Shown here: piece by piece, positions 1 through 64,000 of the stretch
Numbering within the stretch: the first letter of the stretch is position 1
How the letters are laid out: each line of letters begins with the position of its first letter
Source of the DNA: Thioalkalivibrio sp. ALJ21
GTDB lineage: Bacteria > Pseudomonadota > Gammaproteobacteria > Ectothiorhodospirales > Ectothiorhodospiraceae
DNA: 64,000 nucleotides
NCBI RefSeq assembly: GCF_000378605.1
Contig: NZ_KB905156.1
Location: 973,209-1,037,208, forward strand
Direction of reading: 5' to 3'
Notes under the pieces: generated by a model
Seen by the model: the letters and a program-made list of their open reading frames with translations, nothing else
The model's database searches: none
Told to the model about the DNA's origin: nothing
Translations under genes and position numbers: made by a program

Positions 1-218
1 TTGTCGCCCATCACATGGGAGAAGTTGACCCCGGCCTGCTCGAAGACCCGCCCCTCGCGCAGCACGCGGGTGCGGCCGCCGCCGCCGGCCGGGCGTTCCC
101 AGGCGTCCTCCTCGAAGCGGGCCTGGCCGTCCAGCCCCTCGAGGCCCTGGCAGATGCGTTCCTGCAGGCCCTGCAGGTAGTCGATCACGCGGTCGATGGA
201 GACGTTGTCCTGGCTCAT
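1..218 (-). CDS. hemF: Oxygen-dependent coproporphyrinogen III oxidase, N-terminal part (runs off the window)
   Basis: Only the first 72 or so codons are present; the gene continues beyond base 1. The protein starts [15 protein letters not shown] and reaches the VNFSHV-G stretch that is characteristic of aerobic coproporphyrinogen III oxidase, which decarboxylates coproporphyrinogen III to protoporphyrinogen IX in haem synthesis. The ATG at 218-216 lies 16 bases after the tsaC stop, so it is probably the last visible gene of the tsaC operon. In Pseudomonas the same neighbourhood (tsaC, hemF, near dprA and def) is seen, which supports the call. The start is well defined; the C-terminal half cannot be assessed. 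Confidence 0.88.
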
Positions 219-234
219 GCTGCGTCCCGGTTGA

Positions 235-861
235 TCAGTTGTCGGTATGGGTGTCGGGTTCCGGCGCGCCCCGGAGCCAGGCCCCGGTGCGGGCGTCGCG
301 GATCGCGCTGGGTGCGGTGCGCCCGCCACATTCTGCCTGCAGGATCGCATCGATGCCGGCCCCGAGTTGTGAGGCAACGCAATCCCAGCTGCGGCAGGGC
401 TCCGCGCCCGCGCGGTTGGCGCTGGTGGAGACCAGCGCGCTTTCGGCGGCCGCGCACAGCGCGCGCGTCCCCGGATGGGCGGTGACGCGTACCGCGAGGC
501 TGTCGTGTTCACCGCGCAGTAGCGGCGGGCAGGCATCGGTGACGGGCAGCAGCCAGGTGGTCGGCCCCGGCCAGCTGGCATCGATCTCGGCGCGGTGCTC
601 GGCCGGCAGCGGCGCCAGCCAGGGCGCGAGGCGCTCCAGCCGGTCGGTGATTACGATCAGCCCCTTGGCGGCCGGGCGACCCTTGATCTCGAGGATGCGA
701 TCGATCGCCCGGGGGTTGTCCGGGCGGCAGCCGAGACCAAAGACCGCCTCGGTGGGGTAGGCGATCACGCCGCCATCGCACACGCACTGTGCGACGGGTT
801 CGATCTCGGGGGACAGCAACGGGGCGTTATTCGGATCCACGGTCGCCGGAGGGCTGGGCAC
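235..861 (-). CDS. tsaC: L-threonylcarbamoyladenylate synthase (YrdC/Sua5 family)
   Basis: A 208-residue YrdC-domain protein making the threonylcarbamoyl-AMP used for t6A37 tRNA modification. The family signature [14 protein letters not shown] is at about residues 32-45, followed by a Lys-rich KGRPAAKG segment and the STSAN motif near residue 145, all typical of short TsaC (about 190 residues) rather than long Sua5. The ATG at 861 overlaps the end of topA by 35 bases; a TTG at 819 after the topA stop would give a family-length N terminus, so the start is uncertain. Co-transcription with topA upstream and hemF downstream is likely. Confidence 0.9.
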
Positions 862-3400
862 TCAGGCGGCTGTCGCCGGCGTTGTCACCGCTGTCGGATT
901 TCGCGCCACCGGACTTGGCGGTCGTGGCCTTTTTCGCCGGGGCCTTCTTCGAGGTGCTCTTCTTGACGGCGGTCTTTTTCGTGCCCGTCTTGCTGGCGGC
1001 CTTCTTGGTGGTGGCCGCCTTTTTCGTGGACGTCTTCTTCGCGGTCGACGATTTGGATGCGGTCTTCCCGGAAGACTTGGCGGTCGACTTGGACGCCCCC
1101 TTGCGGCCGCGGCCCTTGCGTTCCGGGGCGGCGGCGATCAGCTCCTGGCACTGCGCAAGCGTCAGGGACTTGGGGTCGGTCTCTTTCGGGATCTTGGCGT
1201 TCTTGTTGCCATCGGTGACGTAGGGCCCGTAGCGCCCGTTCAGCACCTGGATGCCTTCCTCGTCGAAGCTCTTGATGAAGCGCTCGGCGTCCTTTTGCTT
1301 CTTCTCGGCGACGATCTCCAGCGCGCGTGGCAGCTCGATGGTCCAGACGTCGTCATCCGGGCCGAGGGAGGCGTACTTGGAGCCGTACTTCACGTACGGC
1401 CCGAAGCGGCCGATGTTCACCATCACCGGCTCGCCCTCGGGCGTCTCGCCGAGGTCGCGCGGCAGCTTGAACAGCTCCAGCGCCTCGTCGAGAGTGATCT
1501 TGTCCATCTTCTGCCCGGGCAGCAGGCCGGCGAAGCGCGGCTTCTCCTCGTCGTCCTTGGTGCCAATCTGCACGATCGGTCCGAAACGGCCCAGGCGCAC
1601 GCTGACCGGGCGCCCGCTCTGCGGATCGGGGCCCAACTCGCGTGACTGCACGGCCTCGGCGCGGGTGACGTTCTCTTCCTTCTCCTTCACCCGGTCGCGG
1701 AAGTCGCCCCAGAAATCCTCCAGCACCGGGACCCAGTCCTTCTCGCCGCGCGAAATCGCGTCCAGCTCATCTTCCAGCTTCGCGGTGAAGTCGTAGTCCA
1801 CGTAGCGGTCGAAGTGCTGGGTCAGGAAGCTGTTCACGATCCGGCCGGTATCGGTCGGGATGAAGCGCTTGCCGTCCATCTCCACGTATTCGCGCGACTG
1901 CAGCGTGGAGATGATGCTGGCGTAAGTGGACGGACGGCCGATGCCGTATTCCTCCAGCGTCTTCACCAGGCTGGCCTCGGTGTAGCGCGGTGGCGGCTCG
2001 GTGAAGTGCTGGTCGGCGGTGACCTCGTCGAGTTGGACCGTGTCGCCCTCGGCCATCTCCGGCAGGCGCTTGTCCTCGTCGTCATCCTGCGCGTCGTCGC
2101 GGCCCTCCTGGTAGACGGCGATGAAGCCGGGGTCGACCAGGGTGGAGCCGGTGGCACGGAACTGGTGCTGGCTGTCGCCCGGGACCAGGTCGGCGGCCAC
2201 GGTGTCGAAGGTCGCGTGGATCATCTGGCAGGCGACGGTGCGCTTCCAGATCAGGTCGTATAGCCGGGCCTGGTCGCTGCTCAGGCGAGCGCGGACCTCG
2301 TTCGGCAGACGGCGCACAGAGGTCGGGCGGATGGCCTCGTGGGCCTCCTGCGCGTTCTTCGACTTGGTCTTGTACTGGCGCGGGCTGTCGGGGACGTTGT
2401 TGGCCCCGTAGCGCTCCTCTATCAGGCCGCGAATCTCGCCGATCGCCTCGCCGGCCAGGGCCACCGAGTCAGTACGCATGTAGGTGATCAGACCGATCGC
2501 TCCGGAGCCCAGATCGATGCCTTCATATAGTTGCTGGGCGGTGCGCATGGTGCGCGATGCGGTAAAGCCCAGCTTGCGCGAGGCCTCCTGCTGCAGGGTC
2601 GAGGTGGTGAACGGCGCGGCCGGGTTACGGCGGCGCTGCTTTTTCTCGACCTTGGCGACGCGCAGCTCGCCATTCGCGGCCTCGGTCAGACGCTTCTGGG
2701 CATCGTGCGCGAGGTCGGCGCTGTTCAGGTCGAACTGGTCCAGCTTGTTGCCGTCCAGGTGCGTCAGGCGTGCGGTGAACGGCTGGCCCTGGCGCTCGGC
2801 CTTCGCATCCAGGGTCCAGTATTCGCGCGGGACAAATGCCTCGATCTCGTTCTCGCGCTCGCAGATCATGCGCAGCGCCGGGCTCTGCACGCGCCCGGCG
2901 GACAGGCCGCGCTTGATCTTGCGCCACAGCAGCGGGGAGAGGTTGAAGCCGACCAGGTAGTCCAGCGCGCGGCGCGCCTGCTGGGCATCGATCAGCGGCT
3001 TGGCCAGGTCGCGCGGTTCCTCGATCGCTTGCTGGATCGCCTTCTTGGTGATCTCGTGGAACACGACCCGATGCACGCCGCGATCGTCCAGCAGGCCGCG
3101 GTCACGCAGCACCTCGTAGAGATGCCAGGAGATTGCCTCGCCTTCACGGTCGGGGTCAGTCGCGAGGATCAGGTCGTCGGCTTTCTTCAGCGCCTTGGCG
3201 ATCGCCTCGATCTGCTTCTCGCTGCGCTCGATCACGTCGTACTTCATGCGGAACCCGTTTTCCGGGTCCACCGCGCCTTCCTTGGGGACCAGGTCGCGCA
3301 CATGGCCATAGGAGGCCATGACCTGATAGTCCGGGCCGAGATACTTCTCGATGGTCTTGCCCTTGGCGGGCGACTCTACGATGACGAGGTGCTTGCTCAT
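827..3400 (-). CDS. topA: DNA topoisomerase I (type IA)
   Basis: 857 residues. The Toprim domain is N-terminal, with the conserved Glu in VIVESPAKGK (residue 9) and the acidic triad TDPDREGE at 81-88. The active-site tyrosine is Y307 in ITYMRTDS. It relaxes negative supercoils by passing single strands. The C-terminal part has repeated GRFGP(I/Y)V modules, then an Ala/Lys/Ser/Thr-rich basic tail of roughly 90 residues resembling histone H1. No tetracysteine zinc ribbons are visible, unlike the E. coli enzyme; only one Cys occurs in the C-terminal region. It follows smg and overlaps tsaC. Confidence 0.97.
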   Translation of the reverse strand: MSKHLVIVESPAKGKTIEKYLGPDYQVMASYGHVRDLVPKEGAVDPENGFRMKYDVIERSEKQIEAIAKALKKADDLILATDPDREGEAISWHLYEVLRDRGLLDDRGVHRVVFHEITKKAIQQAIEEPRDLAKPLIDAQQARRALDYLVGFNLSPLLWRKIKRGLSAGRVQSPALRMICERENEIEAFVPREYWTLDAKAERQGQPFTARLTHLDGNKLDQFDLNSADLAHDAQKRLTEAANGELRVAKVEKKQRRRNPAAPFTTSTLQQEASRKLGFTASRTMRTAQQLYEGIDLGSGAIGLITYMRTDSVALAGEAIGEIRGLIEERYGANNVPDSPRQYKTKSKNAQEAHEAIRPTSVRRLPNEVRARLSSDQARLYDLIWKRTVACQMIHATFDTVAADLVPGDSQHQFRATGSTLVDPGFIAVYQEGRDDAQDDDEDKRLPEMAEGDTVQLDEVTADQHFTEPPPRYTEASLVKTLEEYGIGRPSTYASIISTLQSREYVEMDGKRFIPTDTGRIVNSFLTQHFDRYVDYDFTAKLEDELDAISRGEKDWVPVLEDFWGDFRDRVKEKEENVTRAEAVQSRELGPDPQSGRPVSVRLGRFGPIVQIGTKDDEEKPRFAGLLPGQKMDKITLDEALELFKLPRDLGETPEGEPVMVNIGRFGPYVKYGSKYASLGPDDDVWTIELPRALEIVAEKKQKDAERFIKSFDEEGIQVLNGRYGPYVTDGNKNAKIPKETDPKSLTLAQCQELIAAAPERKGRGRKGASKSTAKSSGKTASKSSTAKKTSTKKAATTKKAASKTGTKKTAVKKSTSKKAPAKKATTAKSGGAKSDSGDNAGDSRLSAQPSGDRGSE

Positions 3401-3541
3401 GTCGCTCGGGACCGTCTCCGTGGCAGCGGGTTCCGTATCGGGGCGATCCCGGTCGCATGGCAGCGACCGGGTTCACGGGCGCTAAAGACTAGAGGAGGAA
3501 AACGCCCTTGGCTACCGCATTGTCTGCGGAGGACGGTGTAC

Positions 3542-4027
3542 TCAGTGCAGATAATCCACGGCCGATGGGCCGGCATCGTCGCGCATCACCTCTTCCAGGC
3601 GGGAATAGGCGATCGCGTCGTCGGGCTGGTTGAACAGCACCATCAGCACCACCCAGCGCAGCTGGTCGAGGTCGATCTCCTCGGCGTCCAGCTCCATCAC
3701 ACGATCCAGCACCAGCTCGCGGGTGCCGGCGGTCAGCAGGCCGTTTTGTTCCAGATGCAGCAGGAAGCCGTGCGCCTCGGTATCCAGGCGCTTGCGCTCT
3801 TCCGGGGCGTAGATGCGCTGGGCCGCGCCGTCGCCGCCGCGGCCGGTAAGGGGGGCCTCGCTCATCAGGCGGTCCAGCCAGCCCAGGGCGCGGTCGATCT
3901 CGGGGCGGGCGAAACCGGCCTCCACCAGGTGGCGTTCCAGTTCCGCGCGATCCGGCTCCTCGTCGGATTCCTCGTCCATGGTGTGCTCGAACAGGTACAT
4001 GAGCACATCCAGCACGCTTTCGTTCAT
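3542..4027 (-). CDS. smg: Smg family protein (DUF494)
   Basis: 161 residues, the usual size for Smg. The N terminus MNESVLDVLMYLFEH and the Glu/Asp-rich first third followed by a helical C-terminal half match the DUF494/Smg family, always found next to dprA and topA in gammaproteobacteria. The biochemical role is not established; a partnership with DprA has been proposed from gene order. The ATG at 4027 overlaps the dprA stop by 4 bases (ATGA), indicating translational coupling. The 141 bases after it, before the topA start, hold no gene. Confidence 0.9.
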   Translation of the reverse strand: MNESVLDVLMYLFEHTMDEESDEEPDRAELERHLVEAGFARPEIDRALGWLDRLMSEAPLTGRGGDGAAQRIYAPEERKRLDTEAHGFLLHLEQNGLLTAGTRELVLDRVMELDAEEIDLDQLRWVVLMVLFNQPDDAIAYSRLEEVMRDDAGPSAVDYLH

Positions 4028-5157
4028 GATTCAGGGGATCCTGCGTCGAGGCGCTGGTAGCGCCCGTGGTCGAGGGCGGCCACACGGCCGTTGAGTTCCA
4101 GCAAAACCAGCATGGATGAAAGGCGCTCGATGGTCAATTTGGTGCGATCCCGCAGGGTTTCCAGCGGGATCGGGTCAAAACCCATCGCGTTCAGCACGCG
4201 TTCCTGCTCCGGATCCAGTGGTTCCCGGGCCGGTTCCGGCGGTGTTTCGGGTGTCTCCCCGGGGGCGACACCAAGCCAGTCCGCGAGGTCCTCCAGCACC
4301 TCGTCGGCCGATTCCACCAGTTGCGCCCCGTCACGGATCAGACGATGGCAGCCGCGGCTGACCGGGCTCAGTACCGAGCCCGGCACCGCGTAGACCTGCC
4401 GGCCCTGTTCCGCCGCCAGGCGGGCGGTGATCAGCGATCCACTCTTCAGCGCGGCCTCGACCACGACCGTGCCCAGGGCCATGCCGCTGATCACCCGGTT
4501 GCGCTGCGGGAAGTTGCGCGCCAGCGGCCGCGTGCCGGTCGGCCACAGGGAGACGACCAGGCCGTGATCCGCAATGCGGTGGGCGAGGCGACGATGCTGC
4601 GCCGGGTAGATGCGGTCCGGGCCGGTCGCGACGACCGCGATCGTGCGGCCGCCGGGGGCGGCCAGGGCCCCCTCGTGGGCGGCCCCGTCGATGCCGCGCG
4701 CCAGGCCGCTGGTCACGATCACGCCGGCACCGGCGAGCTCGCGCGCGAACTCGCCGGCCAGCCGTTCGCCCTGCGGCGTGCACTCGCGGGCGCCGATGAT
4801 TGCGATTTGCGGCCGATGCAGAAGGCTCGGGTCACCATTGAGGTACAGGACGGGAGGCGGGTCGGGGAGTTCGGCCAGCAGCGGCGGGTAGTCGGGGTCA
4901 TCCCGGCAGAGCAGGTGATGCCGTTCGTCCTGGTCGAGCCAGGCCTGGTCGGCATCGGCGCCTACGGTGCGGGCCGCCGGGTCGATGTCCAGCTCGGCCC
5001 CGTGACGTCGCCATTCGCCGGGAGAGGCGGCCAGGGCGGCGCCGGGACCGCCAAAGACCTCGACCAGATGCAGCAGGCGCTGGTGGCCGAGCCCCGGGAT
5101 GTTGATCAGTTCCAGCCAGGCGCGCTGATGCGCCGCGCGGTCCCGATCGTCGGTCAT
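4024..5157 (-). CDS. dprA: DNA processing protein DprA/Smf
   Basis: The 377-residue protein loads RecA on incoming single-stranded DNA during transformation. An N-terminal helix-hairpin-helix-like part is followed by the Rossmann-like DprA fold with IIGARECTPQG, the SGLARGID nucleotide loop and the FPQRNRVISG motif, then a C-terminal winged-helix part (about the last 65 residues). I chose ATG 5157 (MTDDRDRAAHQRAW) because a longer reading from 5214 would run into the upstream LysM gene and adds non-conserved residues. It is followed by smg with a 4-base overlap. Confidence 0.93.
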   Translation of the reverse strand: MTDDRDRAAHQRAWLELINIPGLGHQRLLHLVEVFGGPGAALAASPGEWRRHGAELDIDPAARTVGADADQAWLDQDERHHLLCRDDPDYPPLLAELPDPPPVLYLNGDPSLLHRPQIAIIGARECTPQGERLAGEFARELAGAGVIVTSGLARGIDGAAHEGALAAPGGRTIAVVATGPDRIYPAQHRRLAHRIADHGLVVSLWPTGTRPLARNFPQRNRVISGMALGTVVVEAALKSGSLITARLAAEQGRQVYAVPGSVLSPVSRGCHRLIRDGAQLVESADEVLEDLADWLGVAPGETPETPPEPAREPLDPEQERVLNAMGFDPIPLETLRDRTKLTIERLSSMLVLLELNGRVAALDHGRYQRLDAGSPES

Positions 5158-5185
5158 CGGTGGTGCGGATGCCCGTGCGAGCGGA

Positions 5186-6355
5186 TCAGTGCGACGGATG
5201 GCGGACCTTGTCACCCTCGCGCAGGGTGCGGTCGGACTCCGTGACCAGAATGTAGGAGACCTTCTCGAAGGTCTGGAACACCATCACGGTGCCGACCGAT
5301 TCCTCGGGCAGGGTCACGACCTCGTTCGCCCGGTCGCTAATCGGGTCGCGGACCTGGCGGCCGGCGGTGTAGGCGGTCATCACCTGGCCGTTCTCGATGC
5401 CGTCACGCTCGCCACGGTTGATGATCGCAGCCTGCAGCTGGCCGATCTGGCTGATCGCGTCGAACAGGGAGATGATCGTGCCCTCCAGGTCCTCTGGCGG
5501 GCGTCCGATCTCGAACAGCATGTCCTGTTCGTCGGCAAACGGGACCAGGCGGTCGCCACGGATCGCCTCGCGCTCGCCCTTGCGGATGTTCGCGCGCGCC
5601 ACGTTGCCGGGTTCGACGATCTCCGCCTCGCCAATCGGCAGGGTCGCAATACCCAGGTTCTCGCCGGTGTCCGGGTCTACCAGCTCGCCGTCACGGCGCA
5701 CGATGTGATAGAGGTCGTATTGCCGGGTGTCTTCGGCGTTGCGCACGTAGACGCGGTCGCCCGGGCCGAAGATCACGCGCTCGTCCTGCGAGGCCAGGAT
5801 GTAGGGGGCGTTCTCCAGTGTCTCGTCGTCCAGCACCTGCGGGCGGAACATGAACGACTGCAGTGTGGAGATCGGGGTCGCGTCCTCATCGCGATCGACT
5901 ACGCGAATCTCGGGTGAAAGGCGCTTGGTCGGGCGCACGCGCGGGCCGCCATCCACGGTGATGCGCGGTTCGCCATCCACGTAGTAGATGCTGAGTACGT
6001 CGCCCGGATAGATCAGGTGCGGGTTCTCGATCTCGGGGTTCACCAGCCAGATCTCCGGCCAGTACCAAGGATCGCGCAGGAACATCGCGGCGATATCCCA
6101 AAGGGTGTCGCCCTCGCGGACCACGTAGCGTTCGGGAGCGGATTCGCGGATCTCGGGTTCCGGCTCCGGGGTCTCGGCAGCCCGGGCGGTTTCGCGGGAG
6201 GTGTCCTCGCTGCGGGCCACTTGCGTGGCCTCGGTGTCCTCGGCGGTGGCAGCCCCCTCTTCGGTCTGGGTGGCTGCGCAGGCGCCGAGCAACAGCGTTA
6301 CACTGAGTAAAATGCCCGGCAGAACGAAGGTCGTGGTCGCCCTGGTCTTGTACAT
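5186..6355 (-). CDS. LysM-domain lipoprotein
   Basis: 389 residues. The N terminus is a signal peptide with lipobox LLLGAC (predicted lipidated Cys26), so it is probably tethered to a membrane facing the periplasm. An acidic, Thr/Glu-rich linker spans residues 30-72. One LysM peptidoglycan-binding domain lies at 76-126 (YVVREGDTLWDIA to the YPGDVL end). The remaining 260 residues contain no catalytic motif that I recognise. The orthologous gene sits between def and dprA in Pseudomonas, where it is also of unknown role. It heads the leftward operon, diverging from def. Confidence 0.88.
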   Translation of the reverse strand: MYKTRATTTFVLPGILLSVTLLLGACAATQTEEGAATAEDTEATQVARSEDTSRETARAAETPEPEPEIRESAPERYVVREGDTLWDIAAMFLRDPWYWPEIWLVNPEIENPHLIYPGDVLSIYYVDGEPRITVDGGPRVRPTKRLSPEIRVVDRDEDATPISTLQSFMFRPQVLDDETLENAPYILASQDERVIFGPGDRVYVRNAEDTRQYDLYHIVRRDGELVDPDTGENLGIATLPIGEAEIVEPGNVARANIRKGEREAIRGDRLVPFADEQDMLFEIGRPPEDLEGTIISLFDAISQIGQLQAAIINRGERDGIENGQVMTAYTAGRQVRDPISDRANEVVTLPEESVGTVMVFQTFEKVSYILVTESDRTLREGDKVRHPSH

Positions 6356-6499
6356 TGCTGTCCCCTGTCAGATCCGCGCGCTCCCCGAGCCTTATTTTGC
6401 TATAGCCCGGCCCCATGCGGATGACGCAATTCCGCGGATATTGCGGTCCAACGTTAGCAGAATTGCGGCATCTGTACAGTACAAAGTTTGAGGTTTTTC
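6356..6499. promoter_or_regulatory. Divergent promoter region between the LysM gene and def
   Basis: 144 bases separate two divergently transcribed operons. The stretch is noticeably richer in A and T than its surroundings (for example the ttattttgctata segment at about 6391-6403 and tacagtacaaagttt at about 6475-6489), as expected of promoters. I cannot assign convincing -35/-10 pairs to either side. Confidence 0.45.
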
Positions 6500-7033
6500 A
6501 TGGCCAAGCGCGAAATACTGCATTTCCCGGATCCCCGCCTGCGCCTGAAGGCGGAGCCGGTCGAGACGGTGGACGACGAGATCCGCACCCTGGTCGACGA
6601 CATGCTGGAAACGATGTACGACGCGCCGGGTATCGGTCTGGCGGCCACCCAGATCAACGTGCAAAAGCGGGTGCTGGTCGCGGATGTTTCCGATGACCAG
6701 ACCGAGCCGCATGTGCTGATCAACCCCGAGATCCTCGAGACCTCCGGCGAGGAGGAGATGGACGAGGGCTGCCTGTCGGTACCCGGTTTCTACGAGCGCG
6801 TGCAGCGCGCCGACCGCATCCGAGTGCGTGCCCTTGGCCGTGACGGCCAGCCCTACGAGCTCGATATTGATGGTTTGCTGGCGGTCTGTATCCAGCACGA
6901 GATCGACCATCTCGACGGCAAGCTGTTCGTGGACTACCTCTCCAGCCTGAAGCGCAACCGCATCCGCAAGAAGCTGGAGAAGCAGGGCGCGCGGACTGGC
7001 GCGGGAGACAAGGCCGCGGCGCCCGCCGTCTGA
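6500..7033 (+). CDS. def: Peptide deformylase
   Basis: 177 residues from ATG 6500 ([14 protein letters not shown]). It removes the formyl group from nascent polypeptides. All three family motifs are present: [16 protein letters not shown] (metal-binding Cys) and HEIDHLDG (two metal-binding His plus catalytic Glu). A GAGG ribosome-binding site at 6490-6493 has suitable spacing, so this ATG is preferred to the TTG four codons upstream. The stop overlaps the fmt start (TGATG), and fmt acts upstream of it in the formylation cycle. Confidence 0.97.
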
Positions 7034-7995
7034 TGACGCAAAGCGACAAGGATGTTCCACGGCCGCGCGTGGTCTACGCCGGCACGCCGGACTTCGCGGT
7101 CCCCGCTCTGGAGGCCCTGATCGAGCGCGGCCCGCGGCCCGTGGCCGTGTACACCCAGCCGGATCGCCCGGCGGGGCGTGGTCGTCAGCTGCGCCCGAGC
7201 CCGGTCAAGGTCGCCGCCGAGGCGGCCGGTATCCCGGTGCTGCAGCCGGAATCCCTGAAATCGCCCGAGGCCCGGGCCGAACTGGCCGCCTGGCGCCCGG
7301 ATATCCTGATCGTGGCGGCCTATGGGCTGATCCTGCCGCGCGCGGTGCTGGAAATCCCCGGCCGGGGCGGGCTGAACATCCATGCCTCGCTGTTGCCCCG
7401 CTGGCGCGGCGCCGCGCCGATCCACCGCGCGATCCTGGCCGGCGATACCGAGACCGGGGTCTGCCTGATGCAGATGGCGCCCGGCCTGGACACGGGGCCG
7501 GTGCACGCCTGTCGCTCGACCCCGATCACGGCGACGACGACCACCGGCGAGCTGCACGACGCGCTGGCCACGCTGGGCGCCGAGCTGCTGCTGGAGCGGC
7601 TGCCCGAGATCCTCGCGGGGCGTTCGCAGCCGGAACCACAGGACGATGCCGGCGCGACCTACGCGCACAAGCTGGAGAAGGACGAGGCCTGGCTGGACTT
7701 TGCCCGCCCGACGGTGGAACTGGATCGCCAGGTGCGGGCCTTCAACCCCTGGCCGGTCGCCCAGGCGCGCTGGGGCGGGCAGGTGATCCGCGTGCATGCT
7801 GCGCGCCCGCTGCCCGGGCCGGCGGACCCGGAGCCCGGCACCATCCGTGCCGTGGGTCGCGACGGGGTGGAAGTCGGCACCGGGGAGGGCCGACTGCGTC
7901 TGGAGACCGTGCAGCTGCCGGGCAAGCGCCCGGTCGCGGCCGCGGACTGGGCCAATACTACGGCGCTGGTGGGGCAGCGCCTCACGGGCGGCTGA
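7033..7995 (+). CDS. fmt: Methionyl-tRNA formyltransferase
   Basis: 320 residues, family length. It transfers formyl from 10-formyl-tetrahydrofolate to initiator Met-tRNA. The N-terminal formyltransferase domain opens with [15 protein letters not shown], carries the tRNA-binding loop PDRPAGRGR and the [12 protein letters not shown] motif with the catalytic Asn/His/Asp neighbourhood; the C-terminal OB-like domain covers roughly residues 210-320. It starts inside the def stop and is followed after 3 bases by rsmB. Confidence 0.97.
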
Positions 7996-7998
7996 GCG

Positions 7999-9354
7999 AT
8001 GGCGGGCAAGCGCGCCGGACGGATCGTACCCTCGCGGGTGGACTCGCGCTCCCCGCGTCAGCGAGCTCTGGAGGCCGCCGAGGGTGTCGTATTGCAGGGG
8101 CATTCCCTGACGCGCGCGGTGGAGCACGCAACCGAGGGGCTGAACGCCCGCGACGCGGCCTGGGTGCAGGCGCTGGCCTATACCACGCTTCGCTGGTATC
8201 CACAGCTGTCGGCACTGGTGAACGGTTTCCTGGAGCGCCCGCTGCGCAAGAAAGACGCCGTGATCGGTGTGCTGCTGGCGCAGGGGCTGGCCGAGCTGAT
8301 GCATTTCTCCACCCGCGACCACGCGGCCGTGCGCGAGACCGCGGAGCTGGCGCGGGCCATCCATCGCCCCGGTGCGGTGGGGCTGATCAATGCGGTCCTG
8401 CGGCGCGCGCAGCGCGAGCAGGATGCGCTGGAGGCGGCAGTCCGGGAAGACCCGGCGCTGCGTTACGCCGTTCCGGAATGGCTGCTGGAGGCGATCCAGG
8501 CCTCCTGGCCCGACGACTGGGAGACGTTGCTGGAGGCGGCCACCCGTCCCGCACCCATGACCCTGCGCGTGAACCTGTCTCGCACCTCGCGCGAGGACGC
8601 CCTCCAGGCACTGGTCGCGGCGGGGCACCCGGCACAGGCGCATCCTCAGCTGGGGGCTGCCCTGACACTGGCCGAACCCGCCGACGTCGCCCGGCTGCCC
8701 GGTTTTGCCGAGGGCCGGCTCTCGGTGCAGGACGCCTCTGCGCAATGGGCGGCGGTCCTGCTTGATCCGCAGCCGGGCGAGCGCGTGCTGGATGCCTGTG
8801 CGGCCCCGGGCGGCAAGACCGGTCATCTGCTGGAACGGGCGGGTGGCGATCTCCGTCTCACTGCGCTGGACAGCGACGCCGAGCGCCTGGTGCAGGTGAG
8901 CGAAAACCTCGACCGCCTGGGCTTCGCCACGCAGCTGACCGCGGCCGATGTCGCCGACCCTGATGCCTGGTGGGATGACCAGCCCTTCGATGCGATCCTG
9001 CTGGATGTCCCCTGCTCCGCGACCGGGGTGATCCGGCGTCACCCGGACATCAAGACCCTGCGCCGCGCCGACGATATTCCGCGCCTGGCGGCGGAGCAGG
9101 CGCGCATTCTGGAGGCCGCCTGGGGGCTGCTGCGTCCCGGCGGACGCCTGCTGTATGCGACCTGCTCACTGTTGTCCGAGGAGAACGACGCGGTGGTCGC
9201 AAACTTTCTCGAGCGGATGCCGGCTGCCCGAGCGCTGGAGCCCGAGGGCGGTCCACCGATCGCCGGCGCGCACGTTCGCTCGGTCGGCTGGGCGCTGCCG
9301 CTGGGGCTGGAAGGCGGCGATGGCTTCTACTACGCGCTGTTGACAAAGGACTAG
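7999..9354 (+). CDS. rsmB: 16S rRNA (cytosine(967)-C(5))-methyltransferase
   Basis: 451 residues. An N-terminal NusB-like RNA-binding domain (about 15-145) precedes the SAM-dependent methyltransferase domain with CAAPGGKTGHLL (SAM loop), DVPCSATGVIRRHPDIK (PC motif) and LLYATCS (TC motif); the two cysteines are the catalytic pair of the RsmB/Sun family. It methylates C967 of 16S rRNA. It is the third gene of the def-fmt-rsmB operon and lies 3 bases before the DUF4390 gene. Confidence 0.96.
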   Translation: MAGKRAGRIVPSRVDSRSPRQRALEAAEGVVLQGHSLTRAVEHATEGLNARDAAWVQALAYTTLRWYPQLSALVNGFLERPLRKKDAVIGVLLAQGLAELMHFSTRDHAAVRETAELARAIHRPGAVGLINAVLRRAQREQDALEAAVREDPALRYAVPEWLLEAIQASWPDDWETLLEAATRPAPMTLRVNLSRTSREDALQALVAAGHPAQAHPQLGAALTLAEPADVARLPGFAEGRLSVQDASAQWAAVLLDPQPGERVLDACAAPGGKTGHLLERAGGDLRLTALDSDAERLVQVSENLDRLGFATQLTAADVADPDAWWDDQPFDAILLDVPCSATGVIRRHPDIKTLRRADDIPRLAAEQARILEAAWGLLRPGGRLLYATCSLLSEENDAVVANFLERMPAARALEPEGGPPIAGAHVRSVGWALPLGLEGGDGFYYALLTKD

Positions 9355-9357
9355 GGC

Positions 9358-9927
9358 ATGCGCGCGGGGCGGTCGCCGATCGGATTCCTGCTGGCATGGT
9401 CACTCGTGCTGGCGCTGGCCCCGGGTACGGCGCAGGCCCTGGAGATCCGCGACGCCCGGCACATGTGGATGGACGATGACACCCTGCTGGTGCGCCTCGT
9501 GCTCGACATGCGACTGCCGCAAGTGCTGGAAGACGCGCTGGCCAACGGGGTCACGCTGGAGTTCGAGGCCGAGGCCCGGATCGAACGGGATCGCTGGCTG
9601 GGCCGGGAGTCCGTGCAGCACGAGACACGCCGGGTCAAGCTGCAATATTTTGCGCTGAACCGGTATTACCTGGTAACCGACGTGAACGACGACCGGATGG
9701 AGCTCAAGCCGACCCTGGGCGATGCCCTGGAGTATGTGGCCCGCCGACTCGGGCGCCTGCCGATGCATGGCGTCCCGGGGGCGGTGCGCGAGCGGCCGGA
9801 GGACTACAACATGGCCGCGCGGCTGTTGCTCGTGTATTCGGCGCTGCCCTTGCCGCTGCAGCTGGATGCCGGTCTGCGCGGTGACCTCACCACCCGGCGG
9901 GAGTGGCATCGATGGTCCCTGGATTAG
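9358..9927 (+). CDS. DUF4390 domain exported protein
   Basis: 189 residues with a cleavable-looking signal peptide (hydrophobic stretch to PGTAQA near residue 26). The rest is a single DUF4390 domain; its function is unknown, but the gene regularly precedes ntrY in gammaproteobacteria. The TAG stop (9925-9927) consists of a T from the host sequence and the first two bases of the inserted repeat element. Before the insertion the stop would have been TAA at the same codon, so the protein itself is intact. Confidence 0.88.
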   Translation: MRAGRSPIGFLLAWSLVLALAPGTAQALEIRDARHMWMDDDTLLVRLVLDMRLPQVLEDALANGVTLEFEAEARIERDRWLGRESVQHETRRVKLQYFALNRYYLVTDVNDDRMELKPTLGDALEYVARRLGRLPMHGVPGAVRERPEDYNMAARLLLVYSALPLPLQLDAGLRGDLTTRREWHRWSLD

Positions 9928-10224
9928 GGAAACGCTGGTCAATGTACACGCTCGCTGCTTCGTCGCTTTTGCGTGCGAACAAGGCGCGGCGACTGCCGTG
10001 CAGTCATTCTGCACAAGGGAGCCGCAACGCCGTGCGCATGCCCGTTTTTGATAACAGCGGGCGGCCGAGCCCCGGCATTCAATCGCTGGTGGGGTTGGTA
10101 CCCCAGGTTCCCCGATCCTGCGTTGCGCCACTTGCCGGTAGAACCACTACCGGCTGCACGGCGCACCTTGTCTCGGAAAACCTGGGTTACCAACGCGAGT
10201 GTGTACATTGATCAGCGTTTCCCT
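9926..10224. mobile_element. MITE-like element, full copy 1 (299 bp)
   Basis: Bounded by terminal inverted repeats of about 30 bases that start AGGGAAACGCTG and end with the complementary CGTTTCCCT; the arms also share TCAATGTACAC and CTCGC blocks. It is homologous over its full length to 23125-23423, which has the same size. TA flanks both sides (9925-9926 and 10224-10225), consistent with a TA target duplication as made by Tc1/mariner/IS630-type transposases. No transposase is encoded; short frames in either direction are not plausible genes. Internal hairpins are at 9998-10014 and 10134-10154. Confidence 0.85.
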
Positions 10225-12418
10225 AAGACGCTTCCCATGGGGCCTGCTGGGCATGGGCCTGCTGTTCCTGCTGCTGCTGACCTCGCTGGTGGTCATGGGC
10301 GGGGCGGCGCAGGACCAGGCCCGCTTCGAGCAGCTGTTCCTGTGGCTGCTGGTATTCCACGCCGCGATCCTGCTGGTACTGGGTGGCCTGATCGTCCACC
10401 AGTTCGTGCGCATGGTCGCCCAGTATCGCCAGGGCGTGCCCGGCAGTCGCCTGACGTTGCGGCTGGTCGGGGGCTTTATGCTGGTGGCGGTCCTGCCGGT
10501 CTCGGTCGTCTACTATTTCTCCTTCGAGTTCCTGAACGAGGGCGTGGACTCCTGGTTCGACGTGCGCGTGGACTCCGCGCTGGAGGATGCCCTGGAGCTG
10601 TCGCGTTCGTCGCTGGATCTGCGTGTGCGCCAGCTGGCGACCGAGACGCAGGAGATGATGAGCGAGCTGGAAGGGGTCTCGGAGGGCCTGGTTCCGCTGG
10701 CGTTGAATGACTACCGCCGTCAGGTTGGGGCCCAGGAGTTGACGCTGGTCGGCTCCAACAACCGCATCATTGCCTCCTCCACCGACAGCCCGATCCGCCG
10801 CCTGCCGAGTCCCCCGGGGGCCGATATCCTGATGCGCGTGCGCCCGGAGCAGCCGTATTCGCGCCTGGAACCGCAGACCGACGGCTCGCTGGTCATTCGC
10901 GTGGTGGCTACCACCAGCAGTCGAAGACCGGGGGCGGAGAACCGCATCCTGCAGGGGATCTACCCGGTCGACCCGCGCATGTCGGCCTTGTCGCAACGCG
11001 TGGAGGACGCCTTTGCCGGCTACCGCGAATTCGCCTACCTGCGCGGCCCGATCATCCAGGGCTTTATCTTCACCCTGTCGCTGGCGCTGGCGATCTCGCT
11101 GATGGCGGCCCTGTGGGCCGGGCTGCTGGTGGCAAGGCGCATGGTGCGTCCGATCTCCGATCTGGTGCAGGGGACACGGCTGGTGGCCGCTGGCGACTAT
11201 TCCACCCGGCTCGCGGTGCAGCGGGCGGACGAACTGGGCTTTCTGGTGCAGTCGTTCAACGCCATGACGCGCACGCTGAATGAGGCGCGTGACGAGGCCG
11301 AGCGCAACCGCCGCCTGCTGGATGCCGAGCGCGCCTACCTGGAGAGTGTCCTGCAGCACCTGCGCTCCGGCGTGCTCGCGCTGGATGGCAGTCTGCGCCT
11401 TCGTACCGCGAACGAGGCCGCCGGCCAAATCCTGGAGTGCGACCTGCAGGGCGCTCGCACGCGTCCGATCTCCGAGCTGGGCGCCGAGTGTCCGCTGGTC
11501 GGGCAATTCTTCGAGGCGATCAACGATGCCCTGGCGCGCCAGGAAGACGAGTGGTCACGGCAGGTCGTCGTGTTTACCCGTTCCGGGCGCAAGGTGCTGA
11601 TGACGCGTGCCGTCTGGCTGCCGACCTCGGGCTCCAGCCGAGGCCTGCACGCGATCGTGTTCGATGACATGACCGAGTTCCTGAAGGCGCAGCGCGATGC
11701 GGCCTGGGGCGAGGTGGCCCGGCGTCTGGCACACGAGATCAAGAACCCGCTGACCCCGATCCAGCTATCCGCCGAGCGTCTGTCGCGCCGGTTGGGCAAG
11801 GTCCTCGACGGGGCCGACCGCGATGTCCTGGATCGCGCGACGGGCACGATCATTCAGCAGGTGGAGGCAATGAAGACGCTGGTCAACGCCTTCCGCGACT
11901 ACGCCCAGGCCCCGCGCCTGGAGCTGGGATCGGTGGACCTGAACCAGCTGATCCAGGATGTCTGCGAGCTGTATGTCGATTCCGACGGCCATTCCCGTGT
12001 GCAGACCGACCTCGAGCCGGACCTGCCCGGGATTCGGGGTGACGCCGGACGCCTGCGACAGCTGCTGCACAACCTGATCAAGAACGCGCTGGAGGCTGGC
12101 AAAGACCAGGAGGCCTTCGTGGTGCATATCGCCACTGCCTATCTGGACGATCCGACTGGGCCGCATATCGAGCTGCGGGTGACCGACACGGGCCCGGGGA
12201 TCAAGCCCGAGCTGCTGGAACGCATCTTCGAGCCCTACACCACCGACAAGCCGCGTGGAACCGGTCTCGGTTTGGCGGTCGCGCAGAAGATCGTCGAGGA
12301 ACATGGCGGCATGATTGAGTGCCATAATGAACCGGCGGGCGAAGGTGGGGCGGTTTTCCGCATTCGCATCCCGGTCGAACATACCCCGCAGGCCCTGGCC
12401 CACGAGGAACCGGAATGA
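10199..12418 (+). CDS. ntrY: NtrY-type sensor histidine kinase
   Basis: 739 residues as read. Hydrophobic N-terminal helices (about 13-38, 45-68, 85-108) and one at about 285-315 flank an extracytoplasmic region, then HAMP, PAS, the HisKA box with the phospho-accepting His in RRLAHEIKNPLTP, and a HATPase domain with GTGLGL. The present start is imposed by the inserted repeat: GTG 10199 or TTG 10208 lie inside the element, and the first in-frame ATG is 10253. The ancestral start was probably ATG 9912. The stop overlaps ntrX by 4 bases. NtrYX systems are linked to nitrogen, redox and envelope control. Confidence 0.92.
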   Translation: MCTLISVSLRRFPWGLLGMGLLFLLLLTSLVVMGGAAQDQARFEQLFLWLLVFHAAILLVLGGLIVHQFVRMVAQYRQGVPGSRLTLRLVGGFMLVAVLPVSVVYYFSFEFLNEGVDSWFDVRVDSALEDALELSRSSLDLRVRQLATETQEMMSELEGVSEGLVPLALNDYRRQVGAQELTLVGSNNRIIASSTDSPIRRLPSPPGADILMRVRPEQPYSRLEPQTDGSLVIRVVATTSSRRPGAENRILQGIYPVDPRMSALSQRVEDAFAGYREFAYLRGPIIQGFIFTLSLALAISLMAALWAGLLVARRMVRPISDLVQGTRLVAAGDYSTRLAVQRADELGFLVQSFNAMTRTLNEARDEAERNRRLLDAERAYLESVLQHLRSGVLALDGSLRLRTANEAAGQILECDLQGARTRPISELGAECPLVGQFFEAINDALARQEDEWSRQVVVFTRSGRKVLMTRAVWLPTSGSSRGLHAIVFDDMTEFLKAQRDAAWGEVARRLAHEIKNPLTPIQLSAERLSRRLGKVLDGADRDVLDRATGTIIQQVEAMKTLVNAFRDYAQAPRLELGSVDLNQLIQDVCELYVDSDGHSRVQTDLEPDLPGIRGDAGRLRQLLHNLIKNALEAGKDQEAFVVHIATAYLDDPTGPHIELRVTDTGPGIKPELLERIFEPYTTDKPRGTGLGLAVAQKIVEEHGGMIECHNEPAGEGGAVFRIRIPVEHTPQALAHEEPE

Positions 12419-13794
12419 GCGAACCGTACGTACTGGTCGTCGACGACGAACCGGATATCCGGATGCTGCTGCAGGATGTCCTCGAGGACGAGGGCTACCA
12501 GGTGGCGCTGGCCGGCTCGGTGGCCGAGGCCAAGGCCCAGCGCCGCAGCCGCCGGCCGGATCTGATCCTCCTCGACGTCTGGATGCCGGATGGCGACGGG
12601 ATCTCCCTGCTCAAGGAGTGGGGCGACGACGAAGGTCTGCCCTGTCCGGTGGTGATGATCTCCGGCCACGGCAACGTGGAGACCGCCGTCGATGCCACCC
12701 GCCTGGGCGCCTACGACTTCATCGAAAAGCCGCTGTCGATAGACAAGCTGCTGATTACGCTGAACAACGCCCTGGAGGCCGCCCGCCTGCAGCGCGAGAA
12801 CGTGGGCCTGAAGCGCCATGCCGGCACGGTCGCTGATCCGGTCGGGGGCAGCGCGGTGATGGTGAACCTGCGCGACCAGGTGCAGCGCATGGCGCAACAC
12901 GACACCTGGGTGCTGATTACCGGCGAGCCCGGGGTGGGCAAGCAGACCTTTGCCCGGTTGCTGCATGCGCGTAGTGCGCGGCGGGACAGCCCGTTCATCG
13001 TAGTCTCGGTCGGTTCGCTGTCGGGCGACGAGGCCGTGGCCGAGTTGTTCGGCAGCGAGCAGGGCGATCGGGTGCGCTACGGGCTGCTCGAGCAGGCCGC
13101 CGGTGGCGTGCTGTTCCTCGACGAGGTCGCGGAGATGGACATGCAGACGCAGGGGCGCCTGCTGCATGCCCTGGATACCCAGCGCATTACCCGGATCGGG
13201 GGCGATCAGCCGATCAGCGTCAATGTGCGGGTGATTGCCGCCAGCCAGCATGATCTTGGCGAGGCGGTGGAGCAGGGCCGGTTTCGCGAGGACCTGTACT
13301 ACCGGCTGAACGTCCTGCCGCTGGCGATCCCGCCGCTGCGCGAGCACGCGGAGGACATCCCGGAGCTGCTGGACTACCATATGCGCCATCTGCACCAGCA
13401 GGAAGGCCTGCCGATGCGGCTGTTCCAGCGCCCGGCGCTGGAGCGGCTGCAGCAGTATCAGTGGCCCGGCAACGTGCGCGAGCTGCGTAACCTGGTGCAG
13501 CGACTGATGATCCTCGGCTCCGGTGACGAGATCACCCGCGACGAGGTCGAGCGCACCCTGACCGGCCAGCCGCAGCGCGGCGAGGAGTTCGAGGATGGGG
13601 CACTGGCGATCCCCGACCTGCCGCTGCGCGAGGCGCGCGAGCAGTTCGAGCGCGAGTATCTGATCCAGCAACTGGAGCGCTCGGAAGGCAACATGACACG
13701 GCTGGCCGAGCGGGTGGGGCTGGAGCGCACCCACCTCTATCGCAAGTTCAAGGCACTGGGCATCGATCCAAAACGGGTGAAGGCCGACGGCTGA
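12415..13794 (+). CDS. ntrX: NtrX-type response regulator (NtrC family)
   Basis: 459 residues: receiver domain (1-120) with phospho-acceptor D54 in LILLDVWMPD, AAA+ domain with Walker A GEPGVGKQ at 170-177 and Walker B LFLDEV near 234, and a C-terminal Fis-type helix-turn-helix ending near LERTHLYRKFKALG. The sigma-54-contacting GAFTGA loop is absent: the sequence after ELFGSEQG reads DRVRYG. That is usual for NtrX proteins and suggests that it may not activate sigma-54 promoters in the standard way. It is translationally coupled to ntrY (ATGA). Confidence 0.94.
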   Translation: MSEPYVLVVDDEPDIRMLLQDVLEDEGYQVALAGSVAEAKAQRRSRRPDLILLDVWMPDGDGISLLKEWGDDEGLPCPVVMISGHGNVETAVDATRLGAYDFIEKPLSIDKLLITLNNALEAARLQRENVGLKRHAGTVADPVGGSAVMVNLRDQVQRMAQHDTWVLITGEPGVGKQTFARLLHARSARRDSPFIVVSVGSLSGDEAVAELFGSEQGDRVRYGLLEQAAGGVLFLDEVAEMDMQTQGRLLHALDTQRITRIGGDQPISVNVRVIAASQHDLGEAVEQGRFREDLYYRLNVLPLAIPPLREHAEDIPELLDYHMRHLHQQEGLPMRLFQRPALERLQQYQWPGNVRELRNLVQRLMILGSGDEITRDEVERTLTGQPQRGEEFEDGALAIPDLPLREAREQFEREYLIQQLERSEGNMTRLAERVGLERTHLYRKFKALGIDPKRVKADG

Positions 13795-13848
13795 GACGCC
13801 AGTCGTTTCCCTGGCACGACGCCCTGACATCTCCGGGACGGGAGACGC

Positions 13849-15228
13849 ATGAAGCACATCATCATCCTCGGCGCCGGGCAGGTGGGCCAGTCACTAGCCG
13901 AGGCCCTGAGCGCCGACGGCATCGACATCACCATCGTCGACTCCCGCGCCGAGCGTCTGGCGGAGCTGGAGGACCAGTTCGACATCAAGACGGTGAACGG
14001 CTTCGCCTCGCACCCGAGCGTGCTGGAGGCCGCCGGGGCGCAGGACGCCTCGATGGTCATTGCGGTGACCGACTCCGACGAGGTGAACATGATCGCCTGT
14101 CAGGTTGCCTCCACCCTGTTCAACGTCGAAACCAAGATCGCCCGCGTGCGCTCGCGGGACTACCACGAGACCCCGGAGCTGTTCGCCCAGGATGCGATGC
14201 CGGTGGACATGCTGATCTCGCCGGAGGCGATCGTCACCCGCCACATCCACCGTCTGATCGAGCATCCGGGCTCGCTGCAGGTGCTGGAGTTCGCCGAGGG
14301 GCTGGTCTCGCTGGTCGGCGTGCGTGCCTACTACGGCGGGCCGCTGGTCGGGCACGAGCTGAAAAACCTGCAAAGCGACATGCCCGGCATCCATACGCGG
14401 GTGGCAGCGATCTTTCGCAAGAACCGCTCCATCCAGCCGGATGGCGACACCGTAATCGAGGCCGACGACGAGGTCTTCTTCGTCGCCGCGAAGAAGAACA
14501 TCCGTGCAGTCACCTCGGAGCTGCGCAAGCTGGAAAAGCCCTACAAGCGCATCATGATCGCCGGCGGCGGCAATATCGGCGAGCGCCTGGCGGAGACGCT
14601 CAGCAAGCGCTACCGGGTCAAGGTGATCGAGCGCGACCCGGATCGCGCCGACCACCTGGCGCGCTCGCTGCCCAGCAATGTGCTGGTCCTGCATGGCGAC
14701 AGTGCGGACGACCGCTTCCTCGAATCGATCGGCATCGAGAACAACGACGTCTTCTGTGCGGTGACCAATGACGACCAGGCCAACATCTTTGCCGGCATGC
14801 TGGCCAAGCGCTGGGGCGTGCGCAAGGTGATGTCGCTGATCAACCGTCCGAGCTATGTGGACCTGCTGCAAAGCGGCACGATTGACGTCGCGATCTCGCC
14901 GCAGCAGGCGACGATCAGCGCGCTGCTGGCGCGCGTGCGCGAGGGCGGAACGGCCACCGTGCATACCCTGCGTCGTGGCGCCGCCGAGGCGATCGAGACG
15001 GTGGTGAACGGCGATGCCCGCACCTCGCAGGTGGTCGGCCGGCAGATCGAGGAGATCGATTTCCCCGAGGGCACGAGTGTGGGCGCGGTGGTGCGTGGCG
15101 AGGACGTGATCATCCCGCACCACGACACGGTGATCGAGGCCGGCGACCACGTGATCCTGTTCCTGACCGACCGGCGCAAGGTCAAGCAGGTGCAGCGCCT
15201 GTTCCAGCCCTCCGCGCTGTTCTTCTAG
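13849..15228 (+). CDS. trkA: Trk system potassium uptake protein TrkA
   Basis: 459 residues, two tandem RCK modules. The NAD-binding glycine motifs are IIILGAGQVGQSLAEAL near the N terminus and IMIAGGGNIGERL near residue 235; each module ends with a TrkA-C part. It is the cytoplasmic gating subunit of the Trk potassium transporter. ATG 13849 has GGGAG just upstream. It is followed after 13 bases by trkH, forming a complete uptake system, and sits after ntrYX as in many relatives. Potassium uptake is important in salt or high-pH habitats. Confidence 0.97.
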   Translation: MKHIIILGAGQVGQSLAEALSADGIDITIVDSRAERLAELEDQFDIKTVNGFASHPSVLEAAGAQDASMVIAVTDSDEVNMIACQVASTLFNVETKIARVRSRDYHETPELFAQDAMPVDMLISPEAIVTRHIHRLIEHPGSLQVLEFAEGLVSLVGVRAYYGGPLVGHELKNLQSDMPGIHTRVAAIFRKNRSIQPDGDTVIEADDEVFFVAAKKNIRAVTSELRKLEKPYKRIMIAGGGNIGERLAETLSKRYRVKVIERDPDRADHLARSLPSNVLVLHGDSADDRFLESIGIENNDVFCAVTNDDQANIFAGMLAKRWGVRKVMSLINRPSYVDLLQSGTIDVAISPQQATISALLARVREGGTATVHTLRRGAAEAIETVVNGDARTSQVVGRQIEEIDFPEGTSVGAVVRGEDVIIPHHDTVIEAGDHVILFLTDRRKVKQVQRLFQPSALFF

Positions 15229-15241
15229 GTCGTCCTGGCCG

Positions 15242-16696
15242 ATGCTGCATTTCGCATCCACCGCCCGCCTGCTTGGGGTCCTGCTGACGCTGTTCAGCCT
15301 GACCATGCTGCCGCCAGCGGCGATCGGGTTTCTCTACGGCGAGTCCACCGCCTGGGTGTTCCTGCAGGCGTTCGCGCTGCTGCTGCTGATCGGCGGGATC
15401 CTGTGGGGCTCGCTGTACCGGGCACGCTGCGACCTGCAGGTGCGCGACGGTTTCATTCTGGTCGTGCTGTTCTGGCTGGGACTGGGCATTGCCGGGGCGG
15501 CGCCCCTGGTGCTGGACCCGAATCTGCCGGTCTCGTTCACCGACGCGGTGTTCGAGTCGATGTCCGGTCTCACCACCACCGGGGCGACGGTGCTTACCGG
15601 CCTGGACGACCTGCCGCGCGCGATCCTGTGGTATCGCCAGCAGCTGCAGTGGCTGGGGGGCATGGGGATCATCGTGCTGGCGGTGGCGATCCTGCCGCTG
15701 CTGGGCGTGGGCGGCATGCAGCTGTTCAAGGCCGAAACCCCCGGCCCGATCCGTGACAACAAGCTGACTCCGCGCATCGCCGAGACCGCACGCAATCTCT
15801 GGTACATCTACCTGGGCCTGACCGTGGCCTGCGCGCTGGCCTACTGGGCCGCCGGAATGGAGGCCTTCGACGCGGTCGGGCATGCATTCTCGACCATCGC
15901 GATCGGGGGGTTCTCCACCTACGACGCCAGTATCGGGCACTTCGATTCGGTGGCAATCGAGACGGTGGCGATCGTGTTCATGGTCCTTGGCGGGATGAAC
16001 TTCGCGCTGCATTTTCTGGTGTTGCACCGCGCGACCTGGAAGCCGTACCGGCGCGACGAGGAGCTGCGCACCTATCTGATCCTGCTGGTCTCCGCCGCCG
16101 TGATCGTGGTCGGCTACATGCTGTGGAGTGGCTTTGCCGCCGATACGAACGACGCCCTGCGGCGCGGGGTCTTCCACGTGGTGTCGGTGGCGACTACCTC
16201 GGGCTTCACCACCGACGCGTTCTATCTGTGGCCGGGCTTCCTGCCGGTGCTGCTGATCTTCCTGTCGTTCATCGGGGCCTGCACCGGCTCCACCGGCGGC
16301 GGGATGAAGGTGGTGCGCGTACTGCTGCTGGTCAAGCAGGGGCTGCGCGAGATCAAGCGCCTGATCCATCCCCATGCCCGGATCGCGGTGAAGGTGAACG
16401 GCAAGGAAGCGCCCGACCGCGTGGTGCAGGCGGTCTGGGGCTTTCTCGCCGCCTACGTGATGGTCTTCGTGGTGATGATGCTGCTGATCATGGCCTCCGG
16501 GCTGGATCAGGTCACCTCGTTCTCCGCGGTGGCCGCGACCCTGAACAACCTTGGCCCCGGGCTGGGCGAGGTCGGGGCCAACTACGCCTCGATTAACGAC
16601 TTCAGCAAGTGGGTGCTGGTGCTGGCGATGCTGATGGGCCGGCTGGAAATCTTTACCGTGCTGGTGCTTCTGTCGCCCGCCTTCTGGCGGCGTTAG
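15242..16696 (+). CDS. trkH: Trk potassium uptake channel subunit TrkH
   Basis: 484 residues, strongly hydrophobic with four repeated membrane-pore-membrane units. Filter-like segments include SGLTTTGATV near residue 113 and TTSGFTTD near residue 320. It conducts K+ across the inner membrane and is gated by TrkA. ATG 15242 gives MLHFASTARLLGVL, matching the family N terminus; the ribosome-binding site is weak, suggesting coupling to trkA. Confidence 0.96.
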   Translation: MLHFASTARLLGVLLTLFSLTMLPPAAIGFLYGESTAWVFLQAFALLLLIGGILWGSLYRARCDLQVRDGFILVVLFWLGLGIAGAAPLVLDPNLPVSFTDAVFESMSGLTTTGATVLTGLDDLPRAILWYRQQLQWLGGMGIIVLAVAILPLLGVGGMQLFKAETPGPIRDNKLTPRIAETARNLWYIYLGLTVACALAYWAAGMEAFDAVGHAFSTIAIGGFSTYDASIGHFDSVAIETVAIVFMVLGGMNFALHFLVLHRATWKPYRRDEELRTYLILLVSAAVIVVGYMLWSGFAADTNDALRRGVFHVVSVATTSGFTTDAFYLWPGFLPVLLIFLSFIGACTGSTGGGMKVVRVLLLVKQGLREIKRLIHPHARIAVKVNGKEAPDRVVQAVWGFLAAYVMVFVVMMLLIMASGLDQVTSFSAVAATLNNLGPGLGEVGANYASINDFSKWVLVLAMLMGRLEIFTVLVLLSPAFWRR

Positions 16697-16724
16697 CCTG
16701 AAGATATCCAGAAGGAGGAGCCCT

Positions 16725-17063
16725 ATGAGTGACATGATCGAACGCTTCCAGAACATGCTGGATGGCGGACAGGACTCCGCGATGCTGCGCTTTTCGCTGG
16801 GCAACGCCCTGGCGACCGACGGCCAGAAAGAGGCCGCGATCCCCCACCTGGAACGCGCGCTGGAACTGGATGGCGGGTATTCCGCCGCCTGGAAGCTGCT
16901 GGCCAAGACCCTCGTTGACCTGGAGCGGCCGCAGGCCGCGCTGTCCACCTGCGAACGCGGCATAGCCATCGCCACCGAGAAGGGCGACCTGCAGGCGGCG
17001 AAAGAGATGGAGGTCTATGCGAAGCGCGCGCGCAAGCAGCTCGACGCGGGCGGGGGCGCATGA
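16725..17063 (+). CDS. Small tetratricopeptide-repeat protein
   Basis: 112 residues with two to three TPR-like helical pairs, for example FSLGNALATDGQKEAAIPHL and the ALELDGGYSAAWKLLAKTL region. There is no signal peptide, so it is probably cytoplasmic. Partners cannot be read from sequence. A very strong ribosome-binding site (AAGGAGGAG, about 16710-16718) precedes ATG 16725. The stop overlaps the following acyltransferase by 4 bases (ATGA), so the two are co-translated. Confidence 0.85.
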   Translation: MSDMIERFQNMLDGGQDSAMLRFSLGNALATDGQKEAAIPHLERALELDGGYSAAWKLLAKTLVDLERPQAALSTCERGIAIATEKGDLQAAKEMEVYAKRARKQLDAGGGA

Positions 17064-18037
17064 GCGAACAGGCCGGGGAGACCCGCTCGGGCCAGGAGGC
17101 AGGCGCCTATCAGGCACCGCTGACCGGCCGTCATTTCGCCCCGCGCTACTGGGGCAGCTGGCTGCTGCTGGGCGTCGCCTGGGTGCTGCAGGAGATGCCG
17201 CGCCCGGCAGTGCATGCGCTGGCCCGGGGGCTCGGGCGGCTGATTCGCAGGGGTGCCGGGCGCAGCCGCGCGGTGGTGGAGCGCAACCTCGAGCTGTGTT
17301 TCCCCGAGATGACTCCGGCCGAGCGCGAGAAGCGCATGGAGGCCTACTACCGCTACCAGGCGCAGACCGTGCTGGATTACGGCCTGCTCTGGTTCGGCAA
17401 GCCCGGCCAGCACGCCGCGCGCATCCGCATCGAGGGGCTGGAGCACTACGAGCGCCTGCAGGCGGCCGGTACGCCGGTGATTGTCCTCGCCCCGCATTCG
17501 CTGGCGCTGGACTACGGCGGCGTGCGCATGAGCCAGATGTACGACGGCGTGTCGTTTGCCAAGCCGATGAAGAATCCGGTGCTGGAGTGGATCAACCATC
17601 GCAGCCGTACACGCTACTCGGGCGATATCTTCGCCCGCGAGCAGGGCCTGCGTCCGGCCATTCGCCAGCTCCGCCGCGGCCGTTTCTTCTACTACCTGCC
17701 GGACGAGGATCTGGGGGCCGAGGGGGCGGTGTTCGTCGACTTCTTCGGTGTCCCCAAGGCGACGCTCACCGCGCTGGGCCGCCTGGCGCGCATGTCGAAG
17801 GCGGCCGTGCTGCCCAGCTTCGCCTGGTACGACTCGGTGGCGGACCAGTACGTGATGCGCCTGTGGCCCCTGCTCGAGGACTTCCCCAGCGGCGACGATC
17901 ATGCCGACGCCCGGCAGATGAACCGGGCGATCGAACGCGGGATCACGCAGGCCCCGGCCCAGTACCTGTGGTCCATGCGCCTGTTCCGCACCCGCCCCGA
18001 GGGCGAGGCCCCGCTCTACCCCAGCCGCAAGCGCTGA
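17060..18037 (+). CDS. Lysophospholipid/lipid A acyltransferase, LpxL/HtrB family
   Basis: 325 residues. One hydrophobic segment at about 32-47 suits an inner-membrane anchor. The catalytic HX4D motif is H146-S-L-A-L-D151, typical of LpxL/LpxM enzymes that add secondary acyl chains to Kdo2-lipid IVA. Later blocks (DEDLGAEGAVFVDFFG and the C-terminal YLWSMRLFRTRPEG) also match. Whether it is LpxL, LpxM or an ornithine-lipid type cannot be decided here. It is coupled to the TPR gene and followed after 13 bases by a DNA repair gene. Confidence 0.9.
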   Translation: MSEQAGETRSGQEAGAYQAPLTGRHFAPRYWGSWLLLGVAWVLQEMPRPAVHALARGLGRLIRRGAGRSRAVVERNLELCFPEMTPAEREKRMEAYYRYQAQTVLDYGLLWFGKPGQHAARIRIEGLEHYERLQAAGTPVIVLAPHSLALDYGGVRMSQMYDGVSFAKPMKNPVLEWINHRSRTRYSGDIFAREQGLRPAIRQLRRGRFFYYLPDEDLGAEGAVFVDFFGVPKATLTALGRLARMSKAAVLPSFAWYDSVADQYVMRLWPLLEDFPSGDDHADARQMNRAIERGITQAPAQYLWSMRLFRTRPEGEAPLYPSRKR

Positions 18038-18050
18038 ACGTCCATCCGCG

Positions 18051-18875
18051 ATGCCCGAGGGCGACACCATCCACAAGCTGGCCCGGGCGCTGGGTCCGGT
18101 ACTGACCGGCGCCGCGCTGGAGGCCGTGTCGACCCGGTCCCGGCGTGGTGCGGCACTGGTGGAGCATGGGGCCATGGCTGCGCGTGGCGTGAGCGCGCGC
18201 GGCAAGCATCTGCTGATCGAGCTGGATGACGCCGCAGGCCGCGCCTGGCAGCTGCGCACGCACCTGGGCATGTACGGGACCTGGCACCAGTATGCGCCCG
18301 GGGCCGCCTGGTACAAGCCGGAGCATCAGGCCTGGGCCGTGCTGCGGCTGGTGGACCGGGTGCTGGTCTGTTTCCATCCGCGCGAACTCGCCTGGCAACC
18401 ACAGCCGGAGGGGCGCGGCGACCCGGAGCGGCTGGATGCGCGCGTGGGGCCGGACCTGCTGGACCCGGAGGTGGACCTGGCCGCAGTCGTCCGGCGCGTG
18501 CGTGTCCACAGCGACGCCGCGCGACCCGTCCTGGACGTGCTGCTGGATCAGTCGCTGGCGTCCGGCATCGGGAACATCTACAAGTCGGAGGTGCTGTTCC
18601 TGCACGGACGACATCCACTCGACCCGGTCGGCGCGATCACGGATGACGAGCTCCTGGCGCTCTATTGCGAGGCGGCGCGCCTGCTGCGGCGCAACCTCAA
18701 GCCGGGCCCGCGCATCACGCGTGACCGGGCCGAGACGGACGAGTACCTGAACGTGTACGGGCGCGGCGGGCAGGCCTGCCGCACCTGCGGGACACCGGTG
18801 GAGCGGGCGCTAGCGGGCGAGCACCTGCGCTCCACCTACTGGTGTCCGTCCTGCCAGCCGGGGAAACACGGATGA
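18051..18875 (+). CDS. nei: Endonuclease VIII-like DNA glycosylase (Fpg/Nei family)
   Basis: 274 residues. The start MPEGDTIHKLA is the Nei-type N terminus, with Pro2 as nucleophile and Glu3 as catalytic acid. A helix-two-turns-helix region (SGIGNIYKSEVLF) and a zinc finger CRTC...CPSC at the C terminus complete the family plan. It excises oxidised pyrimidines. The last four residues (GKHG) and the TGA stop are encoded by a remnant of the repeat element, so the original C-terminal end was probably replaced, without loss of the zinc finger. Confidence 0.92.
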   Translation: MPEGDTIHKLARALGPVLTGAALEAVSTRSRRGAALVEHGAMAARGVSARGKHLLIELDDAAGRAWQLRTHLGMYGTWHQYAPGAAWYKPEHQAWAVLRLVDRVLVCFHPRELAWQPQPEGRGDPERLDARVGPDLLDPEVDLAAVVRRVRVHSDAARPVLDVLLDQSLASGIGNIYKSEVLFLHGRHPLDPVGAITDDELLALYCEAARLLRRNLKPGPRITRDRAETDEYLNVYGRGGQACRTCGTPVERALAGEHLRSTYWCPSCQPGKHG

Positions 18876-18936
18876 ATGTACACGCTCGCGTTGGTACCCC
18901 AGGGAACCCGGCGGCGGGTACGGGCCACCAACGGGT
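18861..18936. repeat. Remnant of the MITE-like element (one end, possibly internally deleted)
   Basis: Bases 18861-18903 match one terminus of the 299-bp element (GGGAAACAC then AATGTACACGCTCGCG then TTGGTACCCCAGG), with the first T of the CTGATCA block changed. The sequence then diverges, but an ACCAACG at about 18928-18934 pairs with CGTTGGT at about 18889-18895, so a hairpin remains. It supplies the stop codon of nei and may act as a weak terminator before the next gene. Confidence 0.75.
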
Positions 18937-18959
18937 ACGGACCTAACGAGGGCAGGGAC

Positions 18960-20120
18960 ATGGACAAGCGATATCCGGGTCGGTTGCTGGCGGCCCCGTT
19001 GCTGGGCGGGCTTCTGGTGGCCTGCGGGGGTTCGGCCGGGATCGCGGCCGAGGAATTCTCCACCGCCGACGGCGAGCTGAGGGGCGAGGTCCTGCACTCG
19101 GGGCTCAATCACCCCTGGGCGATCGCCTTTCTGCCGGATGGCGGGGCGCTGATCAGCGAGCGGCCCGGGCAGCTGCGCTATTTCCCCGACGCGGAGAACC
19201 TCGAGGGGCGCGGCGAGATGGTCTCCGGCCTGCCGGACGACCTGGTTTCGCAGAACCAGGGTGGGCTGCTGGATCTGGCCCTGCATCCGGATTACGAGGA
19301 CAACGGCTGGCTGTACTTCACCTATTCCGCGCAGGTGGAGGGCGGTCAGACGACGCGCCTGGCCCGCGGGCAGTTCACGGACGGGGCGCTGGAGGCGGTC
19401 GAGGTGCTGTTCTCCGCCGAGCCGGCGGCCCGTGGCGGGCGCCACTTCGGCTCGCGCATCGTGTTCGACGACGAGGGCTATGTGTACGTCAGCATTGGCG
19501 ATCGTGGCGACCAGGATCGCGCCCAGAAGAAGGACGACCATGCCGGCAGCATCGTGCGCCTGCACGATGATGGCTCGGTGCCCGACGACAACCCGTTCGT
19601 GGACGAGGATGGCGCACATCCCGAGCTTTGGGTGATCGGCGTGCGCAACCCGCAGGGGATGGTGATCGATCCCGAGACCGGCACCTTCTGGCAGAACGAG
19701 CACGGGCCGCGCGGTGGCGACGAGGTGAACATCATCGAGCCCGGCCTGAACTACGGCTGGCCGGTGATCTCGCATGGCGGCGCCTACTCCGGCGGCCCGA
19801 TCGGTACCGGCGAGTCCGAGAAGGAGGGGATGGAGTCCGCCATCCACTACTGGACGCCGGCCATTGCCCCGTCCGGCATGGCGATCCTGCGTGATTCCGC
19901 CTTTGCCGCCTGGGATGGCGATCTGCTGGTGGGTGGCCTGCGGGGCCAGACCCTGCGCCGGCTGACCTTCGAGGGCCGCGAGCTGGTCAACGAGGAAGAC
20001 CTGCTCCCCGATCTTGGCCGCCGCATCCGCGATGTGCGCGTGCACGATGGCGCGATTTACGTGCTGACCGACCACAACCCGGGCGAGCTGATCCGGCTGA
20101 CCCCGGCCGACCCCGGCTGA
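18960..20120 (+). CDS. PQQ-dependent soluble aldose sugar dehydrogenase-like lipoprotein
   Basis: 386 residues. The signal sequence ends in lipobox LLVAC (Cys22), so it is a predicted periplasmic lipoprotein. The body is the six-bladed GDSL-less sugar dehydrogenase fold of the YliI/Asd family: [19 protein letters not shown], the [13 protein letters not shown] block, [20 protein letters not shown] and [10 protein letters not shown]. These enzymes oxidise aldoses with PQQ, but no PQQ synthesis gene is in the window. ATG 18960 was chosen over the in-frame ATG at 18876, because that one lies in the repeat remnant and would precede the signal peptide. Confidence 0.88.
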
Positions 20121-20151
20121 CGAATCCACGTTTCCGGAAGGAGCCCTTGTG

Positions 20152-20787
20152 ATGTTTGCGTTTTCCGAGCCGCGCATGCCCGCGCCCGAGGAGGCCCTGC
20201 CCGGGCGCGACGAGCCGCTGCCGGTCCCGCCACGGCACATGGTGCTGGGCACGCCACTCGCGCCGCCTTATCCGGACGGCATGCAGGTGCTGCATGTGGG
20301 CATGGGCTGCTTCTGGGGAGCAGAACGGCTGTTCTGGCAGACCGACGGTGTGTATTCGACCAGTGTGGGCTATGGCGGTGGCTACACCCGCAACCCGACC
20401 TACCGGGAGGTCTGTTCCGGGCAGACCGGGCACACGGAACTGGTGCGTGTGGTGTTCGATCCGGCCCGGGTGTCGATCGATACGCTGTTGCGAGTGTTCT
20501 GGGAGGGGCACGACCCGACCCAGGGCATGCGCCAGGGCAATGATGTCGGCACGCAGTACCGCTCCGCGATCTATGTGGACTCCGCCGAACAGCAGGCGGC
20601 GGCCGAGGTCAGCCGCGAGCGCTACCAGGCGGCGCTGGACGCCGCGGGGCGTGGCGCCATCACCACGGAGATTCAGCCGCTGGACGCCTGGTACTTCGCC
20701 GAGGACTACCACCAGCAGTACCTGGCAAAGGTGCCCAACGGCTACTGCGGCCTGGGTGGTCTGGGCGTGTCCTACCCCTCGGGCTGA
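20152..20787 (+). CDS. msrA: Peptide methionine-S-sulfoxide reductase A
   Basis: 211 residues. The catalytic Cys53 lies in [12 protein letters not shown], followed by [17 protein letters not shown] and the DVGTQYRS block, all standard for MsrA. It repairs methionine-S-sulfoxide. The N-terminal extension of about 45 residues resembles the E. coli enzyme. GGAAGGAG at 20136-20143 fits ATG 20152 better than the GTG one codon earlier. Convergent with dut. Confidence 0.96.
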
Positions 20788-20805
20788 GGGATCATCGGGT
20801 CGCGG

Positions 20806-21267
20806 TCATCCGCGGCCGGAGGAGCCGAAGCCGCCGACGCCACGGGCGCTCTCCTCGAAGTCCTCGACCACGCGAAAGCGCGGCTGCACCACCGGGACGA
20901 TCACCAGCTGCGCCAGGCGCTCGCCCACCTCCAGGGTGTACGCCTGGGTACCCCGGTTCCAGCAGGAAACCATCAGCGGCCCCTGGTAGTCGGCGTCGAT
21001 CAGCCCGACCAGGTTGCCCAGCACCAGACCGTGCTTGTGGCCCAGCCCGGAACGGGGGAGGATCATCCCGGCGTAGCTCGGGTCCTCGATATGAATCGAA
21101 AGCCCGGTCGGGATCAGTTCGGCGGTGCCCGGCTCCAGCGTCAGCGGGGCCTCGATCATCGCACGCAGGTCGACGCCGGCCGAGCCGTCGGTGGCCGGGG
21201 CGGGCAGCGGGAAGTCCGCGCCCATGCGCGGGTCCAGGATCTTCAGGTCAATCTCGCGGGCGGGCAT
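20806..21267 (-). CDS. dut: Deoxyuridine 5'-triphosphate nucleotidohydrolase
   Basis: 153 residues. The five dUTPase motifs are visible: [37 protein letters not shown] and the C-terminal [12 protein letters not shown]-loop-like arm. It hydrolyses dUTP to dUMP, limiting uracil in DNA. It lies 10 bases after coaBC, the usual gammaproteobacterial order, and is the last gene of a three-gene leftward operon. Confidence 0.97.
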
Positions 21268-21277
21268 TCGGGGTTCC

Positions 21278-22495
21278 TTAATCCGTTTCGCATTCGGCCA
21301 GGCGCTCGACGATCAGGTCGATCAGCGCCCGTGCCAGTTGGGTCTTCGGCTGGCTGGGGAGCCGGCGCTCGCCGCCCTCCCAGAGGCACAGCAGTTCGTT
21401 GTCGGGTGTGCCAAAGGCGCGGCCCTCGCCGACCCGGTTGGCGGCGATCAGGTCGAGCCCCTTGGCGCGGCGCTTGGCCTCGGCGTGTTCGCGCAGGTGC
21501 TCGGTCTCGGCCGCGAAGCCGACCAGGAACGGGCGCCGGGGGAGCGAGGCCGCCTGTGTTGCCGCCTCGGCCAGGATGTCCCGAGTACGCTCCAGTGCCA
21601 GGTGCATCACCGGGTCGGACTTCTTGATCTTCTGCGCCTGCGGTTCGGCCGGGCGGTAGTCGGCCACGGCCGCGGCCGCGATCAGGATGTCGGTCTCGGG
21701 CAGTCGATCCATCACCGTGGCGTGCATGGCGGCGGCCGTTTCCGTGGCAATGCCCGCGACGCCCGCGGGTACGGCCTCGGCCGTCGGGCCATGCACCAGG
21801 GTCACGTGCGCGCCCGCGTCGCGCGCGGCCGCGGCCAGGGCAAAGCCCATGCGCCCGGAGCTGCGGTTGCCGATAAAGCGCACGGGGTCGATCGGCTCGA
21901 AGGTGGGGCCGGCGGTGATCAGTGCGTGGCGCCCGGCCAGCGGGGCGTGGGCCGGCTGCAGCAGCTCCCGCGCAATCGCGGCAGGCTCGCGCATGCGGCC
22001 TTCGCCCTGCTCGCCACAGGCCTGGTCACCGCTGTCCGGCCCGATCAGGGTTACGCCGCGCTCGCTCAGGGTTGCAATATTGGCCTGCGTGGCGGGGTGG
22101 GCCCACATGCGATGGTTCATCGCCGGTGCCAGGGCGACCGGCGCGGTCGTGGCCAGCAGCAGCGTACTCAGCAGGTCGTCCGCCAGGCCCTGGGCGTAGC
22201 GGGCGATCAGGCTGGCGCTGGCCGGGGCGACCACGATGCGGTCGGCCCAGCGCGCCAGGGCGATGTGATCCATGCCGGATTCCGCCTCGGCGTCCAGCAG
22301 CTCGGTGCGCACCGGCGCGCCGGACAGGGCCTGGAAGGTCAGCGGGGTCACGAAGGCGCGGGCGCCGGCCGTCATCACCACGCGCACCTCGCAGCCGGCG
22401 CGCTTCAGCTCGCGCACCAGCTCGCAGGCCTTGTAGGCGGCGATGCCGCCGCTGACGCCGATCAGAATCCGTGGCTGGTGGTCGTGGTCCATCAT
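21278..22495 (-). CDS. coaBC: Bifunctional phosphopantothenoylcysteine decarboxylase/phosphopantothenate-cysteine ligase
   Basis: 405 residues. The N-terminal CoaC flavoprotein half opens with [13 protein letters not shown] and includes the substrate region PAMNHRMW; the C-terminal CoaB half starts at about 188 with [20 protein letters not shown] and contains the GRMG and ADYRP segments. It performs two successive steps of coenzyme A synthesis. Spacing to DUF502 upstream and dut downstream is 10 bases on each side. Confidence 0.96.
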
Positions 22496-22505
22496 GCAGC
22501 GAATT

Positions 22506-23108
22506 CTACCCGGTTCCCTTGTCCTGGCGCGCGGAGACGCCGGCGGTCAGGGCATAGCGCATCGCGTCCTCCAGCGACAGGTCCAGTGGCTCGATGCGAT
22601 CGCGCGGCAGCATCAGCGTGTAGCCGCCGATCTGGTAACTCATCGGCATGTAGACCGCGATCGTCTCCGGGCCGCCCAGGTTGTCCGGCAGTCCCTCGAA
22701 GTCCTCGCGGGTGACGAAGCCGACCAGCTTGAAGTCGCTGCCCGGGAAGGTGACCAGTACGGCCTGTCCGAAGCGCTGGTGGATGTCGCCGGAAAGGAGG
22801 TTGGTCACGTCGCGCACGGTCCCGTGGATGGTCTTGATCACCGGGATGCGCTGCATCAGCGATTCCACCCAGTCGAACAGGCCGCGCACCACATAAGCCT
22901 GTAGCAGCACGCCCAGCGCGAATACCAGCCCCAGCCCGGCGAGGATGCCCAGGCCCGGAAAATACAGGGCATCGGGCAGAATCGCGCGCAGCAGCCCGCC
23001 CAGTACCGTCTCGGCCGTGGTGCCCAGCCACCAGAGCAGGGCCAGGGTGATGACCAGGGGCAGGATGGCCGCCAGGCCGGTCAGGAAGGTCCGGGAAATC
23101 TTGCGCAC
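22506..23108 (-). CDS. DUF502 membrane protein
   Basis: 200 residues from GTG 23108. Two hydrophobic helices (about 8-30 and 52-78) are followed by a DUF502 soluble part with IHGTVRDVTNLL and PNLGG/PMSYQIGG-type blocks. The function is unknown. GTG 23108 follows GGAG at suitable spacing. A longer in-frame reading begins with TTG at 23141, but that codon lies inside the repeat element at 23125-23423 and its residues are not conserved, so I reject it. The element ends 16 bases before this GTG and may carry or displace the promoter. Confidence 0.86.
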   Translation of the reverse strand: MRKISRTFLTGLAAILPLVITLALLWWLGTTAETVLGGLLRAILPDALYFPGLGILAGLGLVFALGVLLQAYVVRGLFDWVESLMQRIPVIKTIHGTVRDVTNLLSGDIHQRFGQAVLVTFPGSDFKLVGFVTREDFEGLPDNLGGPETIAVYMPMSYQIGGYTLMLPRDRIEPLDLSLEDAMRYALTAGVSARQDKGTG

Positions 23109-23124
23109 CTGCAGTCTCCATCCT

Positions 23125-23423
23125 AGGGAAACACTGATCAATGTACACGCTCGCGCTCGAGTCGCTTTTGCGTGCGAACAAGGCGCGGTGAGCGCAGTGT
23201 AGCCGAGCTACATAAGCGAGCCGCAACGCCGTTCGCGCGCCCGTTTTTGATAGCAACGGGCGGCCGAGCCCCTTCGTTCATTAAGTTGTGGGGTTGGCAC
23301 CCCAGGTTCCCCGATCCTGCGTTGCGCCGCTTGCGGGTAGAACCACTACCCGCTGCACGACGCGCCTTGTCTCGGAAAACCTGGGGTACCAACGCGAGCG
23401 TGTACATTGATCAGTGTTTCCCT
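23125..23423. mobile_element. MITE-like element, full copy 2 (299 bp)
   Basis: Same length and same layout as the copy at 9926. The terminal inverted repeats are perfect for about 30 bases, beginning AGGGAAACACTGATCAATG. The flanks are TA on the left (23124-23125) and TG on the right (23423-23424), so a TA duplication is not intact here. Internal hairpins are at 23198-23212 and 23333-23353; their stem bases differ from copy 1 in a compensatory way. It lies between DUF502 (leftward) and the metallo-beta-lactamase-fold gene (rightward), so it may contribute to promoters on both sides. Confidence 0.85.
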
Positions 23424-23531
23424 GGGGGAGGCCCCGATGCTATCAGTTTCGGCCGCGTAGGCGGCGCAGCGCACTTTGTGGGGTCTGGCGGGTCTATTCT
23501 TCACGATCGGGAATATTCGGGGGTGATTGCG
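23424..23531 (+). other. Leader between repeat element and MBL-fold gene
   Basis: 108 bases with no gene. An AT-richer patch (tctattcttcacgatcggga, about 23491-23510) could hold a promoter but no clear hexamer pair is seen. An in-frame extension of the next gene into the repeat is open but has no signal of coding. Confidence 0.4.
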
Positions 23532-24503
23532 ATGCAGGGATGGAAGCCATTGGGTGTGGTACTGACGGGCCTGGTGATGGCATTCGCCTTCACGACGGCG
23601 TCACCGGCTGGCGAGCCGGCGGCGCCCGAGGACTACGAAATGCAGCCCGAGGCCGTGGCCCCCGGGGTCTATGCCGTGATGACATCGGCGCGCGATTTCC
23701 CCAGCCGCGAGAATCTCGGCTGGAACGCCAACATGGCGTTCGTGGTGACCGACGACGGGGTGCTCGTGTTCGATACGGGCTCGTCCGAGACCATGGGTGT
23801 GGCCCTGCGCGAGGCCATCCGCGAGGTGACCGACCTCCCGGTGCGCTGGGTCGTGAACAGCCATAGTCATGGTGACCACTGGCTGGGCAATCATGCCTTT
23901 GCCGAGGACGAGCCGGAGATCATGGCTGGCCCCGAGGCCATCGAGCGTATGGAGGCGGAGGCCGAGACCTGGGTCGAGAACTTTCGCGAGATGACCGATG
24001 GCGCGACCGGCGATACCACACCACTGCTGCCCAACACCCCCGTGGACGAGCGCATCACACGTGACCTGGGCGGTACCGAGGTGGTGATCTTTCCCTCCGG
24101 TGGCGCCCACTCCCCGGGTGACCTGATCGTCTGGTTGCCGCAGACAAAGGTCCTGCTGGCTGGGGATGTGGTGTACAGCGATCGCGCACCCTCGGTCTGG
24201 GACGGCGACGTCGCGCAGTGGATCGATCTGCTGGACGAGTTGATCGCGCTGGAACCCGATGTGGTCGTGCCCGGCCACGGCCGGATCGAGGGGGCGGAGA
24301 CCCTGCCGCGCCTGCAGAACTATCTGGTCACCCTCTGGGACGCGATCGAGGAGGGCGTGGAGCAGGGGCTGGCCGACTTCGAGACCGTGCCCCTCGTGCG
24401 CGAGCGCATGGCGGACATCATTGATGACTACCCGGGTTTTGAGGACAAGATCGACCGCTCGGTGGCCACAACCTACCCCGATGTCGAGGCCGCGGTGTTC
24501 TGA
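23532..24503 (+). CDS. Periplasmic metallo-beta-lactamase-fold hydrolase
   Basis: 323 residues. A signal peptide covers about residues 1-26 (to ASPAGEPA). The zinc-binding HSHGDH is at 111-116; further ligands are the GGAHSPGD His and LLAGDVVYSD Asp, and the final PGHG. Close relatives are SoxH-like or quinoprotein-relay proteins of sulfur and methylotrophic bacteria, whose substrates are not settled. ATG 23532 is chosen because it directly precedes the hydrophobic signal. The gene is convergent with the LpxR-like gene. Confidence 0.85.
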   Translation: MQGWKPLGVVLTGLVMAFAFTTASPAGEPAAPEDYEMQPEAVAPGVYAVMTSARDFPSRENLGWNANMAFVVTDDGVLVFDTGSSETMGVALREAIREVTDLPVRWVVNSHSHGDHWLGNHAFAEDEPEIMAGPEAIERMEAEAETWVENFREMTDGATGDTTPLLPNTPVDERITRDLGGTEVVIFPSGGAHSPGDLIVWLPQTKVLLAGDVVYSDRAPSVWDGDVAQWIDLLDELIALEPDVVVPGHGRIEGAETLPRLQNYLVTLWDAIEEGVEQGLADFETVPLVRERMADIIDDYPGFEDKIDRSVATTYPDVEAAVF

Positions 24504-24519
24504 GGCGCGTGGCCGGAGG

Positions 24520-25503
24520 TCAGAACTGCCAGGTGGCGTGCAGCGAGCCGAATTCCGCTGCACGCTTGGCCTGGCCACTGAACTCGCGTGAGCGCCAGAC
24601 GTGGGTGTAGCCCAGCCGCACCCCACCCACATGGAACACGAACCCGGCGGTCAGCTCTCCCACTGCCGGGTGCTTGTCCACCGAGGGCCCGTCGCGAAAC
24701 AGGGGGCCGTCCAGGAACAGGTCATAGGCCATCAGCCGGGTATCCACCCCCGCGAACAGATAGCCGCCCGTGGAGCCGACCGTCTCGAACGTATGCGAAC
24801 CCGATAGCGCCGGGTTGATCCGGGGCGGGCCGTAGTCGCGCGGCAGGTTCCGGCCGGCGCGTACGATCGCGCCCGCATTGGCGAAGGTGAACGGGCTGCC
24901 CACGGTCGCGCCCCAGTGCGGGGTCAGGTCCCAGCCCCAGCCGCCCTCGGCGCGATGCGAGTGTCCGCGCAGCTGGCGCTCGTAGCCCACCATCAGGGTC
25001 GCCTCGTTGCCGATCTGGTCGTCCCACCCCTGTGGCTGTGGTGCGCTGGACCAGCTGTGGACTTCCTTTTGTGTGCGGTCGGCCAGCGAGGCGGGCCCGA
25101 CGGTGCCCACGGTGACCTGCAGCCGGTCCAGGCGGTCGCCATGATCCTCGGCCAGGCTGAAGTTCAGGTACAGCCAGCCGGCGTAGGGGCGGTCGTCCGG
25201 GTCCGCGGGGGAGCGCTCGATATCCTCCGGGGTGTACATGTTCTGGCCCAGGTGGATGGCCGATTTCAGGCGGCCGCGTTCCTCGCGGTCGACGAAGTAC
25301 GGCAGGGCGTCGGCGACCCGCTGCAGCCAGGGGGGTACGCGCTCCTCGCTGCGCGTCCAGCCGATGCGGAAGCCATTGGTGTAGTAGCGGTCCTCGCCGG
25401 CGAACAGGTCGTTCTCGAACTCGAAGTGCAGTGCGTCGACGCCGCGCTCGGCGGCGGCCGGCGCCGCTGCGAGACCCAGCGCGACAACCAGCCCGCAGGC
25501 CAT
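24520..25503 (-). CDS. LpxR-like outer-membrane lipid A deacylase (DUF2219)
   Basis: 327 residues. A signal peptide (MACGLVVALGLAAAPAAA) leads into the DUF2219 beta-barrel. The first mature strands hold FEFENDLFAGED and YYTNG, which contain the Asn-Asp of the LpxR active site; the GPASLADRTQKEVH block provides the catalytic His. The terminal Phe (WQF) is the outer-membrane barrel signal. LpxR removes the 3'-acyloxyacyl group from lipid A. ATG 25503 is preferred, with GTG 25512 possible; longer readings overlap the divergent antiporter gene. Confidence 0.85.
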   Translation of the reverse strand: MACGLVVALGLAAAPAAAERGVDALHFEFENDLFAGEDRYYTNGFRIGWTRSEERVPPWLQRVADALPYFVDREERGRLKSAIHLGQNMYTPEDIERSPADPDDRPYAGWLYLNFSLAEDHGDRLDRLQVTVGTVGPASLADRTQKEVHSWSSAPQPQGWDDQIGNEATLMVGYERQLRGHSHRAEGGWGWDLTPHWGATVGSPFTFANAGAIVRAGRNLPRDYGPPRINPALSGSHTFETVGSTGGYLFAGVDTRLMAYDLFLDGPLFRDGPSVDKHPAVGELTAGFVFHVGGVRLGYTHVWRSREFSGQAKRAAEFGSLHATWQF

Positions 25504-25558
25504 AACGCGCACCGTGCCGGCTGGGCGGATTGTGGGGGGCTTCCGGTATGATCGACGC

Positions 25559-27280
25559 ATGGACCTCTCCAACCAGATCATCTTCCTGGCGGCCATTGTG
25601 CTGCTGGGCAGCATCCTTTCGAGCGTGATCACCTCGCGGCTGGGCGTGCCCCTGCTGCTGGTGTTCCTGGTGATCGGTATGCTGCTCGGGCCGGAGGGCC
25701 CGGGCGGTCTCGAGGTGGAGAATATCACCCTGGCCTATCTGGTCGGCTCGGCCGCGCTCGCGATTATCCTGTTCGACGGCGGGATGCGCACACCGGCCCG
25801 CAATTTCCGTATCGGACTGAAGCCAGCCCTGGGGCTGGCGACGCTCGGGGTGCTCGTTACCTCCGGGCTGACCGGGGTGTTCGCCGTCTGGTGGCTGGGC
25901 CTGTCCTGGCTGGAGGGGATGCTGCTGGGGGCCATCGTGGGGTCCACCGACGCGGCTGCGGTGTTCTCGCTGTTGCGCTCGCGCGGGCTCGAACTGAAGA
26001 GCCGTGTCGGTGCCACGCTCGAGATCGAGTCCGGCTCCAACGATCCGATGGCGATCTTTCTGACCATCGTGCTGATCGAGCTGCTGCTGATGCCGGATCA
26101 GCAGTTCGGTGTGGTCGTCGCCGTCGAGTTTGTCCAGCAGATGGGGCTGGGCGCCCTGTTCGGTGTGGCGGGCGGTTTCGCCCTGCTGGCGCTGATCAAC
26201 CGGGTGCCGATGGCGGGCGGGCTGTACCCGCTGTTCGCGATGGCCGGGGCGCTGGCCATCTTCGGCCTGACCGGCCTGGTGGGCGGCTCGGGCTTTCTCG
26301 CCGTGTACCTGGCGGGGCTGCTGATCGGCAACCGCCCGCTGGAGGCCTCGCAGAACATCAAGCGCTTCCACGACGGGATCGCCTCGCTCGCACAGATCGG
26401 GATGTTCCTGATGCTCGGCATGCTGGTGACTCCCTCGGGCCTGCCGCCGGTGGCCCTGGATGCGGGGCTCGTCGCCGCGGTCCTGATCCTGGTTGCCCGG
26501 CCCCTGGCCGTATGGCTTTGCCTGTACCCGTTCCGTTTCCCCTGGCGCGAGCAGGTCTTCATCGCCTGGGTTGGCCTGCGCGGTGCGGTACCGATCATCC
26601 TGGCGCTGTTCCCGCTGCTCGCCGGGCTGGAACTGGCCGGATATTTCTTCCACGTGGTGTTCTTTGTGGTGCTGATCTCGCTGCTGGTGCAGGGCTGGAC
26701 CGTCGCGCCCTCGGCGCGCTGGCTGGGGCTGGAGCTGCCGCCGACCACTGCACGCGTACAGCGCACCGAGCTGGACATCCCCGGGCAGCAGGAGATGGAG
26801 CTGGTCGGTTATCGCCTGGCCGAGACCACGCCGGTGGTGCGCGAGGCGTGGTCGAACTTCCGCCTGCCGGGCAGCGCGCGGGTCGTGGCCCACCTGCGCG
26901 AGGGCAAGCTGCTGGACACGCTCGAGCTGCTCGATCTGCATGCCGGCGACCACCTCTACATCATGGTCGCCCCGGCCGACCTGCATGACCTCGACCGCCT
27001 GTTCGTCCCGCAGGACCAGGTACCGGAGCGTCTGACCGAGCGCAGCGTGTTCGGGGAGTTCGCCCTCAATGGCGACGCCCAGCTCGGCGCGGTCGGCATG
27101 GCCTACGGCGCCCCGGTCCCGCCCGAGCACCAGGGCGACACCCTGGAGGCCTACCTGCGCCGCGAACTCCAGGCCGAGCCGGTCGTTGGTGACGCCGTCG
27201 ATCTTGGCCCGATGCGCCTGGTGATCCGCGAGATGGACGGCGCCCGCATCACCAAGGTTGGGCTGAAGCTGCACCACTGA
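25559..27280 (+). CDS. Potassium/proton antiporter, CPA1 family with TrkA-C domain (CvrA/NhaP2-like)
   Basis: 573 residues. About 12 membrane helices span residues 5-385; helix V has the exchanger signature STDAAAVFSLL and ESGSNDPMA. A cytoplasmic TrkA-C-like part (about 405-485) and a CorC/HlyC-like C-terminal part (about 490-573) match NhaP2/CvrA K+/H+ antiporters. It would extrude K+ or Na+ against protons and so helps pH and volume control. ATG 25559 is used; the upstream extension overlaps lpxR. Transcribed divergently from the LpxR-like gene with 55 bases between. Confidence 0.9.
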   Translation: MDLSNQIIFLAAIVLLGSILSSVITSRLGVPLLLVFLVIGMLLGPEGPGGLEVENITLAYLVGSAALAIILFDGGMRTPARNFRIGLKPALGLATLGVLVTSGLTGVFAVWWLGLSWLEGMLLGAIVGSTDAAAVFSLLRSRGLELKSRVGATLEIESGSNDPMAIFLTIVLIELLLMPDQQFGVVVAVEFVQQMGLGALFGVAGGFALLALINRVPMAGGLYPLFAMAGALAIFGLTGLVGGSGFLAVYLAGLLIGNRPLEASQNIKRFHDGIASLAQIGMFLMLGMLVTPSGLPPVALDAGLVAAVLILVARPLAVWLCLYPFRFPWREQVFIAWVGLRGAVPIILALFPLLAGLELAGYFFHVVFFVVLISLLVQGWTVAPSARWLGLELPPTTARVQRTELDIPGQQEMELVGYRLAETTPVVREAWSNFRLPGSARVVAHLREGKLLDTLELLDLHAGDHLYIMVAPADLHDLDRLFVPQDQVPERLTERSVFGEFALNGDAQLGAVGMAYGAPVPPEHQGDTLEAYLRRELQAEPVVGDAVDLGPMRLVIREMDGARITKVGLKLHH

Positions 27281-27531
27281 GGCCGTCGATGCCGGAGGCC
27301 GGACGGGGGGCATCAGATCCGTATGGATCGCATTTGCGGCTTCAATTGAGGTGGGGGCTTTGATATAAGAATCAAAAGAAGGGTGTGACAAATTTCATAC
27401 TTTTAGGCCGCCCGAGGCGCTGGGCGCGCACGGCGAGATGCCGAGAACACGAAGGGGGGAGCGGGCCGGGGTGTCCGGAATGGGCCGGGCGCCCCAGTGG
27501 TGATGAGCGATGGCTCCCCGGCCTGCAGTGG
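27281..27531. other. Intergenic region between convergent antiporter and rep genes
   Basis: 251 bases without a credible gene. It contains an unusual A/T-rich patch at about 27340-27405 (for example tttgatataagaatcaaaag) inside otherwise very GC-rich DNA, and a short imperfect inverted repeat right after the antiporter stop (27283-27306) that could be a terminator. Nothing else recognised. Confidence 0.5.
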
Positions 27532-29583
27532 CTATTTGCCGAGCATGGCCTTGAGGCCGGCCAGGTGGGCCTGGGCGGTGAGCTTCTGGGTCTCGGGATC
27601 CGGCGGCCTGGCGTCCGGCCATTCGAGGTGTTCTTCCGGCAATTCGTCGAGAAAGCGCGAGGGCTCGCATTCGAGGGTTTCGCCGTAGCGGGTCCGGTTC
27701 TGGGCGTAGGTGATCAACAGGGTCTGCTGGGCGCGGGTTAGCCCGACATAGGCGAGACGCCGTTCCTCCTCGATGGAATCGTCCTCCACGCTGACCCGGT
27801 GCGGCAGCAGTTCCTCCTCGAAACCCACCAGACAGACATGCGGGAACTCCAGGCCCTTGGCCGTGTGCAGGGTCAGTAGTTGCACGGACTCGTCGCCGTC
27901 CTGGGACTCCCGGTTGCGGTCGAGGATGTCCATCAGGCTGATGCGGTTGACGATGTCGGCCAGGTCCATGGTCTGCTCGTCGTCCGCCTCGTCATCGCCG
28001 TACTCCGCGGTGGTGTTGCCGCCCCCCATGCGCCCGATCCAGTCGATGAATTCGCGCACGTTCTCCATGCGCCGAGTCGCGGCCCGCGGGTTGGGGCTGT
28101 TCTCCAACAGCCAGGATTCGTAGTCGATGTCCTCGACCAGGGCGCGCAGCAAGGCGTCCGGGGCCTCGTCCTCGCCGCGGCGCTGGAAGCCGTCGACCCA
28201 GTCGGTGAAACGTTCCAGGCGTGCCTGCGCCCGGGCGTCCATGTACTCGGACAGGCCGGCTCCGCGCGCGGCCTGCAGCAGCGAGGTGCCGCGCTGGTTG
28301 GCATAGTGGCCCAGTTTCTCCAGCGTCGCCGGGCCGATCTCGCGGCGCGGCACGTTGACCACGCGCAGGAAGGCGGTGTTGTCGTCCGGGTTGGCGAGCA
28401 GGCGCAGGTAGGCGACCAGGTCCTTGATCTCGGCCTTCTCGAAGAACGACTGCCCGCCGCTCAGGCGATAGGGGATGCCCTGCTCGCGCAGGAGCTTTTC
28501 GAACAGCCTGGACTGGTGGTTGCTGCGGTAGAGGATCGCGAAGTCGCCCCAGCCCGCGTTCAGGCGAAAGCGCCGGCGCATCAACTCGGAGACCACGCGC
28601 GCGGCCTCGGTGTCGGCGTCGGAGCAGCCGATCACCTCGATCTTCTCGCCCTCGCCGAGCGCGCTCCACAGGCGTTTCTCGAACACATGTGGGTTGTTGG
28701 CGATAAGCGCGTTCGCGGTATGCAGGATGCGGTTGGTGGAGCGGTAGTTCTGCTCCAGCTTGATCACCTCCAGGCGCGGGAAGTCCTGCTGCAGGCGCGC
28801 GAGGTTCTCCGGGCGAGCGCCGCGCCAGGCATAGATCGACTGGTCGTCGTCGCCGACCACCGTCAGGCCGTCACTGACGCCGACCAGCAGGCGCACCAGC
28901 TGGTACTGCGCGGAGTTGGTGTCCTGGTATTCATCCACCAGCAGGTGGCGGATGCGGTCCTGCCAGCGGTTGCGCAGCTCGGCGTCGGCGCGCAGGCAAT
29001 CCACCGGGCGCTTGATCAGGTCGTCGAAGTCCACCGCGTTGTAGGCGCGCAGGGCGTCCTCGTAGCGCGGGTAGAGGTTGGCCGCGGCGATCGCCTCCGG
29101 TGCGTCGCTCATCTGGCTGGCCTCGTGCAGCGCCTCCTCCGGCGTCATCAGGTCGTTCTTCCAGCGGCTGATGTGGCCAATCAGGGCGTCGACCTCGGAG
29201 CCGGTGTCGTCGCGGTAGGTGATCTCGCGCAGCAGCGAGCGGCAGTCGCCCGGATCGAGGATGGAGAAGCCCGCGCGCAGCCCGGCCACAGCCAGCTCGC
29301 GGCGCAGGAAGTTCAGCCCGAAGGTGTGGAAGGTGGAGACGCCGAGCCCGCGTGCCTGTTCCTTCGACAGGCGCCCCTGGACGCGCTCGCGCATCTCGCG
29401 CGCGGCCTTGTTGGTAAAGGTGATCGCGACAATCCGGCGGGCCTCCAGCCCGCGCTGCTCGATCAGGTACGCAATCTTTTCGGTAATCACGCGGGTCTTG
29501 CCCGAGCCCGCACCGGCCAGTACCAGCAGGGGGCGGTCCGTGGTGGTCACGGCGGCCTGTTGTTGCGGGTTGAGTTCGGACAC
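27532..29583 (-). CDS. rep: ATP-dependent DNA helicase Rep (UvrD/Rep superfamily 1)
   Basis: 683 residues. All helicase motifs are visible: Walker A AGAGSGKT at about 23-30, TFTNKAA, DEYQDTN, GDDDQSIYAWRGA, the QNYRS block, and TLHTAKGLEF with VGLTRA near the C terminus. Length and lack of a long C-terminal extension fit Rep rather than UvrD or PcrA. It translocates 3'-5' and helps replication through roadblocks. Convergent with the antiporter, divergent from the thioredoxin-like gene. Confidence 0.94.
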   Translation of the reverse strand: MSELNPQQQAAVTTTDRPLLVLAGAGSGKTRVITEKIAYLIEQRGLEARRIVAITFTNKAAREMRERVQGRLSKEQARGLGVSTFHTFGLNFLRRELAVAGLRAGFSILDPGDCRSLLREITYRDDTGSEVDALIGHISRWKNDLMTPEEALHEASQMSDAPEAIAAANLYPRYEDALRAYNAVDFDDLIKRPVDCLRADAELRNRWQDRIRHLLVDEYQDTNSAQYQLVRLLVGVSDGLTVVGDDDQSIYAWRGARPENLARLQQDFPRLEVIKLEQNYRSTNRILHTANALIANNPHVFEKRLWSALGEGEKIEVIGCSDADTEAARVVSELMRRRFRLNAGWGDFAILYRSNHQSRLFEKLLREQGIPYRLSGGQSFFEKAEIKDLVAYLRLLANPDDNTAFLRVVNVPRREIGPATLEKLGHYANQRGTSLLQAARGAGLSEYMDARAQARLERFTDWVDGFQRRGEDEAPDALLRALVEDIDYESWLLENSPNPRAATRRMENVREFIDWIGRMGGGNTTAEYGDDEADDEQTMDLADIVNRISLMDILDRNRESQDGDESVQLLTLHTAKGLEFPHVCLVGFEEELLPHRVSVEDDSIEEERRLAYVGLTRAQQTLLITYAQNRTRYGETLECEPSRFLDELPEEHLEWPDARPPDPETQKLTAQAHLAGLKAMLGK

Positions 29584-29669
29584 CGGGGTGGTCGATTCCT
29601 TCGCAGCGGGGCGCGTAAACTAACCCACGCAACCCGATTCATAAAGACTGCAGCGGTGAGGGTAATCCA

Positions 29670-30053
29670 TTGACCAATGTACCGCCGGCCGCAGCGGGGG
29701 CCGCGCACCGGGTCTCGCTCCCGAGCCTGACCCAGTTCGACTTTCACCAGCGCCTGATGGATATCCCCGAGGCGGCGGTGATCCTGTTTACGCGTCAGGG
29801 CTGCGGCGCCTGCAAGGTGATGGGGCGAGTCCTGGCCGATTGGCGGGAGGAGGCGGACGCACCCGCCCTGTTCGTAGTGGATGCCGAGACCGATACCGCC
29901 CTGGTGCGCGAGTTCGAGGTCTTCCACCTCCCGGCGCTGTTCGTCTTCCGCGCCGGTACCTACCACGGCCGCCTCGAGGCCCCGCCACGCCTGCCGTTGC
30001 TGCGCGAGGCCCTCGCGGCCTGTCTGCGGCGCCCGCCCGAGGAGGCCCCGTGA
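29670..30053 (+). CDS. Thioredoxin-like protein with CGAC motif
   Basis: 127 residues in a thioredoxin fold: the redox site is C45-G-A-C48 in RQGCGACKVMG, and the cis-Pro is in FHLPALFVF. The start must be TTG 29670 because no ATG or GTG is in frame; GAGGG at 29658-29662 gives a good ribosome-binding site. There is no signal peptide, so it is probably cytoplasmic. It overlaps ampD by 4 bases (GTGA), so it is translated with a cell-wall recycling enzyme; the functional link is unknown. Confidence 0.82.
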   Translation: MTNVPPAAAGAAHRVSLPSLTQFDFHQRLMDIPEAAVILFTRQGCGACKVMGRVLADWREEADAPALFVVDAETDTALVREFEVFHLPALFVFRAGTYHGRLEAPPRLPLLREALAACLRRPPEEAP

Positions 30054-30616
30054 CCGAAGCCGTGACCGTCGATCGTGACTGGTGGCCGCCGGCTCGCGTG
30101 CTCAAGAGCCCGAACCAGGACGCGCGCCCCGCGGGGATGGAACCCGAGTTGATCGTCGTGCATGCGATCAGCCTGCCGCCGGGCGAGTTCGGCGGTCCGC
30201 ACGTAGCCGAGCTGTTCCGGAATCGGCTCGACCCCGGTGCTCACCCGTACTTTGCGCAGATCGCCGATCTGCGTGTGTCCGCCCATGTGCTGATCGACCG
30301 GGAGGGGATAGCAACCCAGTTCGTGCCGTTCTCCCGGCGGGCCTGGCATGCGGGTGTATCGCAATGGCGTGGCCGCGAGCGCTGCAATGATTTTTCCATC
30401 GGCATCGAACTCGAGGGCACCGACGACGACCCATTCACGCCGGTGCAGTACGCCGAGCTGGCCCGCCTGATCGGCTGGCTGCGCGAACGCTTTCCGGCCA
30501 TTACCCCGGATGCGCTGGTGGGCCACTGCGACATCGCCCCCGGGCGCAAAACCGATCCGGGCCCGCATTTCGACTGGGCCTGCCTGGAGGCCTGCCTGAG
30601 CGAGGACACGGCATGA
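30050..30616 (+). CDS. ampD: 1,6-anhydro-N-acetylmuramyl-L-alanine amidase AmpD
   Basis: 188 residues from GTG 30050 (a long upstream open frame antisense to nothing and inside the thioredoxin-like gene is disregarded). Zinc ligands are the His in IVVHAISLP, the His in GHCDIAPGRKTDPGPH and the paired Asp; the Glu in IGIELEG is the family Glu. It cleaves the stem peptide from anhydro-muropeptides in cytoplasmic cell-wall recycling. Overlaps the next gene by 4 bases. Confidence 0.94.
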   Translation: MTEAVTVDRDWWPPARVLKSPNQDARPAGMEPELIVVHAISLPPGEFGGPHVAELFRNRLDPGAHPYFAQIADLRVSAHVLIDREGIATQFVPFSRRAWHAGVSQWRGRERCNDFSIGIELEGTDDDPFTPVQYAELARLIGWLRERFPAITPDALVGHCDIAPGRKTDPGPHFDWACLEACLSEDTA

Positions 30617-31200
30617 TTGTGGATCTGTTGCGACACGGCGAACCGGAGGGCGGGCAGCGCTATCGTGGCCATGGCTGCGACGACCCGCTCAGCGCGCAGG
30701 GGTGGACGCAGATGGAACACGCCGTGCGCGACGATGACGGCTGGCAGGCGGTCGTCAGCTCGCCGATGCGCCGCTGCCGGGCGTTCGCCGAACGCCTGGT
30801 GGACGAGCGTGACCTGTCCCTGCATCTGGAGCCGGGCCTGCGCGAGGTCGGCTTTGGTGACTGGGAGGGACGCACCCGGGTCGATCTGCAGCGCGAACGG
30901 CCGGAGGAGTACCGGGCGTTCTATGCCGATCCGGTGCATTCGCGGCCGGCCGGTGCGGAGCCGCTGGGGGCCTTTCGCCGGCGGGTGGAGGCGGCCTTCG
31001 AAACCGCGGTCGGGGGGCAGTCGGCGGAACGCGTGCTGGTGATCGTGCACGCCGGGGTCATTCGCGCACTGGTCGGCTGGGTGATGGGGGTGCCGGACGA
31101 GCGGCTGTTCCAGCTGGAATGCGAGTATGCGAGCCGGACCCGGCTGCATCGCCATCCGACGCGCGGCTGGCGCGTGATCCACACCAACCGCCTGCCGTGA
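30613..31200 (+). CDS. Histidine phosphatase family protein (CobC/GpmB-like)
   Basis: 195 residues. The RHG motif is at the N terminus (LLRHGEPEG), the second Arg in SSPMRRCRAF, the Glu in FGDWEG and the second catalytic His in IVHAGVIRAL. This is the phosphoglycerate-mutase-like branch that includes alpha-ribazole phosphatase (CobC). No cobalamin gene is nearby, so the substrate is open. Coupled to ampD (ATGA). A strong stem-loop follows the stop. Confidence 0.85.
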   Translation: MIVDLLRHGEPEGGQRYRGHGCDDPLSAQGWTQMEHAVRDDDGWQAVVSSPMRRCRAFAERLVDERDLSLHLEPGLREVGFGDWEGRTRVDLQRERPEEYRAFYADPVHSRPAGAEPLGAFRRRVEAAFETAVGGQSAERVLVIVHAGVIRALVGWVMGVPDERLFQLECEYASRTRLHRHPTRGWRVIHTNRLP

Positions 31201-31207
31201 TGCGCGG

Positions 31208-31249
31208 AAGGCGCGTTCCTTGTTGCCCGCTGAAGCGGGGTAGCGCCTT
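31208..31249. terminator. Nested stem-loop between convergent genes
   Basis: AAGGCGC (31208-31214) pairs with GCGCCTT (31243-31249), and inside it CCCGCT pairs with AGCGGG around 31227-31240. TTT follows on the plus strand. It sits between the convergent histidine phosphatase and DUF2322 genes, as expected of a bidirectional terminator. Confidence 0.6.
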
Positions 31250-31258
31250 TCAGAAGAA

Positions 31259-31576
31259 CTAGCTGGCGCGGCTCTTGCGCTTGGGTACGGCCTTCACCGA
31301 CAGGTAGTAGCCCTTGTCGAGGATCTCGAACAGGCGGTCGATGTTCGGGTGCTTGCCCGGGTTGGCGCGGGCATCGTCGGCATGGCTGCCGTACATCAGC
31401 AAACCGGAGTTGGCGGCCTTCGGGCCGATGCCACCGTAGTCCAGCGCCAGCTGGTAGTAGATCTGCAGCGACAGGGTCTGGCCGTCCACGTTCTCGATGG
31501 TCGCGCTCGGGTTGTAGTCCTCGCCGAACAGTTCCAGGCGTTCGAGATTGCTGACGTCGGGCAGGTTCTTGGGCAT
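31259..31576 (-). CDS. DUF2322-like small protein
   Basis: 105 residues, no signal peptide or membrane helix. The block ANPGKHPNIDRLFEI and the preceding VDGQTLSLQIYYQLALDYGGI resemble DUF2322 proteins, a small family of unknown role found in beta- and gammaproteobacteria. ATG 31576 has GAGGAGTCC-type purines just upstream. Basic C terminus (VPKRKSRAS). Monocistronic; divergent from hisN with 130 bases between. Confidence 0.72.
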   Translation of the reverse strand: MPKNLPDVSNLERLELFGEDYNPSATIENVDGQTLSLQIYYQLALDYGGIGPKAANSGLLMYGSHADDARANPGKHPNIDRLFEILDKGYYLSVKAVPKRKSRAS

Positions 31577-31706
31577 GTCGGACTCCTCGAAAAGATGGCG
31601 GCATTATCGGGGCATGCCCGAGCCGGGACAACCGCCGACCGTTTACTGGCCAGAGCCGCTGGGGACGCCATGGTAAGATGGCTCCTTTTTTTGAAGGGGT
31701 AGCAGC

Positions 31707-32486
31707 ATGCAGCAGAGCGCGTTTATGGAGGCCGCCCAGGCCGCCGCCGATGCCGCGGACAAGGTCATCCGTCACTACTACGCCGCCGGCGTCGACGTCG
31801 AGACCAAGCCCGACGACACGCCCGTGACGCGCGCCGACGTGGAAAGCGAACAGGCGATCCGCCAGGTGATCCGCGAGCGCTTCCCGGATCACGGCTTCTA
31901 CGGCGAGGAAACCGGTCAGTCGGACATGGACTCCGACTATGTCTGGCTGATCGACCCGATCGACGGCACCAAGAGCTTCGTGCGCCGGTACCCGTTCTTC
32001 TCCACCCAGATCGCGCTGATGCACAAGGGCGAGCTGATCCTCGGGCTGTCCAACGGCATGCAGTTCGGCGAGCGCGCCTGGGCGGAAAAGGGCCAGGGCG
32101 CCTTCCTCAACGGCGAAAAGATTGCCGTCGCCCCGACCACCGAGCTGGGCCGCGCCTCGCTGTCCACCGGGAACCTGAAGACCCTTGCGCAGAATCCCGA
32201 AGGCTGGACGGCGCTGGGCGGGATCATGGCCGAGGTCAATCGTACGCGCGGCTATGGCGACTTCTACCACTACCACCTTTTGGCGCGCGGCAGCATCGAC
32301 CTGATCATCGAGTCGGATGTGAATATCCTCGATATCGCGGCGCTGGCCGTGATCGTGCGCGAGGCGGGCGGGACCTTCACCAATCTGTCCGGCGGCGAGC
32401 TGGACCTGCAGACCACCAACGTGCTGGCGGCCGCGACGTCGGAACTGCACCGCACGGCGCTGCAGCGCCTCGGCTGGAAGGGATAG
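31707..32486 (+). CDS. Histidinol-phosphatase-like inositol monophosphatase family protein
   Basis: 259 residues. Metal-binding motifs of the IMPase fold are present: GEETG and WLIDPIDGTKSF (about residues 85-96), and the second Asp site in NILDIAAL. Overall the sequence resembles HisN-type histidinol phosphatases, but no other his gene is nearby and SuhB/CysQ alternatives cannot be excluded; hence no symbol. A TTTTTTTGAAGGGG segment precedes ATG 31707, with AAGGGG as ribosome-binding site. Confidence 0.85.
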   Translation: MQQSAFMEAAQAAADAADKVIRHYYAAGVDVETKPDDTPVTRADVESEQAIRQVIRERFPDHGFYGEETGQSDMDSDYVWLIDPIDGTKSFVRRYPFFSTQIALMHKGELILGLSNGMQFGERAWAEKGQGAFLNGEKIAVAPTTELGRASLSTGNLKTLAQNPEGWTALGGIMAEVNRTRGYGDFYHYHLLARGSIDLIIESDVNILDIAALAVIVREAGGTFTNLSGGELDLQTTNVLAAATSELHRTALQRLGWKG

Positions 32487-32550
32487 GTCGGTCGATGATT
32501 GCGCTCACGTCCGTCAGGTGGCGGGCGTGTGCCGGGTACGGCGGGGTGGG

Positions 32551-32895
32551 TTAGCGCTGGGCGCCGTTCCCGTTCCCGTGGCCGTGGCCGTTCTCGCTGA
32601 TCAGGCCATGGGCACGCAGCTTCTTGCGCAGCGTGGCGCGGTTGAGCCCCAGAAGCGCCGCCGCCCGGCTCTGGTTGCCGTTGCAGCGCTCCAGCACGCA
32701 GGCCAGTAGCGGGCGCTCGACCTCGTTCATTACGAGCGCATAGAGGTCGTGACTACTCTGCCCGTCCAGCGTCTCGAAATACTGGTCCAGCGCATTGCGC
32801 ACCGACTCGGCAAGTACGCAGCCAGACGCGAGGTTGCCCGATGATGCCGGTTCCCCGCTTTGTTCTTGTTCGAAAGAGGGTACGTCCATCCTCAT
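32551..32895 (-). CDS. fis: Fis family nucleoid-associated DNA-binding protein with extended C terminus
   Basis: 114 residues. The C-terminal Fis helix-turn-helix (NQSRAAALLGLNRATLRKKL) is clear, with the dimer helices before it. It bends DNA and regulates stable RNA and recombination. Beyond the usual end, about 13 extra residues rich in His, Gly and Asn (HGHGNGNG) follow the recognition helix region, which is not typical. It overlaps dusB by 4 bases, the classic dusB-fis operon. Confidence 0.92.
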   Translation of the reverse strand: MRMDVPSFEQEQSGEPASSGNLASGCVLAESVRNALDQYFETLDGQSSHDLYALVMNEVERPLLACVLERCNGNQSRAAALLGLNRATLRKKLRAHGLISENGHGHGNGNGAQR

Positions 32896-33884
32896 GCAGC
32901 CTCGCTTGTGATTCCTGACAGAATGGCGCGCAGGCGCCCAAGCTGTTCACTAGCGGTAGTGGCGGCGAGAAGGGAAGCCCGTGCCGCCCGGGTTGGGTCC
33001 TCCCCGAGACCCATGTGCTGAAGATACCAGCCCAGGTGCTTGCGTGCGATACGTACGCCCTGCATTTCGCCGTATTGCGCATGCAATGCCCGCAAATGCT
33101 CCTCGATCAGCGCAAGACGCGCATCCCATGCAGGGTCGGCTGGCACCGGTTCGCCGGCCAGGGCGGCGCGGATCTGGCCGGGTAGCCAGGGGCGTCCCTG
33201 TGCCCCGCGCCCGATCATCAATCCAGCCGCATCGGTGATTGCGAGCGCCCGGCGCGCGCTGCCGATGTCGATCACATCGCCGTTGGCCAGCACCGGGATG
33301 GAAACGGCCCGTACCACACGCGCGATGGCCTCGTAGTCGGCCGTGCCACGGTAGGCGTCGGCGCGCGTGCGCCCGTGCACGGTCAGCATCGCGATGCCGC
33401 AATCCTGCGCGATGCCCGCGATGGTCTCGGCGTTGATCCGCTCGCGATCCAGCCCCAGGCGCATCTTCAGCGTGACCGGGACCTTGACGCTTTCCACCAG
33501 TGCGGTCAGCAGCTCGCGTACCCGCTCCGGTTCCCCCAGCAGGGCCGAGCCTGCGGCCTTGCTGCAGACCTTCTTGGCGGGGCAGCCGAGGTTCAGGTCG
33601 ATCACGTCCGCGCCGCGGCGTACGTTCTCGCGCGCGGCCTCGGCCAGCGGTTCGGGTTCGTTTCCCAGCAGTTGCACGATGCGCGGGCGGGGCTCCTGGC
33701 GGTGGTCTAGCCGGTGCCGGCTCTTGTCGCTGCCCCACAGGCGCGTGTCCGAGGTGACCATCTCCGAGACGGCCGCGCTGGCCCCCAGGCGCCGCGCGAT
33801 CAGGCGCAACGGCCGGTCACTGACCCCGGCCATCGGGGCCAGGAACACGGGCGGGTCGGGGAAATGGTGGGGGCCGAGCTGCAT
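32892..33884 (-). CDS. dusB: tRNA-dihydrouridine synthase B
   Basis: 330 residues. An FMN-binding TIM barrel starts with PVFLAPMAGVSD; the catalytic Cys is in LGCPAKKVC (CPAKK motif), and MLTVHGRTRADAY and NGDVIDI are FMN-phosphate blocks. It reduces uridines in the tRNA D-loop. Immediately upstream of and overlapping fis. Confidence 0.96.
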   Translation of the reverse strand: MQLGPHHFPDPPVFLAPMAGVSDRPLRLIARRLGASAAVSEMVTSDTRLWGSDKSRHRLDHRQEPRPRIVQLLGNEPEPLAEAARENVRRGADVIDLNLGCPAKKVCSKAAGSALLGEPERVRELLTALVESVKVPVTLKMRLGLDRERINAETIAGIAQDCGIAMLTVHGRTRADAYRGTADYEAIARVVRAVSIPVLANGDVIDIGSARRALAITDAAGLMIGRGAQGRPWLPGQIRAALAGEPVPADPAWDARLALIEEHLRALHAQYGEMQGVRIARKHLGWYLQHMGLGEDPTRAARASLLAATTASEQLGRLRAILSGITSEAA

Positions 33885-33944
33885 GCGAGATTTCGAACCA
33901 GCAGGGTAAAACCCGAGAGTCTAGCAGCGTTGAGCAGGGCGGGG

Positions 33945-34682
33945 TCAGTGCAGCGTGATGTGGGCCCCGGTGATGTGCGGCCCGGTATCAGGTAATTCGA
34001 TCTCGATCGCATAGCGGTGACCCGCCGCCATCGGTGCCTGAAGGTTGGCATGGCCGTCCGCCGGATGGAGTCGCCAATGGCCGCGGGGTGTCCCCAGTCG
34101 GTCCGACAGCCAAACGTCTATCACCGGCCACGCCTGTTGCAGTGGGCTTTCCAACTCAAAGCGCATGGACAGGTCTCCCGCGTTGGCGAGGTGCAGGTCA
34201 GGGGAGGAGACGCGGATGCGTTCCGGTTCGCGCTCAGGTTCCCACCGCGGGCAGAGATCCTCGACCCGGGGCGCGGCGCAGAGGCTCGCGCGGGCGTCGT
34301 CCAGTCCGCTCCAGGTCCCCGGGGGCACCGGCGGCGCCAGCAGGAGTTGCAGGGCGAGGAGGGCGACCAGCAGGAGGGCCAGAAAGGCGGCGAAGGCCCG
34401 CCCCGGGCGTCGCCCCGGAAATGCCGTGGCCTGCCCGGGGCGGGTATCGATATCGAGTTCCAGTGCCTGGCGCCGGGGGCTGCGCTCGATATCCAGGGAG
34501 GCAGTGTGGCGCACCGCCGAGATGCCGGGGCCGGTTGCCCGTTCGCCGGCGCCGCCGATCTCGAGTGCCACGAACAGTGCAAAGTCCGCACCGCAGGCAT
34601 CACAATGTGCCCGGTCCAGTCGTAGCTCTTCGCCGCGGGTCAGGGTGTGGGCAACGCCACAATGGGGACAGCGGGCGAGCAT
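33945..34682 (-). CDS. Zinc-ribbon DUF3426 membrane protein
   Basis: 245 residues. A CPHC...CDAC zinc ribbon occupies residues 5-31, of the kind often called MJ0042. A polar linker leads to one membrane helix (about 118-138, AFAAFLALLLVALLALQLLL-like), followed by a DUF3426 extracytoplasmic domain. Function unknown. It lies between prmA and dusB, a conserved gammaproteobacterial position. A degenerate repeat end sits just before its start. Confidence 0.85.
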   Translation of the reverse strand: MLARCPHCGVAHTLTRGEELRLDRAHCDACGADFALFVALEIGGAGERATGPGISAVRHTASLDIERSPRRQALELDIDTRPGQATAFPGRRPGRAFAAFLALLLVALLALQLLLAPPVPPGTWSGLDDARASLCAAPRVEDLCPRWEPEREPERIRVSSPDLHLANAGDLSMRFELESPLQQAWPVIDVWLSDRLGTPRGHWRLHPADGHANLQAPMAAGHRYAIEIELPDTGPHITGAHITLH

Positions 34683-34708
34683 CGCGAGGGGCTCCGGTCA
34701 GCCGTACC

Positions 34709-34738
34709 AGGGAAATACGGACCCTTGTACATGCTCGC
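34709..34738. repeat. Degenerate single end of the MITE-like element
   Basis: AGGGAAATACGGA, TTGTACA and GCTCGC occur in the order and spacing of the element's 30-base terminal repeat, with 24 of 30 positions matching by my count against copy 2. No second end is seen, so this is a decayed solo terminus in the 78-base prmA/DUF3426 gap. Confidence 0.5.
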
Positions 34739-34760
34739 AGACCGGGCGCGCGCTCATACG

Positions 34761-35642
34761 CTAGCGCCGGCGCCCGCTGAGCAGGGCCCAGCCCTCGCGG
34801 GTGTCCTCGATCCCGATGTCGAAGGCGTCCGCGTAGGCCGCCATGACCTCGTCGGCCTGGCGCTCCAGCAGGCCGGCCAGCAGCAGGCGCGCCCCCGGGC
34901 GGGCCGCGCGGGCCAGTTCCGGGGCGAGGTCGATCAGGGGCTTGGCCAGGATATTGGCGATCACCAGGTCAAAGCCGGCATCGGGTACCGGGTAATCGGT
35001 CAGTCCGACCTCGATCTGGTCCTCGGAGATGTCGTTTGCCGCCGCATTGCTGTAGGTGGCCTGCACGGCCTGGCCATCGATGTCGGTGCCCACCGCATGC
35101 CGTGCCCCCAGCTTCAACGCAGCGATCGCGAGGATGCCCGAGCCGCAGCCGTAGTCGAGCACCTCCTGATCGCGTGGCGGGTTCGCCGCCAGCGATTTCA
35201 GGCACATCGCCGTGGTCGGGTGATTGCCGGTGCCAAAGGCCAGGCCCGGGTCGAGATGCACGAACACGCCATCCTCGACGTCGGGCGGGGTTTCCCAGGA
35301 GGGCACGATCCACAGCGGGCCCCCGCAGTGGATGGCGCCCAGGCCGTCGAGCCCCGCGCGGACCCAGTCCTGATCCTCGATCGCGACCACGGAGATGGAT
35401 TCCGGCGCCGGCTGGCGGCGCTCCAGCGAGGCGGCGGCCAGCTCGGCCTGGGTGGCGTCGGCGAACACGGCCTTCAGGCACACGCTGGACCAAAGCGGAT
35501 GGGTACCCAGCGGGGGCTCGAACAGCGGCTCGTCGGCGCCATCGTGCAGCTCAACGCTGACGGCGCCAAGCTCGAACAGGGCGTCCTCCAGGGGCTCGGC
35601 CTGCTCCGGGGCAATCTGGCACTGCAGCTCGGCGAGGCTCAT
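34761..35642 (-). CDS. prmA: Ribosomal protein L11 methyltransferase
   Basis: 293 residues. The SAM-binding core is DYGCGSGILAIAALKLGA (motif I), with VIANILAKPL as the NIL-type catalytic motif of PrmA, and the HLDPGLAFGTGNHPTT substrate block. The N-terminal 60 residues form the L11-binding domain. It trimethylates L11. ATG 35642 overlaps the accC stop (TGATG). Confidence 0.96.
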   Translation of the reverse strand: MSLAELQCQIAPEQAEPLEDALFELGAVSVELHDGADEPLFEPPLGTHPLWSSVCLKAVFADATQAELAAASLERRQPAPESISVVAIEDQDWVRAGLDGLGAIHCGGPLWIVPSWETPPDVEDGVFVHLDPGLAFGTGNHPTTAMCLKSLAANPPRDQEVLDYGCGSGILAIAALKLGARHAVGTDIDGQAVQATYSNAAANDISEDQIEVGLTDYPVPDAGFDLVIANILAKPLIDLAPELARAARPGARLLLAGLLERQADEVMAAYADAFDIGIEDTREGWALLSGRRR

Positions 35643-36988
35643 CAGGTCAGCGACTTCAGCTTCTTCTCCAGGTAGTGGATATCGGTCCCACCGTTCTGGA
35701 AGTTCGCGTCGTTCATCAACTCGCTGTGCAGGGCGATGTTGGTCTCGATCCCGTCGATCACGATCTCGCCGAGCGCGCCGCGCATACGGGCGATCGCGAT
35801 CTTGCGGTCATACCCGTGGGCGATCAGCTTGCCGATCATCGAGTCGTAGTAGGGAGGCACCGCATAGCCATTGTAGATGTGGGTATCCATGCGGATGCCG
35901 AGCCCGCCCGGGGCGTGATACTGCTGGATGGTGCCCGGGCTGGGGATGAACGTGGCCGGGTTCTCGGCGTTGATGCGGCACTCGATCGCATGCCCGCGGA
36001 TCTCCACCTGATCCTGGGTCATGGACAGCGGCTCGCCCGCCGCGATGAGAATCTGTTCGCGTACCAGGTCGATGCCGGTGACCTGCTCGGTCACCGTGTG
36101 TTCGACCTGCAGCCGGGTGTTCATCTCGATGAAGTAGAACTCCCCGTTCTCGTAGAGGAACTCGAAGGTCCCGGCACCGCGGTAGCCGATCTCCTGACAG
36201 GCCCGCACCAGCCGCTCGCTCATGGCCTGGCGCTGCTCGTCGGTGATGCCCGGTGCCGGGGCCTCCTCGATCACCTTCTGGTGACGGCGCTGCATCGAGC
36301 AGTCGCGCTCGCCCAGGCAGATGGCGTTGCCGTGGCTGTCGGAGAGGATCTGGAACTCCACGTGGCGCGGCTGCTCAAGGTACTTCTCCATGTACAGGGT
36401 GTCGTTGCCGAACCCCTGCTGGGCCTCGCTGCGGGTCAGCGAGATCGAATGCAGCAGCGCGCCCTCGGTGTGCACCACGCGCATGCCGCGGCCACCGCCG
36501 CCCGCGGCGGCCTTGATGATCACCGGGTAGCCGATCTCGCGGGCCAGCGCCATGTTGGTGTCGGCGTCGTCGGTCAGCGCGCCGCCGGAACCCGGCACGC
36601 AGGGTACGCCGGCATCCAGCATCGCCTGCTTGGCCGAGACCTTGTCGCCCATCAGGCGAATCGTCTCGGCGCGCGGGCCGATAAAGGCAAAGCCCGAGGA
36701 CTCCACGCGCTCGGCGAAGTCCGCGTTCTCGGACAGGAAACCGTAGCCGGGGTGGATCGCGCCGGCATCGGTGACCTCGGCCGCGGCGATCAGTGCGGGG
36801 ATGTTCAGGTAGCTCTCGCCGGAGGCGGCCGGCCCGATGCAGACCGACTCGTCGGCCAGGCGCACGTGCTTCAGGTCGCGGTCGGCGCTGGAGTGCACCG
36901 CGACCGTCGCGATGCCCATCTCGCGGCAGGTGCGAAGGACCCGCAGGGCGATCTCGCCGCGGTTGGCGATCAGAATCTTCTCAAACAT
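35642..36988 (-). CDS. accC: Acetyl-CoA carboxylase, biotin carboxylase subunit
   Basis: 448 residues from ATG 36988 ([17 protein letters not shown]). ATP-grasp motifs include [10 protein letters not shown], the carboxylase blocks [16 protein letters not shown] and the EN-x-FIPSPG region. It carboxylates biotin on AccB, the first half of malonyl-CoA formation. The upstream open frame to 37147 lies within accB and is not used. It lies 32 bases after accB and overlaps prmA. Confidence 0.97.
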
Positions 36989-37020
36989 GCTCGGACCTGT
37001 AGGCAGCGAAGTCGGGGGCG

Positions 37021-37473
37021 TCAGCCGATGATGAACAGGGGCTGGCCGTATTCCACCGGGTTGCCGTTCTCGACCAGGATGTCGCGGATGGTGCCGGCCT
37101 GGTCCGCCTCGATGGGGTTGAGCATCTTCATCGCCTCGATGATGCACAGCGTCTCGCCGACCTCGACCGTCTGGCCGACCTCGACAAAGGGTTTCGCGCC
37201 GGGGCTCGGGGCGCGGTAGAAGGTGCCGACCATCGGCGCGGTGACCGGGTGGCCATCCACTTCCGGCGCCGCCGGTGCCGCGGCCTCGCCCGCCGGAGCG
37301 GCCGGGGCGGCGGCTGGTGCCGGGGCGGGCATCGCTGCCGGGGCGGCGGCTACGGCCGAGCCACTCGGCGAGCGGGTGATGCGCACCGACTCCTCGCCTT
37401 CGTGGATCTCGATCTCGTGGATGCCGCTCTCGTCGAGCAGATCGATCAGTTTCTTGACCTTGCGAATATCCAT
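37021..37473 (-). CDS. accB: Acetyl-CoA carboxylase biotin carboxyl carrier protein
   Basis: 150 residues: N-terminal helical part, an Ala/Pro-rich flexible linker at about 40-70, and the biotinyl domain with the acceptor lysine K116 in EAMKM. The Thumb sequence ([13 protein letters not shown]) identifies it as AccB rather than a decarboxylase carrier. Lies 7 bases after aroQ. Confidence 0.97.
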
Positions 37474-37480
37474 GGGGTGT

Positions 37481-37924
37481 CTATGACTCCTTGAGGGCCG
37501 CGATTGCCGCGTCCAGCGCCATCCGGTAGCCGATTACGCCGAACCCGCTCAGGGTGCCGGCGGCGATATCGGCCAGGCGCGAGGTATGGCGAAACGCCTC
37601 GCGCGCGTGGATGTTGCTGATGTGAATCTCGTAAAACGGGATGTCGACGCCCAGCAGTGCGTCGCGCAGGCTTACGCTGGTGTGCGTCAGGCCGCCCGGG
37701 TTGATCAGGATGCGGCGTACCCCCTCACTGCGTGCCGCATGGATGCGGTCGATCAGCTCGCCTTCATGGTTGCTCTGAAAGCAGGCCAGGGTCTCGCCGG
37801 CAGCCTGGGCGTGCGCAGTCAGGTCGGTCTCGATATCCGCCAGCGTATGGTGTCCGTACCGCTCCGGCTCCCGCTGTCCCAGCAGGTTCAGGTTGGGGCC
37901 GTTGAGTAGAAGGATAGAAGGCAT
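37481..37924 (-). CDS. aroQ: 3-dehydroquinate dehydratase, type II
   Basis: 147 residues from ATG 37924. The type II signature [18 protein letters not shown] contains the catalytic Tyr; [26 protein letters not shown] and [15 protein letters not shown] follow. It dehydrates 3-dehydroquinate in the shikimate pathway. The in-frame extension up to 38152 is not conserved and crosses repeat sequence. First gene of aroQ-accB-accC-prmA. Confidence 0.97.
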
Positions 37925-38209
37925 GATGGGCGGAATCGGCAGCGATCCTGTCGTGAATGGACGCGATTGCACCAAAAATGGAAGGTGCATTGAATGAACG
38001 GGATTCTGCCGTACCGGTGGTGCGAGTGTCCAGCCAGACAGGCGTTTTTTGCCCCGGCTCGTGTGATGGGCGACTGCGATATGTCGATGGGTTGGGGCAG
38101 CCGTTCGAGCCTCGAGAGATTCCGGGCGAACGGTGCGTTTCGCAGGGCTCAACGCACCCTACGTCGCGCCGATGTCACGGTAGGATGCCGATGAGCGCAG
38201 CGAATCGCA
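37925..38209. other. Intergenic region between lhr and aroQ with palindromic repeats
   Basis: 285 bases with no gene. The right half (38132-38211) holds short dispersed-type palindromes, described separately; the left half (37925-38130) should contain the aroQ promoter on the minus strand but I see no convincing hexamers. Confidence 0.5.
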
Positions 38210-38211
38210 TC
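38132..38211. repeat. Short intergenic palindromic repeats
   Basis: GGTGCGTT (38132-38139) pairs with AACGCACC (38151-38158); on the other strand this reads GTAGGGTGCGTTGAGC, a sequence type scattered through many proteobacterial intergenic regions. A second palindrome, GATGAGCGCAGCG to CGCATC, spans 38190-38211 and contains part of the lhr stop codon. Confidence 0.6.
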
Positions 38212-41200
38212 AATAACGCTGCCCCGTCGGAGACTCCAGACGCAGCCCGCGCACCTCGCCTAGTGCACCGCCGGCACGCAGCGCAGCGGCGAACGGGGAC
38301 TGGCGCGCCGGTTCGCCGTTGATGCTCTCGATGGTCACGCCGCGGCGCTTTGGCAGCCAGCGGCTCCCGGCGAGCTGGCGGATCGCCTCGGTGACGAGTG
38401 CCGCGTGGGCCTCGTCGGTGTCGATGCCGGGGATGGTCTCCCAGACGAACAGTTGGCGACCGGAGGCGGCCAGGTACAGCAGCGGCTGGCCACCGGCCAG
38501 TGCGACCAGCGCCCCGGCGACCCGGCGCAGGCGGCCCTCGGCCGCTTCCGGCGGCTGCGGCCAGGGCAGGAGCTGGCCCCAGGGGCTGGCCGGGTCGACG
38601 CTCGCCAGCCACTGCGGCTCGGGGGTGTCGTCGGCCGTGCGTTCCAGGGCGCGCAGGCGGTCCACTGCGCCGGCGCGGGCGAACTGCGCGCCGGTCAGGC
38701 CCTCCACGAAGTGGCCACGGCGCAGTTTGCCGGCATCCTCCATCGCGCGGTAGACGGGGTACACGCGGCCGAAGCCGCCGGGCAGGCCCTCGGCGCGCGC
38801 CATCTCGCGGCTGACCACGCCGTACCGGGCCAGCAGGTTCTCGGCCTGTTCGCGGGCGCGCTCGGTCAGCGGCACGCCGGGGTCGATCAGCTCGGCGACC
38901 CGTGACCAGCGCCCACCGGCCAGACCCTGTCCCGGGCGTCGCTGGCCGCGCGCGGACGTCTTGCGCTGGCCCAGGCTGCGCAGCGGCGCGAAGGTGTCGT
39001 TGGTGATCTGCCCGGCCCAGACCAGGTCCCAGATCGCGGCCTCGATCGCGTCCTGGCGGGCGTCCGGCTGTGCGCTGCGGGCCGCGTGTTCCAGCTCCAG
39101 GTAGAAGCAGGCGCCGCGCCGGTCCAGGGCCTCCAGGATCGCCTGCGCCAGCGGGTCGTCGCTGGCGGGGGTATCCGTGGCATCGGCCTCCGGTTCCAGC
39201 AGCACCATCGCCTGTTCGCGGCGCAGGAAGCGGATGCGCCCGTCGCGCTGGCCCAGTGCGCCACTCCCCACCCAGACGAACTCCCCGGAGGCGGTGATGC
39301 GGTCCAGCGCATCCAGCGAGAAGTCGCGCACCCGCATCGGCAGCACATGGGCAGTCCAGGCGGACCAGGGCAGGGCGATGCCCTCCAGTTGCGTCAGCGT
39401 GTCGCGCAGGGCGCCGGCCCCGCGGCCGGGTTCGATCAGGCCCTGCCAGGCGGGCAGGAAGCGGCCGAGCGCGCGGGCGTCCACCGCGGCCGCCTCGTCG
39501 CGCAGCCGCGCCAGGGTGCGGCGCTTCAGCCGCCGCAGGATGTCCAGTTCGCACCAGTCCTCGCCCGTGCCCTGCGGGCGGATCTCGCCGCGCAGCAGCA
39601 CGCCGGCACGTTCCAGGCTCTCGAGCGCCGGCAGCAGGGCGCCCGGCGCGAGGCCATAGCGTGCGCCCAGGTCCTCGCTGCGGAACGGGCCGTGGGTGCG
39701 GGCGTAGCGGCGCAGCAGTTGTTCCAGCGGCCGCTGCGGCGGTTCTAGGAAGGCGGCGGGCAGGCCGGGCGGGGGCACCACGCCGAGGGCATCGCGGTAC
39801 AGCGCGGCGTCCTCGGCGGCGATCCAGCGCGGCTCGCCGGCGATACGCACCTCCACCGCGCGCAGGGAGCGGGCGAGCTGTTCCAGCCACGGCCCCGGCG
39901 CCTCGGCACAGGCGGCCGCGACCTCGTCCGTGCTCAGGTCCCCGCGCCGGCGCAGCAGGTCGTGCAGGGCGTCGGCGCCCGGCACCCGGGTCGCCTCGGT
40001 GGCGTGCGCCAGCTCGGCCTCCAGCTCGGCCAGGGCCTCGGGGTCGATCAGCTCGCGCAGCTCGGCCTGGCCCAGCAGTTCGGCCAGCATGCCGCGGTCC
40101 AGCGTCAGCGCCTGGGCCTTGCGCTCGGCCATGGGCGCGTCCTGCTCGTAGATGTAGGCCGCGACATAGGCGAACACCAGGCTGCGGGCGAACGGGGAGG
40201 CCTGCGGCGTCTCCACCTCGTGCACGCGGATGCGGCGTTCCTGCACGCCGCGCAGGATCTGACGCAGGGCGCCCAGGTCGAACACGTCGGCCAGCACCTG
40301 GCGGTAGGTCTCCAGCACCACCGGGAAGCTCGCGTACTCGCGCACCGAGGCCAGCAGCTGCTGCGACTTCAGCCGCTGCGCCCACAGCGGGGTGCGCTGG
40401 CCGGGGCGGTTGCGTACCAGCAGCAGGGCGCGCGCCGCGTTTTCGCGAAAGGCGCTGGCGAACAGGGTGGAGTTGCCCAGCTCGCGGGTGACCGCCTCCT
40501 CCAGTTCCTCCGGGTCGGGGAACAAGGCGTCCAGCTCAGGCAGGTCCTCGCTGTCGGCCAGGCGCAGCACGATGCCGTCGTCGGTGTACATCACCTGCAC
40601 CTCGAAGCCGGAGCGGCTGTTCAGCGCGCCCTGCAGGGCCAGCGCCCAGGGGGCGTGCACGCGCGCGCCGAATGGCGTCAGGATGCAGACGCGCCAGTCG
40701 CCAACCTCGTCGCGGAAGCGTTCGACCACGATGCGCTGGTCGGAGGGCAGCTGTCCGGTGGCCTCGCGCTGCTCGTCGATGTAGTCGCTGAGGGTCTCCA
40801 CCGCCGCCTCCGACAGTGGCGCGTGTTCCCTGAGCCAGGCCGCGCGCTCGGCGCGGCCCATGCGTGCCAGCCGCTCGGTGGCGGCGCCGATGGCCTGGCC
40901 GAGCTGGATCGGGCGGCCGGGGCCGTCGCCATGCCAGAACGGGAGCTTGCCGACCTCGCCGGGGGCGGGGGAGACGAGCACGCGGTCGCGGGTGATCGCC
41001 TCCACATGCCAGGTGCTGGCACCCAGGGTCACGTTCTCGCCGGTCTTCAGCTCGAACACCATCTCTTCGTCCAGTTCGCCGATGCGCGGCCCGCCCTCGC
41101 CGACATGCACGCCGTACAGCCCGCGGTCGGGGATGGTCCCGGCGTTCAGACGCGCGGCCAGTGCCGCCCCCCGGCGCGGGGTCAGCTCGTCGCGGGCGCG

Positions 41201-42766
41201 GTCCCAGGCGAGCCAGGGGCGCAGGTCGGCGAAGTCGGTGCTCGGGTAGTGGCCGGAGAGCATGTCCAGCGTGGCCTCGAGCAGTGGCCGCGACAGCTCG
41301 CGCCAGGGCGCGGCGCGGCGGACCAGCGCGTACAGCTCGTCCACCGTGCGCGGGCGTTCGCAGACCATCGCGACGATCTGCTGGGCGAGTACGTCCAGCG
41401 GGTTGTGCGGGGCGTGGATCGGTTCCAGCGCGCCGGCCTGCATGCGCTCGCCGATCACCGCGCATTCGAGCAGGTCGCCGCGAAAGCGCGGCAGCAGCAG
41501 CGAGCGCGAGACCTGGCCCACGCCGTGCCCGGCACGCCCGGCGCGCTGCAGCCCGCGCGCGACCGCGCCGGGGGATTCGACCATGATCACCAGGTCCACT
41601 GCGCCCATGTCGATGCCCAGCTCCAGCGAGCTGGTCGCGACGATGCCGCGCAGGCGCCCGGTCTTCAGCCGGCCCTCGATCTCGGCGCGGCGCTCGTGGG
41701 ACACGCTGCCGTGGTGGGCGGCGACCAGGTCCTCTACAGGTTCGACATCCTCCGGCTGCTGCTCCCGCCAGGCCTCGTTGATGCGCTGGACCAGGCGCTC
41801 GCACAGCCCGCGGCTGTTCACGAACACGATGGTGGAGCGGTGCTCCAGGATCGCGGCCAGCAGGCGCGGCTCCAGTCGTGCGGCGCGGTCGCCGCCACCG
41901 GTAGGGAGCTGCCCGGTGCCCTGGCCGTAGACCGCGCCGAGGATGGAGCCGGACGGGATCGGGCCGGATGAGGGGCTTGTCGCCTCCGGCCCCTCGACGG
42001 TCGGTGCTGCGTGCTCGGCGGGCGGCTCCTCGGGGGCGAGAATCTCCAGGTCCAGGCGCGGTGGCTCGGCGGCGTCGATCACCTCCACCTCGCGGTCGCC
42101 GCCAAGGAAGCCGCGCGCCACCTCCACCGGGTACACGGTGGCGGACAGCCCGATGCGCTGCGGGTCCTCCCCGCAGCGTTCGGCCAGCCGTTCCAGCGAC
42201 AGGGCGAGATGCGCGCCGCGCTTGTTACCGGCCAGCGCATGTACCTCGTCGATGATGACCGTGTGGACGGATTCGAGGTTTTCGGCGGCCTTCGAGCCCA
42301 GCAGCAGGTACAGCGACTCGGGGGTGGTCACCAGGATGTCGCCGGGTTCGCGCGCCTGGGCGCGGCGCTCGGCCTGCGGGGTGTCGCCGGTGCGGATGTG
42401 TACCACCGGCTCGCTTGCGGTCTCGCCTACGGTCTGGCCCACGGTCTGGCCCAGGCGCGTGGCGGTCTGCGCGATGCCGGTCAGCGGGGCGCGCAGGTTG
42501 CGTTCGATGTCGGTGGCCAGCGCCTTCAGCGGCGAGATGTACAGCACCGAGTAGCCGCGCCGGGCATCCGGCGAGGGCTCGCCGGTCAGGCGGTCAATGG
42601 CGCTGAGGAAGGCGGCGAGGGTCTTGCCGCTGCCGGTGGGGGCGATCAGCAGGCAGTGATGGCCGGCCCGGATCGCGGGCCAGCCGCGCGACTGGATCGC
42701 AGTCGCCTGCCCGAAGGCCTCGCCGAACCAGGTATCGGTCGCGGGGCGAAAGGGCGTGACCGGCAT
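38210..42766 (-). CDS. lhr: Long Lhr-type ATP-dependent DNA/RNA helicase
   Basis: 1518 residues, the length of full bacterial Lhr. The superfamily 2 core has Walker A APTGSGKT at 42-49, a DEVH box, GLSATVYP, then the second RecA fold with TSSLELGIDMG and QRAGRAGHG. A winged-helix and beta-barrel core, with WHVEAITRDRVLVSPAPG, follows. The last 600 or so residues are the Lhr-CTD found only in long Lhr proteins. Family members translocate 3'-5' and unwind RNA:DNA hybrids. Residues around 108-118 carry a short GQTVGQTVGET duplication. Its TGA is inside a repeat. Confidence 0.95.
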   Translation of the reverse strand: MPVTPFRPATDTWFGEAFGQATAIQSRGWPAIRAGHHCLLIAPTGSGKTLAAFLSAIDRLTGEPSPDARRGYSVLYISPLKALATDIERNLRAPLTGIAQTATRLGQTVGQTVGETASEPVVHIRTGDTPQAERRAQAREPGDILVTTPESLYLLLGSKAAENLESVHTVIIDEVHALAGNKRGAHLALSLERLAERCGEDPQRIGLSATVYPVEVARGFLGGDREVEVIDAAEPPRLDLEILAPEEPPAEHAAPTVEGPEATSPSSGPIPSGSILGAVYGQGTGQLPTGGGDRAARLEPRLLAAILEHRSTIVFVNSRGLCERLVQRINEAWREQQPEDVEPVEDLVAAHHGSVSHERRAEIEGRLKTGRLRGIVATSSLELGIDMGAVDLVIMVESPGAVARGLQRAGRAGHGVGQVSRSLLLPRFRGDLLECAVIGERMQAGALEPIHAPHNPLDVLAQQIVAMVCERPRTVDELYALVRRAAPWRELSRPLLEATLDMLSGHYPSTDFADLRPWLAWDRARDELTPRRGAALAARLNAGTIPDRGLYGVHVGEGGPRIGELDEEMVFELKTGENVTLGASTWHVEAITRDRVLVSPAPGEVGKLPFWHGDGPGRPIQLGQAIGAATERLARMGRAERAAWLREHAPLSEAAVETLSDYIDEQREATGQLPSDQRIVVERFRDEVGDWRVCILTPFGARVHAPWALALQGALNSRSGFEVQVMYTDDGIVLRLADSEDLPELDALFPDPEELEEAVTRELGNSTLFASAFRENAARALLLVRNRPGQRTPLWAQRLKSQQLLASVREYASFPVVLETYRQVLADVFDLGALRQILRGVQERRIRVHEVETPQASPFARSLVFAYVAAYIYEQDAPMAERKAQALTLDRGMLAELLGQAELRELIDPEALAELEAELAHATEATRVPGADALHDLLRRRGDLSTDEVAAACAEAPGPWLEQLARSLRAVEVRIAGEPRWIAAEDAALYRDALGVVPPPGLPAAFLEPPQRPLEQLLRRYARTHGPFRSEDLGARYGLAPGALLPALESLERAGVLLRGEIRPQGTGEDWCELDILRRLKRRTLARLRDEAAAVDARALGRFLPAWQGLIEPGRGAGALRDTLTQLEGIALPWSAWTAHVLPMRVRDFSLDALDRITASGEFVWVGSGALGQRDGRIRFLRREQAMVLLEPEADATDTPASDDPLAQAILEALDRRGACFYLELEHAARSAQPDARQDAIEAAIWDLVWAGQITNDTFAPLRSLGQRKTSARGQRRPGQGLAGGRWSRVAELIDPGVPLTERAREQAENLLARYGVVSREMARAEGLPGGFGRVYPVYRAMEDAGKLRRGHFVEGLTGAQFARAGAVDRLRALERTADDTPEPQWLASVDPASPWGQLLPWPQPPEAAEGRLRRVAGALVALAGGQPLLYLAASGRQLFVWETIPGIDTDEAHAALVTEAIRQLAGSRWLPKRRGVTIESINGEPARQSPFAAALRAGGALGEVRGLRLESPTGQRY

Positions 42767-42784
42767 CGGCTCGGGCGTAGCGGG

Positions 42785-43087
42785 TCAGGCGTGGCCGACG
42801 GTGGTGTCGGTGGTGGCGTGGAAGTAGTCGCTGTCGCGCGCCAGCTCGTCGATCAGCTCGTGCAACATGGCCAGACGGCTCTCGGCGTCCGCGAACGGGG
42901 CGCAGTCCTCGCACAACGGATCGCCGCAGGGCTGGCGGCTGTACAGCCAGAAATGCACGGCACCGGCCAGCAGGCCGTCGGCGACGTCGCCGGTTTCGGC
43001 GGCCTGGCCGTCATCGGCGAGCCGGTTCGCCAGCTCGATCAGGTGCTGGGCGGCGTTGTTGTAGGTCTGGTCGGCGGTGTCGTTCAT
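42785..43087 (-). CDS. Small protein of unknown function
   Basis: 100 residues from ATG 43087 (MNDTADQTYNNAAQHL). Acidic and helical, with two CxxC-like cysteines in CGDPLCEDC, which could bind a metal. No signal peptide or membrane helix. It lies 18 bases upstream of lhr on the same strand and so is probably co-transcribed with it. I do not recognise a named family. The open frame continues in codon-less extension to 44182, but that part is antisense-frame shadow of the phosphatase gene. Confidence 0.7.
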   Translation of the reverse strand: MNDTADQTYNNAAQHLIELANRLADDGQAAETGDVADGLLAGAVHFWLYSRQPCGDPLCEDCAPFADAESRLAMLHELIDELARDSDYFHATTDTTVGHA

Positions 43088-43152
43088 GGGATCTCGGGAC
43101 AGTCTTGTTTCAGCCAGCGCCAGCCCGTTTGGCCGGCACAGAACCCGACAGT

Positions 43153-44364
43153 TTACCGCGACTGGCCGATATTCCGAAGAAACAGGGGAATATGCCGCTC
43201 TTCCGGCGACAGGCCCCCGTGGGCGCCGACGAAGAACGGCCCCTCGTCGTCGTCCGGCGGGTCCACCAGGTAGGCGTCCTCCGCGGGCAGCAGCAGGTAG
43301 TCGCCGGCGCGCGCCCGCAGCTCGGGGTGCTCCCGGTGATGCCCCGGGGGCAGGCCCAGGGTGCCGGGCCCCAGCCAGTCCGCGGCGGGGACTGCGGCTA
43401 CGTCTGCGCCGAAGGCGGCGTCCAGGGCCGTCAGGAAGTCCGTGTCGCGTCCTTTGCGCACATGGGCGATGGCCGCGCGCGGCTCGCCGGTCAGGCGGTG
43501 GCGCAGGCAGGCCTGCACCGCCGGATGTTCGCGCAGGTCCAGGCGGCGCTCCATGGTGCGCATGCCGTGGTCGGCGGTGGTCAGGAAGATGCTTTCCGGA
43601 CGCTGGATTTGCGCGCAGGTCGCGGTGTAGGCCAGGTCCAGCTGCTTCAGGTGGCGCTCCACCTCCGGGCTCTCCGGGCCGTAGGCGTGGCCCAGGTGGT
43701 CGAGCTCCGACCAGTAGACGTAGGTGAAATGCGGCCCCGGTGTCGCGTTCACATGCGCGGCCACCCGTGCCGGCAGCTCGGACAGGTCCTCGAAGCCGAT
43801 GAACGCGGCGGAGCCGTTCATCATGCGGTTGTACGGTGTGCCGCCGATCCAGTCCGGGCCGATCATGGTCGTGTGGCAGCCGAGCCGGTCGACCAGGCGG
43901 TCCGGCTGTACGCGGCCGGTAAGCTCGCGGTAGCCGAGCGTGGCCGGGCGGTCCTCGGTGTCGCGCTCCTGGCCCATCAGCACCGTCAGCGTGCGCTCGG
44001 CAGCCGGCAGCCGGGTGTGCCAGCCGAGCAGGCCGTGCTGCGCGGGCGTGCGCCCGGTCAGGATGCTGGTGATCGCGGTGGCCGTGGTGCTGGGGAACAC
44101 GGTCTCGAGGTCGGTCACGTAGTCCGCGCCCAGCAGCGGCGTGTGGCGGCGATAGCGGGTGGCGAAGCCGTCGATCAGCCACAGCACGATGTGGCGGTCC
44201 GGCCCCAGATGCTCGGAGACGCCCGGCAGCGGCGGGTGGCTGGCCGCCGGGTTCAGGCTGGCCTCGATCTGGCCGAGCAGGTCCATCAGCCCCGGCGCTT
44301 CCAGCCGGGCGCGCAGGATGTGGTCGACGGCGGATTCGGGCGCGGGGATCTCGGTTAGCGGCAA
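43153..44364 (-). CDS. Alkaline phosphatase superfamily protein (type I phosphodiesterase/nucleotide pyrophosphatase-like)
   Basis: 403 residues if started at TTG 44364. Metal sites are complete: LWLIDGF (Asp), the nucleophile Thr in FPSTTATAITSILTG, WSELDHLGHAYG (Asp and His), TTADHGM (Asp-His) and GAHGGLSP (His). The substrate is not predictable. There is no ATG between the bolA stop and the conserved domain except one at the LMDLL segment; TTG 44364 is 5 bases before the bolA stop and is my choice, with low certainty. The only longer reading would run through bolA. Confidence 0.8.
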   Translation of the reverse strand: MPLTEIPAPESAVDHILRARLEAPGLMDLLGQIEASLNPAASHPPLPGVSEHLGPDRHIVLWLIDGFATRYRRHTPLLGADYVTDLETVFPSTTATAITSILTGRTPAQHGLLGWHTRLPAAERTLTVLMGQERDTEDRPATLGYRELTGRVQPDRLVDRLGCHTTMIGPDWIGGTPYNRMMNGSAAFIGFEDLSELPARVAAHVNATPGPHFTYVYWSELDHLGHAYGPESPEVERHLKQLDLAYTATCAQIQRPESIFLTTADHGMRTMERRLDLREHPAVQACLRHRLTGEPRAAIAHVRKGRDTDFLTALDAAFGADVAAVPAADWLGPGTLGLPPGHHREHPELRARAGDYLLLPAEDAYLVDPPDDDEGPFFVGAHGGLSPEERHIPLFLRNIGQSR

Positions 44365-44368
44365 GGGA

Positions 44369-44689
44369 TCAGGCCTTGCCGCCGTCGCCACCCATGCAGG
44401 GCGGGGAGTCGGCGACCTTGCCGGCGCGCTCGAACCACTGGTCCGGGTCCAGCGTGTGCAGCGCCAGGGCATGGATGCCCCCGGCCAGCTCGTCGGCCAG
44501 GGCCTGGTTCACCAGCCGGTGCCGCGCGATCAGCTTCTGGTCACGAAAGGCCTCGGACACCACCGTCACCTTGAAATGCGACTCCGAACCCGGCGGCACG
44601 TTGTGCATGTGGCTCTCGTTCACCACCTCCAGATGCTCGGGCGCAAAGCGCTCCTCCAGCTTCCGGGTAATGGTCTCCTGCATGCTCAT
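44369..44689 (-). CDS. bolA: BolA family protein
   Basis: 106 residues from ATG 44689 with GGAG six bases upstream. The BolA fold is seen in LEVVNESHMHNVPPGSESHFKV, with the conserved His pair, and the RHRLVNQAL segment; the C-terminal tail has Cys/Met (PPCMGG). BolA works with monothiol glutaredoxins in iron-sulfur and iron sensing. The phosphatase-like gene follows immediately. Confidence 0.9.
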   Translation of the reverse strand: MSMQETITRKLEERFAPEHLEVVNESHMHNVPPGSESHFKVTVVSEAFRDQKLIARHRLVNQALADELAGGIHALALHTLDPDQWFERAGKVADSPPCMGGDGGKA

Positions 44690-44802
44690 CGACGACTCCA
44701 GTGCTTCGATTGACGGGACATCGCACTCAGTGTGCCGTGTCGTACCCGCATGTCCAGATCCTTGGCCAGCCGCATGGCTGCCGCTGTCTGGGGGGGCAGT
44801 CA

Positions 44803-45102
44803 TCAGCCTTCCCGTGTGCGTTCCTTCCAGTAATCCGGGTGGCGGTGCAGGTGCATGACCGCGAGAATCAGGATGCCCCCGTCCTCCTCTGCGTAGAGAA
44901 CCCCATACGGAAACCGCTTCACGAATGAGCGCCGCACTTCGCCCTCCAGAACGGTCCAGGCACGCGGGTAGGCGATGGCGCGTTGCACCGCTGCAAACAC
45001 TTCAACTGCAAAATCGTTCCCGAGGCCGGGCTCGATTTCTTCGTAGTACTGAACGGCCTCGGTGAGTTCTTGATCCGCTTCCGGGTGAAAGCGAAAACTC
45101 AT
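44803..45102 (-). CDS. ParE/RelE-family toxin of a type II toxin-antitoxin system
   Basis: 99 residues. FRFHPEADQELTEAVQYYEE is the typical ParE/RelE N terminus and VRRSFVKRFPYGVLY the central strand pair; HRHPDYWKER closes the fold. The group most like this is ParE-type, which targets gyrase, but RelE-like mRNA cleavage is not excluded. It overlaps the antitoxin gene by 4 bases; antitoxin comes first. Confidence 0.88.
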   Translation of the reverse strand: MSFRFHPEADQELTEAVQYYEEIEPGLGNDFAVEVFAAVQRAIAYPRAWTVLEGEVRRSFVKRFPYGVLYAEEDGGILILAVMHLHRHPDYWKERTREG

Positions 45103-45323
45103 CGTTCAAACCGGCTCCATATCCTCTCGAAGACCTGTTCGCCCGGAATCGCTTCGACTGTGCCCGAGCGGATCTCTTTCAGGCGCTTCCGCGAGACCTC
45201 CGCCCATTTGCGGTCCACGCCCGCATCGGGCGGGTTCAGGCTGCGCAGGAGGGAATCGACCACCAGAGCGCGCTCTTCCACGGGCAGGGATTCGGCTTCG
45301 TCAATAAGGTCTTTGATCTTCAT
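45099..45323 (-). CDS. Addiction module antitoxin (Pfam-type addiction module component)
   Basis: 74 residues. LIDEAESLPVEERALVVDSLLRSL is the hallmark of the short addiction-module antitoxins paired with ParE-like toxins; the C-terminal part would wrap the toxin. Translational coupling through a 4-base overlap ensures antitoxin excess. Autoregulation is probable for such pairs, but no operator was identified in the 117-base spacer before the divergent HAD gene. Confidence 0.88.
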   Translation of the reverse strand: MKIKDLIDEAESLPVEERALVVDSLLRSLNPPDAGVDRKWAEVSRKRLKEIRSGTVEAIPGEQVFERIWSRFER

Positions 45324-45440
45324 GTCACCATCTTCCTGGTATCGCTGGGGGCGATGACCGGCGCAAGCGGAATTCTCATACTGGCATCTTGCGGCCGGTA
45401 GTGCGAGATGGCGGTTTGGTGGTTACACCCGGGAGGGGCT

Positions 45441-46109
45441 ATGCGGCAGACGCTGGCGTTTGATGTGTACGGGACGCTGATCGATACCCAGGGGATTACG
45501 GCGACGCTCGAAGTGTGGATGGGCGAGCGGGCGCCGGTGCTGGCGCGTGCCTGGCGCGAGAAGCAGCTGGAATACACCTTCCGGCGCGGGCTGATGGGGG
45601 CGTACGCGGATTTCGACACCTGCACCGAGCAGGCGTTGCGGTACTGTTGCGAGGCCCTGGGTATTGTTCTTGAACCAGAGCAGGAGGCGGAGCTGCTGCG
45701 GCGCTATCGAGAGCTCCCGGCGTTTGCCGATGCGGGGGCGGTCCTGGACGAGTTGCGGGCGGAGGGACACCGTCTGTTCGCGTTCTCCAACGGGACCACT
45801 GAGACGGTCAGCGGGCTGTTGCGGAACGCCGGCCTGGAGGATCGCTTCGAGGATCTCGTCAGCGTGGACGAGATCGGCTGCTTCAAGCCGGACCCGCGCG
45901 TGTACCGGCATTTCCTGCAGCGGGCGAATGTGCTGCCCCAGCAGGCATGGCTGGTTTCAGGCAACCCCTTCGACGTGATCGGTGCGCAGGCTGCGGGCAT
46001 GCGTACGGTCTGGCTCGACCGGGCCGGGCAGGGTCTGTTCGACCCCTGGGGTGGGGAGCCCACGGCCACCATCGGCGGCCTGGACGAACTGGCAGCAGCG
46101 TTTCGTTAG
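45441..46109 (+). CDS. Haloacid dehalogenase, type II (HAD superfamily)
   Basis: 222 residues from ATG 45441 with GGGAGG nearby. HAD motif I is FDVYGTLID with the nucleophilic Asp, motif II FSNGT, motif III/IV includes the Lys in CFKPDPRVY and SGNPFDVIGA. The spacing and DVYGTL form match L-2-haloacid dehalogenase proteins; natural substrate is unknown. It is divergent from the toxin-antitoxin pair. Confidence 0.85.
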   Translation: MRQTLAFDVYGTLIDTQGITATLEVWMGERAPVLARAWREKQLEYTFRRGLMGAYADFDTCTEQALRYCCEALGIVLEPEQEAELLRRYRELPAFADAGAVLDELRAEGHRLFAFSNGTTETVSGLLRNAGLEDRFEDLVSVDEIGCFKPDPRVYRHFLQRANVLPQQAWLVSGNPFDVIGAQAAGMRTVWLDRAGQGLFDPWGGEPTATIGGLDELAAAFR

Positions 46110-46212
46110 TCTCGGTGCATGGATGATCGGAAGTGGTGATCCGGTTTAACCTCATCTTCAGGATTGATCCATACACGGCCGGGCAGCCTCCGCGGTCGCG
46201 AGGTATCCATTC

Positions 46213-47184
46213 ATGAAAAAATCCGGTCCGAACCGACCGCGCGAGGATGAAATGAACGCGATCGTCGCGGCGATCGAACAGTCCTTGGCGCAGGACTCCC
46301 CTGATGACCGAGCCGAAAGGGATGCGGTGGTGGCCGCCGCGGTCGCCGAGGTGAATGCCCGGCCGCTGGATGACTTCGCGGGCTTGTCGCCCGAGCAGAT
46401 GGGGGCACTCCTTTATTCACCGTTCGAGCACCCGGAGCTGGTGAGTTTTGCCGAGGGTGTAGCGGAGTGTCCGACCACCGTGATGAGTGTGCTGTTCCGC
46501 GTGCTGGCGGGTGCCATTCGTGACGAGGCCGGCATCCCTTTGACTCCAAAAGGCAATCTTCCGCTTCGAGTCGTGGCAGATGCGTGGGCCGCGGTGGAAG
46601 CCGCGGGGCTGGAACCGGAATGGCGCCCCGGGTCGCGGCGCAAGGAGGATGACTTCCCGGAACTGCATGTGACCCGGTTGCTGGTGCAGATGAGTGGGCT
46701 AGGGCGGAAATACCGCGGGCGGCTGCAACTGACCCGCTCGACGCAACAGAAACTCGAGCGTGGGGATTGGGTGTCAATCTTTCGCGAACTGCTGCGCTGG
46801 CATACCCGCGAGTTCAACTGGGCCTACCAGGACGGGTATCCGTCCCTGTCGACTGTCCAGCAGGGGGCGCCGTTTTCTCTGTATCTGCTTGCGCGTTTTG
46901 GCGATGAGTGGCGCCCCGTATCGTTCTACATCAACGCCTTCGCACGGGCCTTCCCGATGGTGCTGGACGAGGCGGACGAATACGACGGCCCCTTCAACGC
47001 ACAGGAGGTGCTGCGTAATGTCTGGCCCCTTCGGACATTCATGCGGTTTGCTCACCCCTTCGGCCTGATCGAAGAACGCGCCGACCCGGACGAGCCCGAT
47101 TCCCAGCTGGCGTTCGAGCGCACCCGAGAGGTCCGCAAGAGTGCATTTTACGATCAGGCCGTGACCTGGAAAGTCCTCGATTGA
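46213..47184 (+). CDS. Unknown protein, partner of the RQC-like gene
   Basis: 323 residues, no signal peptide or membrane helix. Residues about 105-190 read PLTPKGNLPLRVVADAW and later LVQMSGLGRKYRGRLQLTR, resembling the paired winged-helix-like module seen at the C-terminal side of some pRiA4b-ORF3 proteins; this is a weak visual resemblance. The C-terminal half is rich in Phe, Trp and Arg. The composition is less GC-rich than the surrounding genes. It is followed after 42 bases by the RQC-like gene, so the two probably form one unit. Confidence 0.7.
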   Translation: MKKSGPNRPREDEMNAIVAAIEQSLAQDSPDDRAERDAVVAAAVAEVNARPLDDFAGLSPEQMGALLYSPFEHPELVSFAEGVAECPTTVMSVLFRVLAGAIRDEAGIPLTPKGNLPLRVVADAWAAVEAAGLEPEWRPGSRRKEDDFPELHVTRLLVQMSGLGRKYRGRLQLTRSTQQKLERGDWVSIFRELLRWHTREFNWAYQDGYPSLSTVQQGAPFSLYLLARFGDEWRPVSFYINAFARAFPMVLDEADEYDGPFNAQEVLRNVWPLRTFMRFAHPFGLIEERADPDEPDSQLAFERTREVRKSAFYDQAVTWKVLD

Positions 47185-47226
47185 GATTCAGTGGGCAAAC
47201 GGGGTGTCTCTGGAGGTTGAGGCGAT

Positions 47227-47817
47227 ATGAGCCGTTCCCGTCAACGCGTCTCCTTGCAACTGCGTCCTTGCCCGGACGATCTCTCGGACGAGGAGATGCG
47301 CGCCATCCTCCGCGCGGCCGACGACCTGATCATGTTTGGCGGGCGGAACCTGCTGGCCAAGGTGTTGAAGGGGTCACGGGCGAAGAAGGTCCTGGAACTC
47401 GGCCTGAATGACAATCCCGTACATGGTTTTTACCGGGCCCTTTCCGAAGAAGCGATCCTCGCGCGGATTGATCGTGCCATCGTGGATGGCTGGCTGGCGA
47501 TCGAGTACGACGGTCGGTTGCCTTTACTGGTGTTTACGGACCACGGCTGGGCCATCGAGCGGGAAGCTCGCGCGCGGGAGCTGTTCGATCAGTTGGCCGA
47601 GAACGCCCGGCGTGACCCGCCGTTCGAGGTGGAGACACTGCGCGATCGCAACCGGTCGATGATCTGGCGTCTGCTGGATCTCATCGAGGCCTCGCGCGAC
47701 TCTGACTTCATCCCGTTGCTACTGGCCTGGGGGGAGATCGACTACCGCAAGGTTCGTCAGCGCATTCGTTCGGTCATCGCGCAGCTCCAGACAGTGAAAA
47801 CGGCTGAATCTGAGTAG
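47227..47817 (+). CDS. RQC-like winged-helix DNA-binding protein
   Basis: 196 residues. The segment MFGGRNLLAKVLKGSRAKKVLELGL followed by GFYRALSEEAILARIDRAI and LPLLVFTDHGW matches the winged-helix RQC domain of RecQ helicases, but there is no helicase part. Stand-alone RQC proteins of this size have been named RQC-minor in database annotation. A C-terminal helical region (about 120-196) is unassigned. DNA binding is likely; the system role is unknown. Partner gene just upstream. Confidence 0.72.
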   Translation: MSRSRQRVSLQLRPCPDDLSDEEMRAILRAADDLIMFGGRNLLAKVLKGSRAKKVLELGLNDNPVHGFYRALSEEAILARIDRAIVDGWLAIEYDGRLPLLVFTDHGWAIEREARARELFDQLAENARRDPPFEVETLRDRNRSMIWRLLDLIEASRDSDFIPLLLAWGEIDYRKVRQRIRSVIAQLQTVKTAESE

Positions 47818-47896
47818 CCTTTTGCTCGGTGCTTTCCGTCACTCCGTGCGTGGCCGTGGAGTACGATGGAGACCGGGCCGCCGCCGGGAGAGGAGC

Positions 47897-49066
47897 GTGA
47901 GCCAGCAGGTCAAGCAACGGGTCGCGCCCGCCGCGGAATCGCCCTTGATCCGTCCGGCCACGCTGGAGGATCTGGATGCGCTGGTGGCGCTGGAGGATGC
48001 GGCGTTCGAGATCGATCGCATCTCGCGGCGGCAGTTTCGCTACCTGCTCACGCGTGGGCATGCGGTCACGCTGGTGGCGGAGGGTCCCGGTGGGGAGGGC
48101 TTGCTCGGCTACGTGATGCTGCTGTTCAGTCGTGGTACGTCGCTGGCGCGGCTGTACTCGATTGCGGTCAGCGCGCGGGCGCGTGGCCAGGGGCTGGGCC
48201 GGCGCCTGGTGGAGGCGGCGGAAGACGCGGCGCGCCAGCACGGGCGGACCGATCTGCGCCTGGAGGTGCGGCGCGACAATGCGGCCAGCCTGGCCCTGTT
48301 CCGCGGGCTCGGCTATCGCGACTTCGGCACCATCGACGATTACTACGAGGACCACATGGATGCGCTGCGGCTGCAGAAGTCGCTGGCGACCGGCCCCGAT
48401 CCGGCGCTGGTGCGCGCGCCCTACTACGCGCAGACGCTGGAGTTCACCTGCGGCCCGGCCGCGCTGATGATGGCGATGCGCGCGGTGGACCCGGCGCTGA
48501 AGCTGGACCGGCGCCTGGAGCTGCGCCTGTGGCGGGATGCCACCACGATTTTTATGACCTCGGGCCACGGCGGTTGCGGGCCGTACGGGCTCGCGCTGGC
48601 GGCCGCCCATCGCGGGTTCGAGGTGGAACTGCTGGTGCGCGATCGCGGCGTGGCGTTCGCGGATTCCGTGCGCAGCGCGGAGAAGAAGGAGGTGATGCAG
48701 CTGGTGCAGGAGGACATGGTCGAGGAGCTGGAACAGCTGGGGGTGCCGGTGGTGCACGGTCCGGTGAACGTATCCCAGCTGGAGGCGCGCTTTGCCGAGG
48801 GCGGGGTGCCGGTGGTGCTGATCAGCAGCGTGCGGCTGTATGCCGAGCGCTTCCCGCACTGGGTCACGGTGACGGGCTTCGACGAGCGCTTTGTCTACGT
48901 GCATGACCCGTTCGTGGACGTGGAGCAAGGGGAGCGCGCGGTGGACTCGGTGAACATGCCGATCGCGCGTGCGGACTTCGAGCGCATGGCGCGCTACGGC
49001 CGCGCGGGGCTGCAGGCGGCGGTGATCGTCGGCCCGCGCCGTACGGCGGAGGGCGCGCATGCCTGA
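47897..49066 (+). CDS. GNAT acetyltransferase fused to a C39-like cysteine peptidase
   Basis: 389 residues from GTG 47897 (GAGAGGAG ribosome-binding site; a longer frame from 47822 is not conserved). Residues about 17-160 are a GNAT domain (the acetyl-CoA loop is ARGQGLGRRLV). Residues about 172-389 are a papain-like C39/DUF3335 peptidase with Q179, C185 in FTCGPAAL, H321 in PHWVTVTG and D337 in VHDPF, so catalytic residues look complete. It overlaps the ATP-grasp gene by 8 bases. No signal peptide; acts in the cytoplasm. Confidence 0.88.
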   Translation: MSQQVKQRVAPAAESPLIRPATLEDLDALVALEDAAFEIDRISRRQFRYLLTRGHAVTLVAEGPGGEGLLGYVMLLFSRGTSLARLYSIAVSARARGQGLGRRLVEAAEDAARQHGRTDLRLEVRRDNAASLALFRGLGYRDFGTIDDYYEDHMDALRLQKSLATGPDPALVRAPYYAQTLEFTCGPAALMMAMRAVDPALKLDRRLELRLWRDATTIFMTSGHGGCGPYGLALAAAHRGFEVELLVRDRGVAFADSVRSAEKKEVMQLVQEDMVEELEQLGVPVVHGPVNVSQLEARFAEGGVPVVLISSVRLYAERFPHWVTVTGFDERFVYVHDPFVDVEQGERAVDSVNMPIARADFERMARYGRAGLQAAVIVGPRRTAEGAHA

Positions 49067-50543
49067 GCACCGCATCCTGGTCGAGCGCCGGGCGGACTGG
49101 AAGTCGCACTTCCCCGACCTTCCGGTCATGGCTATTGACGACTACCTGCGTGGCCCCGCTGCCGGCGACCCGGCCAACCTGCGTGTGATCAACCTGTGCC
49201 GCAGCCAGCGTTACCTGTCCGCCGGGTACTACGGCTCGCTGCTGGCGGAGGCGCGCGGGCACCGGGTGATCCCCAGCGTGCGCACCCTGCAGGACCTGTC
49301 GCGCAAGTCCATCTACAGCCTGGATACCGAGGAGCTGGACGAACGCGTGGCGCGCGTTCTGGGCCGCAGCCGCCAGGGCGTGCAGCCCGAGCGGCTGGAG
49401 CTGACCGTGCTGTTCGGCCAGTGCGACGAGCCGGCGCTGCAGGAGATCGCCGGCCAGCTGTTCGCCCTGTTCCCCGCGCCGATGTTCCGGGTGGAGTTCC
49501 GGCTTCAGGGACGCTGGCAGATCCACGCCCTTCGCTCGTTCGCGCTGAACGCGCTGGAACCCGAGCAGGAGCCGGCCTTCTTCGCCGCGCTGGAGCGCTA
49601 CCTCTCCAAACCCTGGCGCCGCCGCCGCGGGGCACGCAGCGCGCGCTACGAGCTGGCCATCCTGCACAACCCGGACGAGGCGATGGCCCCGTCCACGCCG
49701 GCCACGCTCAAGCGCTTCGCCCGCGCCGGGCAGGAACAGGGGATGGATGTCGAGCTGATCCAGGCGCGCGATCTGCCACGACTGGCGGAGTTCGACGCCC
49801 TGTTCATCCGCGAGACCACCGCCATCGACCACTACACCTATCGCTTCGCGCGCAAGGCCGAGGCCGAGGGCATGGTGGTAATCGACGATGCCGACTCCAT
49901 CCTGCGCTGCACCAACAAGGTCTATCTGGCTGAGCGCCTGGCCGCCCATCGCGTGCCGACGCCAAAGACCGTGATCCTCACCCGCGAGACCATCCTGCGC
50001 GCGGAGGAACAGATCGGCTATCCCGTGGTGCTCAAGATCCCGGACGGCAGCTTCTCGCGCGGGGTGTTCAAGGCGAACGACCGCGCCGAGCTGGAATCCA
50101 TCGCCCGACGCCTCTTGAAGGAGAGCGATCTGATCCTCGCCCAGGAGTTTGTCTACACCGAGTTCGACTGGCGCATCGGCGTGCTCAACCGCCAGCCGCT
50201 GTATGCCTCGCAGTACCTGATGTCGCGCAAGCACTGGCAGATCGTCAATCACGACGCCAAGGGTGGCCCGCGCGAGGGCGGCTTCCGCACGCTGGCACTG
50301 GCGGACGTGCCCGCCGCCGTGGTCAAGACGGCCGTGAAGGCCGCCAACCTGATCGGCGACGGCCTCTATGGCGTCGATCTCAAGCAGACCCCGCGCGGCG
50401 TGATGGTCATCGAGGTCAACGACAACCCCAACCTCGACGCCGGCATCGAGGACAAGGTCCTCGGCGAGACCCTCTACACCACCCTGATGCAGGACTTCGT
50501 CCGCCGCCTCGACGCCGCCCGCCGCCACCGCGCCGCACCCTGA
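49059..50543 (+). CDS. RimK-family ATP-grasp ligase with RLAN N-terminal domain
   Basis: 494 residues. The first 190 or so residues match the RimK-like ATP-grasp N-terminal (RLAN) domain. The C-terminal ATP-grasp follows with LAERLAAHRVPTPKTVI, VVLKIPDGSFSRGVFK, and the Mg-binding VIEVNDNPNL. Such enzymes attach an amino acid to a peptide or small molecule through an acyl phosphate. The paired GNAT-peptidase gene suggests a peptide-modification or peptide-metabolite pathway; the substrate is not known. Confidence 0.88.
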   Translation: MPEHRILVERRADWKSHFPDLPVMAIDDYLRGPAAGDPANLRVINLCRSQRYLSAGYYGSLLAEARGHRVIPSVRTLQDLSRKSIYSLDTEELDERVARVLGRSRQGVQPERLELTVLFGQCDEPALQEIAGQLFALFPAPMFRVEFRLQGRWQIHALRSFALNALEPEQEPAFFAALERYLSKPWRRRRGARSARYELAILHNPDEAMAPSTPATLKRFARAGQEQGMDVELIQARDLPRLAEFDALFIRETTAIDHYTYRFARKAEAEGMVVIDDADSILRCTNKVYLAERLAAHRVPTPKTVILTRETILRAEEQIGYPVVLKIPDGSFSRGVFKANDRAELESIARRLLKESDLILAQEFVYTEFDWRIGVLNRQPLYASQYLMSRKHWQIVNHDAKGGPREGGFRTLALADVPAAVVKTAVKAANLIGDGLYGVDLKQTPRGVMVIEVNDNPNLDAGIEDKVLGETLYTTLMQDFVRRLDAARRHRAAP

Positions 50544-50582
50544 TTGGAACGGGAGTCTGCCCGTCGCCGCGTCGGGAAGCGG

Positions 50583-51128
50583 TCAGGCCACGGCCTCGGG
50601 TGGTTCCTGCAGCGGGTCGTGGAGTTCGAGGTCGACCATCAGCTCGTTGGCCAGGGCTTCCAGGTCATCCTGCAGGGTGTTCAGGTCCAGGCCCTCGGGA
50701 ACGCCCAGGCGGGCCTTCGCGCGGAACATCGGCTCGCCGGTCATCGAGCCCGGTTCGCAGGCCGTCTCCAGCGTCTCGACGCTCACGCCGTGGCGCGAGA
50801 GTACGGCGGTGATGTCCTGCACGATCCCCGGTCGGTCGTGCCCGATCAGGTCCAGCACCACCGGATGCCGCGCCGCCGGGGGCAGCTCGCTGCCGCGCTG
50901 GATATGCACCTGCAGCGAGTCGCCTGCCAGCCCGCGCAGCGCGGCCTCCAGCGCGTCGGCATTCTCGGTATCCACCTCCAGCAGTACCACTCCGGCAAAC
51001 TGTCCGGCCAGTTGCGTCATCCGGCTTTCCAGCCAGTTACCGCCCGCCGCCCGTGCCCGCGCCGCCACCGCGCTCACCAGCCCCGGCCGGTCCGGCCCGA
51101 TCACCGTCAGAATCACCGAAGTCTTCAT
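50583..51128 (-). CDS. gcvR: Glycine cleavage system transcriptional repressor-like (two ACT domains)
   Basis: 181 residues from ATG 51128 (GAGG eight bases upstream). Two ACT domains at about 3-80 (VILTVIGPDRPGLVSAVA) and 92-170 (VLDLIGHDRPGIVQDIT), as in GcvR. GcvR binds glycine and interacts with GcvA in enterobacteria; no gcv genes are in the window. The longer frame to 51212 lacks conservation. Confidence 0.85.
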   Translation of the reverse strand: MKTSVILTVIGPDRPGLVSAVAARARAAGGNWLESRMTQLAGQFAGVVLLEVDTENADALEAALRGLAGDSLQVHIQRGSELPPAARHPVVLDLIGHDRPGIVQDITAVLSRHGVSVETLETACEPGSMTGEPMFRAKARLGVPEGLDLNTLQDDLEALANELMVDLELHDPLQEPPEAVA

Positions 51129-51248
51129 ACGCACTTCCTCACACGAATCGCTATCGGGCCAACCATCCTGCGCGCCCTTGCAGGCCATGACAATGCGCTG
51201 GATGTTGCTCACTGCGCCACCGCTCGAGGAACGGCACCATCGCTGCTC

Positions 51249-52070
51249 TCAGGCGTCGGCGGTTTCGGGGAGGTTGTAGAAGGCGCGGGCGGTGGCGGTG
51301 GTGTGGGCGGCGAGGTCTTCCGGGGTCTCGTCGCGCAGTTGGGCCACGTATTCACCGATGTGGGGGAGGAAGGCGGGTTCGTTGCGCCGGCCGTTGCCGA
51401 TCTTCTTGCCGGAGCCCTTGGGCAGGGTGCGTGGCAGGAGGTAGGGGGCGTCGGTCTCGATCATCAGGCGGCCGCGCGGGATGCGCGGGACCAGCGGATG
51501 CAGGTGGGTGCCGCGGCGTTCGTCGCAGACCCAGCCGGTGATGCCGATGTGGCAGTCGAGGTCGAGGTATTCGGCCAGGGCGTCGGCCTCGCCGGTAAAG
51601 CAGTGCACTACGGCGGCCGGCAGCTTGTCGCGCCAGCGGCGCAGGATCTGGGCGAAGTCGTGGTGGGCGTCGCGCTCGTGCAGGAATACCGGCAGGCCGA
51701 GATCCGCGGCCAGCTCCAGCTGGGCCTCGAAGGCGATGCGCTGCTGCGGGCGCGGCGAGTGGTCGCGGTTGTAGTCCAGCCCCATCTCGCCCATGGCGAC
51801 GACGTTGTCGTCCGCGCGGGCGAGGTCACTGAACCGCGCGGCGATCGCGTCGGTCCATTGCTTTGCCAGGTGCGGATGCACGCCCAGCGTGGCGCGGCAG
51901 CAGTCCGGGTACTGGTCGGCGATCTCCAGGCACTTCTCGCTCTGGTGTGCGTCGGCGCCGGTGATCAGCATCCAGGAGACGCCGGCCTCGCGGGCGCGCT
52001 CGAGGACCTCGTCGCGTTCCTTGTTGAAGGATTCGTGGGTGAGGTTGAAGCAGATATCGATCCATTCCAT
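51249..52070 (-). CDS. tatD: TatD family metal-dependent hydrolase
   Basis: 273 residues. The amidohydrolase-like barrel shows [18 protein letters not shown], the metal-binding [21 protein letters not shown] and the [11 protein letters not shown] block. TatD is a 3'-5' exonuclease and DNA repair nuclease. Start at ATG 52070. The 120 bases between it and gcvR contain no gene. Confidence 0.93.
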
Positions 52071-52461
52071 GCGCGGTATGCTAACGGATTGGACGCGCAG
52101 CGCCAGATCCCCGGCGCCGTCATTGCGATGGGGCGAATCCCAAGAACGCGCAGTGCGCTGCGCGGCCGTGGGTTGTCACGGCGTGCGAGCCCATCGCTCT
52201 GCCAGCTTTGGGAGATTGCCGCGGCGCCTTCGGCGCCTCGCAATGACGGGAAACCAGTAGCGTCATCGCGAGGAGCGCAGCGACGTGGCACAAAAGCGCG
52301 AAGCGCGTTGAACGGCCGCAGGCCGGCCCGGAGGGCGAGCGCAGCGAGTAATCTCTGGGAGGAACCCCGGCGTTGCAATGGCGGGGCTGTGGTCCGGGTT
52401 TGGGGCTGTGGCCGTGTGGGCGTGTTAAACCTTGTGCAGAGCTTTTGATCGGGAGTTTGGA
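52071..52461. other. Divergent tatD/pepN intergenic region with dispersed repeats
   Basis: 391 bases without a gene. Most of it (about 52118-52385) is repeated-palindrome DNA described separately; the first and last 50 or so bases should include the tatD and pepN promoters, though no clear hexamers are evident. Confidence 0.5.
52118..52385. repeat. Cluster of GTCATTGCGA-type dispersed repeats
   Basis: Three related blocks occur. CCGTCATTGCGATGGGG starts near 52118. On the opposite strand, 52210-52250 reads CCCGTCATTGCGAGGCGC with a GCAATCTCC end. A third, CGTCATCGCGAGGAGCG, starts at about 52262 and ends near GTAATCTCTGGG at about 52348-52360. Internal palindromes such as GGCGCCTTCGGCGCC and GGCCGCAGGCCGGCC are visible. 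Repeats of this family are common between proteobacterial genes. Confidence 0.65.
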
Positions 52462-55101
52462 ATGCGTGATGCGAGTCCCCAGGCGGTTTATCTGAGCGAT
52501 TACCAGCCGCCGGCGTTTGTGGTGGAGAGCCTGGAGTTGGACTTTGATCTGGCGGCGGCGACCACCGAGGTGACCACGCGCATGGCGGTACGGCGCAATC
52601 CGCAGGCGGCGGAGCCGAACGGGGCGCTGCGGCTCTACGGCGATGGCGTCGAGCTGGTGTCGCTGACCGTGGATGGGGCGCAGCCGGGCGAGGGCCTGCT
52701 GGAGCAGGATGCCGAGGGCCTGCTGCTGCACGGCTTGCCGGAGGCGGTGCGGCTCGAGATTGTCAGCCGCTGCCACCCGGAGCAGAACACCGCATTGGAA
52801 GGCCTGTACGCCTCCAGCGGCATGCTGTGTACCCAGTGCGAGCCGGAGGGCTTTCGCCGCATCACGTTCTTCCCCGATCGTCCGGATGTGCTGACCACCT
52901 ACCGCGTGCGCCTGGAAGCGGACCGGGCGCAGTACCCAGTGCTGCTGGCCAACGGCAACCGCGTGGAGGCCGGCGAGCTGGACGGCGGGCGCCACTACGC
53001 GGTGTGGGAGGACCCGTTCCCCAAGCCGTCGTACCTGTTTGCGCTGGTCGCCGGGGATCTGGCCTGCCAGCGCGACACCTTCACCACCATGTCCGGGCGC
53101 GAGGTCGCGCTGGAGCTGTTTGTGGAGGCGCACAACGCCGATCGCTGCGACCATGCGCTGGCCTCGCTGAAGCGCGCGATGCGCTATGACGAGGAGGCCT
53201 TCGGCCGCGAATACGATCTGGACGTGTACATGATCGTCGCGGTCGACGACTTCAACATGGGGGCGATGGAGAACAAGGGACTGAACCTGTTCAACGCCAA
53301 GTACGTGCTGGCCAGCCCCGACACCGCCACCGACAGCGACTTTGTTGCCATCGAGTCGGTGATCGCCCACGAGTACTTCCACAACTGGTCCGGCAACCGC
53401 GTGACCTGCCGCGACTGGTTCCAGCTGTCGCTCAAGGAAGGGCTCACGGTCTTCCGCGACCAGGAGTTCACCACCGACTGCACCCTGTTCGGCGTCAAGC
53501 GCATCGACGATGTCGCCATGCTGCGCGCCTTCCAGTTCCCGGAGGATGCCGGACCGCTCGCGCACCCGGTGCGCCCGGACCACTACGCCGAGATCAACAA
53601 CTTCTACACCCTGACCGTCTACGAGAAGGGCGCGGAGCTGATCCGCATGCTGCGCACCCTGATCGGGCGCGAGACCTTCCGTCGCGGGCTGGACCTATAC
53701 TTCGAGCGCTTCGACGGCCAGGCAGTGACCACCGACGACTTCGTCGCGGTGATGGCCGAGGCCAGCGGGCGCGATCTCTCCCGCTTCAAGCGCTGGTACA
53801 CCCAGGCCGGCACGCCGCATGTGACCGCAAGCACCGCGTTCGACGGTCCCGGCGGCCCGGCCCGCATCACGCTCGCGCAGGAGACCCCTGCGACCCCGGG
53901 GCAGGCGCACAAGGAGCCGGTGGTGATCCCGGTGCGCATGGCCTTCCTCGATGCCGACGGCCAGCGCATCCGCGCGCGTCGGGAAGGCGACGAAGCCGCG
54001 CGCGACGAATGGGTGCTGGAGCTGGACGCCGCCGAGCACACCTTCTGCTTCGAGGATCTGTCCGCCGAGCCTGTCGCGATCTCCTGGCTGCGCGGCTTCT
54101 CAGCCCCGGTGATCCTGAACGCCAACCAGGGCGTGGACGAACTGGCGCACCTGCTGGCGCATGACGATGATGCCTTCGCCCGCTGGGAGGCCGCGCAGAC
54201 CCTGTTCCGTCGCGCCATCCGCGCGCGTATCGAGCACGACGCCGCGGACTCCGCGCTGGAGGCCGCCACCGAACACGCCCTGCGTGCCCTGATCGAGGAC
54301 CCGGCGATCGAGCCCGTGTTGCTGGCGACCATCCTGCAGCTGCCGCCCACGCGCGAGCTGGCCGAGCTGTTCGAGCGCGTCGATCCGGTGCGCCTGCGCA
54401 TGGAGCGCGACGACCTGGAGAAGCGTCTTTATGCCCCGCTGGCGGGTGCGATGCAGCAGATCCAGCCGAAGCTGGACGATGTGGACAACGGGGCCTTCAC
54501 CGCCGAGGCGATGGGCCGGCGCCAGCTGCGCAACCGCCTGCTGGCGCTGCGCGTGGCCGCCGGCGACCAGGCCGCGGTACCCGAGGCCCTGGCGCAGTAC
54601 CAGAAGGCGCGCAGCATGACCATGCGCATGGGTGCGCTGAACGCGGTGAACGAGCTGGATCACGAGGCCCGCGAGGTGCTGCTGACGGACTTCGAGCAGC
54701 GCTACCGCGACGACCCGCTGGTGCTGGACAAGTACTTCGGCCTGCAGGCCGGCAGTCAGGTCCCGGGTGGCTTCGAGCGCCTGGAGGCGCTGCTGGAGCA
54801 CCCCGGGTTCCGCTGGACCAACCCGAACCGGGTGCGCGCGGTGCTGGGGCCGTTCATGGCGCGCAATGAACGTCACTTCCACCAGGAAGACGGCGAGGGC
54901 TATCGCCGCATGGGCGGCTTCGTCGAGAAGCTGGACGCGATGAACCCGCAGACCGCCGCGCGCCTGGCCCAGCCGCTGACGCGCTGGCAAAAGGTGGACA
55001 GCGTTCGCGGCGAGCAGATGCGCGCGGAACTCGAGCGCCTCGCCGCGCTCGAACTGTCGCGCGACCTGCGCGACGTGATCGAGCGCGCGCTGGCGGAGTA
55101 G
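52462..55101 (+). CDS. pepN: Aminopeptidase N
   Basis: 879 residues from ATG 52462 with GGGAG upstream. M1-family zinc motif HEYFHNW starts at H303, with the second Glu about 19 residues later (LKEGLTVF); the exopeptidase GAMEN motif is in NMGAMENKGLN at about 269. The C-terminal helical DUF3458-type regions are complete. Removes N-terminal amino acids from peptides in the cytoplasm. The family length of about 870-890 is met. Confidence 0.97.
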   Translation: MRDASPQAVYLSDYQPPAFVVESLELDFDLAAATTEVTTRMAVRRNPQAAEPNGALRLYGDGVELVSLTVDGAQPGEGLLEQDAEGLLLHGLPEAVRLEIVSRCHPEQNTALEGLYASSGMLCTQCEPEGFRRITFFPDRPDVLTTYRVRLEADRAQYPVLLANGNRVEAGELDGGRHYAVWEDPFPKPSYLFALVAGDLACQRDTFTTMSGREVALELFVEAHNADRCDHALASLKRAMRYDEEAFGREYDLDVYMIVAVDDFNMGAMENKGLNLFNAKYVLASPDTATDSDFVAIESVIAHEYFHNWSGNRVTCRDWFQLSLKEGLTVFRDQEFTTDCTLFGVKRIDDVAMLRAFQFPEDAGPLAHPVRPDHYAEINNFYTLTVYEKGAELIRMLRTLIGRETFRRGLDLYFERFDGQAVTTDDFVAVMAEASGRDLSRFKRWYTQAGTPHVTASTAFDGPGGPARITLAQETPATPGQAHKEPVVIPVRMAFLDADGQRIRARREGDEAARDEWVLELDAAEHTFCFEDLSAEPVAISWLRGFSAPVILNANQGVDELAHLLAHDDDAFARWEAAQTLFRRAIRARIEHDAADSALEAATEHALRALIEDPAIEPVLLATILQLPPTRELAELFERVDPVRLRMERDDLEKRLYAPLAGAMQQIQPKLDDVDNGAFTAEAMGRRQLRNRLLALRVAAGDQAAVPEALAQYQKARSMTMRMGALNAVNELDHEAREVLLTDFEQRYRDDPLVLDKYFGLQAGSQVPGGFERLEALLEHPGFRWTNPNRVRAVLGPFMARNERHFHQEDGEGYRRMGGFVEKLDAMNPQTAARLAQPLTRWQKVDSVRGEQMRAELERLAALELSRDLRDVIERALAE

Positions 55102-55140
55102 GCGGCGACTCTCTCGCCGATGAGGCGACGGGAATGTGTG

Positions 55141-55219
55141 TGTGGGAGCGTGCCTGCACGCGAATGCTCCTGCCCGCGTCCGGCTTTGACGGGGCTTCGC
55201 GTGCAAGCACGCTCCCACA
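55141..55219. repeat. REP-like inverted pair (BIME-like)
   Basis: The left arm TGTGGGAGCGTGCCTGCACG (55141-55160) extended to CGA is inverted at 55197-55219 with 22 of 23 positions matching. The form resembles the Pseudomonas REP sequence TGTGGGAGC-x-GCTTGC. It lies between the pepN stop and the copper cluster, where it can form a strong stem-loop in RNA. Confidence 0.75.
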
Positions 55220-55303
55220 GGGGGTGCGCTGAGGCCTGCGGGTTGTGGTAGCGTATCGCCCGGTTACTGGGCTGCTGCCTCCTGAGATGAGGGTTTGGCC
55301 GAC

Positions 55304-55777
55304 GTGAAACGGGTCTTCCATCGACTGCTGTGCTGGATGCTGGTGCTGGCGATCGCCGGCCTGCCGGCGCTTGCGGCTGTCGCGAGTGAGGAAGGCGGTC
55401 ACGCCGGGCATGCGATGCACGGGGCCCAGTCAAAGGGCGACCAGCCTGCGGATCACGCGGCCCATGATCACTCACATGATCACGCGCACGGCGACCACCA
55501 TGATCACCATGCGCAGGACGATCACGCCGATACTCGGCATGGCGGCGACCACGCCCATGAAGCATCCGATTCCTCTGACGCCAGCGGGGTGATCGTGCAC
55601 GTGGATTGCGTGGACGCGGCCTGTCTGGCGAGCTGCTCGGCCTGCAGCCACTGCCAGGGCATGCCGTCCATCACCAGTATGCACCTGCTGGCCCCGGTGA
55701 CGCAGGCCATTACGCTGTATTCCTTCCAGAGCGGTCCGCCTGCGGCCGCGTTATACCGACCCCCGATCCTCTCCTGA
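55304..55777 (+). CDS. His-rich secreted small protein, CopL/DUF2946-like
   Basis: 157 residues from GTG 55304, placed 10 bases after TGAGGG; a TTG at 55295 is less suitable. A signal peptide (MKRVFHRLLCWMLVLAIAGLPALAAVAS) is followed by a stretch of about 60 residues dense in His, Asp and Gly, then four closely spaced cysteines (CVDAACLASCSAC) and a C-terminal RPPI ending typical of CopL/DUF2946-like proteins. Predicted to bind copper or another soft metal in the periplasm. It heads the copper cluster. Confidence 0.78.
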   Translation: MKRVFHRLLCWMLVLAIAGLPALAAVASEEGGHAGHAMHGAQSKGDQPADHAAHDHSHDHAHGDHHDHHAQDDHADTRHGGDHAHEASDSSDASGVIVHVDCVDAACLASCSACSHCQGMPSITSMHLLAPVTQAITLYSFQSGPPAAALYRPPILS

Positions 55778-55908
55778 TCTGACTGTACCGGCCCGAGCGC
55801 CGGGGCTGTCCGTATGCCCGGGTTCCACCCGGTGGTGGCGGATGGCAAGGCCGTGTCGCGCGTTCGCGCGGGATGCGGAATCGAAGTCCGATCAAGGAGA
55901 TTTTCACG

Positions 55909-57453
55909 ATGCGAGCAACCCGATTGCTGCTCCCCGTCGTTTCGGTGCTGTTCCTCGCCGGTTGCGCGGTCACCGCGCCCGAGCTGGACCGCTCCGAACT
56001 GGCGGAGGACATCTCGGTGCAGGGGATCGACCTGCCCGAGTCGGAGATGCCCCGCCCCTCTGGCGAGCTGACGCTCGAGGAGGCCATTCATCAGGCCCTG
56101 TGGCGCAACCCGCGCATGCAGCAGGCCTACGCCAAGCTGGATCTGACGGCCGCCGATGTGGTCGAAGCCGCCCAGTTTTCCAATCCCACCCTGTCGCTGT
56201 CGGTGATGCGCCCCGAGGGCGGTGGCGGCAACGAGACGGGGGTCGGCCTGGCCTGGGGGGTCTCCGGCCTGCTGATGCGCAGTGCCCGTCAGGACATTGC
56301 CGAATCCCACTGGGAGTCCACCCGTCTGCAGCTGGCCGAAGGCATGGTGGCCCTGGCCTCGGACACCGAGCGTGCCTGGTATGACGCGGTGGCCGCGCGC
56401 CAGCGGGCCCAGGTGCAGGCGCTGGAGACCCGTGCGGCGGATCTCGGGTCGCTACTGGGCGAGCGCTTTTTTGACGCCGGCAATATTACCGACCTGAAGC
56501 GTGCCCAGTTGAACATTCGTGCCGCCGAAGCACGTCTGAAACTCGAGGATGCGCGTCAGCGCGAGCGTGAGACCCGGCTGCGCCTGGCTCACCTGATGGG
56601 CCTGCCCGGCGAGGTCGACGACTGGGAGGTCCCCGGCAAGCTGCCGCTGCCGCTGGCCGGTGTGGACGATCGCGATGCCCTGGTCGAGCAGGCGCTGGAG
56701 CAGCGTCTGGATCTGCGGGCCCTGGATCACGCCCTGGAGGGGCTCACCGAGGGTGTGGCTCTGGTGCGGCGCTATCGCTGGCTGGGGGATATCGAGCCCG
56801 GTATCGAGTTCGAACGCGAGACGGACGGCACTCGCCTGTGGGGCGGTGGCATCTCCTTCACCCTGCCGATCTTCAACCAGAACCAGGCCGGCATCGCGCG
56901 GGCCGAGGCGCGGCTGGAGGACGGCGAGGCCCGCCGGGCCCGGCTGGAGCAGGCGGTGACCGCCGATGTCCACCAGCACTTCGTGCGGCTGGCCCATCAC
57001 CGGGACAAGTTCGGCACGAAACGCTACGAACTGCTCCCTGCCCGCGAAATCGAGCTGGAGCGCATGCAGGAGCGCGTGAACTTCATGTTCGACGATGTCT
57101 TCGACCTGCTGGTGACCAAGCAGGAGGAGCTGGCCGACTGGCAGCGCGCGGTGGCCGCGCTGGGCGAGTACTGGCGGGCCCGGGTCGACCTGGCCTTCAC
57201 CGTGGCCGGCGAGCTGCCGGGCGGGGCGCCGGGTGACGAGGGCTATCTTGAAACCGACGCACTCGAGCATGACCCGTCCGCGATGGATCACGGGGACCAC
57301 GGCGGTCACGGCGGTCACGGAGACCACGGAGACCACGGGGATCACGGGGATCACGGGGATCACGGGGATCACGGGGATCACGGGGATCACGGGGATCATG
57401 ACCATGGCGATCACGGTGACCACGGCGACGACGGTCACGGAGGGCATCACTGA
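55909..57453 (+). CDS. TolC-family outer-membrane efflux lipoprotein with His-rich tail
   Basis: 514 residues from ATG 55909 (AAGGAG nearby). Lipobox FLAGC (Cys19) marks an outer-membrane lipoprotein. Two OEP repeats follow, with long coiled-coil helices: GELTLEEAIHQALWRNP at about 62 and the second unit from about 255. The last 60 or so residues are an HGD/HGG-type tail rich in His, Gly and Asp, encoded partly by a 9-bp tandem repeat. This resembles CusC-like heavy-metal efflux proteins, but no RND pump is adjacent. Stop overlaps the oxidase start. Confidence 0.87.
   Translation: MRATRLLLPVVSVLFLAGCAVTAPELDRSELAEDISVQGIDLPESEMPRPSGELTLEEAIHQALWRNPRMQQAYAKLDLTAADVVEAAQFSNPTLSLSVMRPEGGGGNETGVGLAWGVSGLLMRSARQDIAESHWESTRLQLAEGMVALASDTERAWYDAVAARQRAQVQALETRAADLGSLLGERFFDAGNITDLKRAQLNIRAAEARLKLEDARQRERETRLRLAHLMGLPGEVDDWEVPGKLPLPLAGVDDRDALVEQALEQRLDLRALDHALEGLTEGVALVRRYRWLGDIEPGIEFERETDGTRLWGGGISFTLPIFNQNQAGIARAEARLEDGEARRARLEQAVTADVHQHFVRLAHHRDKFGTKRYELLPAREIELERMQERVNFMFDDVFDLLVTKQEELADWQRAVAALGEYWRARVDLAFTVAGELPGGAPGDEGYLETDALEHDPSAMDHGDHGGHGGHGDHGDHGDHGDHGDHGDHGDHGDHGDHDHGDHGDHGDDGHGGHH
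57337..57399 (+). repeat. Tandem 9-bp repeat GGGGATCAC (seven units) in the OEP gene
   Basis: Six perfect GGGGATCAC units and one with a final T stand head to tail; each adds His-Gly-Asp to the tail. They preserve the reading frame whatever the unit number. Confidence 0.9.
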
Positions 57454-58877
57454 TGAAACGGCGTAACTTCCTGCTGGCCGCCGGCGCGGCAATGTTGCCG
57501 GCAACTACCCTGACCCGGGTAATGGCCGAAACGGGTCACGAGCACCACAACGAGGGCGAAACCACGCCCGGCGAACGCACCGAGCAGGGCTACATGCCGG
57601 TGCACACGCCGAACGGCTGGACCCTTCCGTACGAGATGAACAACGGCGTGAAGGAGTTTCACCTGGTCGCCGAGGAGATCGAGCACGAGTTCGCGCCCGG
57701 TTCGGTGGCCAGGTGCTGGGGCTACAACGGCACCACCCCGGGACCGACCATCGAGGCGGTGGAGGGCGACAAGGTTCGCATCTACGTGACCAACCGCCTG
57801 CCGGAATACACCTCGGTGCACTGGCACGGCATCCATCTGCCTTCCGGCATGGACGGTGTGAAGGGCGTGACCCAGCCGCCGATCCACCCGGGCGAGACCT
57901 TCGTCTACGAGTTCGAGTTGAACCAGCACGGCACGCACATGTACCACCCGCATGCCGACGAGATGGTGCAGATGGCGATGGGGATGATGGGGATGTTCAT
58001 CATCCACCCGAAGGACGGCGAGATCGAGCCGGTGGATCGCGACTACGCGATCCTGCTGCACAACTGGGCCCTGCATCCCGGTACCCGCACGCCCGATCCG
58101 TCGATCATGGTCGATTTCGACTTGTGGTCGATGAACTCCAAGGTGTTCCCGGCCATTGATTCACTGGTGGCGAGAACCGGGGAACGCGTGCGTATCCGCA
58201 TGGGCAACCTGTCGATGTGGAACCACCCGATGCATGTGCATGGGGTGTCGTTCGAGGTCACCGGCTCCGATGGCGGGCGTTGGCCGCGCGAACAGTGGCG
58301 CAAGGAGACCACCGAGATCGTCGCGGTCGGCCAGACCCGCGATATCGAGTTCGTCGCACCACCTGGTGACTGGGCGTTCCACTGCCACATGACGCATCAC
58401 ACCATGAACCCGATGGGGCACGGCATCGCCAACACCCTGGGCGTGGATCAGTCCGGTCTCGAGGAGGAGATCCGTACGCTGCTGCCCGGCTATATGGCCA
58501 TGGGCGAACACGGCATGGCGGATCACCAGGACCACACCGATGGTGGCCACATGCGCGGGCCCGAGAATACCCTGCCGATGGGCATGGGCCAGGGGCCGTT
58601 CGGCAACATCGGCATGGGTGGCATGTTCACCCTGATCAAGGTGCGCGATGACCAGGAGCCCGGGGACTTCAGCGATCCCGGCTGGTACTGGCACCCGGAC
58701 GGGGAGGTGGCCCGCCGCGTGAGCAGTGATCCTGATTTCGGCAGTCCGGTGCGCCGCGGCAAGGTCGCGGGGGCGGATTCCGACGGGCTCCCGACCCCCA
58801 GCCGCGATGCCCATGGCGGGCACGGAGGCCGCGGGGGGCATGGAGGACACAATGGCCACGGAGGCCACAACCACTGA
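57453..58877 (+). CDS. Tat-exported multicopper oxidase
   Basis: 474 residues. The Tat signal is KRRNFLL at residues 2-8. Copper ligands: HWHG (123-126), YHPH (164-167), HPMHVH (258-263) and HCHMTHHTMNPM (310-321) with the axial Met. Only two cupredoxin modules are visible, about 50-190 and 205-330, followed by a Met/His-rich extension and a His/Gly tail (GGHGGHNGHGGHNH). It probably oxidises Cu(I) or a phenolic substrate. ATG is inside the preceding TGA (TGATG), so it is coupled to the efflux gene. Confidence 0.87.
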   Translation: MKRRNFLLAAGAAMLPATTLTRVMAETGHEHHNEGETTPGERTEQGYMPVHTPNGWTLPYEMNNGVKEFHLVAEEIEHEFAPGSVARCWGYNGTTPGPTIEAVEGDKVRIYVTNRLPEYTSVHWHGIHLPSGMDGVKGVTQPPIHPGETFVYEFELNQHGTHMYHPHADEMVQMAMGMMGMFIIHPKDGEIEPVDRDYAILLHNWALHPGTRTPDPSIMVDFDLWSMNSKVFPAIDSLVARTGERVRIRMGNLSMWNHPMHVHGVSFEVTGSDGGRWPREQWRKETTEIVAVGQTRDIEFVAPPGDWAFHCHMTHHTMNPMGHGIANTLGVDQSGLEEEIRTLLPGYMAMGEHGMADHQDHTDGGHMRGPENTLPMGMGQGPFGNIGMGGMFTLIKVRDDQEPGDFSDPGWYWHPDGEVARRVSSDPDFGSPVRRGKVAGADSDGLPTPSRDAHGGHGGRGGHGGHNGHGGHNH

Positions 58878-58881
58878 GCTT

Positions 58882-58939
58882 CCACCGGCGCGGGTGCCAG
58901 GGCCACCGCAAGGTGGTCCCGGTGGCCTACGGCCGGTGG
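58882..58939. promoter_or_regulatory. Nested inverted repeat in the oxidase-copC spacer
   Basis: CCACCGGC (58882-58889) pairs with GCCGGTGG (58932-58939), and inside it GGCCACCG (58901-58908) pairs with CGGTGGCC (58920-58927). The 102-base gap to copC has no gene. It could be a processing or partial-termination stem. Confidence 0.5.
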
Positions 58940-58979
58940 GCTGTGACACGACTGCACTTAAGAAAGAGGAAACTCAATC

Positions 58980-59348
58980 ATGATAACGATTCGTACCCGC
59001 AATACCCTGCGTTCGGCCCTTGCGGCCCTGCTGCTGGCGTTCGCCAGCCCCCTGCTGGCCCACGAAGGCGAGATGGGGCATGTCCCGGAGGACGGTTCCA
59101 CGGTGCAGGGCACCCCGGAGGAGATCGGGATTCACTTCGATGGTGCGATGCGCATTACCCAGTTCGACGTGATCGGCCCGCGTGGCCGGGTCTCCCTGGA
59201 AGACCAGCCCGGCAATGACCCGACCGAGGAATACCATGTGCGCCCGGCCGGCGACCTGGAACCGGGGCGTTACGAGGTGCGCTGGCGTGGCCTGGCTCGT
59301 GACGGCCACATGATGTCCGGGACCTTCCGCTTTACGGTGGAGGACTGA
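58980..59348 (+). CDS. copC: Periplasmic copper-binding protein CopC
   Basis: 122 residues with a signal peptide ending ASPLLA so that the mature chain starts with His28, the typical N-terminal copper-ligand His. The CopC beta-barrel is seen in HEGEMGHVPEDGST, the PAGDLEPGRYEVRWR block and DGHMMSGTFRFTV. It carries copper to CopD for import. RBS GAGGAAA. 3 bases before copD. Confidence 0.88.
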   Translation: MITIRTRNTLRSALAALLLAFASPLLAHEGEMGHVPEDGSTVQGTPEEIGIHFDGAMRITQFDVIGPRGRVSLEDQPGNDPTEEYHVRPAGDLEPGRYEVRWRGLARDGHMMSGTFRFTVED

Positions 59349-59351
59349 GCC

Positions 59352-60260
59352 GTGGCCTGGCTGTCCGCGCTTGCCGGTGTGGATGCCTGGACGGTCGCCA
59401 TGATCGTGGTGGCGGCCGGCTTCTATGCCGGTGCCTTGCTGGCGGCCGGGGCGGTGCTGTTTCGCCTGGCGTTTCCGGATCTGCCTGATCCGGAACGTCG
59501 GGCGGCCAGCCGCACGGGTGCGATCTCGGCCTGGGTCGCGATCGTGCTGGCCCTGATCGAGTGGCCGTTGCAGGCCGGGTATCTCGGGGGCGGCAATGGT
59601 GCCGCCGCAGTCGATCCGATGCTGCTCGGCGTCGTATTCGAGGGCGCGCAGGGGACTCAGCTGATCCTGGCCGTGAGCGGTTTGCTGCTGGTGCAGGCGA
59701 TCCTGCTGGATGCCCGACGCCTGCCGGGGCTCGGGCATGGTCTGAGTCTCGGAGGCGTGTTGCTGGTCATGCTTGCCTTCGTGCAGGTCGGGCACACGGT
59801 CGACGAACCCCGTTGGTTGCTGGGCGGGCTGCTGGTGCTCCACCTGCTGGCGGCGGCCTTCTGGGTTGGGTCGTTGTGGCCGCTGTATCGCCTGGCGGGG
59901 CGCCCACCTGGCGGAGCGGATGCCGTACGTATCCTGGATCGCTTTGGTCGGGTGGCGGTGTTCGGTGTCGGCCTGCTGGTGCTCGCCGGTGTTGTGCTGG
60001 CTGCGCTGCTGCTCGGCGGTGTCACACCTTTGCTCACGACCGGTTACGGGCAGTTCCTGATCGGCAAGGTGCTGATTGTGGCCCTGCTCCTGCTACTGGC
60101 GGCATCCAACAAATGGCGCCTGGTACCGGCTTTCGAGCGGGGCGAACCCCGGGCCCCGCAGCGGCTGCGGCGCAGCATTGGGTTGGAGATCGGGCTGGTG
60201 GGGCTGGTGTTTCTGGTCACGGCCGTACTGACCACGGTCAGTTCCCCGGCCAACGGGTAG
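59352..60260 (+). CDS. copD: Copper resistance membrane protein CopD
   Basis: 302 residues from GTG 59352. Eight or so membrane helices with the conserved His in VGHTVDEP and in LHLLAAAFWVGS, a CopD signature. It takes copper from CopC through the inner membrane. It ends the copper cluster; a perfect palindrome follows. Confidence 0.88.
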   Translation: MAWLSALAGVDAWTVAMIVVAAGFYAGALLAAGAVLFRLAFPDLPDPERRAASRTGAISAWVAIVLALIEWPLQAGYLGGGNGAAAVDPMLLGVVFEGAQGTQLILAVSGLLLVQAILLDARRLPGLGHGLSLGGVLLVMLAFVQVGHTVDEPRWLLGGLLVLHLLAAAFWVGSLWPLYRLAGRPPGGADAVRILDRFGRVAVFGVGLLVLAGVVLAALLLGGVTPLLTTGYGQFLIGKVLIVALLLLLAASNKWRLVPAFERGEPRAPQRLRRSIGLEIGLVGLVFLVTAVLTTVSSPANG

Positions 60261-60267
60261 AGAAAGG

Positions 60268-60295
60268 GGCACCTCCCGGATATCCGGGAGGTGCC
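60268..60295. terminator. Perfect 28-bp palindrome, bidirectional terminator candidate
   Basis: GGCACCTCCCGGAT is followed directly by its own reverse complement (60268-60295). It lies 8 bases after the copD stop and 9 before the degS-like stop, so it can end transcription on both sides. On the minus strand CCCCTTTCTCT follows, a mildly U-rich tract. Confidence 0.72.
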
Positions 60296-60303
60296 ATTGG
60301 GTA

Positions 60304-61422
60304 TCAGATCGGGCGCTGGGCGACAGTCGCCTCGAGTTCGACTTCCTCGCCGTCGCGCAGGAGCTTGATCGACAGGTCGGCGCCTGGATCGGTTCGTGCA
60401 ATGACATTCAGGGCTTCGCGCGGGCTGTTGACCGCGTCGCCATTGAGATGGGTGATCACGTCGCCGATCTCGATGCCTGCCTCCTGGGCGGGGCCGTCCC
60501 GCAGGATGCCGGCGACCAGCACTCCGCGTGGGGCATCCAGCCCGAAGGAATCAGCCAGTTCGCGGTTCATCGCCTGGACCTCGATCCCCAGCCATCCGCG
60601 GGCGACATAGCCTTGTTCGATGATCTCGGTCATCACGTCACGGGCGAGGTCCACCGGGATCGCGAAGCCGATGCCATGGGACCCCCCGGAGCGCGAGAAG
60701 ATCGCGGTATTGATGCCGATGACTTCACCTTTGGCATTGATCAGCGCGCCACCGGAGTTGCCGGGATTGATCGCCGCGTCGGTCTGGATAAAGTCCTCGA
60801 AGGTGTTAATCCCGAGCTGGTTGCGCCCGGTGGCGGAGACGATCCCCTGGGTCACGGTCTGCCCGACACCGAAGGGGTTGCCGATCGCGAGTACGACGTC
60901 GCCGACGCGCAGGTCGCGGGAGTGGCCAACCGTGGCCACTGCCACCTCGTCGGTGCGGATGCGCAGGACGGCGAGGTCGGTATCGGGGTCGATGCCGATG
61001 ATCTCGGCCGGATGGGCGTCGCCATTGGGCAGGACCACGGCGATCGCGTCGGCCTCCTCGATCACGTGGTGATTGGTCAGGATATGGCCTCGATCGGTCA
61101 TGATTACGCCGGAGCCCAGGCTGGCCTGCTCGGTGTCGCCCGGGGGCATGGGCTGGCCAAAGAACTCGTGCAGGTCGAGGATGCCGGGGGTGTCGAGCAC
61201 GCGCGAGGTCATGATGTTGACCACGGCCGGCGCGGCCCGCTCGACCCCGTCGGCATAGCTGACCGCGGCCCCGTTGGTTGTGGAGAGCGGGGTGGCGACT
61301 TGCAGCTCCGCCTGCTCGGCCCGATCGCGGTCGAGCACATGCGGAAAGAACACGGCGACGACCACGGCGATCGCCACGCCGGTCAGGGCGGCTTGCAGCA
61401 GGAAACGCGAGAAATTCACCAT
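60304..61422 (-). CDS. DegS/AlgW-type periplasmic serine protease
   Basis: 372 residues from ATG 61422. An N-terminal membrane anchor at about 8-30, then a trypsin-like domain with H119 (LTNHHVIE), D149 (DTDLAVLRI) and S223 (GNSGGAL), and one PDZ domain (about 275-365). One PDZ and a membrane anchor fit DegS/AlgW, the sensor protease cutting anti-sigma-E, rather than DegP. The stop is convergent with copD; the 5' end is divergent from the Nif3-like gene. No sigma-E gene in view. Confidence 0.9.
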   Translation of the reverse strand: MVNFSRFLLQAALTGVAIAVVVAVFFPHVLDRDRAEQAELQVATPLSTTNGAAVSYADGVERAAPAVVNIMTSRVLDTPGILDLHEFFGQPMPPGDTEQASLGSGVIMTDRGHILTNHHVIEEADAIAVVLPNGDAHPAEIIGIDPDTDLAVLRIRTDEVAVATVGHSRDLRVGDVVLAIGNPFGVGQTVTQGIVSATGRNQLGINTFEDFIQTDAAINPGNSGGALINAKGEVIGINTAIFSRSGGSHGIGFAIPVDLARDVMTEIIEQGYVARGWLGIEVQAMNRELADSFGLDAPRGVLVAGILRDGPAQEAGIEIGDVITHLNGDAVNSPREALNVIARTDPGADLSIKLLRDGEEVELEATVAQRPI

Positions 61423-61489
61423 ATAGGGAATATACCGAAATGGGATGGGCTGCACAGCCGCCGATCCCGGTCCAGCCGGAGAACCGATC

Positions 61490-62239
61490 GTGATCGAACG
61501 GGACGTATTAATGCAGGCCCTGAACGAAGAGCTCCAGCCGGAGCGCTTTCGCGACTATTGCCCGAACGGGCTGCAGGTGGAGGGGCGAGCCGAGGTGCGT
61601 CGCATCGTTAGTGGGGTGACGGCATCGCTGGCGCTGGTCGAGGCCGCGATCGCGGACGGGGCCGACACGATCCTGGTGCATCACGGCTATTTCTGGAAGG
61701 GCGAGCCGGAGGTGGTCACCGGCATGAAGCGCGAACGCCTGCGCCGGCTGCTGGAGCACGATATCAACCTGGTGGCCTACCACCTGCCGCTGGATGCGCA
61801 TCCGGAGCTGGGCAACAACACCCAACTGGCCAATCGCCTCGGATTCGCGATCGAGGGGGTGCTGCGCGAGGACGGCGTGGGCCAGCACGGGCGCCCCGCC
61901 GCCGAGGTGTCGGGGGCGGGCCTGCGTGACCACATCTCCGCTGTGCTGGGGCGCGAGTGCCTGTGGGTGCCGGGCGGCGAGCGGCCGATTCGGCGTGTTG
62001 CCTGGTGCACCGGCGGGGCACAGTCGTTGCTGATGGAGGCAGCGGCGCAGGGTGTGGATGCCTATATCAGTGGCGAGATCTCCGAGCAGACCACTCACGA
62101 GGCGCGCGAGACGGGCGTGCACTACTTCGCCGCGGGGCATCACGCGACCGAGCGCTACGGGGCGCCTGCCCTGGGGGAGTGGTGCGCCGAGCGGTTCGGG
62201 CTGGAGCACCGGTTCATCGACATCGACAACCCAGCCTGA
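61490..62239 (+). CDS. Nif3-like dinuclear metal centre protein (DUF34)
   Basis: 249 residues. Metal ligands are the His in VHHGYFWKG and in YHLPLDAHPELGNN, and the His/Glu in AAGHHATERYG near the end. GTG 61490 follows GGAGAA, so I prefer it to ATG 61511 and to the upstream extension. The family forms hexameric rings; the activity is not settled, with reports ranging from GTP cyclohydrolase-like roles to DNA binding. It lies upstream of the bc1 operon. Confidence 0.86.
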   Translation: MIERDVLMQALNEELQPERFRDYCPNGLQVEGRAEVRRIVSGVTASLALVEAAIADGADTILVHHGYFWKGEPEVVTGMKRERLRRLLEHDINLVAYHLPLDAHPELGNNTQLANRLGFAIEGVLREDGVGQHGRPAAEVSGAGLRDHISAVLGRECLWVPGGERPIRRVAWCTGGAQSLLMEAAAQGVDAYISGEISEQTTHEARETGVHYFAAGHHATERYGAPALGEWCAERFGLEHRFIDIDNPA

Positions 62240-62242
62240 ACG

Positions 62243-62293
62243 GCGCCCCGGCGTGCGCACATTCGCGGGGCAATCTGCCCTTGCCGGGGGCGC
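62243..62293 (+). terminator. Inverted repeat after the Nif3-like gene
   Basis: GCGCCCCGGC (62243-62252) pairs with GCCGGGGGCGC (62283-62293) apart from one bulge; the loop is about 30 bases. No clear T tract follows, so a Rho-independent terminator is only a possibility. Confidence 0.4.
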
Positions 62294-62321
62294 TGAAATC
62301 CCGCCTTTATCATGAATGACT

Positions 62322-62327
62322 TATAAT
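62322..62327 (+). promoter_or_regulatory. Candidate -10 box for petAB
   Basis: TATAAT is a perfect -10 in a very GC-rich genome, about 245 bases before petA. No good -35 lies at 16-18 bases. An alternative -35-like TTGACC lies at 62381-62386, without an equally good -10. Confidence 0.4.
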
Positions 62328-62570
62328 CGATCGGGTGCGTCTGGCGAGGCCGTCCGCCCGGTCTTAAGGCATTCACCTACTTGACCTTATTAGCGTGTTC
62401 GGGAATTCTATCGGATTTTACTGGCCGCCCCGCGGTGGCCTGCCCGTTCGCCCGTGAGCGCGCCCAGGGCGGCGCGCTCACGGGGTAGTCTGCGGGCATC
62501 TCCGCACCCTCGTCCGCGTATCGAGTGGCTGCCGAGACACGATTTCAACACGTTGTTTGGAGAGACAAAC

Positions 62571-63173
62571 ATGGCAAACCAAGGCGTAAATCGAGGCCGT
62601 CGCCGGTTCCTCGTCGCCGCGACGACAGTCGTCGGCGGTGCCGGTGTCGCAGCGGTCGCGACTCCGTTCCTGGCGTCCTTGCAGCCCAGCGCGCGCGCTC
62701 AGGCAGCAGGGGCTCCGGTCGAGTTCGACGTGACCGAGGTCGAGCCCGGCCAGCGCGTCAGCATCGAGTGGCGTGGACAGCCGATCTGGATCGTGCGGCG
62801 TACCGACGAGATGCTGGATGGTTTGTCCCAGGTGACCGATCGCCTGCGCGATCCGGACTCCGAGAACGAGGCCCAGCAGCCGGAATACGCGCAGAACGAG
62901 CACCGCTCGATCAAGCCGGAAATCCTGGTGCTGATCGGGATCTGCACCCACCTCGGGTGCTCGCCGTCGTTCCGTCCGGAGATCGGTGATCCCGGTATGG
63001 GTTCCGACTGGCAGGGCGGCTGGCTGTGCGGTTGCCACGGTTCGCGTTTCGACATGGCCGGCCGCGTCTATCGCAACATGCCGGCGGTCGACAACCTCGA
63101 GGTGCCGCCGCACCACTACATCACGGACAACCTGCTGCTCGTGGGTGAAGATGAAGACGGAGGAGCTGTCTGA
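62571..63173 (+). CDS. petA: Ubiquinol-cytochrome c reductase iron-sulfur (Rieske) subunit
   Basis: 200 residues from ATG 62571 (GGAGA upstream). A twin-arginine signal RGRRRFLVAAT leads to a membrane anchor (about 17-42). The Rieske cluster ligands are CTHLGC and CGCHGSRFD, and WLCGCHG is intact. It transfers electrons from quinol to cytochrome c1. The long in-frame 5' extension has no coding evidence. TGATG overlap with petB. Confidence 0.96.
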   Translation: MANQGVNRGRRRFLVAATTVVGGAGVAAVATPFLASLQPSARAQAAGAPVEFDVTEVEPGQRVSIEWRGQPIWIVRRTDEMLDGLSQVTDRLRDPDSENEAQQPEYAQNEHRSIKPEILVLIGICTHLGCSPSFRPEIGDPGMGSDWQGGWLCGCHGSRFDMAGRVYRNMPAVDNLEVPPHHYITDNLLLVGEDEDGGAV

Positions 63174-64000
63174 TGGCCGGTAATCCCGCGGAAAAGTGGC
63201 AGGGTGGGCTGCTGGGCTGGGTTGACGCCCGCTTCCCCCTGTCCCAGATGTGGAACGAACATCTGGCTCAGTATTACGCACCGAAGAACTTCAACTTCTG
63301 GTATTTCTTCGGTTCCCTCGCCCTGCTGGTGCTGGTCATCCAGATCGTCTCCGGCATCTTCCTGACCATGTTCTACAAGCCCGACGCCGAGCTGGCCTTC
63401 GCGTCGGTCGAGTACATCATGCGTGACGTGGAGTGGGGCTGGCTGATTCGCTACATGCATTCCACAGGCGCCTCGATGTTCTTCGTGGTGGTCTACCTGC
63501 ACATGTTCCGGGCACTCCTGTACGGCTCCTACAAGAAGCCACGCGAGCTGATCTGGATCTTTGGTGTGCTGATCTATCTGGTGCTGATGGCCGAAGCCTT
63601 CGCCGGCTACCTGCTGCCGTGGGGCCAGATGTCCTACTGGGGCGCGCAGGTGATCGTGAACCTGTTCCAGACCATCCCGTACATCGGGCCGGATCTGGTG
63701 ACCTGGATTCGCGGTGACTTCCTGCTGTCCGATGCCACGCTGACGCGCTTCTTCGCGCTGCACGTGATTGCCCTGCCGCTGGTGCTGATCCTGCTGGTGG
63801 CCGCGCACATCATCGCGCTGCACGAAGTGGGTTCGAACAATCCCGACGGCGTCGAGATCAAGAAGAACAAGGACGAGAACGGCATCCCGAAGGACGGTAT
63901 CCCGTTCCACCCGTACTACACCGTGAAGGACATCGTCGGCGTCAGCGTCTTCCTGATGGTGTTCGCGGTCATCATGTTCTTCTTCCCGATGGGCGGCGGC
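63173..64000 (+). CDS. petB: Cytochrome b of the bc1 complex, N-terminal part (runs off the window)
   Basis: 276 codons without a stop before the window end. Starts MAGNPAEKWQGGLLGWV. The haem-ligand histidines are in RYMHSTGASMF and YLHMFR, and in RFFALHVIA and AAHIIALHE. The GYLLPWGQMSYWGAQV segment is the quinone-oxidation site region with the cd helices. Transcribed with petA; a cytochrome c1 gene is expected beyond base 64000. Confidence 0.96.
   Translation, partial: MAGNPAEKWQGGLLGWVDARFPLSQMWNEHLAQYYAPKNFNFWYFFGSLALLVLVIQIVSGIFLTMFYKPDAELAFASVEYIMRDVEWGWLIRYMHSTGASMFFVVVYLHMFRALLYGSYKKPRELIWIFGVLIYLVLMAEAFAGYLLPWGQMSYWGAQVIVNLFQTIPYIGPDLVTWIRGDFLLSDATLTRFFALHVIALPLVLILLVAAHIIALHEVGSNNPDGVEIKKNKDENGIPKDGIPFHPYYTVKDIVGVSVFLMVFAVIMFFFPMGGG

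Follow-up and report, generated by a model that had tools for sequence, protein, structure and literature searches.

An IS5-type MITE between the DUF4390 and ntrY genes of Thioalkalivibrio carries an open leader frame that may relay translation to the kinase gene

ERIC and Correia elements, MITEs of enteric bacteria and Neisseria, are short, occur in many copies near gene ends, and have long arms and a strong RNA fold. RNase III cutting and a block of translation are both known from these elements. The element described here is alike in all these general properties, but it has an IS5-like YTAR target and is found in Thioalkalivibrio genomes. Coupling through overlapping stop and start codons (ATGA, TTGA), and through leader peptides, is equally familiar: the TGA overlaps the next start, and the upstream ORF opens a hairpin. 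At the present locus, in contrast, most of the leader in front of ntrY and the new start derive from a mobile element. MITEPlu5 of Photorhabdus is described in PMC6267812 as a 123-bp element with IS630-type ends and a TA duplication; according to that description, it resembles the present element in having many short copies, ends in common with an IS, and a foldable sequence. Rickettsia palindromic elements are described in PMC10969869 as MITE-like, with a translatable frame that is tolerated by host genes. As presented there, their insertions lie in frame within genes and give rise to fusions, whereas at ntrY the element ORF makes up a leader of its own, ending on the start of the following gene. 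No in-frame fusion inside a host protein was seen at ntrY, where DUF4390 stops at the element edge and the leader frame differs from that of ntrY.

The window, a stretch of 64,000 nucleotides of Thioalkalivibrio DNA (genome G000), contains the genes listed in Table 1, the response regulator gene overlapping the end of ntrY via ATGA. An inverted-repeat element of 297 bp separates DUF4390 from ntrY; its arms (9924-9955 and 10195-10226) are 94% complementary, and the DUF4390 stop TAG (9925-9927) was created at its edge. The preliminary description had proposed that a 299-bp repeat split the start of ntrY and that this start had formerly overlapped DUF4390. Deleting 299 bp (one TA plus the 297 bp) yields ATG GTC CCT GGA TTA AGA CGC TTC, and this junction matches letter for letter a real allele in the relative G013 (L032; DUF4390 identity 98.9%). 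The empty site in G013 is ATGGTCCCTGGATTAAGACGC, as predicted, and its ntrY frame reads MVPGLRRFPWGLL from the overlapping ATG. An overlapping ntrY start is also present in the element-free strains AL2, ALJ7, ALJ24 and HL17, and comparison with relatives thus bore out both parts of the proposal.

The loss of the element from G013 may have come about by excision or by replacement with an empty allele, and the flank identities point to no clear donor. The empty site of AL2 is GGACTGA and lacks the TA; replacement or a never-occupied allele would fit this better than simple excision.

Table 1. Coordinates of genes, element parts and reading frames around the DUF4390-ntrY junction (positions in the window)
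Feature	Position	Strand	Evidence or remark
rsmB (16S rRNA methyltransferase RsmB/F)	7999..9354	+	Pfam PF01189, 187 bits
DUF4390 gene	9358..9927	+	Pfam PF14334, 84 bits; sequence and ORF reading
Old ntrY Shine-Dalgarno GGGAG	9899..9903	+	8 nt upstream of ATG 9912
Leader ORF, 99 codons, ATG 9912 to TGA 10209-10211	9912..10211	+	open in 8/8 same-orientation copies
Left flank 4-mer TTAG	9924..9927	.	TA 9925-9926; G013 empty site TTAA
IS5-type MITE, 297 bp (GGG...CCC)	9927..10223	+	family ORF on minus strand
Left inverted-repeat arm	9927..9955	+	repeat search
Leader codon TGG (element codon 4)	9936..9938	+	TGA in 93/111 other copies
Element family ORF, ATG in arm	9939..10208	-	ORF list and family-wide comparison
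Leader codon CGA (codon 22)	9990..9992	+	TGA in 76/111 other copies, CGA in 28/111
Right inverted-repeat arm	10195..10223	+	repeat search
ntrY from element-supplied TTG	10208..12418	+	PF19312 NtrY_N, HAMP, HisKA, HATPase_c
Right flank 4-mer CTAA	10223..10226	.	sequence reading and flank analysis
NtrX-type response regulator	12415..13794	+	PF00158, PF00072; named NtrX from position

Judged by its ends, the element belongs among the MITEs of the IS5 family, having an 18-bp end in common with an insertion sequence of that family. In G005, a 1.2-kb IS has one end that matches the right end of the element at 18 of 18 bases and the left end at 17 of 18; the second end of this IS resembles the element ends less. 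The two have similar target flanks as well, but only the ends are common to both and the MITE carries a long ORF of its own. The transposase of a related copy in G011 (L279; 322 aa) matched NCBIfam NF033581 with 270 bits against a cut-off of 140, and the IS copies in G005, G009 and G015 enclose PF01609 matches. No transposase match to PF01609 (DDE_Tnp_1) or PF13358 (IS630-type) was obtained in G000, and the 45 copies with both ends that were analysed in this genome are dispersed and without transposase. The preliminary description had overlooked both the IS5-type identity and an opposite-orientation insertion in two sister strains.

The arm pattern matched four times in the window (two copies with two arms each), whereas shuffled sequence gave an expectation of 0.00, and the genome holds at least 40 full or nearly full copies (40 of 85 candidates scored). 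With part of the candidates scored, 16 of the 30 Thioalkalivibrio genomes contained the element, whereas none turned up in the 17 genomes from other genera of the same taxonomic family; the plasmid and phage collections gave no element match. For comparisons between copies, 35 of about 40 full copies were used from each of G013 and G005. Among the 101 of 115 copies kept for flank analysis, 20 had identical flank 4-mers, and the outer two positions were correlated (p 2e-6 and 1e-4, orthologues included). Many copies appear to duplicate four base pairs (YTAR) and not the two (TA) suggested earlier. The flanks at ntrY are TTAG and CTAA, with TTAA at the empty site.

The ntrY frame is uninterrupted from GTG 10199 onwards, and TTG 10208 and ATG 10253 were proposed as further starts. 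Comparison of the eight occupied same-orientation loci narrowed this choice, since TTG is the sole proposed start kept in all of them, whereas GTG is present in three and ATG 10253 was found only in the four clade-A strains. The sequence GCGAG (10195-10199) in the right arm would provide a modest Shine-Dalgarno for the TTG (-6.0 to -6.5 kcal/mol, with spacing not in the model). A changed first membrane helix had been raised as a possibility but is not supported: the protein reads MISVSLRRFPWGLLGMGLLFLLLL from the TTG and MVPGLRRFPWGLLGMGLLFLLLL in the empty relative, so that the difference is confined to the first few residues. It is very improbable that ntrY is degenerating or unexpressed, which would make its start irrelevant: the start is displaced, but the ORF is intact (739 codons from the GTG), the HAMP, HisKA and HATPase domains are present, and the protein is 98% identical to those of ARh2 and ALJ3, both of which bear the element.

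According to the preliminary description, the old ATG 9912 was cut off from the kinase. Its displacement was confirmed, but the codon is not simply stranded and does not have the look of a dead start. Both this ATG, which lies within the 3′ end of the DUF4390 gene, and its Shine-Dalgarno are intact, and the duplex with the anti-Shine-Dalgarno has the same value (-8.0 kcal/mol) in the element-free G013. Furthermore, the frame opened by the old ATG passes through the element, and its TGA overlaps the TTG as TTGA. This arrangement was observed at all eight occupied same-orientation loci, where the element measures 297, 297, 297, 306, 297, 204, 297 and 312 bp; all four of these lengths are divisible by three. 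Such lengths are frequent among the other copies of the family (49/111), and TTGA belongs to the consensus arm, so its presence alone is not special. No match to Pfam or NCBIfam was obtained for either the leader or the minus-strand ORF.

The open leader frame can be compared with 111 other copies from three genomes, that is, the 115 copies minus L187 and L188 of G000 (<190 bp) and the ntrY copies of G000 and G005. Only three of these have the leader frame open, and none offers the end-to-end route. Element codon 4 is TGG in all eight occupied loci, as opposed to TGA in 93 of the 111 others; in seven of the eight the opposite arm lacks the matching change (G.U pair), as would follow if one side alone had changed once the element was in place. 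Four disjoint strain pairs, with 120 differences in all, showed no new stop in the leader where about 3.94 were expected (P ~0.02). The substitutions are spread evenly across codon positions, which suggests that openness was kept and not the peptide.

These findings bear on a simpler account, in which the MITE uncoupled the two genes, NtrY is made at a reduced level by independent initiation at TTG 10208 from the modest arm Shine-Dalgarno, and the leader is open by accident, as a legacy of one ancestral insertion. The TTG with its GAG/GAGG-like Shine-Dalgarno is indeed present, the leader peptide is not conserved, and the DUF4390 frame is likewise stop-free inside the element in three of the eight loci (G000, ARh2 and ALE31), so that the leader frame is not alone in being open; of the forward frames, the third is the only one interrupted by stops at all eight. 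In addition, clades A and B have TGG, mostly CGA, and the orientation in common, as would fit one insertion. We nevertheless regard independent starting as rather unlikely. The route that is open in none of the 111 other copies, the 120 differences without a stop and the four multiples of three all speak against it, and in all eight predicted folds the TTG lies in a helix, a very stable one that also holds the Shine-Dalgarno. A similar relay at an insertion of opposite orientation is a further argument. In the sister strains ALJT and ALJ16 the element entered at nearly the same spot the other way round; an ATG 6 nt past the first base of the DUF4390 stop codon begins a frame that crosses the element and ends as ATGA on the ntrY ATG (2/2 loci).

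On the question of whether clades A and B acquired the element once or separately, the tree built from its copies gives a weak, mosaic picture; the position, orientation and codons that the two clades have in common favour a single insertion event. The eight occupied loci are related and, given one insertion, their open frame is partly inherited.

The element might also act mainly as an RNA structure, its arm helix being cut by RNase III or blocking ntrY translation. The predicted fold is strong (-198.6 kcal/mol, z -9.5), and among the copies listed the arms pair across most of 30 bp. Between orthologues, however, 41 arm changes were one-sided, seven were compensatory (one pair) and four were double without pairing; pairing is thus not visibly maintained in place. 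Selection for arm pairing was consequently rejected as the main explanation, since the arms mirror each other within copies but orthologues change one arm at a time. No Rfam family reached the gathering score (two microRNA matches, E 0.47 and 0.61, lay far below threshold), and a pattern scan of the region, including the element, found no promoter or terminator. We therefore consider a mainly structural role improbable.

On balance, we lean towards the view that the kinase is still translated by coupling, the leader being read through the element and translation re-started at the TTG, with selection for openness. As far as the sequence can tell, coupling was probably rebuilt rather than lost. 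An IS5-family MITE would have entered at a YTAR site, at the point of overlap between the DUF4390 stop and the ntrY start. Ribosomes would initiate at the old ATG 9912 and translate the leader frame through the element, melting its long hairpin. On reaching TGA 10209-10211 they would terminate, then initiate again at the TTG that overlaps this stop and is supplied by the right arm. Selection would hold the leader frame open without preserving the peptide sequence.

A broader proposal concerns the whole family. Its ORF runs with the genes in 24 of 30 co-directional G000 copies, the ntrY copy having the minority orientation among co-directional copies. The coding-strand ORF was broken in a relative at none of 12 co-directional sites versus three of five other sites (p 0.015). 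Counted as orthologue pairs, 0 of 18 co-directional pairs were broken with 6.0 stops expected, compared with four of seven others with 2.5 expected; four pairs and the ntrY pair were left out of the pair and site counts. Once orthologues were removed, the association of intact or broken ORFs with context reached only p 0.06, and passability in any frame was independent of context, both strands passing in most contexts. Across the family, a tendency of leader stops to lie close to downstream starts reached only p 0.043, for genes called at most 60 nt away and unbroken ORFs with a start. It is possible, and we suggest it only tentatively, that the MITE family is translation-transparent: its coding strand would have an end-to-end ORF, one arm would provide a restart codon (TGATCAATG), and the exit stop would lie on or close to the start of the next gene, with operon copies selected to stay open. 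At ntrY, where the copy landed in reverse orientation, mutation would have opened the other strand. If true, a MITE could be accommodated within an operon as a translated relay, and the genes downstream would still be served.

For annotation, these data imply that the NtrY start in the occupied strains is probably the TTG inside the repeat. At this locus, nature provides an example of a mobile element disrupting a stop-start overlap, among the commonest features of bacterial operons, and of coupling that has apparently been rebuilt by way of that same element, in two different arrangements. This would suggest a rule whereby operons tolerate those small mobile elements that ribosomes can pass.

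The genes rsmB, DUF4390, ntrY and ntrX follow one another on the + strand of the ALJ21 genome (G000; 2.96 Mb, 5 contigs), and the gap between DUF4390 and ntrY holds a 297-bp miniature element (MITE) whose inverted arms of ~30 bp are 94% complementary. The preliminary description had observed that this element splits an ntrY start formerly overlapping DUF4390, and had predicted the junction left on its removal. Indeed, the element-free allele of the relative G013 reads exactly ATGGTCCCTGGATTAAGACGCTTCCC, and its ntrY frame begins at the junction ATG. The same overlap was present in strains AL2, ALJ7, ALJ24 and HL17, and a similar one in more distant Thioalkalivibrio. Strains were named by matching the junctions of the G genomes with those of loci of known strain.

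When 15 nearer loci were compared, eight had the element at a shared TA and in one orientation (G000, G005, ARh2, ALJ3, AKL19, ALE31, ALMg11 and ALE14), ALJT and ALJ16 had one in the opposite orientation ~5 bp away, and the remaining five (G013, AL2, ALJ7, ALJ24 and HL17) had none; all 13 more distant loci listed were empty. In the flank tree, G013 grouped with G000 and G005 (100/100; G000 with G005, 80/83) and occupied ALMg11 was the sister of empty AL2 (100/99). The empty loci are thus scattered over this tree, so that loss of the element or replacement of the allele seems likely in G013. A single insertion is favoured for clade A (four strains) and clade B, since they have position, orientation and codon changes in common; the element tree does not settle between one and separate insertions. 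At this site the elements of G000 and G005 (L209) were 83% identical, whereas their flanks were 95-98% identical and their arms nearly identical; this points to conversion by other copies or to a renewed insertion.

ATG 9912 and its GGGAG were both retained, with an anti-Shine-Dalgarno energy of -8.0 kcal/mol, equal to that of the empty G013 allele. The frame that it opens now differs from that of ntrY and runs for 99 codons through the element to a TGA lying one base into TTG 10208, so that stop and start overlap as TTGA. A leader ending in this way was found in all eight same-orientation loci (99, 99, 99, 102, 99, 68, 99 and 104 codons), whereas among 111 other copies in G000, G013 and G005 the frame was open in three and none reached TTGA by the same route. 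The usual blocks were a TGA at element codon 4 (93/111) and another at codon 22 (76/111), the latter codon being CGA in 28. At the ntrY site, codon 4 was TGG in 8/8 copies and codon 22 was CGA in 7/8, the eighth (ALE31) being deleted there. Since the right arm mirrors the TGG change in ALE31 only, this change probably arose after insertion.

Within the element, the ntrY frame met stops in all eight loci, while the DUF4390 frame was open in three, so openness alone is not unique to the leader frame; a length divisible by three is likewise common in the family (49/111 other copies). Substitutions in the leader were spread evenly over codon positions (0.141, 0.122 and 0.122) and dN/dS ranged from 0.56 to 1.5 in five pairs, which indicates that the frame is kept and the peptide is not. 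Furthermore, four disjoint strain pairs displayed 120 differing sites and no new stop, against ~3.9 expected without selection (P ~0.02). A function of the element as RNA only was also considered, as the arms mirror one another inside single copies. This is countered by the arm changes between orthologues, of which 41 were one-sided, seven compensatory (all in one pair) and four double without pairing being kept; the mirroring is therefore mostly inherited from the jumping copy.

Read from TTG 10208, the N-terminus of NtrY is MISVSLRRFPWGLL and its membrane segment is untouched, contrary to the altered first membrane helix that had been suspected. The predicted RNA fold reached -198.6 kcal/mol, compared with -141.4 (sd 6) for 100 shuffles, and the TTG was placed inside a helix in all eight loci. 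A ribosome on the leader would open this helix.

Coordinates of the features discussed (window positions unless a contig or locus is named)
Feature	Location	Observation
Old ntrY start, ATG	9912	Overlaps DUF4390 end
Element at ntrY	9927-10223	
Candidate ntrY start, GTG	10199	3/8 occupied same-orientation loci
Candidate ntrY start, TTG	10208	8/8 occupied same-orientation loci
Leader stop, TGA	10209-10211	
Candidate ntrY start, ATG	10253	Confined to clade A
Second copy of the ntrY-site element	23126-23422	Arms match full consensus; target duplication eroded on one side
Solo 26-bp palindromes (L189-L191)	G000 C1:168301, C1:303165, C1:761647	AGGGAAACRCTGATCAGYGTTTCCCT
Copy L023	G000 C2:891084-891368	Gene resembling Bcr/CflA transporter by eye; no start outside for 98 nt
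12 bases preceding full IS5-type copy	G005 L266, ~1302-1314	Resemble element end (agcgtttcccta)

A 1.2-kb insertion sequence is present in three copies in G005, and related ones occur in G015, G009 and G011; their ends resemble those of the element and their flanks are mostly TA-centred. One end of the G005 sequence matches both element ends (18/18 and 17/18 bases), the other being less alike, and the G011 transposase matched the IS5-family model NF033581 far above cut-off. A profile search of G000 with PF01609 and PF13358 gave no match. By these comparisons, the element is a MITE of IS5 type for which G000 has no resident partner of those two kinds. It was detected in 16/30 genomes of the genus and in 0/17 genomes spread over four further genera of the same family; in many genomes, scoring covered a part of the candidates. 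Its target YTAR is strongly avoided in the window (39 sites versus 182 expected from dinucleotides), and a crude gene call, in which rsmB was missed, puts at least 8 of the 39 on stop codons; this helps to explain repeated insertions at one stop codon. At L266, it is as if the insertion sequence had used a MITE edge as target.

Searching G000 with the element gave 40 full or nearly full copies (40/85 first-look candidates scored), and five more found by their ends made up the 45 paired-end copies analysed. Loci L017, L176, L179, L181 and L183 belong to a distinct subfamily: their arms differ (GGGARACRC.GATT.AATCGC) and mostly show mirroring at the two ends. The solo palindromes resemble a pair of element ends fused with no interior between them; they may represent a minimal deletion product or else a tiny element in its own right. 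In L023, the arm TTG seems to serve as the start of the gene, as in ntrY.

An arm start codon was present in 92 copies and lacking in 19 more. On the strand corresponding to the minus strand of the copy in the window, the ORF beginning at this codon extended to the far arm or beyond in 80 of the 92, against 11% for interiors shuffled in the same orientation; end-to-end plus-strand ORFs numbered 9/92, against 14%. Co-directional neighbours ran with rather than against the element ORF by 24:6 in G000, 21:3 in G013 and 22:7 in G005, as judged from codon-usage gene calls on the flanks of genomes having many sites in common. Among 18 co-directional orthologous pairs, whose 189 differences led to an expectation of 6.0 stops, none had this ORF broken in one member; of the seven other pairs, with 2.5 stops expected from 92 differences, four did. 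Counted per site, it was broken at 0/12 versus 3/5 (p 0.015). Weaker support came from intact and broken ORFs by context with orthologues removed (40/3 versus 18/6, p 0.06) and from leader stops within 8 nt of a called downstream start (10/31 groups versus 8/62 other frames, p 0.043). Passability in any frame did not depend on gene context. In the sister strains ALJT and ALJ16, the DUF4390 frame stops at a TGA inside the element arm. Counted from the first base of this TGA, an ATG lies 6 nt downstream and opens a frame (94 and 37 codons) through the whole element, its final TGA overlapping the ntrY ATG (ATGA). This arrangement is less surprising than TTGA, since the strand it uses is the one kept open in most copies of the family.

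Among open-licence papers, searches for MITEs or repeats in Thioalkalivibrio listed REP and REPIN papers and one Coxiella genome, and searches on MITEs in connection with start codons, translational coupling or reinitiation gave no relay of this kind. Two papers describe an IS630-type Photorhabdus MITE (PMC6267812) and, in a review of prokaryotic MITEs, ORFs within MITEs and in-frame fusions in Rickettsia (PMC10969869); the main text of the latter contains neither "start codon" nor "stop codon".

The element did split the old ntrY start, as had been proposed, but the start was not simply lost. On the better reading of these sequences, the leader ORF and the arm-borne start re-create a stop-start overlap and in this way made the insertion tolerable; translation of the leader, and the dependence of NtrY on that translation, are inferred.
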